Source: Actinomycetota bacterium (GTDB taxonomy: Bacteria > Actinomycetota > Acidimicrobiia > Acidimicrobiales > Acidimicrobilacustridaceae). From it: a stretch of DNA of 35,392 nt. Under the pieces are notes generated by a model, which was given only the letters and a program-made list of their open reading frames with translations, was not told the origin of the DNA and ran no database searches. The DNA is taken from contig WLFD01000007.1 of the NCBI GenBank assembly GCA_009703925.1, forward strand, positions 1 through 35,392. The letters run 5' to 3'. Made by a program: the position numbers and the translations under genes. Positions 1 through 35,392 of the stretch are shown here, in pieces; the stretch's first letter is position 1, and each line of letters begins with the position of its first letter.

Positions 1-270
1 AGCCGGCACGAACGCGCCCAACCGGTTGGGAACCATCGTCCGGATCCGGAGGACCCGGAGGTCACCGTCGAGGTGGACGACATCGATCGGAAATCGCATC
101 CCGAAGGTGTGCACCGAACGCGCAGGCACGAGGTGGAGGACTCCTTCGATTCGGTCCCGTCCCAGCAGTCCGCGCCGACGTTCGGCACGAGTGGCAGCCG
201 CTTCGAGGGTCGCCAACACGTGCCCGTCGCGGACCAACCATGCTCCACCGGAGTCTGGGACGGAAGCCAT
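1..270 (-). CDS. DUF192 family protein (3' end cut off by window edge)
   Basis: Reverse-strand translation MASVPDSGGAWLVRDGHVLATLEAAATRAERRRGLLGRDRIEGVLHLVPARSVHTFGMRFPIDVVHLDGDLRVLRIRTMVPNRLGAFVPA; the RGLLGR...HTFGMRFPIDVVHLD pattern is typical of DUF192. Open at window edge, so absent from the ORF track. Confidence 0.85.
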   Translation of the reverse strand, partial: MASVPDSGGAWLVRDGHVLATLEAAATRAERRRGLLGRDRIEGVLHLVPARSVHTFGMRFPIDVVHLDGDLRVLRIRTMVPNRLGAFVPA

Positions 271-276
271 CCGGTC

Positions 277-282
277 ATGCTA
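277..282 (-). promoter_or_regulatory. Putative -10 (TAGCAT), 6 nt before DUF192 ATG
   Basis: TANNNT at leaderless spacing. Confidence 0.45.
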
Positions 283-334
283 CGAGGACGACGGGCGCTC
301 GCATAGGGACTTCGACCCGATCGCCGCTTCCGAC

Positions 335-1411
335 TCAGACGTTGAACCGGAACTCCATCACATCGCCATCCTCGGCGACATAGTCCTTGCCCTCGACGCG
401 CAGGATGCCGGCATCGCGTGCCTTCGACCAGGAGCCGACCTCGAGAAGGTCGTCCCACCGGATCACCTCGGCACGGATGAACCCGCGCTCGAAATCCGAA
501 TGAATCACACCGGCGCACTGAGGTGCCCGGTAGCCCGCCCGGAAAGTCCATGCACGCGTTTCCTTCTCGCCGGTCGTGAAGTACGTGCGCAGTCCGAGCA
601 TCCGGTAGGCCGTGTTGAGGAAGCGGGGCAGTGCACCCTCGCCGAGACCGAGTCCTTCGAGCATCTCGACCCGTTCATCTGCGTCGAGCTGTGCCGCCTC
701 GGCTTCGAGTTGGACACACATCCCGACGACTTCACCGAAACCGCCGAGTTCCTCGACCACGGGCGCTGCGAGTTCATCGATGCGATCGAGATCGTTTTCG
801 CCGACGTTCACGATGGCGAGAACAGGCTTGTTGGTGAGCAGGAAATAGCTCCGGATCAACCCACGCGTTTCCTCGTCGAGGTCGCTGCGGTAGATGGGCG
901 TTCCCGCGGCGAGAACGTCGTACGCCTTTCCGAGCGCCTCGACTTCATCGGCGATCGAACGGTCCTGCTTCGCCGCTTTGCGGCGCTTCTCTATCTGATT
1001 CTCGACAGTTTCGAGATCGGCGAGCGCCAACTCGATCTCCACGATCCGGAGATGATCGAGCGGATCCGACGGGCCCGGAACATCGTGATCCTCGAAGGCA
1101 CGCAGGACGAAGACGATGGCGTCGGCTTCGCGGATGTTGGCCAGGAACTTGTTCCCGAGCCCTTCCCCGGTGCTGGCCCCCTCGACGAGACCGCCGATGT
1201 CGACGAACTGGACGCTGGCCGGGATGACGGTCTTGGTGCCGCTCATGATCGCAAGCTTCTCGAGGCGATCGTCGGGAACTCTCGCCATACCGACGTTCGG
1301 CTCCTTCGTGGCGAAGGCATAGGGCGCAGCAAGGGCGCTCCCGCCCGACAGGGCGTTGTACAACGATGACTTGCCCGCATTGGGGAGACCGACGAATCCG
1401 AACCGTTCCAT
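335..1411 (-). CDS. ychF: Redox-regulated ATPase YchF (Obg-like P-loop NTPase)
   Basis: [24 protein letters not shown] (P-loop), [31 protein letters not shown]-terminal TGS-like region [31 protein letters not shown]. Confidence 0.97.
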
Positions 1412-1420
1412 GGGTTGGGC

Positions 1421-1426
1421 AGGCTA
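1421..1426 (-). promoter_or_regulatory. Putative -10 (TAGCCT), 9 nt before ychF ATG
   Basis: TANNNT at leaderless spacing. Confidence 0.45.
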
Positions 1427-1459
1427 GCGGCCCCGGAGCTTGCGCCGACCCGACGACAG

Positions 1460-1478
1460 GGAGCGGCCCGACCGCTCC
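1460..1478. promoter_or_regulatory. Inverted repeat between divergent ychF and bL37-like promoters
   Basis: GGAGCGG-CCCGA-CCGCTCC, 7-bp perfect arms. Confidence 0.4.
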
Positions 1479-1506
1479 TGATTTCTGGGCATCCTTGCTC
1501 CTCGGG

Positions 1507-1512
1507 TACCCT
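1507..1512 (+). promoter_or_regulatory. Putative -10 (TACCCT), 9 nt before bL37-like ATG
   Basis: TANNNT; no SD before the ATG. Confidence 0.45.
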
Positions 1513-1521
1513 TGCACCCCT

Positions 1522-1608
1522 ATGTCAAAGAAGACCGATAAGCGCAAGACCAACGCACGCCGCAAGCCCGCCAATCACGGCACCAAGCCGAACGCCGGCC
1601 GGGGCTAG
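1522..1608 (+). CDS. Candidate mini ribosomal protein bL37 (28 aa)
   Basis: ATG...TAG encodes [28 protein letters not shown]: very basic, with an ANHG-x-x-PNA tail resembling actinobacterial bL37. Too short for the ORF track. Confidence 0.7.
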
Positions 1609-1624
1609 TCCCCAAGCCTTCCCT

Positions 1625-1975
1625 GTGCCCAGCAAGCCTTCGAAAGAACTCATCACCGTCCCGAACCCCCAACCGGGTCGGGACTACGAGATTCTCTTTG
1701 AAACCGATGAACTCACCTGCTTCTGCCCGGTCACGGGACAGCCGGACTTTGCCACGGTTCGCATCACGTATGTGGCCGACGAGCTTCTCGTCGAACTCAA
1801 GAGTCTCAAGATGTACCTCTGGAGTTTCCGCGACGAGGGCGCGTTCCACGAAGCGATCACCAACGAGATCCTCGACGAACTCCTCCAGGTGACGAAGCCG
1901 CGTCGAATGACCGTGCAGACCATCTGGAAGGTCCGCGGCGGAATCGCCGCGACCATCACCGCTTCGTTCCCCTGA
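1625..1975 (+). CDS. queF: NADPH-dependent preQ0 reductase QueF
   Basis: GTG start; [59 protein letters not shown] matches the QueF core ([22 protein letters not shown]). Confidence 0.93.
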
Positions 1976-1982
1976 AACCGCA

Positions 1983-2013
1983 ATTCCCTGACCCTGCGAT
2001 TCCCTGACCCTGC
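1983..2013. repeat. 16-bp tandem duplication (ATTCCCTGACCCTGC x2)
   Basis: Identical 15-mers at 1983-1997 and 1999-2013, between convergent queF and SGNH genes. Confidence 0.9.
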
Positions 2014-2059
2014 CTGAGTCCCGAGCAGCACAGGACCGCCGGTCGGTTGCCGCAGGGGG

Positions 2060-3196
2060 TTATTCCGCTCCCGCCATCGTGGGTGGTATCTCCGAGCGCT
2101 CCACGAGTTCCGGCGGAGGAGCTTCCTTCGTCGGCGGCGTGACTTTGCCCGCCGAGATGTTCACAAGCATGCCGATCCGGTTGATGACGGCCCATGACAG
2201 ACGATCGCCGCCCACCGTCGAAAGGTGCACATTGTCCTTCTGACGCATCCCGCGGACCACGCCGTCGGCGTTCGGGAGGTTGGCGGCGAACTGCAGACTG
2301 GAATCCGAGAAGAACGGCCAGGAATCGAAATACTGGACCCACGGCCGTGTCTGCGCCTCGGACCAATAGATGTGATTGAGTCGGTCCATACCGCGGACCT
2401 TGGAACCGGGACCCATCGGCGGTGCTCCGACCCACATCGTGAGTCGATCGTTCGCCGGTGACTTCAGGAGATCCATCGTCGCCGCCACCCGACGGCGATA
2501 TTCGGTCATCCATTCGTCGCTGTAGCGCTCGAGGACCTTTCCGCCGGCAACGGTCATGTTCTGGCCATCGTTCGCGCCGAACATGATCACCAGGATCTGC
2601 GGATTGGCGGGAAGAACGTCTTTGACCAGATGTTCAGGCCAGTTGAAATAATCGGGTCTGGAGAGTCCGGTGGACACGCGGTAGTCGAGGGTCGGAGTCA
2701 ACACTCCAGTCGAAGCGGAAATGCGCTGCAACGATGTCCCGAACGTCTGGGTGATCGAATCGCCTCCCACCCACAGTCGCAGAGGCGCCTCGGGGGTGGC
2801 GGCAGGGAGCACGGGCGGTTTTGCGGCAGCCTCCGCCTTCTGCGACGCCATCGCCGCCTCCTCCTCTGCCTGCTGCCGGGCCAACAACTCCGCCACATCG
2901 ATCTTGGTTCCCTGGTTCTTGCCCAGAGCGTCATCGACGCTGCCCCGCAACGATGTGATGCCCAGACCGTCACTCACCGTAGCGACGATGCTGGCAACCT
3001 CGTTGCGCCAACCGTCCCCCTTGGCTTCGCTCTTCCGCAGCGTCGCATCGGCGTTGAGGAACATCGCTCCGACGAGACCGAGGAGCATGATGATGAGGAT
3101 GAGACCGGCGGGCATCGTGCCCTCCCGCGCGGACTTGATCGGCCGGAAAAGATTCCGCCAGCTGTATGGCGATCGTCCCGAATTCCGCGCGCTCAT
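2060..3196 (-). CDS. SGNH/GDSL-type hydrolase with N-terminal membrane anchor (DUF459-like)
   Basis: N-terminal TM GLILIIMLLGLVGAMFL; GGDSITQTFG (block I), MFGANDGQ (block III), DNVHLS (catalytic Asp/His). Confidence 0.82.
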   Translation of the reverse strand: MSARNSGRSPYSWRNLFRPIKSAREGTMPAGLILIIMLLGLVGAMFLNADATLRKSEAKGDGWRNEVASIVATVSDGLGITSLRGSVDDALGKNQGTKIDVAELLARQQAEEEAAMASQKAEAAAKPPVLPAATPEAPLRLWVGGDSITQTFGTSLQRISASTGVLTPTLDYRVSTGLSRPDYFNWPEHLVKDVLPANPQILVIMFGANDGQNMTVAGGKVLERYSDEWMTEYRRRVAATMDLLKSPANDRLTMWVGAPPMGPGSKVRGMDRLNHIYWSEAQTRPWVQYFDSWPFFSDSSLQFAANLPNADGVVRGMRQKDNVHLSTVGGDRLSWAVINRIGMLVNISAGKVTPPTKEAPPPELVERSEIPPTMAGAE

Positions 3197-3203
3197 GAGA
3201 CGG

Positions 3204-3209
3204 ACAGTA
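3204..3209 (-). promoter_or_regulatory. Putative -10 (TACTGT), 7 nt before SGNH ATG
   Basis: TANNNT at leaderless spacing. Confidence 0.4.
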
Positions 3210-3247
3210 CTGGTAGCGGGGCGGGCAGACGCGTCAGCAAGGCCATG

Positions 3248-4684
3248 TCAGAACTGGAAGTAGATGAAGGGAGCGATGCCTTCGGGACCGAAGGCATCGA
3301 TCAGGACGAGCCCCACGGCGAGCGCACCGATCTGGAGGACAGGGGCAAGGCGACCGAACCAGTTCTCCGCCTTCACCGGGATGCGATTGGGAACGAACTG
3401 CGAAGCGATACTGCCGACGATGACGATGATGAGCAACAGCGAAACGTCGTCCCCGCTCCCCGATCCGCTGAACAGTCGACCGAGGACATCGAACGCCCCA
3501 CCCACCGACTGGGAGCGGAAGAACACCCACGCAAGGCACACCACATTGAAGGTCAGGAACCACTGCAGACCCTTGACGAGCAATGGAGGCAGCCCGAGCT
3601 CATGCCCGGCCCAATGCTCCTTGACCACCCGTTCGGCGATCAGGTAGCCACCGTGGATCGATCCCCAGACGACGAACGTCCAATTCGCTCCGTGCCACAG
3701 CCCACCGAGAAACATCACGAGAAAGAGGTTCCGGTAGGTGAACAGCTTGGAGCCGCGGTTTCCTCCGAGCGGGATGTACAGGTAGTCGCGCAGCCACCGC
3801 GAAAGCGTCATGTGCCATCGTCGCCAGAAATCCTGAAGCGACAGAGACCGGTAGGGCGCATCGAAGTTCAGGGGGAACCTGATCCCGAGAAGGAGCGCGA
3901 TTCCGATGGCGATGTCGGTGTATCCGCTGAAGTCGGCGTAGATCTGGATCGCATAGCCGTAGATGGCCCACAGGACCTCCCAGCGGTTGTATGCACTGGG
4001 AAGCGCGAACACCGGATCCACGATCTGGGTCGCGAGGAAACTCGAGATCACCACTTTCTTGAACATGCCCCGGAAGATCAGCATGAAGGCTTCCGACGAC
4101 TTCACGAACCGCGGATCGGGAGTCTCGTCGAGCTGCGGAGCAAATTCGCTGGCTCGCACGATCGGTCCGGCCACGAGATGGGCGAAGAAGGACAGGTACA
4201 CACCGAAATCGAGAAGATTGAGTGGCTTTCGCCATTCGCCGCGTCCGATGTCCATGACGTAACTGATCGCCTGGAAGGTGAAGAACGAGATTCCGACAGG
4301 GAGAATGATGTTCAGCAGCGGCGTATCGACCGAGATCCCGAGGCTGCGGAGTTTCTCGGCGATCGTCGTCGCGAAGAATTCGAAATACTTGAAATACCCC
4401 AGGATCCCGAGATTGACGACAACCGCCAAACGCACGATCCAGCGGCTCGCATTCGTTCGCTCGCCTTCGGGAGTCAGCGCCTTGAAGACGGCGAGGCCGA
4501 GGAACCAGTTGACTCCGATGCTCCCCAGCAGGAGGAAGAGATAGTTCCAGTCCCACCAGCCGTAGAAGACGCAACTCGCCAGGAGGATGAACCAGCGCCA
4601 CAACCTCTTGTAGGGACGAAGGATCCAACTACCCGTGAACACCACCATGAAAAAGACCGCGAAGTCGATGGTGGGGAACAACAT
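3248..4684 (-). CDS. MBOAT family O-acyltransferase (AlgI-like)
   Basis: Polytopic protein with LASCVFYGWWDWNYLFLL and the MBOAT motif LGGLWHGANWTFVVWGSIHG; DFWRRWHMTLSRWLRDYLYIPLGGNRG. Confidence 0.95.
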   Translation of the reverse strand: MLFPTIDFAVFFMVVFTGSWILRPYKRLWRWFILLASCVFYGWWDWNYLFLLLGSIGVNWFLGLAVFKALTPEGERTNASRWIVRLAVVVNLGILGYFKYFEFFATTIAEKLRSLGISVDTPLLNIILPVGISFFTFQAISYVMDIGRGEWRKPLNLLDFGVYLSFFAHLVAGPIVRASEFAPQLDETPDPRFVKSSEAFMLIFRGMFKKVVISSFLATQIVDPVFALPSAYNRWEVLWAIYGYAIQIYADFSGYTDIAIGIALLLGIRFPLNFDAPYRSLSLQDFWRRWHMTLSRWLRDYLYIPLGGNRGSKLFTYRNLFLVMFLGGLWHGANWTFVVWGSIHGGYLIAERVVKEHWAGHELGLPPLLVKGLQWFLTFNVVCLAWVFFRSQSVGGAFDVLGRLFSGSGSGDDVSLLLIIVIVGSIASQFVPNRIPVKAENWFGRLAPVLQIGALAVGLVLIDAFGPEGIAPFIYFQF

Positions 4685-4789
4685 GGGCGGGCGCTTCCAG
4701 AGGGGAGACCGCGGACAACCCGGGCCATTCCCGGCTGCAGTTCAATTTCCGAAACTACTCCAGCGACGGCCCTGCCCGTGGGAGGAGGA

Positions 4790-4795
4790 TAGGGT
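4790..4795 (+). promoter_or_regulatory. Putative -10 (TAGGGT), 6 nt before 4802 GTG
   Basis: TANNNT at leaderless spacing. Confidence 0.45.
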
Positions 4796-4801
4796 CGAGA
4801 T

Positions 4802-5404
4802 GTGCTTGACCACGTGTTCACCGATGCGATCGGAGCGCTCCGAGACGCGTTCGAAGGAGCCATGCTCGAGCGTCAGGCGTTCGAGGAACGGTTCAACATG
4901 GACATGCTCCTCGGCGACATGACCTGGGAGACGACCTACGGGCTTCCCGGCGAAGGCGTCCCGCCCCGCGTTCAGGCCGACATCCAACTCACCTGGCCGA
5001 CCTGGGCGCAGACCGCCTATCGCTCGTGGTACCTCGGCGAGCCTCTCGACGACGCCCCGAAGATCGACATCGAACTGGTCCTCCGGGTTCAACGCCTGGC
5101 GTCGACTCCCGATCCGGCCGCCGTCCTCGACGCGCTGCCGGAATCGAGTCCGGCCGTGGGTCGCGACCGTCTCACCCGCTCGGGACCGACTGTCGAAACG
5201 GTGTATCCGAACGATCTGGGCAACCCGGAATTCGCCATCGAGGTCAGCTACGAAGGCAGCTACGAGGTGAGCGAGGAAACCCTCGAGGACGGTGCCCGTC
5301 TGGACAACGATCTCAGCGAGATGGGGGGCTGGATCTCGGCGGCTCTGGTCCGCGTCGGCGATCTCGCCTGGGATTTTCTCCCTGCCGACCGACCGGCGAA
5401 CTGA
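4802..5404 (+). CDS. Hypothetical protein, 200 aa
   Basis: Open frame with GTG start in a strand-consistent gap; TAGGGT hexamer 6 nt upstream. No family recognised. Confidence 0.75.
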   Translation: MLDHVFTDAIGALRDAFEGAMLERQAFEERFNMDMLLGDMTWETTYGLPGEGVPPRVQADIQLTWPTWAQTAYRSWYLGEPLDDAPKIDIELVLRVQRLASTPDPAAVLDALPESSPAVGRDRLTRSGPTVETVYPNDLGNPEFAIEVSYEGSYEVSEETLEDGARLDNDLSEMGGWISAALVRVGDLAWDFLPADRPAN

Positions 5405-5410
5405 CTCCGC

Positions 5411-6268
5411 TCAGAACGCTTCCGGCGTCGGAAGAAGATCGGGAAAGTCTGTTTCGCGACCATCGGCCTTCGCCGTGAGCGCTTCGAGCATGTCTGCGGG
5501 CTGGAACATGCCGGTCTGCCAGGTGGCGACATGGTTCAGGCTGTCGGCCACCGAATGGTCGCGGGCGTAGGTGAGCATTTCCTTCGTGCCCCAGACGGCG
5601 AGCGGGCTCTTCGAGGCGATCGTGGCGGCGATCTGCAGCACGGCTTCGACCATTTCGTCGTGATCGGCGTAGACGCGGTTGACGAGTCCGAGTTCCGCAG
5701 CCCTTCGGGCCGACATGCGTTCGCCGGTGTAGGCCAGTTCCCGGACGATTCCGTCGGGGATCAACTTCGGCAATCGTTGCAACGTGCCGACATCCGCGGT
5801 CATACCGATGTTGATCTCCTGGATCACGAAGAAGGCATCTTCCGTTGCGTAACGCATGTCTGCGGCACAGACCATGTCGACAGCACCCCCGATGCAGCCT
5901 CCCTGGATGGCGACAAGAACCGGCATCCGGGCCTGCTCGAACGACGTGAAGCTGTCCTGCAGCATGAGTGCCGTCTGGCGCAGCCGCGCCCGCACCCGGC
6001 CGGTCTCCTCGGAACCGTCGGAACTGAGTGACGTTTCACCCGAGGTGAAGACGCCGAGATCCATTCCCGCACAGAAGTGTTTCCCCGTCGACGAGATCAC
6101 CAATGCCCGAACATCGCCACCACGGTCGAGGTCCCGCACGATCCGGGGAAGTTCCGTCCAGAACTCCCGGATCATCGAGTTCAACTTCTCGGGCCGAGCG
6201 AGTCGCAGATGAGCGACCTTGTTCGAAACCTCGACAGTGAAACACCCAGAGTCCGATTCCCGAATCAT
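5411..6268 (-). CDS. Enoyl-CoA hydratase/isomerase family, dienoyl-CoA isomerase (ECH1)-like
   Basis: MIRESDSGCFTVEVSNKVAHLRLARPEKLNSM; GKHFCAGMDL oxyanion hole; QEINIGMTADVGTLQRLPKLI resembles the Glu/Asp active site of delta3,5-delta2,4-dienoyl-CoA isomerases. The track start (6325) runs into the upstream gene; the Met at 6268 follows GGAGGG. Confidence 0.85.
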   Translation of the reverse strand: MIRESDSGCFTVEVSNKVAHLRLARPEKLNSMIREFWTELPRIVRDLDRGGDVRALVISSTGKHFCAGMDLGVFTSGETSLSSDGSEETGRVRARLRQTALMLQDSFTSFEQARMPVLVAIQGGCIGGAVDMVCAADMRYATEDAFFVIQEINIGMTADVGTLQRLPKLIPDGIVRELAYTGERMSARRAAELGLVNRVYADHDEMVEAVLQIAATIASKSPLAVWGTKEMLTYARDHSVADSLNHVATWQTGMFQPADMLEALTAKADGRETDFPDLLPTPEAF

Positions 6269-6299
6269 TCCGTCACACCCTCCGCTTTGCTTTCGTGGT

Positions 6300-7316
6300 T
6301 CAGTCTGCCGCTTCGACAAGCGCAACGAGATCCTGCTGAGGCCGCGCTCCGAGATGGGAGATCACTTCGCCCGCCGCTATCGAAGCAACGCGCCCCGACT
6401 CGGCGAGGTCCGCTCCGCGGGACCAACTGGCAAGGAAGCCGGCGGCGAAGAGGTCGCCGGCACCGGTGGTGTCGACAAGGGTCGCCGGGACCGCCGGAAT
6501 CCGGAGGCGGGTTCCGTCACGACCGAGAATGAGCGAGCCCTTCTCCGATTGGGTGAGACAGGCAATGGCACAGTGACCCGCTACGAGGTCTGCTGCTTCC
6601 TCGACGGTCTCGACCTCGTAGAGCGAGCAGATCTCGGCCTCGTTCGCGAAGAGGATGTCGATGCGCTTTTCGACGAGGTCGAGGAACTCGGCCCGGTGGC
6701 GATCGACGCAGAAGCCGTCGGAGAGTGTGAACGCCACCGCCGCGCCAACGTTGCGGGCGACATCCATCGCTTTGCGAATCGCCGCCTTCGCACTCGGTTC
6801 GTCCCAGAGGTAACCCTCGCAATACACGACACTCGCCTGCGACAGGAGTTCCTCGTCAATGTCGCCGGGCTCGAGGAATCCCGCCACACCGAGCGAGGTG
6901 TTCATCGTCCGGTGCGCATCGGGGGTCACGAGAATCAGGCAACGCGCCGTACCTGCAGCAAGTTGTTCACCGGTCGCGTGTGCGGGGGTGAAGGAAACTC
7001 CGGCGGCATTGATGTCGTGGGTGAAGACCCGTCCGAGCTCATCGTCGGCAACCTTGCCGACGAATGCAGCCCTCGCTCCGAGAGCGGCCATGCCTGCTGC
7101 GGTGTTCGCAGCCGAACCGCCGGAGATCTCGATCGCCGGAGGCATCTCGTCGTAGATGACGCGGGCCAGCGATGGCTCGATCAGCTGCATCGCCCCCTTC
7201 ACCATCGAATGGCGATCGAGGAATGCGTCGTCGGTGTGGGCCAGAACATCGACGATGGCGTTGCCCACGCAAACCACGTCATATGTCCGGCCGGAAAGGG
7301 GTTGAAGCAAGCTCAC
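6300..7316 (-). CDS. PfkB family carbohydrate/adenosine kinase
   Basis: VCVGNAIVDVLA; EISGGSAANTAAGMAALGARAAFVGKVADDELG; DTTGAGDLFAAGFL (PfkB signature). Confidence 0.92.
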   Translation of the reverse strand: MSLLQPLSGRTYDVVCVGNAIVDVLAHTDDAFLDRHSMVKGAMQLIEPSLARVIYDEMPPAIEISGGSAANTAAGMAALGARAAFVGKVADDELGRVFTHDINAAGVSFTPAHATGEQLAAGTARCLILVTPDAHRTMNTSLGVAGFLEPGDIDEELLSQASVVYCEGYLWDEPSAKAAIRKAMDVARNVGAAVAFTLSDGFCVDRHRAEFLDLVEKRIDILFANEAEICSLYEVETVEEAADLVAGHCAIACLTQSEKGSLILGRDGTRLRIPAVPATLVDTTGAGDLFAAGFLASWSRGADLAESGRVASIAAGEVISHLGARPQQDLVALVEAAD

Positions 7317-7323
7317 CCGAGCG

Positions 7324-7329
7324 ACCCTA
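7324..7329 (-). promoter_or_regulatory. Putative -10 (TAGGGT), 7 nt before PfkB-kinase GTG
   Basis: TANNNT; overlaps the opposing -10 at 7328-7333. Confidence 0.5.
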
Positions 7330-7333
7330 CGCT
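7328..7333 (+). promoter_or_regulatory. Putative -10 (TACGCT), 6 nt before M1 peptidase GTG
   Basis: TANNNT; overlaps the opposing -10 at 7324-7329. Confidence 0.5.
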
Positions 7334-7339
7334 GAGTGC

Positions 7340-9982
7340 GTGACCGAACGTGAACTCCCCACTGCCGAGCCCGATTTCGACGATCCGATGGCGGTCGATC
7401 CCTATCGCCTCCCGGCCGGAGTCGAGCCGACCCATTACCGGTTGACCCTCGAACCCGATCTGGATCGGGCCCGCTTCGATGGACTCTGCGAAATCGATCT
7501 CGATGTCGTCACGGCGACCTCGACCATCTGCTGCAACGCCATCGACCTCTCGTTCACATCGGCATCGGTCACCACCGCCGACGGCCTCCGACTCTCCGCC
7601 GCGACCATCGAACTCGACGACGAGACCGAGCGGGTGAGTTTCACTTTCGGTCAGGAGATCGCACCCGGGAGAGTCGTCCTTGCCATCGACTTCGCCGGCA
7701 CGCTCAACGACAAACTGCGCGGGTTCTACCGTTCGACCTTCACCGATACCGATGGTGTCGAACAAACGATCGCCACGACACAGTTCGAGGCCACCGACGC
7801 CCGACGGGCGTTCCCCTGTTGGGACGAGCCCGCCCACAAAGCCACCTACGGCATCACGCTGATCGTCGATGCCGACCTCTTCGCCGTCTCCAACGCCGCC
7901 GAGATCGGGAGGAGCCCGCATCCCGATCGCCCGGGCAAGCATGTCGTCAGTTTCGCCGACACCATGAAGATGTCCACCTATCTCGTCGCGTTCATCGTCG
8001 GACCGCTCGAAGCCACCGATGTCGTCGACGTCGACGGAACGCCATTGCGCGTCATCTTTCCGAAGGGAAAGGCGCACCTGACGTCCTACGCACTCGAGGT
8101 CGGCGCGTTCTGCCTCCGGCATTTCACCGAGTACTACGGAATTCCGTACCCCGGCGACAAGCTCGATCTCGTCGCCGTTCCCGATTTCGCATTCGGCGCC
8201 ATGGAGAATCTCGGCTGCGTCACGTTCCGCGAGGTTCTCCTCCTTGTCGATCCCGCCACCACCACTCAAGCCGAACTCCTCAACGTCACCGACGTCATCA
8301 ATCATGAACTCGCCCACATGTGGTTCGGCGATCTCGTGACCATGAAATGGTGGAACGGAATCTGGCTCAACGAGGCGTTCGCGACATTTGCGGAAATGCT
8401 CGCCACCGACGCCTTCCGCCCCGAGTGGGAACGGTGGGTCACGTTCGGTCTTTCTCGATCGGCGGCGTTCGATACCGACGCCCTGACCAACACCCGGCCG
8501 ATCGAATATCCGGTCATCTCTCCTGCCGATGCCGAGGGGATGTTCGACATCCTCACCTACGAGAAGGGTGCCGCAGTCGTCCGCATGCTCGAGCAGTTCC
8601 TCGGAGAGGAAGCATTCCGATCCGGCATCCGTCTCTATCTCCAGCGCCATGCCTACGGAACGACGGAGACAACCGATCTCTGGGATGCCATCGAGGAAGC
8701 CACCGGCGAACCCGTTCGCCGCATCATGGACACGTGGATCTTCCAGGGTGGCTTTCCCGCGATTTCCGCCGACCTCGTCAACGACGGCAGCACACTCAGA
8801 CTCACCCAACACCGTTTCGGCTATGCCGGTGATCTCGGAGATGGCGAGCACACTCTGGCGGCCGATGACGACACCTCGATGTGGGCGGTGCCGCTGATCT
8901 TCTCGCAGCGCTCCCGGACCGACGGGGTCATCACCTTCGAACGGGTCCTGCTCGATCAGCAGAGCATGGACATCGACCTGATCGAACCCGTCGAATGGAT
9001 CCTCGTCAACACCGAGGGAACCGGTTTCTACCGGGCGCGCTATTCACCCGACCTCCGGGCCGCCCTCGTCGCCCACGCCCAGAACGATCTCTCCCCGATC
9101 GAGCGTTACGGGCTCATCGACGACATCTGGGCCGGCGTACTCGCCGGCGACCTCGAGGCAATGGACTTCATCGAGGCCGCCGAAGCCTTTGCCCACGAGA
9201 CCGATCTTTCGGTCTGGCAACGCATCATCGGCGGCTTGGGCGCCCTCGACCGCATTGTCGATGGTGACGCCCGCGACGCCCTCCGCAAGCGCATCAGGTC
9301 CCTTCTCGCTCCTGCGGTCGCCCGCCTCGGGGATGACCCCTCACCCACAGAGAGCGATCGCGACCGTGCCTTGCGCGGCGTCCTGTTCGAAGCACGCGGG
9401 ACACTCGGAAACGATCCGGACGCGCATGCCCGGGCCCGTGTCCTTCTCGATTCCGGCCTGATCGAACCCGATCCGGCCCTCACCGCGGCAGCGGTCAACA
9501 TCGTCGCCGCTTCGGGAACTCCTGCCGAGTTCGACGAGTTCGTCGCAAGGATGACATCGGCTCCGACGCCGCAGGAGGAACAACGATTCCTCGGTGCCCT
9601 CGCCGATTTCACCGATCCCGAACTGTTCCGTCGGATCCTCGAGATGAGCATCACCGACGACATCCGCACACAGAACGCTCCACTGCTCCTGCGCCGGGCA
9701 CTCAACAACCGCGAGTGCGGTGAACTTGCCTGGTTCTTCATCACGAGCGAATGGGACACGATCAACGAACGTTTCCCATCCAATTCGATCTCGCGTCTGC
9801 TCGAAGGAATCCGTTCCCTTTCGCGTCCGTCGACAGCGGCCGAGGTTCTCGTATTCTTCGAGACACACACCGTCCCTCAAGGCGACAAGATCGTGGCGCA
9901 GCATCTCGAACGCCTCGAGGTGAACGTCGCTCTCCGCTCCCGCGAATCGACGAGGCTCTCGGCCCGCCTCCTGCACCACTGA
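7340..9982 (+). CDS. M1 family metallopeptidase (aminopeptidase N-like)
   Basis: GTG start (VTERELPTAEPDF); GAMENLG (GxMEN) and HELAHMWFGDLVTMKWWNGIWLNEAFATF (HExxH-x18-E). Confidence 0.95.
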   Translation: MTERELPTAEPDFDDPMAVDPYRLPAGVEPTHYRLTLEPDLDRARFDGLCEIDLDVVTATSTICCNAIDLSFTSASVTTADGLRLSAATIELDDETERVSFTFGQEIAPGRVVLAIDFAGTLNDKLRGFYRSTFTDTDGVEQTIATTQFEATDARRAFPCWDEPAHKATYGITLIVDADLFAVSNAAEIGRSPHPDRPGKHVVSFADTMKMSTYLVAFIVGPLEATDVVDVDGTPLRVIFPKGKAHLTSYALEVGAFCLRHFTEYYGIPYPGDKLDLVAVPDFAFGAMENLGCVTFREVLLLVDPATTTQAELLNVTDVINHELAHMWFGDLVTMKWWNGIWLNEAFATFAEMLATDAFRPEWERWVTFGLSRSAAFDTDALTNTRPIEYPVISPADAEGMFDILTYEKGAAVVRMLEQFLGEEAFRSGIRLYLQRHAYGTTETTDLWDAIEEATGEPVRRIMDTWIFQGGFPAISADLVNDGSTLRLTQHRFGYAGDLGDGEHTLAADDDTSMWAVPLIFSQRSRTDGVITFERVLLDQQSMDIDLIEPVEWILVNTEGTGFYRARYSPDLRAALVAHAQNDLSPIERYGLIDDIWAGVLAGDLEAMDFIEAAEAFAHETDLSVWQRIIGGLGALDRIVDGDARDALRKRIRSLLAPAVARLGDDPSPTESDRDRALRGVLFEARGTLGNDPDAHARARVLLDSGLIEPDPALTAAAVNIVAASGTPAEFDEFVARMTSAPTPQEEQRFLGALADFTDPELFRRILEMSITDDIRTQNAPLLLRRALNNRECGELAWFFITSEWDTINERFPSNSISRLLEGIRSLSRPSTAAEVLVFFETHTVPQGDKIVAQHLERLEVNVALRSRESTRLSARLLHH

Positions 9983-9986
9983 CCCG

Positions 9987-11198
9987 GTGATCCAATCGAG
10001 TTCGGGCATCGCCGGCCCTGAGACAACCTCGCGCCCGGGATGGCTCGCACGAAACCGAGTTCCCGCCCTGGTTGTCGCCGCGCTCGTCGGCCTCCGGGTC
10101 GTCTCGATCGTCGTGCTCCTGCGCAGCGGTGTCGAAGAGCCGTTCACCATCCTTGGCGGCGACGCCCGCCGGTACATGGAGATCCTCGACACGCCGGGAA
10201 CGCCGTACCGCGACTTTCCCGTCGAATATCCCCCGCTGACGTTGGCCCTCGTCGCCCTCATCCGTCAATCCACACTTCTCGGAACACTCACGGCGCTCGC
10301 CATCTCCCAACTCGCGCTCGAGATCGGCACGGCAGCTGCCCTCTGGTGGGGATGGGGCCGACGCTCCTCGATCGCCTATCTGCTCCTCGGGACACCCATG
10401 GTCCTGTTCCCGTTTCCGTGGGTCCGCATCGATTTCCTCTCCGTCTTTCTTGTCGTGATGGCATTCGCGGCCATGCGGAAGGGCCGTCAATCACTGTCCG
10501 GCGTCGCGTTCGCCATGTCGATCTTCGCCAAGGTCTGGCCCGTCGCACTCCTCCCGGTTGTCGTGATCCGCCGACAATGGCGGTCAGCCGCAACGATCGC
10601 TGTCACAGGAGCCGCCGGCCTGCTCGCTTGGGTCTGGTGGGCCGGAACCGACGGCCTGAGTCAGATCAGTTCATTCCGGGGCGCCAACGGATGGCAGATC
10701 GAGAGCATTCCCGGGATCCTCTTCCACATCGCCGACCCGGATGCCACGAGGGTCGAGCAGGGAGCGTGGCGAACCGGAGCCGAGATGTACGGATGGGCGC
10801 GCACGTTGCTTCTCGTTGGAACAATCGTCGTCGTGACCTGGGCGTGGTTCCGGGCCTCCCGGGCGGCCGCAGGTTTCCGGGACATCGCCCTCGAGGCGTA
10901 CGCCCCACTCGCGTGCACCCTTGCGCTCCTCGTCCTCGCTCCGATCATCTCACCGCAGTACATCCTGTGGATCATGCCGTTCGCCGCTCTTGCGGCCGCC
11001 AATGGAGACCGTCTCATCGGTTGGCTCGCTCTTGCGGTTTCGGCGCTCACGACGTTCCTCATCGCGTCCATCCATGCGCAGACCGCCGGAGCACGATGGG
11101 CGACCTATCCGGTCGTGGCGCGTAATGCTCTTCTGGTCTTGACGGGAATCGTGGTGCTCCAGCGACTTTGGCGGTTTAGAGCCACTTCTTCCGTCTGA
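9987..11198 (+). CDS. Polytopic glycosyltransferase, GT87/DUF2029-like
   Basis: Multi-TM protein with early acidic loop GGDARRYMEILDTPGTPYRDFPVEYPPL and LAPIISPQYILWIMPFAAL. Confidence 0.75.
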   Translation: MIQSSSGIAGPETTSRPGWLARNRVPALVVAALVGLRVVSIVVLLRSGVEEPFTILGGDARRYMEILDTPGTPYRDFPVEYPPLTLALVALIRQSTLLGTLTALAISQLALEIGTAAALWWGWGRRSSIAYLLLGTPMVLFPFPWVRIDFLSVFLVVMAFAAMRKGRQSLSGVAFAMSIFAKVWPVALLPVVVIRRQWRSAATIAVTGAAGLLAWVWWAGTDGLSQISSFRGANGWQIESIPGILFHIADPDATRVEQGAWRTGAEMYGWARTLLLVGTIVVVTWAWFRASRAAAGFRDIALEAYAPLACTLALLVLAPIISPQYILWIMPFAALAAANGDRLIGWLALAVSALTTFLIASIHAQTAGARWATYPVVARNALLVLTGIVVLQRLWRFRATSSV

Positions 11199-12144
11199 AA
11201 TACACATACAGCGTTCCCGTCGTGGCCAACATCGTCCCGAGCGCCGCGAAGTATCCGTACTTCCAACCGAGTTCAGGCATGTTCTCGAAATTCATCCCGT
11301 AGATCCCCGCGACAAGAGTCGCAACGATCAGGATCGCACCCCACGAGGTCATCTTCTTCATGACCTCGTTCATCCGGTTCGAGGAAAGAGCGAGACTCGC
11401 GTCGACGACATTGCCCATGAGTTCCCGTTGCGTGTCGATCTGGTCGGTGACTCTGAGCAGATGATCGAGAACGTCCTCGAAATACAGGATCGCCTGATCC
11501 TCGATCCACGGGACCTCGCGCCGGAGCAGCGAGAGCACGACATCGCGGAGCGGCACGACGCGCCGGCGGAACACGATGAGTTCCCTGCGCAGCGTCAGCA
11601 GTTCCTGCTGGAGCGACCCATCGACCGGGGGTCCGTGTTCGAAAAGATCCTCCTCGATGAGTTCGAGTCGATCCTCGACCTTGTCCGCCTCCGAGAAGTA
11701 ACCGTCGACAAGCGAATCGACGAGTGTGTAGAGGAGATAGCCGACCTTCCGGTCGACCTGGCGCGTGCGCTCGTAGCGCGCCCTGGCACCGTCGATCGAG
11801 AACGATTCACCGTGGTCGTTGAGTTCGCGCACCGTGAGCAACCAGTTGGTGCCGCCAAAGAAGTCGACCTCCGACATGTCGCCATCTTCGGCCCGCGCGT
11901 AGGCGACAAGGAACGCATGTGAGGGAAAACGATCGAGCTTCGCCCGCTGACCGTGTTTGTTGACATCCTCGACTGCGAGTTCATGCAGTCCGAGGACATC
12001 CACGAGCGGTTCGAGCTCGCCCTTCGCCGGCCCACAGATGTCGATCCAGACGAGAGCGTCGGGATCGGCGATCGCACGACCGATTTCGTCGATGTCGTCC
12101 GTATCGACCGTGGAATCCGCGAGAAAGATCGTCGCGGTGGCCAT
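11176..12144 (-). CDS. corA: CorA family magnesium/cobalt transporter
   Basis: C-terminal two-TM region with YGMNFENMPELGWKYGYFAAL (GMN motif); N-terminal LVWIDICGPAKGELEPLVDVLGLHELAVEDV. Confidence 0.93.
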   Translation of the reverse strand: MATATIFLADSTVDTDDIDEIGRAIADPDALVWIDICGPAKGELEPLVDVLGLHELAVEDVNKHGQRAKLDRFPSHAFLVAYARAEDGDMSEVDFFGGTNWLLTVRELNDHGESFSIDGARARYERTRQVDRKVGYLLYTLVDSLVDGYFSEADKVEDRLELIEEDLFEHGPPVDGSLQQELLTLRRELIVFRRRVVPLRDVVLSLLRREVPWIEDQAILYFEDVLDHLLRVTDQIDTQRELMGNVVDASLALSSNRMNEVMKKMTSWGAILIVATLVAGIYGMNFENMPELGWKYGYFAALGTMLATTGTLYVYFRRKKWL

Positions 12145-13796
12145 CAGGCGTTCACGGGCTCGTTCGTCGTGGCCGTGGTGTCATCGGGCAACGGTGCTGC
12201 CCGATGATCTGCTTCCCACCTGCCGGCGAGGCGTTGCGCCCCGTAGGCAAGACCCATCACGAGGAGAACAACTCCGAGTCCCCTCAGATGCTGGTACCCA
12301 CCGCCGAAACCCTGGATGGACATGACCGATGTCGGCCACACGAACCAGCTCGCGGCGATGCAGACCACGAGATAGGAAGGTCGATAGCGGCCGAGACCGC
12401 AGGCGGCCAACAGGGCGAAACCTGCGGGCAGGTACCAGGGCCAGATCACCGGACCGAGAATGACGTAGGCGACAAGCACCACACCCGTCGCCTTGATGTA
12501 ACCGATTCGCGGGCTCCGTAGCAGCATCACCACGGCCACAACCACCGTCGCAAGAAGTCCGAGCGCGCGTACACCCGCCGCCAGCATCGACCCGTCGACA
12601 TGCAGGCCGACGGCATTGAGGATCTCGGCGATGCTGAACCCGATCTTCGTTGTCGGCGAGTAGGTGTCGTTCACTTTGCCGGTGCTTTTGAGAGCCGTGA
12701 TCCAACCCGGCCCGAGACCGACGACCAGACAGGCTGCGGCTATTGCGGTGATCGATGCGACAAGCACACAGATCGTGGTGGTGATGCGTTCTCGCACGGT
12801 GGCGATGGATCCCCGCCAACACCAGCCGACATAGACAAGGGCGACCACCGCAGGAATCTTGACCGCCGTGGCCGCAGCGAGAAGGGCCACGCCCAGGACG
12901 CGCCGGTCGCGCTGGACCGCGGCGAGGCCGAGAGCCAGCAGTCCGAACATCAGCGCGTCGTTGTGGATTCCGCCGATCAGATGGAGGATCACGATCGGAT
13001 TGCCGATTCCTATCGCCACCGCGACAGCCGGAGCGAGTCCGTTGCGCGAAGCGATGAGTGACACCCCGACCGCGGCCATGGCCACACCGAGAAGCACGGC
13101 GAGCCGGTACACCCAGACCGACGTCGCAGGATTGTGCCCGGACAGTTCGACAACGGCGCGACTCGTCGCCACCGCGACCGGCCCGTAGGGGGCCGGCGCC
13201 GGACGCCAGACCGGATCGGCGGCGGTCGTGAAGTCGCCGCGACCCAGAGTCACCGGACCGACCGAACTCGGATCGATGCCGCGGCTGGCCATCTCACCCT
13301 GGGCGACGTAGCTGTACACATCGTTCGACAACAGCGGCGGGCCCAGTGATACGGGAACTGCCCATATCGCGATGACGAGTCCCACCATGACGAGGACCCG
13401 CCGGGGATCTCCCGGTCGGCCGGCCCGATAGATCAGCCCGAGCCAACCTGCCGCAAGAAGGATCAGTCCGATCAGGAAGAAGGTCGTGGATTGGGTGGTG
13501 GATCCCGGATGCGGAATCCCGGGGATCGTGAGTCGCCACGAAGGTACGGCGAGCCGCCACGAAGGTGCCGATGCCGCGATGATCAGACTTCCGAGCAGAC
13601 CCGAGAGCGCCGCCAGACCTGTCTGCCAGAGGCGTCGGGGCTCCGGTTCCGCCGGAGGCGCCTTCGGCCGGTCGTGGAACGAGATCTCCTGGGGCGTCGG
13701 ATCGCCGTAGACGATTCTCCGGGCCCGGATCGACCATCGTCGCAGTTCGGGGGAGGCGACCACGGCTGCCCGTGCGCGCTGGTACGTGCTTTCCAC
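12144..13796 (-). CDS. Polyprenol-phosphomannose-dependent alpha-1,6-mannosyltransferase, MptB-like
   Basis: Polytopic; LLSNDVYSYVAQGEMASRGIDPSSVGP...DPVWRPAPAPYGPVAVA resembles MptB/GT-C loop 1. GTG start; stop overlaps corA start by 1 nt (TGATG). Confidence 0.8.
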   Translation of the reverse strand: MESTYQRARAAVVASPELRRWSIRARRIVYGDPTPQEISFHDRPKAPPAEPEPRRLWQTGLAALSGLLGSLIIAASAPSWRLAVPSWRLTIPGIPHPGSTTQSTTFFLIGLILLAAGWLGLIYRAGRPGDPRRVLVMVGLVIAIWAVPVSLGPPLLSNDVYSYVAQGEMASRGIDPSSVGPVTLGRGDFTTAADPVWRPAPAPYGPVAVATSRAVVELSGHNPATSVWVYRLAVLLGVAMAAVGVSLIASRNGLAPAVAVAIGIGNPIVILHLIGGIHNDALMFGLLALGLAAVQRDRRVLGVALLAAATAVKIPAVVALVYVGWCWRGSIATVRERITTTICVLVASITAIAAACLVVGLGPGWITALKSTGKVNDTYSPTTKIGFSIAEILNAVGLHVDGSMLAAGVRALGLLATVVVAVVMLLRSPRIGYIKATGVVLVAYVILGPVIWPWYLPAGFALLAACGLGRYRPSYLVVCIAASWFVWPTSVMSIQGFGGGYQHLRGLGVVLLVMGLAYGAQRLAGRWEADHRAAPLPDDTTATTNEPVNA

Positions 13797-13802
13797 AGAG
13801 TC

Positions 13803-13808
13803 AGGCTA
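13803..13808 (-). promoter_or_regulatory. Putative -10 (TAGCCT), 6 nt before MptB-like GTG
   Basis: TANNNT at leaderless spacing. Confidence 0.45.
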
Positions 13809-13858
13809 CCTGCGAGGTCATCGGCGGACGGGTACGCCCCAGACCGGTGCCCCGCCGG

Positions 13859-15391
13859 TCAATGCGTGCGATCATCCATGGCCACCGACAGGGCCGCCAT
13901 CTGCTCGGTGGAGGGCAGGCCCCAGCCGGTCTCGTATCCGAAAATCTCCTCCAGGGTCGATGATCTCCATTGCTCCTGGAGGATCTCGATCTGACCGGTT
14001 TCGACCAAGGCCGGATGTGGGACGCCACACGTACGCGCCAGTCGTTCGAGTTCGAAACGGAGCCCGGCGAGATAGTTGGCACAACGCACCGACTTCAGGT
14101 CGGGAACCAGCCCACGGGTCAACCGCGGTTGCTGTGTGGCCACTCCAGTCGGACAGCGATCCGTGTGGCAGCGCTGGGCCTGGATGCAGCCGATGGAGAA
14201 CATCGCCGTGCGCCCGACGTTGACGAGATCGCAGCCGAGCGCCATGGCGGTCAGCGCAGTTTCCGGCATGCCCAGTTTCCCCGAGCCGATGAAGACGGTC
14301 GAGTCGGCGAGGTCCCGTTCCGCGAACTCGCGGTAAACGCGGGTGAAGCCCTGATGGAACGGCAGCGAAACATGGTCGCTGTATGCCAGCGGAGCGGCGC
14401 CTGTGCCGCCCTCTCCCCCGTCGATGGTGAGGAAATCGGGACCGGTGCCGGTCCGGCGCATCGCTTCGGCGAGTTCGCGCCAGAAATCGTTTCCGCCGAC
14501 CGCGGACTTGATCCCGACCGGCAGACCCGTGGCTCCGGCAATCGACTCGACGAACTCCAGCAACTGATCCACATTTGCGAAGGCCGAGTGTCGGGAGGGG
14601 CTCTTGCAGGTCACCCCGACAGGAACGCCACGGATCGCAGCGATCTCCGGAGTGACCTTCGATCCCGGGAGAACACCTCCGAGTCCCGGTTTCGCCCCTT
14701 GACTCAATTTGATCTCGATGGCCCGAACCGGGGCGGTGGCGACCGTTTCGACAAGACGCTCGAGATTGAACGTGCCATCAGGATTCCGGCAACCGAAATA
14801 CCCGGTCCCGATCTGCCAGACGAGATCGCCGCCATTCCTGTGATGGTCGGAGATTCCACCCTCACCCGTCGTGTGCAAGCTCCCGCTGAGCGCACATCCG
14901 CGGTTCAACGCCTCGATGGCCGGCCCACTCAATGACCCGAAACTCATGGCGGAGATGTTCACCACCGAATCCGGGCGGAATGCGTGCACCCGACCACGGG
15001 ACCCGCCGAGAATCTTTGCGGACGGCAAGGTTCGCAGCGGTTCGGGATGCTGTCGCGCATCATCGTCCGGCAAGGGGAAACCCGCCTGTTTCACGATGAT
15101 GTAGTTCGCGGCCCGTTCGAGATCGTTGTCGGTTCCGAATCCGAAATAGGAGTTCTCTTCTTTCGACGTCGCGTAGACCCAGCGGCGCTGATCGCGACTG
15201 AACGGTCGTTCCTCGTCGTTGTCCGTGACGATGTATTGGCGAAGTTCCGGGCCAACGGCCTCGAGAATGAATCGAAGATGCCCGACCAGTGGGAAATTCC
15301 GGAGAATCGCATGCTTTCGTTGAACGAGGTCGTGGACGATGGTCGCCCCGATCCCCACCAGCAGAATTCCGAGGATGATCCACCACGCCAT
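13859..15391 (-). CDS. FMN-binding glutamate synthase family protein (stand-alone synthase domain with N-terminal TM)
   Basis: VVNISAMSFGSLSGPAIEALNRGC, LSQGAKPGLGG, DGGEGGTGAAPLAY, Fe-S motif CIQAQRCHTDRCPTGVATQ. Confidence 0.92.
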   Translation of the reverse strand: MAWWIILGILLVGIGATIVHDLVQRKHAILRNFPLVGHLRFILEAVGPELRQYIVTDNDEERPFSRDQRRWVYATSKEENSYFGFGTDNDLERAANYIIVKQAGFPLPDDDARQHPEPLRTLPSAKILGGSRGRVHAFRPDSVVNISAMSFGSLSGPAIEALNRGCALSGSLHTTGEGGISDHHRNGGDLVWQIGTGYFGCRNPDGTFNLERLVETVATAPVRAIEIKLSQGAKPGLGGVLPGSKVTPEIAAIRGVPVGVTCKSPSRHSAFANVDQLLEFVESIAGATGLPVGIKSAVGGNDFWRELAEAMRRTGTGPDFLTIDGGEGGTGAAPLAYSDHVSLPFHQGFTRVYREFAERDLADSTVFIGSGKLGMPETALTAMALGCDLVNVGRTAMFSIGCIQAQRCHTDRCPTGVATQQPRLTRGLVPDLKSVRCANYLAGLRFELERLARTCGVPHPALVETGQIEILQEQWRSSTLEEIFGYETGWGLPSTEQMAALSVAMDDRTH

Positions 15392-15398
15392 GCCGACG

Positions 15399-15404
15399 AC
15401 ATTA
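15399..15404 (-). promoter_or_regulatory. Putative -10 (TAATGT), 7 nt before FMN glutamate synthase-like ATG
   Basis: TANNNT at leaderless spacing. Confidence 0.45.
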
Positions 15405-15440
15405 GGCGCCGAAACCGCTCACCACACTGCCCCACCCTGG

Positions 15441-16073
15441 TCAGATGAGCGCGAGCACCAGTCCGGCCTGACCGAGGTGGTAGGTCACCATCACGATCGC
15501 ATGGCCTTTCGGAAGATCCTTCACGAAACGCGACCAGCCGAGAACGGCATCGCTCGCGAAGAAGAGCAATGCTCCCGCTATCGCGAAGAACAGGCCCGTG
15601 GCGAAAGCCGTCATGACCATGAACGAGATCACGACCATGTATGCGGTGACCGGCACGGCAAGCGCCCGATCGGCCCGCGCTGCACCGGCGACCACCCGCC
15701 TTCCGACGAACACTCCGGCGAGGGCCACGATCGCCAGTCCGACGAGGAGTCCACCGGGACTGACCCCGAGAGCCACCAACGCCGCCACGTAGACGACATG
15801 CGCGATGAGAAACGCTCCGAGGCCCTGCACGAAGAGGTCGCCCGGAAGCATCAGGAATGTGTCACCGGCAAGCGAGAACACCAGCGCAACCACCACCAAC
15901 CAGCGGGCGAAGTCGGATGAGGGATCGAGGGTGAGCGCCACCGCGATCAACCCGACCATCGTGAGCGGCTTCAGGACGTATTCGGCACCGCGACGATTCG
16001 TCGATGCGGCCATCCAGTCGGCCACCGCCACAACCGCCGTCAGCGCCAGCAACAAGAACGCGCTACCTGTCAT
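15441..16073 (-). CDS. Lysoplasmalogenase (YhhN/TMEM86 family)
   Basis: Polytopic; LKPLTMVGLIAVAL, FSLAGDTFLMLP, GALLFFASDAVLGWSRF. Confidence 0.85.
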   Translation of the reverse strand: MTGSAFLLLALTAVVAVADWMAASTNRRGAEYVLKPLTMVGLIAVALTLDPSSDFARWLVVVALVFSLAGDTFLMLPGDLFVQGLGAFLIAHVVYVAALVALGVSPGGLLVGLAIVALAGVFVGRRVVAGAARADRALAVPVTAYMVVISFMVMTAFATGLFFAIAGALLFFASDAVLGWSRFVKDLPKGHAIVMVTYHLGQAGLVLALI

Positions 16074-16105
16074 GGTTCATCTCGCTTCGGTAAGACGTCG
16101 CCGAC

Positions 16106-16612
16106 TCAGGGCGCATCGAGTCGCGGCAGGACGAGGGCAACGCTGTCGGGGCAGACAGGACGTCCTTCGAGCCAGCTGCGCAATGATGCGATTGGAACCC
16201 ACGCCGCCTCGACCACTTCACCATCGTTGTAGGTGAAAGGGCCTTCGGAACGGGCGTGATAGATGCGGGAGATCTCGCGGACGTGTTCATCCTCGTAGCT
16301 GCCCTCACCGAGGTAACTGAGTTCGGTCGTGATGCCGATCTCCTCGGCCAACTCGCGCGCTGCTGCTGTCTCCCAGGCCTCGCCCGCGCCGACGACACCG
16401 CCGACCGCTATGTCCCACGAACTCGGCCAGAGGTCCTTCCAGTCCGCGCGGAGATGGACCAGCAACTCGTCGGCGTCGTTGACGACTGCGATGAAGACCG
16501 AGCGGTGCAGGAGATTCGAATCGCGCATCTCCGCCCGCGTTGTCACGCCGACAACAATTCCGTGTTCGTCGAGGAGATCGACCGATTCGGACTGCTCCCG
16601 GTCGCCGCTCAT
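16106..16612 (-). CDS. NUDIX hydrolase
   Basis: GGVVGAGEAWETAAARELAEEIGI (Nudix box); VDLLDEHGIVVGVTTRAEMRDSNLLHRSV resembles the IDI/YfcD type. Confidence 0.92.
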   Translation of the reverse strand: MSGDREQSESVDLLDEHGIVVGVTTRAEMRDSNLLHRSVFIAVVNDADELLVHLRADWKDLWPSSWDIAVGGVVGAGEAWETAAARELAEEIGITTELSYLGEGSYEDEHVREISRIYHARSEGPFTYNDGEVVEAAWVPIASLRSWLEGRPVCPDSVALVLPRLDAP

Positions 16613-17847
16613 CAGAGTTCGGCAGCCTTCGCACAGGCATCGTCGAAGCTGGAACCCGTTTCAAGGAGTCCCCGCAACTGGATCACGTGACGAGGCCGGT
16701 TCATGCCGAGCACGCCGACAAGACGCCCCTCGCGGCCGTAGAGCGTCACGAACCGGAATTCATCCGTGCTTCCGTGAACAACTGCGAAGTCGTCGGTTGG
16801 CGCCGGGCGACCGGCCAACTGGATCTTCCGATCGTATTGATCGCTCCAGAACCAAGGCACAGGATCGAAGATCGCTCCGGGTTCGCCACGCTTTTCGGCG
16901 AGAAGTCGGCGGGCGGCCGCTTCTCCGCCGGCGATGGCGTGTTCCCAGTGCTCGACCCGCAGCATCTCGCCGAATCGTTCGCTCGGGTACCGGGCGATGT
17001 CACCGGCGGCGACGACGCCGGGGGCCGCCAGAAGCGTGTTGTCGCAGACGACGCCGTTCTCGAGATCGAGACCCGATCCATCGAGCCACCCGGTGTTCAC
17101 CGAAACTCCGATGCCGACAACAACCACCTCGGCCGCAACTGTCGTCCCGTCGGTGAGCGCCACGCCGACCACTCGCTGCGACCCGTCGGATTCCGTCACC
17201 GTTTCGAGATGGTCGACGCCGGTTCCGAGCCGAAGATCGACGCCGTTCTCGACGTGGACACGGCCACACACGGCACCCATTTCCGCTCCGAGGATCCTCT
17301 CGAGAGGAACCGGCATGGCTTCGACCAGCGTCACCTCGAGCCCGCGCTTGCGGCAGGCCGACGCGACTTCCGACCCGATGAAACCGGCGCCGATCACGAC
17401 AACCCGTCCGGGCCCTGCTTCAAGATCGGACCGAAGTGCCATCGAATCGTCGAGGGTACGCACGACGTGGACGCCGGCGACACCGTCGGAGCCGGGAAGT
17501 CGACGTGCCGCCGCACCGGAAGCGATAACGAGACCGTCGAACGCGAGCGTCGCCTCGGTACCGTCGGAGGAGATCGTTTCAACGGTGCGATCCGCGAGCG
17601 AAAGACCCGTGGCCCGAACACCGAGACGCATGTCGAGACCGAGATCCTCGTTGGCGATCGCCAGGACTATCCGCTCGGGGTCCCATTCGCCCGAAAGGAT
17701 CTGCTTCGACAGCGGAGGACGGTCATATGGGCGATGGGAATCTCCGTCGAGTACGACGATCGGCCCGTCGTGGCCCTCGAGGCGCAGAGTCCGGGCCGCG
17801 TTCATCCCCGCAAGGGATGCACCGACGATGACGACTGGATTACTCAT
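16612..17847 (-). CDS. NAD(P)/FAD-dependent oxidoreductase, ferredoxin reductase-like
   Basis: VVIVGASLAGMNAARTLRLEGHDGPIVVLDGDSHRPYDRPPLSK; second dinucleotide fold VVVIGAGFIGSEVASACRKRGLEVTLVEA. Start taken at ATG (MSNPVV); the track uses an upstream TTG at 17862. Confidence 0.92.
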   Translation of the reverse strand: MSNPVVIVGASLAGMNAARTLRLEGHDGPIVVLDGDSHRPYDRPPLSKQILSGEWDPERIVLAIANEDLGLDMRLGVRATGLSLADRTVETISSDGTEATLAFDGLVIASGAAARRLPGSDGVAGVHVVRTLDDSMALRSDLEAGPGRVVVIGAGFIGSEVASACRKRGLEVTLVEAMPVPLERILGAEMGAVCGRVHVENGVDLRLGTGVDHLETVTESDGSQRVVGVALTDGTTVAAEVVVVGIGVSVNTGWLDGSGLDLENGVVCDNTLLAAPGVVAAGDIARYPSERFGEMLRVEHWEHAIAGGEAAARRLLAEKRGEPGAIFDPVPWFWSDQYDRKIQLAGRPAPTDDFAVVHGSTDEFRFVTLYGREGRLVGVLGMNRPRHVIQLRGLLETGSSFDDACAKAAEL

Positions 17848-17883
17848 GGATGATGCAGACAACTGACGCCCGGAGCGGGGCTG

Positions 17884-18078
17884 TCAGTCCTCGACGATGG
17901 AAATCGCCTGCTTCGGGCAACGCTGCACCGACTCTTCGAGCTTGGCCCGCATCGACTCCGGCGGGTTCTCGTCGAGCACATAGAGGAAATCGTCATCGCG
18001 CACCTCGAAGATCTCCGGTGCGATGCCCATGCAGACGGCATTGCTCTCACACAAGTCGAAGTCGACAACTACTCGCAT
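17884..18078 (-). CDS. Ferredoxin, small [3Fe-4S]-type
   Basis: 64-aa MRVVVDFDLCESNAVCMGIAPEIFEVRDDDFLYVLDE...VQRCPKQAISIVED; C-x5-C...CP pattern; AAGGGGA SD-like sequence upstream of ATG. Confidence 0.9.
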   Translation of the reverse strand: MRVVVDFDLCESNAVCMGIAPEIFEVRDDDFLYVLDENPPESMRAKLEESVQRCPKQAISIVED

Positions 18079-18208
18079 ATCGGTCCCCTTCTCGGTTTCG
18101 GCCGCTGGCCACAGGGAGACAATCATGCCCCATCCCCGACCATCGCGCCGAACGTGGCGACGGCGCCGCGGGATGACGGCAGGGTCGACCGCGTGGCAGA
18201 TTGGAGCC

Positions 18209-19438
18209 ATGACTCCGATTGCTCCCCTCGCCGGGGTACGAATCATCGAGGCCTCGATGCTCGGACCCGCTGCCATCACCACCAATCTCGTCGATCTCGG
18301 CGCCGATGTGATCAAGGTCGAACCACCCGGCGGCGACTACGGGCGCCAGATGACCTGGCCCATCATCGAGGAAACCTCCCTGCTGTTCCTGCACGCCAAC
18401 CGGGGCAAGAGGAGCATCGTTCTCGATCTCCGCACCGACGAGGGCGTCGAAGCCTTCAAGGAACTCGTCGCCGACGCCGATTGTGTTGTCGAAGCGATGC
18501 GACCCGGAGCACTGGCCCGACGCGGGCTCGGCTTCGAGGACCTCCGCAAGATCAACCCGAAGATCGTCTTCATGACGATCAGCGGCTACGGAATGACAGG
18601 GCCCTACCGCGACCTGCCCAGCCACGGAATCGCCTACGACACGTGGGCCGGCATCGTGCCCCCCGCCTACGACGAAGAGGGTTACTGCTACATCCCCGAG
18701 CACGTCTCGGTCGGCATCAACGCCGGGCCTCTTTTCGGTGCCGTCGGCATCCTCGCCGGCATCCTCCACGCCCGTGCCACCGGCGAAGGTTGCCAGATGG
18801 AAGTCGCGCAGTCCGATGCCGCAGCCGCCGTCGACTGGCTCCGCAGCGAGACCTACCGCGCCTACGAGCGTCCCGAGTCGGAGGTCACCGGAAACGCCGC
18901 TGACGACTTCGAGCGTCGACTTCCAGGCACGGCCGGCATGAAGGAGGGCGTTCGATACCAGATGTACGAGACCTCCGATGGCCACATCCTGTTCATGGCC
19001 TCCGAGCAGGAGTTCTGGAAGAACTTCTGCAACGGCATCGACCGCGCCGATCTGTTCGAGAAATTCCCTGGGACCAAGTACGCGAGCCACGCCCGTGGCA
19101 ACCGCGAGCTGCTCGACGAGCTGACCGTCATCTTCAAGAGCAAGACGTCGGTCGAATGGATGGCGTTCGGCGGCGAGTTCAACACTCCGCTCGCCCCGGT
19201 CAACACGCCGCAGACCCTCGCGAACGATCCGCAGTTCCTCGATCGCATGCCATGGCTTCCCAAAGAAACCCACGGAGCCGACATGCTTCCCATCCCCGTG
19301 AAGATCGTCAACCGGGAACTTGCTGATCCGGGCATGGCTCCGACCCCGGGACAACACAGTGACGAGATCCTCGGCGAGCTCCTTGGATACGACAGCGCCC
19401 GCATCGCTGCACTGCGCGAGAAGGGCGTCCTCGGCTGA
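18209..19438 (+). CDS. CaiB/BaiF (class III) CoA-transferase family protein
   Basis: MTPIAPLAGVRIIEASMLGPAAITTNLVDLGADVIKVEPPGGDYGRQM...NRGKRSIVLDLRTDEG. Confidence 0.95.
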   Translation: MTPIAPLAGVRIIEASMLGPAAITTNLVDLGADVIKVEPPGGDYGRQMTWPIIEETSLLFLHANRGKRSIVLDLRTDEGVEAFKELVADADCVVEAMRPGALARRGLGFEDLRKINPKIVFMTISGYGMTGPYRDLPSHGIAYDTWAGIVPPAYDEEGYCYIPEHVSVGINAGPLFGAVGILAGILHARATGEGCQMEVAQSDAAAAVDWLRSETYRAYERPESEVTGNAADDFERRLPGTAGMKEGVRYQMYETSDGHILFMASEQEFWKNFCNGIDRADLFEKFPGTKYASHARGNRELLDELTVIFKSKTSVEWMAFGGEFNTPLAPVNTPQTLANDPQFLDRMPWLPKETHGADMLPIPVKIVNRELADPGMAPTPGQHSDEILGELLGYDSARIAALREKGVLG

Positions 19439-19521
19439 GTCCCGCCGGCGATCTCGGGCCGCCATCGGCCTACGAATCTCCCGATGCGCTCGCGCAGCGG
19501 CGTATCTCGCCGCTGCGCATC

Positions 19522-20520
19522 GTGGGAAGACTGCTGTTCCTCGCCATCGCGGCCTTCGCCCTCTACGGCCTCGCCCCCCAGTTGCTCGACATGTGGGATG
19601 CCGTGCCGCGCCTGCGCAGGGTGAGCGCATTCTGGTTCGGCGTCATGCTCGTCCTCGAGGCCGGCTCCTACGCCTGCACCTGGGCGTTGACCAGAGTCGC
19701 CCTTCCACAGGTCTCGTGGTTCGTGGCCGGTACATCGCAGCTGGTGTCGAACGCCGTCTCGAAAACCGTTCCCGGCGGAGCGGCAGTCGGCGCGGCGACC
19801 GGGTTTCGGATGCTCTCGGTCTCGGGAGTCGAGAAGGGATCGGCCGGCGCCGCCCTCACCGCCAACGCCATCATCTCCAACGGCGTTCTCTTCTGTCTCC
19901 CGATGGTCGCACTTCTTCTATCGATCGTCGGCGCCCCCGTACCCAACGGCCTCGACCGCGTTGCATGGGGTGGGGCCATCCTGTTCATCCTGCTGTTCGG
20001 TCTCGGTTTCATCCTCGTGCGTTACGACCGACCGATCCGCATCTTCGGACGATTCATCGAGCGCACGTTCGGAGCGATCTATCACCGCATACATCGAGCC
20101 GATCCCCCGACCGCCGACAGCATCATGCACCAGCGCGACGAGATGGTCGGCGGTCTAGGTGCGCGTTGGAAACGAGCTCTCGCCGCCTCGGTCGGGAACT
20201 GGCTCCTCGACTATTTCGCACTCGTCGCCGCCCTCATGGCGGTGGGCGTCCGTCCGCGGTTCAGCCTCGTCCTTCTTGCGTACGGTGCCGCTGCCCTCCT
20301 CGGCATGATTCCGCTCACTCCGGGTGGCATCGGTTTCGTCGAAGCCGGGCTCACCGCGATGCTCGTGATCGCGGGCGTTCCCGGCGAGGATGCCCTCCTC
20401 GCGACACTCGCCTACCGGGTCGTTTCCTATTGGCTCCCCCTACCCGCCGGACTGGTCGCCCATCTCCTGTTCCGACGTCGCTACGGCACCGCCTACGCCG
20501 CGTTGGCAACCGGGGGCTGA
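19522..20520 (+). CDS. Flippase-like / lysylphosphatidylglycerol synthase TM-region protein (YbhN-like)
   Basis: Polytopic; LVSNAVSKTVPGGAAVGAATGFRML and IPLTPGGIGFVEAGLTAMLVIAGVP. Only in-frame GTG/ATG start seen is at 19522. Confidence 0.85.
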   Translation: MGRLLFLAIAAFALYGLAPQLLDMWDAVPRLRRVSAFWFGVMLVLEAGSYACTWALTRVALPQVSWFVAGTSQLVSNAVSKTVPGGAAVGAATGFRMLSVSGVEKGSAGAALTANAIISNGVLFCLPMVALLLSIVGAPVPNGLDRVAWGGAILFILLFGLGFILVRYDRPIRIFGRFIERTFGAIYHRIHRADPPTADSIMHQRDEMVGGLGARWKRALAASVGNWLLDYFALVAALMAVGVRPRFSLVLLAYGAAALLGMIPLTPGGIGFVEAGLTAMLVIAGVPGEDALLATLAYRVVSYWLPLPAGLVAHLLFRRRYGTAYAALATGG

Positions 20521-20533
20521 TCCATGTCCTAGA

Positions 20534-20552
20534 TTCGCTTCTCGAAAGCGAA
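20534..20552. promoter_or_regulatory. Inverted repeat overlapping/just downstream of TAGATT hexamer
   Basis: TTCGCTT-CTCGA-AAGCGAA; TAGATT at 20530-20535; 41 nt upstream of the 20576 start. Confidence 0.4.
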
Positions 20553-20575
20553 CAAGACAAAGGGGCATCAGGGTC

Positions 20576-21436
20576 ATGGGTTTTCCGAGTGACATCAAGG
20601 TCATCGAGACATTTGTCGGCATGCCGAGCCGGAATCGCAAAGAGGTCTACAAGTTCCTCGCCCCCCATCTGCGCGATGACGAGTCCAAGGGCTTCCGCTT
20701 CCCGGCGCAGTACATGTTCAAGGACGTTCCGCCCGACACCGATGAAGGCGTCGATCCCGTCGCACTTCTTGTCGACAACCTCGACCGACACAACATCGAG
20801 ACGGCGATGCTCGGGTACAACCCCGACAACCCCGACTGCCTCCGTGCGCTGACCGAACATCCCGATCGTTTCATCACCTGTCTCGAATTCGATCCGAACG
20901 ACGTGATGGTTGCGATCAACCGCATTCGCAGGATCCATTCCGAAATCGGGCTCAAGGCCGTGAGCACCTTCCCGGCCGGATACCGCGTTCCGCTCAACGA
21001 CAAGAAGATGTACCCGTTCTACGCCCTGTGCGTTGAACTCGGCCTTCCGATCTTCGTCTGTGTCGGTATCCCCGGCCCGCGCGTTCCGTTCGCCCCCCAG
21101 CACGTCGAGCTCATCGACGAGGTCATGTACGACTTCCCCGAGCTCACCTTCGTCATGCGTCACGGCGCAGAACCGTGGACCGAACTCGCGATGAAGCTCA
21201 TGCTGAAGTGGCCGAACCTCTACTACTCGACGTCGGCATTCGCCCCGAAGCACTACCCGAAGAACATCATCGACTACGCGAACTCGCGCGGCTCGGACAA
21301 GATCATGTACGCCGGGTACTTCCCCGCCGGGCTCAGCTACGACCGGATCTTCGAAGAACTGCAGCAAGTCCCGTTCAAGGACGAGGTGTGGCCGAAGTTC
21401 CTCCGCGAGAACGCCAAGCGGGTCCTCGGGCTCTAG
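20576..21436 (+). CDS. Amidohydrolase-2-like TIM-barrel protein, apparently lacking metal ligands
   Basis: Fold-level resemblance (LTFVMRHGAEPW..., PNLYYSTSAF..., C-terminal NAKRVLGL), but the N-terminal DxH position reads VIETFVGMP and the GSDYP position reads YAGYFPAG. Confidence 0.75.
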   Translation: MGFPSDIKVIETFVGMPSRNRKEVYKFLAPHLRDDESKGFRFPAQYMFKDVPPDTDEGVDPVALLVDNLDRHNIETAMLGYNPDNPDCLRALTEHPDRFITCLEFDPNDVMVAINRIRRIHSEIGLKAVSTFPAGYRVPLNDKKMYPFYALCVELGLPIFVCVGIPGPRVPFAPQHVELIDEVMYDFPELTFVMRHGAEPWTELAMKLMLKWPNLYYSTSAFAPKHYPKNIIDYANSRGSDKIMYAGYFPAGLSYDRIFEELQQVPFKDEVWPKFLRENAKRVLGL

Positions 21437-21445
21437 GGATCAGTC

Positions 21446-21490
21446 GGATCCTCGATGTGCACCCCGACTCTGGGTTCACATCGAGGATCC
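21446..21490. terminator. Strong hairpin between convergent genes, probable bidirectional terminator
   Basis: Perfect 14-bp inverted repeat GGATCCTCGATGTG (21446-21459) / CACATCGAGGATCC (21477-21490), with an inner ACCC/GGGT stem. Confidence 0.8.
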
Positions 21491-21496
21491 ACAGTT

Positions 21497-22729
21497 TCAA
21501 CCCTTCAGGATTTCCTTCCAGGGAAGATCCTTGTCGGGGGATGCGTCGCGGGGCAGCCCCAGAGCGCGTTCCGCAATCATGTTCTTGTGGACTTCGCTCG
21601 TGCCGCCACCGATGCGGGAACCGAACTGGCCCATGATCGCCTGCTGCCAGAACCCGGACTCGGGTGCGTCGGCGCGGTCGAGCATTCCGGCGGCGCCCTC
21701 GATCTCCATGGCGAGGTCGTATTTGCGTTCGGCCGATTGCACCATGAAGTTCTTCATGACCGACGGATCCGGAGGATTGCCGCGTCCGTTCAGGATGAAC
21801 GACTGCATACGCAGACCCATCAACTGGAGCATGCGTTCGCGTGCATAGATGTCGGCCAGGCGTTCGCGGATGACGGTCTCGTCGGTGCGGCCGAACTCGC
21901 GGGCAGTGGCGAGAAGCGCATCGAACGACGACGCACCACCCTGTCCGGAACCGATCATGCCCGCTTCACTCGTGAGAACCGTGCGGGTCACCGACCAGCC
22001 GCTGTTGATCTCGCCGACAACGTTCTCCACGGGGATCACGACATCGTTGAAGAACACCTCGTTGAAATGTGATTGTCCCGTCGACTGGCGCAACGGTCGC
22101 ACCTCGATGCCCGGTGTGCGCATGTCGACCAGGAAGAACGTGACGCCACGATGCTTGGGAGCATCGGGATCGGTCCGTGCGATGAGGATGCCCCAGTCGG
22201 CGTGCTGTGCTTCGGAGTTCCACACCTTCTGACCGTTCACGATGAAGCTGTCGCCGTCGCGGACGGCACGGGTTCCGAGGGCGGCCAGATCGGAGCCGGC
22301 ACCCGGCTCACTGAAGAGTTGGCACCACTTCTCTTCGCCACTCAGGAGCTTGGGAAGGAATCGCTTCTGCTGTTCGGCGTTTCCGTGACGCATGATCGGC
22401 GGACCGACCAGCGACTGTGCCGCACCGCCGAAGCCCGCGGTCGCATCGAACTTCGACGCCTCCTGCCCGAAGATGATCGCCACCGAAGCCGAGTCGCCGC
22501 GTCCGCCGAATTCCTTCGGCCAGGTGATGCCGGCCCATCCGTTGTCGTAGAGCACCTTCTGCCATGCGTGACAACGATCGAGATAGGCGACGGCGGCCTC
22601 CTCGGAATCGTCGACCGGCCCGCGGGACCAATCGGCATCCGTTCCGGTCTTGAGCGCGGCATTCGCCTCGAGGAACGATCGGATCTCGGTCCTGAGGGCG
22701 GCTTCTTCTGGGCTCTCGTCAAAGTTCAC
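21497..22729 (-). CDS. Acyl-CoA dehydrogenase
   Basis: GTG start VNFDESPEEAALRTEIRSFLEAN; CQLFSEPGAGSDLAAL; GQKVWNSEAQHADWGILIARTD; IGGGTSEVHKNMIAERALGLPRD. Confidence 0.93.
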   Translation of the reverse strand: MNFDESPEEAALRTEIRSFLEANAALKTGTDADWSRGPVDDSEEAAVAYLDRCHAWQKVLYDNGWAGITWPKEFGGRGDSASVAIIFGQEASKFDATAGFGGAAQSLVGPPIMRHGNAEQQKRFLPKLLSGEEKWCQLFSEPGAGSDLAALGTRAVRDGDSFIVNGQKVWNSEAQHADWGILIARTDPDAPKHRGVTFFLVDMRTPGIEVRPLRQSTGQSHFNEVFFNDVVIPVENVVGEINSGWSVTRTVLTSEAGMIGSGQGGASSFDALLATAREFGRTDETVIRERLADIYARERMLQLMGLRMQSFILNGRGNPPDPSVMKNFMVQSAERKYDLAMEIEGAAGMLDRADAPESGFWQQAIMGQFGSRIGGGTSEVHKNMIAERALGLPRDASPDKDLPWKEILKG

Positions 22730-22737
22730 AATCGGTG

Positions 22738-22743
22738 ACTTTA
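22738..22743 (-). promoter_or_regulatory. Putative -10 (TAAAGT), 8 nt before acyl-CoA dehydrogenase GTG
   Basis: TANNNT at leaderless spacing. Confidence 0.45.
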
Positions 22744-22821
22744 GATGGGAGGAACCCCACCGGGGGAACCCGCCACCGGATCCCGAACCACCGGTGCGGG
22801 CGGGCTCGCCCGGTCGCCCCG

Positions 22822-22827
22822 TAGTCT
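22822..22827 (+). promoter_or_regulatory. Putative -10 (TAGTCT), 7 nt before chagasin-like ATG
   Basis: TANNNT at leaderless spacing. Confidence 0.45.
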
Positions 22828-22834
22828 CGTTGCG

Positions 22835-23452
22835 ATGAGCACCAACCGGAACCCGGGAACGAGGCTGGGCGGCATCGTCTTGACGGCAGTGCTCGCCGCG
22901 CTTTCGGTCGGCTGCGGCGGCGGCGCCGACCAGTCGGTCGGGACCGACACCACGACAACCACGGTCGTTTCGGTTCCCGCTCTCGACTATCCCCACTACT
23001 CGGATCCCGGTTTGCCGATCTCCATCGGATTGAGCCGCCGATTCGCCGTCGTACTTCCGTCCGACCCCGCATCCGGCTGGCACTGGACCAGCGAACCGGT
23101 CGATCAAGCCCTGCTCGCTCCGCTGGGATCGGAGTTCCGCGACGATCCGGACCTGCTTGCGTCGATTCCGCCACCGACGACAACGACCACGACGGTGTCC
23201 CCGTTTGCATCGGGTCCTTTCGGCACGTCCACCACCGTCTCTGCCGAGCCGGCCGTCGAAGGAACCATGCCAGCCCCGCTCGTACAGGTGATCTCGTTCG
23301 CGGCGCGGGGCCTCGGTTCGACAACCGTGAGTTTTCGATACAACCGCATCGGATCCGCCGACGGGGATTCCGCCATGACCGCAACCTTCACCGTGACAAT
23401 CGTTCCAGACACGATGCTCCCGGGAACCTCCGTTCCCGTTCCGCTTCCCTGA
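22835..23452 (+). CDS. Secreted lipoprotein with chagasin-like (I42 protease inhibitor) domain
   Basis: Lipobox VLAALSVGCGGG; LPSDPASGWHW resembles the NPTTGY loop; VQVISFAARGLGSTTVSFRYNRIG resembles the strand plus RPW loop; Thr-rich linker PPPTTTTTTVSPFASGPFGTSTTV between them. Confidence 0.65.
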   Translation: MSTNRNPGTRLGGIVLTAVLAALSVGCGGGADQSVGTDTTTTTVVSVPALDYPHYSDPGLPISIGLSRRFAVVLPSDPASGWHWTSEPVDQALLAPLGSEFRDDPDLLASIPPPTTTTTTVSPFASGPFGTSTTVSAEPAVEGTMPAPLVQVISFAARGLGSTTVSFRYNRIGSADGDSAMTATFTVTIVPDTMLPGTSVPVPLP

Positions 23453-23458
23453 CGGGAC

Positions 23459-23905
23459 CTAGCTTTCCGGACCCGGGGGTTCCTTCTCCCGACGAAATGC
23501 CTCGTAATCCTCTTCGAGCATGAACCCCGGGAGAACGCCATCGTCGAAATCGAGTGGCGTCATCACCAGATCGATGGCTACCCAAAGCGTCCGCGAATAG
23601 GGAAAGAACGCGAGCGGAACCGCGATGGCGGCAACGGCGGCGAGTGCCGCTATCGCCTTGATGGGCGGATCAGGCCAGGTGAACCCGACGCCGAGGGCGA
23701 GGACCGCAAATACGACCGTCTGAGCCAGACACACGTTGAGGAACCACGAGCCCAACCACTGACCGGGCGCCCGGGTGAACACGAATCCGCACCCGGGGCA
23801 CTCGGGGACCATCTGCACCCAGTAGACGAAGAGGCCTCCCCCACCGCAGACCGCACAGCGGCGGGCGCAGCCCCTCCGCAGAAGTGTGGTGGCGGGAAGT
23901 GGCAT
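23459..23905 (-). CDS. DUF983 family membrane protein
   Basis: CAVCGGGGLFVYWVQMVPECPGCGFVFTRAPGQWLGSWF plus two TMs and AFFPYSRTLWVAIDLVMTPL. Confidence 0.82.
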   Translation of the reverse strand: MPLPATTLLRRGCARRCAVCGGGGLFVYWVQMVPECPGCGFVFTRAPGQWLGSWFLNVCLAQTVVFAVLALGVGFTWPDPPIKAIAALAAVAAIAVPLAFFPYSRTLWVAIDLVMTPLDFDDGVLPGFMLEEDYEAFRREKEPPGPES

Positions 23906-23952
23906 GCCTCCATTGTGCAGCCAACTCCCGGGTTGCGACGAGCGGTGGCGGG

Positions 23953-23958
23953 TATCCT
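23953..23958 (+). promoter_or_regulatory. Putative -10 (TATCCT), 7 nt before DUF2332 GTG
   Basis: TANNNT at leaderless spacing. Confidence 0.45.
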
Positions 23959-23965
23959 TGGAGGA

Positions 23966-25171
23966 GTGGACAACAAGGATCCGATCGACGAGCTGGCGGG
24001 GCTCTTCAGATCGTTGGCCCACACCGATTTCGCCGGGTACAGCCCGATCTACGAGGAACTCGCTCTCGCCGTGGCCCGGGACAGGAGGGTGCTCGGCTTC
24101 GTGCTCGACTCGGCGGCACCGAATTCCCGTCGTGGTCGCCTTCCAGTCCTGTTCTTCGCCGCCACGCACGACGTCATCCTTTCCCGACCGACGAGTCCGA
24201 TCGCCGCGATCTACCGGGGCGAGGTCGAGGCCGACCCAGTCGCTCCCTTCTTCCAGCTCGTCGCCGACGATCGGGACGCAATCGCCGAACGGATGCGCAC
24301 CCGCTCCGTGCAGACCAATGAGGTCGGACGCAGCGCCGCTATCGCGGCCGCAGTCGCTCTCTGCACCACCGGCGACTTCCGATCGATCGGACTCGTCGAG
24401 ATCGGCCCGAGTGCGGGTCTCAATCTCGCCTTCGATTCCTACCGGATCGATTACACGCGCGGCGCAGACTTCATCGGTTCCACCGGACCCGTCGATTCGC
24501 CCGTGCACCTCTCGTGCGAACTGCGCGGCGACCTCGACATCCCCCTGCCGGGACCCGACATCGCCATCGACGTTCGCATCGGCATCGACGCGGCGCCGAT
24601 CGACATCACGGACCCCGAACAATCGCGATGGCTCCGGGCCTGTCTGTGGCCGGGGATCCCCGATCGACCCGACCGGCTCGCCGCCGCTATCCAACTCGTC
24701 GGAACCGCTCCCCCACCGATCCTGTGCGGCGACGCTGTCACCGATCTTCCCGGGGTCTTGGCCGCATTGCCCGAGGCGATCGCGCCGATCGTCATCTCGA
24801 CCTGGGCGCTTGCCTACATTCCCACCGCAGGCAGGGCTCAGATCCTTCATGATCTCGATGAGCTGGGTGCACGGCGCGATCTGACATTCATCACCCTCGA
24901 AGAACCGCGGTTCACTCCATGGGGCCCGGAAATCGAGGATCTGCCGGAAGGCATCATTGCGAACAGTGAGACCTCCACGATTCTCGCCATGCGCCGCTGG
25001 AGCGGGGGTGTCTGCGAATCCCGAGTGCTTGCGTTCGTTCATCCCCACGGACGATGGATGCACTGGATCGACCAACGCAGTGCAATTGCGGATGGGGCAT
25101 CCGAGGGTGAAGCATCCGCGGGTACGACAACTGCAACCGACGCGACAACGAACGGAGTCCGACATGGCTGA
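23966..25171 (+). CDS. DUF2332 family protein
   Basis: LFRSLAHTDFAGYSPIYEELALAVARD...LPVLFFAATHDVIL...; SIGLVEIGPSAGLNLAFDSYRIDY. GTG 23966 preferred over the track start 23915 because of the upstream TATCCT hexamer. Confidence 0.85.
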   Translation: MDNKDPIDELAGLFRSLAHTDFAGYSPIYEELALAVARDRRVLGFVLDSAAPNSRRGRLPVLFFAATHDVILSRPTSPIAAIYRGEVEADPVAPFFQLVADDRDAIAERMRTRSVQTNEVGRSAAIAAAVALCTTGDFRSIGLVEIGPSAGLNLAFDSYRIDYTRGADFIGSTGPVDSPVHLSCELRGDLDIPLPGPDIAIDVRIGIDAAPIDITDPEQSRWLRACLWPGIPDRPDRLAAAIQLVGTAPPPILCGDAVTDLPGVLAALPEAIAPIVISTWALAYIPTAGRAQILHDLDELGARRDLTFITLEEPRFTPWGPEIEDLPEGIIANSETSTILAMRRWSGGVCESRVLAFVHPHGRWMHWIDQRSAIADGASEGEASAGTTTATDATTNGVRHG

Positions 25172-25682
25172 CTGGGTTCTGCGGCGAACCGCCGCCCGGG
25201 TCGTCGTACTCGACCAGTACGGACACGTACTCCTGCTTCAGGCCCGCGATCCCGCGGACGCGTCGAAGGGTCATTGGTGGGAGATTCCCGGCGGCGGCAT
25301 CGACGATGGTGAATCCAGTGCCGACGCCGCCCGCCGCGAGCTGTTCGAGGAAACCGGGATCCGCGACGCGGAGATCGGCCCCTGCGTCTGGACACAACAT
25401 GCCCGATTCACCTTCGCCGGTTGGAAGTTCGACCAGCACGAGCACGTGCACGTGGCCTGGATGGACCGGATCGATCTCGCCACCCTCACCCCCGGCGGAC
25501 TCGAAGCGTTCGAGGTGATGGCGTTCAAGGGTCACGACTGGTGGAGCGTCGACAATCTCCTGGCGTCGAGCGATGCGGTACTCCCCCGTCGTCTCCGGGA
25601 GTTCCTGCCCGATCTCGCCAACGGCACCATCCCCGACTCGCCCATCGACATCACCCACATCGATCCCGACATCGCGTGGTGA
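25164..25682 (+). CDS. NUDIX hydrolase
   Basis: MADWVLRRTAARVVVLDQYGHVLLLQ...GGGIDDGESSADAARRELFEETGI (Nudix box). ATG overlaps the DUF2332 3' end. Confidence 0.94.
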   Translation: MADWVLRRTAARVVVLDQYGHVLLLQARDPADASKGHWWEIPGGGIDDGESSADAARRELFEETGIRDAEIGPCVWTQHARFTFAGWKFDQHEHVHVAWMDRIDLATLTPGGLEAFEVMAFKGHDWWSVDNLLASSDAVLPRRLREFLPDLANGTIPDSPIDITHIDPDIAW

Positions 25683-26113
25683 GCCGCGACGATTCGAACG
25701 GGCCCACCGGCGCATTGTCGATCAGGGAACATCCATGGCGCGTCTTCTTCCGGGGATGCACCAAACGCTGTCCCGTGTGCGGACAGGGACACCTCTTCGA
25801 AACCTGGTTCCGCATCCGCGATCGTTGCCCGCGCTGCAACCTCCGATTCGAACGCATCGAGGGACATTTCTCCGGCGACATCGGGGTGAACACGATCGTG
25901 AGTTTCGGTGCACTCATGATCGTCCTGATGGTCGGGTTCCTCGCGTTCTGGCCGACGCCTCCGATAGTCCCGATCATCGTGCTCGCCCTCACCATCGCGG
26001 GGATCATGCCTCTCGCTTTTCTTCCGTTCTCGAAGACGATCTGGCTCGCCCTCGATCTCCTCATGCGACCCCTCGAGACAGGTGAAGTCCGCCCCGGCTA
26101 CGGCCCCCAGTAG
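25679..26113 (+). CDS. DUF983 family membrane protein (second copy)
   Basis: GTG start overlapping the NUDIX stop by 4 nt; CPVCGQGHLFETWFRIRDRCPRCNLRFERIEGHFSGDIGVN plus TMs, LAFLPFSKTIWLALDLLMRPLE. Confidence 0.88.
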   Translation: MSRDDSNGPTGALSIREHPWRVFFRGCTKRCPVCGQGHLFETWFRIRDRCPRCNLRFERIEGHFSGDIGVNTIVSFGALMIVLMVGFLAFWPTPPIVPIIVLALTIAGIMPLAFLPFSKTIWLALDLLMRPLETGEVRPGYGPQ

Positions 26114-26122
26114 CCGGGGTCG

Positions 26123-26128
26123 TATTCT
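26123..26128 (+). promoter_or_regulatory. Putative -10 (TATTCT), 9 nt before GGR-family ATG
   Basis: TANNNT at leaderless spacing. Confidence 0.45.
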
Positions 26129-26137
26129 TCACCTTCG

Positions 26138-27400
26138 ATGCAGACCGACGCCGCCGCCCAACCCTCAGGTTCGTTGACCACCGAGGTCGCCATCATCGGC
26201 GCCGGACCGGCGGGAACCGCCGCCGCAATCACGCTCAAGCGCGCCGGCATCGACGTACTCGTCATCGACAAGGCGTCGTTCCCCCGCGACAAGATCTGCG
26301 GCGACGGACTCACCACTGCGGCACTCCGGGAACTCGACGCGCTGGGCCTCGATCCCTCACTCGTCGATTCGTGGATCGACGTCGACGATGTCCTCGTGCG
26401 CTCGCCCAGCGGCCGTCAGGTCACGTTTCCGCTGCCCCGGGGAGACGGTCGATTCGCCGCCGTCTGCCGCCGGAAGGATCTCGACGCGGAACTCGTCGCG
26501 CTTGCACGGCGCGCGGGCGTCACCATTCTCGAGAACGCGACGCTGCGTCATGCAACCCCGTCGACCGGAGGATTCCGACTGGACGTCGATGGAGTCGGAA
26601 CCATCGACACCTCGTGGGTCATCGGCGCCGACGGCATGTGGTCACCGTTGCGCAAGGCACTGGGCGTCAACGATCCGACATATCGGGGCGAGTGGCATGC
26701 GTTCCGTCAGTACTTCACCGGGGTATCCCCCGAGGCGGCGAGCGAGCTCGCCATCTGGTTCGAACCGGATCTTCTCCCCGGGTACGCCTGGTCGTTCCCC
26801 ATCGCCGATGGCGTCGCCAACGTTGGCTTCGGAATCCTGCGCGGAAGCAGTTACAAGGTCGGCGACATGGCTGCCGTCTGGCGAGACCTGCTGGCCCGTC
26901 CCCACATCCGCGCCTTCCTCGGCCCGGACGCAATGGCGGAGGGTCCCCACCGCGCCTGGCCCATTCCGGCGCGGGTCGACTCGACACAACTCACCAGCGG
27001 ACGGGCGTTGTTCGTCGGAGATGCCGCGGCGGCAACCGACCCGATGACCGGCGAGGGAATCGGACAGGCCCTCGCCACCGGCCGCTGGGCCGCGGAGGCG
27101 ATCATCGCCCATCGCAACGATCCCGCTTCAGCCGCCGCACTCTACGAGCGGACAGTGCACGACGAACTCGCTGTCGATCACCGTTTCGCCGAACGTTTGA
27201 CGGCCATCCTCCGCAGCCCGCTCGGCGCCCGCGGGGCGGTCCGCATCGCCGGTCTCACCGACTGGACCCGACGGAATTTCGCCCGATGGCTGTTCGAGGA
27301 TTACCCGCGGGCATTGCTTCTCACCCCGAAACGCTGGCATCGCAAGATGTTGAGCGGCTCGGGCGCCTACCGTGATGTCCGTGCAGACAAGACTGACTGA
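26138..27400 (+). CDS. Geranylgeranyl reductase family FAD-dependent oxidoreductase
   Basis: TTEVAIIGAGPAGTAAAITLKRAGIDVLVIDKASFPRDKICGDGLT; VIGADGMWSPLRKALG; ALFVGDAAAATDPMTGEGIGQALATG. Confidence 0.92.
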   Translation: MQTDAAAQPSGSLTTEVAIIGAGPAGTAAAITLKRAGIDVLVIDKASFPRDKICGDGLTTAALRELDALGLDPSLVDSWIDVDDVLVRSPSGRQVTFPLPRGDGRFAAVCRRKDLDAELVALARRAGVTILENATLRHATPSTGGFRLDVDGVGTIDTSWVIGADGMWSPLRKALGVNDPTYRGEWHAFRQYFTGVSPEAASELAIWFEPDLLPGYAWSFPIADGVANVGFGILRGSSYKVGDMAAVWRDLLARPHIRAFLGPDAMAEGPHRAWPIPARVDSTQLTSGRALFVGDAAAATDPMTGEGIGQALATGRWAAEAIIAHRNDPASAAALYERTVHDELAVDHRFAERLTAILRSPLGARGAVRIAGLTDWTRRNFARWLFEDYPRALLLTPKRWHRKMLSGSGAYRDVRADKTD

Positions 27401-28343
27401 CCTTCTCGAAATCGAACATCCGGTCATGCTCGCCGGAATGGGTGGCGTGAGTTATCACGAGCTGGTGACCGCCGTGAGCGAAGCCGGCGGCTTCGGCTGC
27501 ATGGGCGCTTCGACGATGAGCCTCGATCGCATGATCGCCGAGATGGATCTCGTGGCCGGTGCCACCACGAAGCCATGGGGTGTCGATCTCCTCACCGCTC
27601 TTCCCGGCGACATGCCCGAGCAGGTCCGCGCGATCATCGAACACGGTGGCCGCGTGTTCGTCGCCGGTCTCGGAGTTCCGCGCGAAGTGGTGAACCTCTG
27701 TCACGACAACAACGTCCTCGTTGCCTCCATGTGCGGAAAGGTTCGCCACGCTGTTGCCGCGGTCGCGGCCGGTTGCGATCTCGTCATCGCCCAGGGAACC
27801 GAGGCCGGCGGCCACACCGGGACCATCGCGACGATGGCTCTTATCCCGCAGGTCGTCGATGCTGTCGACGGACGCGTTCCGGTCGTCGCCGCAGGAGGAC
27901 TGTTCGACGGACGAGGTCTTGCCGCGTCGCTCACCCTCGGCGCCGAAGGGGTCTGGATCGGCACGCGTTTCATCGCGACACCGGAAGCGTGGGGCACCCC
28001 GGGCTACAAGCAACGTCTGATCGAGATGGCCGAGGACGACACCGTCGTCAGCAAGGCCTTCAGCGGCAAGACCTGCCGCGTCGTGCGAAACGCCTACACA
28101 CAACACTTCGAAGAGCACCCCGAGGAACTCAAGCCGTTCCCGGCCCAACTCCTCGCATCCATGGAGGACGGGGCGAACCATCTCGGTGCCGGTCCCGACA
28201 CGGAAGTCGATCCGGAGCGCGAGTTCTGGCCGGCCGGCCAGGGCGTCGGCGCCATCGATGAACTGATCCCCGCCGGAGATCTCGTCCGACAGTTCGTGGC
28301 CGAAGCCGAGGCGGTGTTCGAGAGGGTCGGCGCCAGGCGCTGA
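27372..28343 (+). CDS. Nitronate monooxygenase / 2-nitropropane dioxygenase family (NPD)
   Basis: IEHPVMLAGMGGVSYHELVTAVSEAGGFG; DLVIAQGTEAGGHTG; VPVVAAGGLFDGRGLAASLTLGAEGVWIGTRF. Alternative ATG at 27375; 29-nt overlap with the upstream gene. Confidence 0.92.
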   Translation: MMSVQTRLTDLLEIEHPVMLAGMGGVSYHELVTAVSEAGGFGCMGASTMSLDRMIAEMDLVAGATTKPWGVDLLTALPGDMPEQVRAIIEHGGRVFVAGLGVPREVVNLCHDNNVLVASMCGKVRHAVAAVAAGCDLVIAQGTEAGGHTGTIATMALIPQVVDAVDGRVPVVAAGGLFDGRGLAASLTLGAEGVWIGTRFIATPEAWGTPGYKQRLIEMAEDDTVVSKAFSGKTCRVVRNAYTQHFEEHPEELKPFPAQLLASMEDGANHLGAGPDTEVDPEREFWPAGQGVGAIDELIPAGDLVRQFVAEAEAVFERVGARR

Positions 28344-28351
28344 CCCGGGGT

Positions 28352-29395
28352 CTACGAAATCCAGGTCTTGAGTTTCTCGATCATCGCCGTCGGGTTGTCA
28401 CCCACGGGAATGATGTTGAGCACGCTGACGCCGGCTTCCTTGAACGCCTCGAGACGATCGCGCACGAAGCCCTCGGGTCCGCACAGATTCGTGAGTTCGA
28501 GGAACTCCTTCGGGACGATCGCCGCCGCCTCGTCCTTCTTGCCCTCGAGGTAGAGGTCCTGGATCTTGGCGGCTTCGGCCTCGTAGCCGTATCGGCACAT
28601 GAGGTCGTTGTAGAAGTTGCGACCCTTGGCTCCCATGCCTCCGACGTAGAGGGCAACCATCGGTCGCGAGAGTTCGGCGATGTCGGCGGCATCGTCACCG
28701 ATGGCCACAAGGCCACCGGCCGCGATCTCGAGGGGGCCGAGTTCCGGAGACCGCTTGGCCCGCCCGGCGGCAAGATCGGCGCCCCACACATCGTCGGCGC
28801 GCTCGGGCATGAAGAAGATCGGCAGCCATCCGTTGGCGACTTCGGCGGTCATCTCGACGTTCTTCGGGCCGAGTGACGCGATCCAGATCGGGATCTCGTC
28901 GCGGACCGGCTTGGCGATGATCTTCAGCGGTTTGCCCAGACCGGTTCCCCGGTCGGCCGGCAGCGGCAGCGTGTAATAGCGACCGTCATATTCGACGCGT
29001 TCGCGCTTCCAGACCTGACGACAAATGTCGATGATCTCGCGGGTGCGACCCAGAGGTGCGTCGTAACGCACGCCGTGGAACCCTTCGATCACCTGCGGAC
29101 CCGACGCACCGAGACCGAGGATGAAACGTCCGTCGGTCAATGCGTCCATGCCCGCTGCGGTCATCGCCAGCAGTGTGGGTGTGCGGGTGTAGATCGGCAG
29201 GATCCCGGAAGCGATCGTGATCGACTCCGTCGTCGCTGCGAGGTACCCCATGAATGTTGCGGCATCGAAGCCGTACGCCTCGGCGACCCAAGCGATATCG
29301 AGACCGGCCTTCTCGTAATCGGCAACCCGCTTCGCCGACTCCTTGAAGCCCCCCGAATAGTCGATCTGCATGCCCAGCTTCATCGTGTTCTCCAT
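28352..29395 (-). CDS. LLM class (F420-dependent-type) flavin oxidoreductase
   Basis: MKLGMQIDYSGGFKESAKRVADYEKAGLDIAWVAEAYGFDAATFMGYLAATTESITIASGILPIYTRTPTLLAMTAAGMDALTDGRFILGLGASGPQVIEGFHG. Confidence 0.93.
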   Translation of the reverse strand: MENTMKLGMQIDYSGGFKESAKRVADYEKAGLDIAWVAEAYGFDAATFMGYLAATTESITIASGILPIYTRTPTLLAMTAAGMDALTDGRFILGLGASGPQVIEGFHGVRYDAPLGRTREIIDICRQVWKRERVEYDGRYYTLPLPADRGTGLGKPLKIIAKPVRDEIPIWIASLGPKNVEMTAEVANGWLPIFFMPERADDVWGADLAAGRAKRSPELGPLEIAAGGLVAIGDDAADIAELSRPMVALYVGGMGAKGRNFYNDLMCRYGYEAEAAKIQDLYLEGKKDEAAAIVPKEFLELTNLCGPEGFVRDRLEAFKEAGVSVLNIIPVGDNPTAMIEKLKTWIS

Positions 29396-29434
29396 CTGGT
29401 TCGCGCCGGCCCTCGCGGGAGGCGAGTCCGCCGA

Positions 29435-29466
29435 AATGTCTTACCGTGCGAATGTCCTACCGGGCG
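29435..29466. repeat. 16-bp direct tandem repeat upstream of LLM gene
   Basis: AATGTCTTACCGTGCG (29435-29450) followed by AATGTCCTACCGGGCG (29451-29466), 14/16 identical. Confidence 0.8.
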
Positions 29467-29470
29467 ATGC

Positions 29471-29794
29471 TCAGTGCCCGGCGGGGCCGTCGGCGAGGTT
29501 GGCCAGCAGTTCGGCCCGACGCTCGTCGCGCTCGACGGCCTGTGCCGCCTGGCGTTCAGCGAGTTCGATCTTCGCGTGATCAGCCGTCCACGCCTTGCGG
29601 TCGACGAGTTGGGCGGCATCGACGTTGGCGATCTCTTCGCCATTCTCGAAAGCGACGTGATAGCGGATCCACGTGATTCCGGAAACGAACCAGACCTTGC
29701 CGAACGTGCCGACCGGGACACCCGGCATGTCGACGGCGGCGACCACCTTCTGGCGGCGGCGGAAGACCTTCTCTGTACTGATCGTCGTTCCCAT
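29471..29794 (-). CDS. Small conserved hypothetical protein with SH3/KOW-like core (107 aa)
   Basis: MGTTISTEKVFRRRQKVVAAVDMPGVPVGTFGKVWFVSGITWIRYHVAFENGEEIANVDAAQLVDRK; only the C-terminal part of track ORF 29471..30721, the rest being antisense to the SDR. Confidence 0.75.
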   Translation of the reverse strand: MGTTISTEKVFRRRQKVVAAVDMPGVPVGTFGKVWFVSGITWIRYHVAFENGEEIANVDAAQLVDRKAWTADHAKIELAERQAAQAVERDERRAELLANLADGPAGH

Positions 29795-29801
29795 GACCCT
29801 C

Positions 29802-29807
29802 ACGCTA
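29802..29807 (-). promoter_or_regulatory. Putative -10 (TAGCGT), 7 nt before 29794 ATG
   Basis: TANNNT at leaderless spacing. Confidence 0.45.
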
Positions 29808-29914
29808 TCCAATGGAGCCGCCCGGGACGGATTCGGTGCACCCCCGACCCCGCTGACTACGCTGCGCACGTCCCGCAATCGTTCCAGCGCATCAGCGCCA
29901 GGAGGAGCATTTTC

Positions 29915-30820
29915 ATGGCTGACATCGGATTCGACGGCAAGGTCGCCATCATCACCGGCGCCGGAGGCGGCCTCGGCCGCCATCACGCCCTTGAACTGGC
30001 CAGCCGCGGCGCCAGACTCGTCATCAACGATCTCGGCGGCTCGCTGTCGGGGGAAGGCGGCGATGTCGGTCCGGCACAGAGCGTCGTCCGGGAAATTCTC
30101 GATCTCGGCGGTGAGGCCGTCGCCGACGGCAATTCCGTGGCCACCGCCGAAGGCGGCAAGGCCATCGTGCAGACCGCCGTCGACGCGTTCGGCACCGTGG
30201 ACATTCTCGTCAACAACGCCGGGATCCTCCGGGACAAGTCGTTCCACAATCTCGACCAGGCAATGATCGAATCGGTCATCCAGGTCCACCTGCTCGGCGC
30301 ATTCAACGTCACGCAACCGGCCTTCCAGATCATGAGGGAGAAGGGCTACGGACGCATCGTGTCCACGTCCTCGAACTCCGGAATCCTCGGCAACTTCGGT
30401 CAGGCGAACTACGGCGCTGCGAAGATGGGCCTCGTGGGTCTCACCCGCGTGCTGGCCATCGAGGGTCGCAAGAACAACATCAAGGCGAACGCGATCGCGC
30501 CTGTCGCCCTCACCCGCATGACCGAGGAGATGTTCGGTGCGGCCGGCGATGCGCTCGATCCCGCACTCGTCAGCCCGCTGGTCGCCTACCTGTCGTCGGA
30601 AGCCTGCGAACCCACCGGTGAGATCTTCTCCGCCGCCGGTGGCATCATCTCCCGCTTCTTCATCGGCCTGACCCCCGGTTATTACAACCCCAACCTCACC
30701 GCCGAAGACGTTGCCGAGCACCTGAGCATCATCCGCGACGAGACCGGATACATCGTTCCCGAGGATTCGAGCGGCGAGATCAGCAAGATCGTGAAGACGG
30801 TCATGGGCGACGCCGACTGA
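29915..30820 (+). CDS. SDR family oxidoreductase (similar to MFE-2 / 17-beta-HSD type 4 dehydrogenase domain)
   Basis: GKVAIITGAGGGLGRHHALELASRGARLVINDLGGS; ILVNNAGILRDKSF; YGAAKMGLVG. AGGAGGA SD at 29900-29906. Confidence 0.93.
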   Translation: MADIGFDGKVAIITGAGGGLGRHHALELASRGARLVINDLGGSLSGEGGDVGPAQSVVREILDLGGEAVADGNSVATAEGGKAIVQTAVDAFGTVDILVNNAGILRDKSFHNLDQAMIESVIQVHLLGAFNVTQPAFQIMREKGYGRIVSTSSNSGILGNFGQANYGAAKMGLVGLTRVLAIEGRKNNIKANAIAPVALTRMTEEMFGAAGDALDPALVSPLVAYLSSEACEPTGEIFSAAGGIISRFFIGLTPGYYNPNLTAEDVAEHLSIIRDETGYIVPEDSSGEISKIVKTVMGDAD

Positions 30821-30873
30821 ATTCCCGTCCGATCGTCACCCGAGCGATCGATGACAACAGACAGGTGGGAACG

Positions 30874-31701
30874 ATGAGGGTCGACTCGACTGACGGTGTC
30901 GAACTCGAGGTCCACGATCTCGGAGGTGACGGTCCTCCGTTGCTTCTCGTCCACGCGACCGGGTTCCACGGACTCGTGTGGGAACCACTTGCATCACATC
31001 TCACCGGGTTCCGACGCTGGTCGATCGACATGCGCGCCCACGGCGATTCCACGACACCGCTCGGGCGTCCCCTCGAGTGGGACGGTTTCGCCGACGATGT
31101 TCTGGCCGTTGTCGACGCCCTCGGACTGGATCGCCCCTTCGCCGTCGGCCATTCCAAAGGTGGAGCGGCACTGCTGCTCGCCGAACAGCGCCGCCCGGGA
31201 ACATTCCGCTCCCTGTACTGCTGGGAGCCGGTTGTCATGCCTCCGGAGATCGCACTCGGCCACCAGCCCGACAACCCGCTTTCGAACGGGGCTCGGCGGC
31301 GACGCCCGACCTTCGCCAGCCATGACGAGGCCTTCGAGAACTACGCGGCGAAGCCTCCGTTCAGCGGACTCGATCCGGCGGCACTTCGCGCCTACGTCGA
31401 TCACGGTTTCGCCACTGCCGAGGACGGCACGGTCACGCTCAAGTGTCGGCCCGAGGACGAAGCCGACGTGTACGCCCACGGATCCGCCCATCAGGCTTTC
31501 CAGTTCCTCGATCTCGTGCGCTGCCCCGTCACCATCGCCCTGGGGGCGGAAGACACCGTTCCGGCCATCTTCGGCCGCCCCATCGCCGACGCGCTGCCGG
31601 CCGGTCGCATCGAGTCCCATCCCGAGCTCGGCCATTTCGGCCCGCTCGAGAATCCCGGGATCGTCGCCGCATCGATCCTGGCGGCCTTCGCCACCGACTG
31701 A
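30874..31701 (+). CDS. Alpha/beta hydrolase
   Basis: LLLVHATGFHGLVWEPLASHL; FAVGHSKGGAALLLAEQ (GHSKG nucleophile elbow); HPELGHFGPLENP. Confidence 0.92.
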   Translation: MRVDSTDGVELEVHDLGGDGPPLLLVHATGFHGLVWEPLASHLTGFRRWSIDMRAHGDSTTPLGRPLEWDGFADDVLAVVDALGLDRPFAVGHSKGGAALLLAEQRRPGTFRSLYCWEPVVMPPEIALGHQPDNPLSNGARRRRPTFASHDEAFENYAAKPPFSGLDPAALRAYVDHGFATAEDGTVTLKCRPEDEADVYAHGSAHQAFQFLDLVRCPVTIALGAEDTVPAIFGRPIADALPAGRIESHPELGHFGPLENPGIVAASILAAFATD

Positions 31702-31738
31702 GCCCCCGTTCGGGCGGCGGGCTGTCGCAGTAGGTGCG

Positions 31739-31744
31739 TAGCCT
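31739..31744 (+). promoter_or_regulatory. Putative -10 (TAGCCT), 6 nt before RecB-like ATG
   Basis: TANNNT at leaderless spacing. Confidence 0.45.
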
Positions 31745-31750
31745 CGGCTC

Positions 31751-32614
31751 ATGGCTCTCGAACTACCCACGTCGCTCTCACCGTCCAAGGTCTCGTCGTT
31801 CACCGACTGCGCCCTCGCCTTCCGGTTCGCCTCGATCGATCGCATCCCGCAGGCGCCCACAGCGGCGATGGTCAAGGGAACACTCGTCCATTCTGCGCTC
31901 GAGCGGTTGTTTGCCCTCGATCCCGCCGAACGCAATCTGCCAAACGCGCACCTGTGCCTGGCCGATGCGCGCGTGGCCATCGAAGCCGATCCCGAATGGA
32001 TCGAGCTCGCGCTCGACGATCAACTCGAACCCAAATTCATGGCCGAGGCCGCAACGCTCGTCGACAAGTACTTCCAACTCGAGGACCCGTCCACGATCAC
32101 GCCGGTCGGCCTCGAGATGCAACTCGAATTCGATCTCGACGGCATCTTCCTGCGCGGCATCATCGATCGCCTCGAGGAGAACGCAGCCGGTGAACTCATC
32201 ATCACCGATTACAAGACCGGCCGGGCACCCGCCCCGGCCTTCCAGAAGGCCCGCCTCGGCGGCGTGCACTTCTATTCACTCCTGTGTGAACGCGTTCTAG
32301 GTCGTCGACCCGCGAAGGTCCAGCTTCTCTTCCTCGGGCAACCGGTGGTCATCGACACCGTCCCGACCGACCAGTCGACGCGACAGCTCGAGAACAAACT
32401 GCGGGCGGTCTGGTCGGCCATCGAGACCGGATGCGAACGCGAGGACTTCCGACCCAAGCCGTCCAAGCTCTGCTCGTGGTGCGATTACCAGAAATGGTGC
32501 CCCGAGTTCGGGGGCGATCCTTCCCTGGCCCGGGCCGAGTCCGAAGCCTTGCGGGAACAGGCCAAGGCGGCCACCGCGGCCCTCACGGACGGGGCAGCGG
32601 TAGCGCTCCCCTAG
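31751..32614 (+). CDS. RecB-like PD-(D/E)XK nuclease with four-Cys (Fe-S-type) pattern
   Basis: LSPSKVSSFTDCALAFRF; GTLVHSALERLF; GIIDRLEENAAGELIITDYKTGRAP; CSWCDYQKWCPEFGG. Confidence 0.9.
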   Translation: MALELPTSLSPSKVSSFTDCALAFRFASIDRIPQAPTAAMVKGTLVHSALERLFALDPAERNLPNAHLCLADARVAIEADPEWIELALDDQLEPKFMAEAATLVDKYFQLEDPSTITPVGLEMQLEFDLDGIFLRGIIDRLEENAAGELIITDYKTGRAPAPAFQKARLGGVHFYSLLCERVLGRRPAKVQLLFLGQPVVIDTVPTDQSTRQLENKLRAVWSAIETGCEREDFRPKPSKLCSWCDYQKWCPEFGGDPSLARAESEALREQAKAATAALTDGAAVALP

Positions 32615-32617
32615 CAT
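32612..32617 (+). promoter_or_regulatory. Putative -10 (TAGCAT), 7 nt before PAP2 GTG, sharing the upstream stop codon
   Basis: TAG stop of the RecB-like gene (32612-32614) is the first half of the hexamer. Confidence 0.45.
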
Positions 32618-32624
32618 CGGGGGC

Positions 32625-33290
32625 GTGAGCCCCACAGAACTGCCCGAGTCTCCCCTGCCCCCCGAAGGCGTGATCGACGCCGCCCTCGAGGCCTTCGAGC
32701 ACAACCATCCGGGTCTGCCACTCCCCCATCATCAGACCGAGCCACCCCACGTCCTCGGCCCCATCGCCCGCTTCGACGATCTTGTCGACGGCTGGTTCGA
32801 CCGACTCCGCGGCACCGAACCGACCGACCGGATCATGTACGCACTCACCGAACTCGGTGACTTCGGTCTGATCTGGGTGCTGCTGGCCTTCGCCCGCGGA
32901 CTCCGGTCCGAAGAAGATGCACGCGCCGCATGGCGCCTCGCTGCCGCCCTCGGCGTCGAATCGGTGATCATCAACGGCGTGATCAAGAGCCAGTTCAAAC
33001 GCGAACGGCCGGTCGTCCAGGAACCGCGCCCCCACAAGATGCGCATCCCGCTCACCACCAGTTTCCCGAGCGGTCACTCAAGCACCGCCATGGTTGCCGG
33101 CATACTCCTCACACAGAAGTCCGGTCGTCCCCTCAAAACGGCGATCTTCGGACTCGGTGGCCTCGTCGCCCTCAGCCGCGTGCACGTCAAGATCCACCAC
33201 GCCTCGGATGTCGCCGGAGGCCTCGCGGTCGGCATCGGACTCGGTGCCGCCGCACGGGCGCTCTGGCCGCTCTATCGACGCCATTCCTGA
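32625..33290 (+). CDS. Phosphatase PAP2 family protein
   Basis: KSQFKRERP, FPSGHSSTAM, SRVHVKIHHASDVAGG (three PAP2 motifs). Confidence 0.93.
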   Translation: MSPTELPESPLPPEGVIDAALEAFEHNHPGLPLPHHQTEPPHVLGPIARFDDLVDGWFDRLRGTEPTDRIMYALTELGDFGLIWVLLAFARGLRSEEDARAAWRLAAALGVESVIINGVIKSQFKRERPVVQEPRPHKMRIPLTTSFPSGHSSTAMVAGILLTQKSGRPLKTAIFGLGGLVALSRVHVKIHHASDVAGGLAVGIGLGAAARALWPLYRRHS

Positions 33291-33374
33291 CCACTGCCGG
33301 GTTCACGGGGCCGGACTCCACGCCCCGACAGCGCCGAGCGGAATACTCCCCCAACCAGACAGGTTCACCTCGAC

Positions 33375-33974
33375 ATGACACTCTCGTTCGCAGTCACCTG
33401 GGACTACCGGTGCCCGTTCGCCCGCATCGTGCACAGCCATGTTGTCGAAGGCCTGCTCGACGGCGCCGACTGGGACGTCACCTTCGTTCCGTTCTCCCTC
33501 GGACAGGTCCATGTCGAGGAGGGCGACGCCCCAATCTGGGAACGCCCGCAGGACGACACGGGATTGCTCGCGCTGCAGGCCGCTGTCGTCGTGCGCGACA
33601 CGGTTCCCGACCTCTTCCCCGCCGTTCACCGGTCGCTGTTCGAGGCCCGGCATGCCGAGGGTGCCCAACTGCGCGACGAATCGGTGCTGCGCACGGTCCT
33701 CGGAGCCCACGAGATCGACGTCGATTCCGTCTTCGTCGAAGTGGCCTCCGGCCGACCACTCGAAACGATCCGCATCGAACACACTGCAGCGGCCACCGAT
33801 CTGGACGTCTGGGGTGTCCCGACATTCATGGCCGAGGGCAGAGCGGCATTCGTGCGACTCATGGATCTCCCGGTCGACGGCGCCGATGCACGACGAAACG
33901 TCGAGCAGGTCGTCGACATGCTCACCGGATGGTCATCGCTCAACGAGTTCAAGCACACCAGCCTCGATCGCTGA
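33375..33974 (+). CDS. DsbA/FrnE-like thioredoxin-fold protein
   Basis: FAVTWDYRCPFARIVHSHV; VWGVPTFMAEGRAAFVRLMD (cis-Pro loop); single active-site-type Cys. Confidence 0.82.
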   Translation: MTLSFAVTWDYRCPFARIVHSHVVEGLLDGADWDVTFVPFSLGQVHVEEGDAPIWERPQDDTGLLALQAAVVVRDTVPDLFPAVHRSLFEARHAEGAQLRDESVLRTVLGAHEIDVDSVFVEVASGRPLETIRIEHTAAATDLDVWGVPTFMAEGRAAFVRLMDLPVDGADARRNVEQVVDMLTGWSSLNEFKHTSLDR

Positions 33975-33985
33975 TCCTCCCGGTC

Positions 33986-34027
33986 TCGAAAAGCCTCCGC
34001 AATCGAAAAGCTCCTGCAATCGAAAAG
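33986..34027. repeat. 17-bp tandem repeat, about 2.5 copies (TCGAAAAGCYCCYGCAA-like)
   Basis: TCGAAAAG at 33986, 34003 and 34020; units TCGAAAAGCCTCCGCAA and TCGAAAAGCTCCTGCAA; the third copy runs into the terminator stem. Confidence 0.85.
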
Positions 34028-34056
34028 GCGCACGACCCGATGGGCCGTGCGCCTTT
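34024..34056 (+). terminator. Rho-independent-type hairpin downstream of DsbA-like gene
   Basis: AAAGGCGCACG (34024-34034) / CGTGCGCCTTT (34046-34056), 11-bp perfect stem, then CTTCGTTTC. Confidence 0.75.
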
Positions 34057-34101
34057 CTTCGTTTCATGGTCGGTCCGAATGCCGGACCGGATATTGAACG
34101 G

Positions 34102-34272
34102 TCAGTTCTGGACGAGCAGACCTGCGTCGTGCGACAGGATCGAACGGACATCGAGCAACAGGTCGGAGACCTCGTTGGTGCTCACGAGTTCGCGATGAAG
34201 CATTTCGCCAAGCGCCTGATCGATGATCGTCAGTGCTTCGGTGATCGTGTCCAGTTCGTGAGTCTCAGTCAT
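34102..34272 (-). CDS. Short hypothetical protein, 56 aa (below ORF-track length cut-off)
   Basis: MTETHELDTITEALTIIDQALGEMLHRELVSTNEVSDLLLDVRSILSHDAGLLVQN*; AGGAG SD 5 nt upstream of ATG; occupies an otherwise empty gap. Confidence 0.7.
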   Translation of the reverse strand: MTETHELDTITEALTIIDQALGEMLHRELVSTNEVSDLLLDVRSILSHDAGLLVQN

Positions 34273-34445
34273 CGTGTCTCCTGTCGTGACCGGCGAACCG
34301 GTGGTGTCAGTCTGATTGTTCCAACTTGGTCAAACACTGCTGCTTTACTGCTGAACGCATCGTAGGGGTACGGGCGTGCAATCCGTTGGTCAATAACCCG
34401 ATTTCTTCCATGAACTTCCCGTTTCGCACTGTCACCCCGTCGCAG

Positions 34446-34451
34446 TAGCGT
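34446..34451 (+). promoter_or_regulatory. Putative -10 (TAGCGT), 8 nt before LLM ATG
   Basis: TANNNT at leaderless spacing. Confidence 0.45.
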
Positions 34452-34459
34452 CGCTTTCC

Positions 34460-35392
34460 ATGACGCCAGCCGCACCCGAGATGGGTGTCACCTATGCGAG
34501 CTTCTCCGCCCTCGGGATGCAATCCGGATTCACCGGAGCGCAGTGGTCCGCCGAACTGGGCTTTTCCTCGTTCTGGGTCGCCGAGACCACGGGTCCTGAG
34601 GCGTTCGCCACACTCGCCGCCATCGGAGCAGCCCAGCCCTCGCTCGCCCTCGGTACCGGGGTGCTGGCGATCCAGTTGCGCACTCCCGGCCTCGCCGCCA
34701 TGGGCGCCGCGACCCTTCAGGCGCTCCAACCCGACCGCGACATCCTCCTCGGCATCGGCATCTCGTCTCCGGCCGTCGTCTCCCGTTGGCACGGTGCCGA
34801 CTACGGCGACCGCCCCATGGCCCAGATGCGCGAGTACCTCACGCTCCTGCGTCAGTGCCTGAGCGGCGAAAAGGTCGACTTCGCCGGCGACTACTACTCG
34901 GTCAAGGGTTTCCGGCTCGGGGTCCGTCTCGATGAACGCCGTCCCAAGATCATCCTTGCGGCCCTCAATCCCAAGATGCTCCGCATGGCCGGCGAACTCG
35001 CCGACGGGGTCCTGCTCAACTACCTGCCGGCCACCCACGTTTCGTGGTCCGTCGAACAGGTGCGGGCCGGTGGCGACGCCACGATCTACGGCTATGTGCA
35101 TGTCGGTGTCACCGATCCCGAACCCCATCGCGACCTTGCCCGGCGCGACCTGTTCTCGTACATCGTCGTCGATTCCTATGCCGCCAACTTCGCCCGCGCC
35201 GGGTTCGCCGACGAGGTCGGAGCCGTCCGCGAATGCCATGCCGCCGGCAACCGCGAAGCGGCCCTCGCCGCCGTATCCGATCGCATGGTCGACGCCATCG
35301 ACATTCTCGGCACCCGCCAACATGTCCACGATTCGGTCAAGGCCTACGCCGACGCCGGGGTCGATGTCCCGATCATCATGCCGATGCCCTGG
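34460..35392 (+). CDS. LLM class (F420-dependent-type) flavin oxidoreductase (3' end cut off by window edge)
   Basis: MTPAAPEMGVTYASFSALGMQSGFTGAQWSAELGFSSFWVAETTGPEAFATLAAIGAAQPSLALGTGVLAIQLRTPGLAAMGAATLQAL...; open to the window end. Confidence 0.9.
   Translation, partial: MTPAAPEMGVTYASFSALGMQSGFTGAQWSAELGFSSFWVAETTGPEAFATLAAIGAAQPSLALGTGVLAIQLRTPGLAAMGAATLQALQPDRDILLGIGISSPAVVSRWHGADYGDRPMAQMREYLTLLRQCLSGEKVDFAGDYYSVKGFRLGVRLDERRPKIILAALNPKMLRMAGELADGVLLNYLPATHVSWSVEQVRAGGDATIYGYVHVGVTDPEPHRDLARRDLFSYIVVDSYAANFARAGFADEVGAVRECHAAGNREAALAAVSDRMVDAIDILGTRQHVHDSVKAYADAGVDVPIIMPMPW

Follow-up and report, generated by a model that had tools for sequence, protein, structure and literature searches.

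A 28-codon gene between ychF and queF in an acidimicrobial genome very probably encodes an overlooked ortholog of the ribosomal protein bL37

Background

In solved ribosomes, the large-subunit protein bL37 lies beneath the tip of the 5S rRNA, near the peptidyl transferase centre, in a pocket formed by H39, H40, H72, and H89 (PMC5876184, PMC10085706), and its exact function is not established (PMC6133939). The protein has been described as actinobacterial or mycobacterial, and as Actinobacteria-specific (PMC5876184, PMC10618245). Other occupants of this cleft have been reported: in Borrelia, the N-terminal helix of uL30 fills the bL37 pocket (PMC10618245), but as an extension of uL30 itself, and the Coxiella peptide CLaSP lies in the same cleft but is reported to be unrelated in sequence.

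The bL37 of M. smegmatis and M. tuberculosis (PDB 5o60, 5xym, 7kgb; NF047428) shares with the peptide described here a length of 24-28 aa, a basic N-terminal half, and an ANHGxxPN core, and is likewise encoded by a stand-alone gene of Actinomycetota. In this comparison, our protein alone has a GRG tail and an additional residue ahead of ANHG. The mycobacterial-type loci examined often have GGAGG-like sites upstream and carry neither ychF nor queF within about 5 kb, whereas our gene adjoins both and is leaderless by sequence. The bL37 of C. acnes (PDB 8crx; chain 8crx_V of the solved ribosome) aligns with our peptide over 22 residues ending ANHGkrPNA, but lacks the GR(G) tail, and the pairwise E-value is only 0.033. 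Under the same name, NCBIfam NF047429 describes a Planctomycetes bL37 by a longer model of 32 positions; through its KKANHG core it matches Chloroflexota peptides weakly and locally, but it has no match to the peptide studied here.

A conserved 28-codon gene

The window, that is, the whole stretch of 35,392 nucleotides analyzed in this study, contains the following genes at the locus:

1522 to 1608, forward strand: bL37 gene, 28 aa, with an ATG start at 1522 and a TAG stop at 1606-1608
1625 to 1975, forward strand: queF (NADPH-dependent 7-cyano-7-deazaguanine reductase family; PF14489 QueF, 101 bits), with a GTG start 16 nt after the bL37 stop
335 to 1411, reverse strand: ychF, the divergent neighbour (PF06071 YchF-GTPase_C, 126 bits), 110 nt from the bL37 start

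The position and translation of the ORF agree with the preliminary description of this DNA, as does its divergence from ychF. A search of the source genome (an assembly of 2.53 Mb that is 93.7% complete) gave the ORF as the single match, and no better-scoring bL37 was found elsewhere in it. The peptide is conserved in relatives, with homologs in 54 of 61 genomes searched (E 0.0042 or better), all of which were extracted and inspected as ORFs of 26-29 aa. The seven genomes without a credible bL37 match include five that are at least 90% complete.

Within the genus, pS against the window gene was 0.1-0.63 and pN 0-0.10 per site; the ORF is under purifying selection. Across 22 diverse homologs, M, S, K3, K7, A17-G20, P23, N24, G26, and R27 were invariant. 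The start at 1522 is supported by an in-frame stop about 4 codons upstream in many relatives, which leaves a 32-codon open frame for a 28-codon gene. Further frames through the region are likewise open in this genome, as is common at high GC, and this could speak for a chance ORF in GC-rich DNA or a piece of a longer queF reading frame (1415-1975). However, that explanation retains almost no probability, given the selection acting on this frame, the near-invariant residues kept over 29 families or more, and a promoter spacing fixed relative to the ATG at 1522. The 28-residue ORF is a real conserved gene.

Identity as bL37

Database matches alone make a weak case for bL37. In addition to the C. 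acnes chain, the window peptide matched the NCBIfam model NF047428 with 19.6 bits (E=7.6e-4; 17.4 bits in the genome search), failing the curated cut-off of 30 bits for this equivalog, and family and structure searches with the peptide returned no match other than bL37. Being short and basic, the peptide gives weak pairwise E-values. Against an actinomycete bL37 profile it scored 20.7 bits, compared with 19.6 bits for the best of about 20,000 shuffles of its own sequence.

Three further tests strengthen the case. The Acidimicrobiia profile matched the actinomycete bL37 profile end to end over 27 columns (hhalign, 98.5% probability, E 3e-15). Additionally, a profile built from Acidimicrobiia only, with no actinomycete sequence, retrieved mycobacterial-type bL37 from whole genomes; one of these, MAKRGRKKRDRKHSKANHGKRPNA, matches over its full length the bL37 chains of solved M. 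smegmatis ribosomes (5o60 and others). In a sample of the phylum, the gene was present in 28 of 30 genomes of the class, and six of the 30 reached the curated cut-off, including G050 (32.3 bits) and G272 (37.8 bits). Both belong to other families of the class, and in both the bL37 gene is divergent from ychF, as in the window. The window peptide itself aligns over its full length, with the ANHGxxPN core and the basic N-terminal half, and its gene is single-copy and widespread in the clade. The GRG tail and the additional residue before ANHG were counted against the assignment. Some actinomycete bL37 proteins already carry a GR(G) tail (MAKKARKRRNRRKNKANHGKRPNAGRG; L177, L178, L181), so the tail is probably ancestral. 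One bL37 of this set, from a large genome, ends ANHGRRPA.

On the strength of the profile comparison, the relatives above the cut-off, and the retrieval of mycobacterial-type bL37, the identity as bL37 is firm. The ORF very probably encodes the Acidimicrobiia ortholog of bL37, an orthology that is read from profile comparison and from intermediates above the cut-off. The preliminary description had recognized this resemblance, and its assignment holds with the qualification that the window peptide itself lies below the NF047428 cut-off. For the divergent Acidimicrobiia, this cut-off tells how near a peptide stands to mycobacteria, not whether it belongs to the family. With this gene, a known family gains a member from a clade in which annotation misses the gene.

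Unrelated occupants of the cleft are already known, and an independent peptide could have come to lie there by convergence, as argued for Coxiella CLaSP. With an end-to-end profile match and graded intermediates leading up to curated bL37, such an origin is highly improbable here. The reading as a basic secreted or antimicrobial peptide has an equally slight chance of being correct: synthetic C. acnes bL37 did inhibit Gram-positive bacteria in disk assays (PMC10085706), but our peptide shows no signal peptide apparent by eye, occurs in almost all members of a class, and has relatives built into ribosomes as structural components. The antimicrobial effect belongs to this same protein as a secondary property and does not amount to a competing identity.

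Predicted place in the ribosome

By homology with bL37 of the known structures, the acidimicrobial protein may be expected to bind the ribosome in the same pocket. If the structures from M. smegmatis and C. acnes are a guide, its basic N-terminal half would form a short helix in the rRNA pocket under the 5S rRNA tip, which 23S H39, H40, H72, and H89 line; the loop at the C-terminus, bearing the ANHGxxPN core, would complete the fit. In this position, bL37 might stabilize the region behind the peptidyl transferase centre.

The uL30 of the same genome is of the short bacterial form; with 68 aa, it has no Borrelia-like extension that could fill the bL37 pocket. The rRNA helices of the pocket are conserved whether bL37 is there or not. 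Of the two extra proteins of mycobacterial and C. acnes ribosomes (PMC10085706), the second, bS22, is encoded in the genome as well:

L033, 1498 to 1599, reverse strand: bS22, 33 aa, scoring above the COX24_C family cut-off, in the genome of the window

Promoter and leaderless start

Two promoter-like elements lie between the divergent start codons:

1507 to 1512, forward strand: -10-like box TACCCT (TANNNT), 9 nt before the bL37 ATG
1421 to 1426, reverse strand: -10-like box TAGCCT, 9 nt before the ychF ATG, conserved in the genus

A TANNNT motif about 12 nt before the start, without a Shine-Dalgarno sequence, is the signature of leaderless genes in Actinobacteria (PMC3160421). The bL37 gene carries this signature: no Shine-Dalgarno sequence lies between the TACCCT box and the ATG in the window, and in 53 of 54 homologs a TANNNT box ends 5-11 nt ahead of the start codon, the distance being exactly 9 nt in 37. 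In composition-preserving shuffles, this spacing turned up in 1.8 of 54 on average and in 9 at most. The spacing was also found in 33 of 34 homologs outside the genus, so recent shared ancestry does not account for it. It is conserved through the order. Shine-Dalgarno motifs were almost absent among the homologs. Together with the TANNNT spacing, this makes leaderless expression of bL37, as the preliminary description had suggested, well supported at the sequence level, and translation would begin at or very near the 5' end of the mRNA. In several sister genera, an upstream PHP-domain gene ends in a TAG stop codon whose TA is at the same time that of TANNNT, a partial confounder there; in the window's genus the site is intergenic. 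A scan with the sigma-70 consensus found no promoter at the locus, as it demands a -35 box, which these promoters lack. The ychF gene looks leaderless as well, so that the two would form a divergent pair of such genes.

Neighbouring genes

The order ychF(-)/bL37/queF holds throughout the genus, where queF follows bL37 by 6-40 nt in 20 of 20 members with a match (counted from alignment starts). Among 14 other genomes of the family, queF was directly next in four and followed a prolyl-oligopeptidase-like gene in nine, and in one the contig ended too early. Of 20 genomes from other families, none had a queF within the roughly 3 kb examined around bL37, and 14 have a divergent upstream ychF. These results indicate that the ychF neighbourhood is older and kept across the order, and that the queF neighbourhood is a family-level trait. 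The gene order noted in the preliminary description therefore stands for the genus, whereas it is often interrupted in sister genera.

Several of these sister-genus loci (L102, L103, L104, L107, L109, L110) have the prolyl-oligopeptidase-like gene between bL37 and queF and the PHP-domain gene between ychF and bL37, and the TAG stop of the latter is apparently part of the bL37 -10 box. In addition, two GenBank records titled Bifidobacterium breve (L034, L043) carry this acidimicrobial locus, with QueF identities of 99% and 82%; these titles look wrong.

No terminator-like or -10-like site was identified between bL37 and queF, and where the genes are adjacent they are probably on one transcript, that of bL37 running on into queF. 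The 16-nt spacing and the co-transcription suggested in the preliminary description are thus retained as found and as probable, respectively. A functional unit of the ribosomal protein with the tRNA-modification gene was considered and downgraded after the synteny survey: the coupling is weak and not supported, because the adjacency is confined to the genus or family and often interrupted in sister genera. An Rfam search found no known RNA regulatory family near the locus, and so no preQ1-type switch of queF.

The constant position just ahead of queF in all 20 of these genus members would also suit an attenuator-like leader peptide that regulates queF and is no ribosomal protein. But the peptide shows the same degree of conservation at loci with queF 2 kb off or not nearby, and it matches bL37 of solved ribosomes; with neither an Rfam family nearby nor a terminator-like site between the genes, a role as leader peptide is very unlikely, and bL37 is the reading followed here.

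Occurrence beyond Actinomycetota

Meant as a negative control, a first search covered 121 genomes from the phylum to which G350 (titled Anaerolineaceae) belongs; it yielded convincing small bL37-like ORFs. A second search, centred on G475 (independently titled Anaerolineae) and sharing the same genomes, matched 26 of 400 genomes with E-values no higher than 1.4e-4; these values are partly circular, as seven of its genomes had supplied profile sequences. Groups newly found in the second search, such as a 29-aa peptide and MVTNRKKQKHKLRWRSKKANHGKRPTHGRK, are free of that circularity. All 26 matches are ORFs of 26-35 aa with ANHGxxP (e.g., MASTRRRKLKKLRMKKANHGKRPLAGK and MSKGQRKQKTTGKLGWRSKKANHGRKPGMGRGKRN). 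The phylum name Chloroflexota is taken from the GenBank titles of the two records. One of these genomes, G482, lies above the mycobacterial cut-off (32.7 bits), and the actinomycete and Chloroflexota peptides matched with 97.7% in profile comparison. In a Myxococcota-titled phylum, used as a substitute control, one weak match without the motif was found in 193 genomes (E 0.008).

The bL37-like ORFs lie at loci L197-L231 (e.g., L203, L205, L207, L208, L202, L204, L206, L222, L228, L230). At L202, L204, and L206, a 34-35 aa form occurs near lepA, at L202 clearly between hrcA and hemW-lepA.

NCBI already has a model for bL37 of Planctomycetes. In a literature search, no paper connected bL37 to Acidimicrobiia, Planctomycetes, or Chloroflexi, although limited journal coverage makes this a weak test. 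Taken together, it seems likely that bL37 is not Actinobacteria-specific but older or more mobile, patchily common to Actinomycetota and Chloroflexota (and Planctomycetes according to the NCBI model), and mostly overlooked as genes of 24-35 codons below model cut-offs.

Implications

In this uncultured actinobacterium, bL37 goes uncalled because the standard annotation model is set too strictly. With the present assignment, a near-universal ribosomal protein is added to the class Acidimicrobiia, where this model passes only six of 30 sampled genomes, and a ready sequence profile is provided for the reannotation of bL37. Among ribosomal protein genes, bL37 would be a clear-cut leaderless case, given its conserved promoter spacing. 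The likely extension of its range beyond Actinomycetota is the part that a ribosome specialist might not expect, and it is relevant to the frequency with which small proteins of rRNA pockets arise, disappear, or give way to others, as with the uL30 extension of Borrelia and CLaSP of Coxiella.
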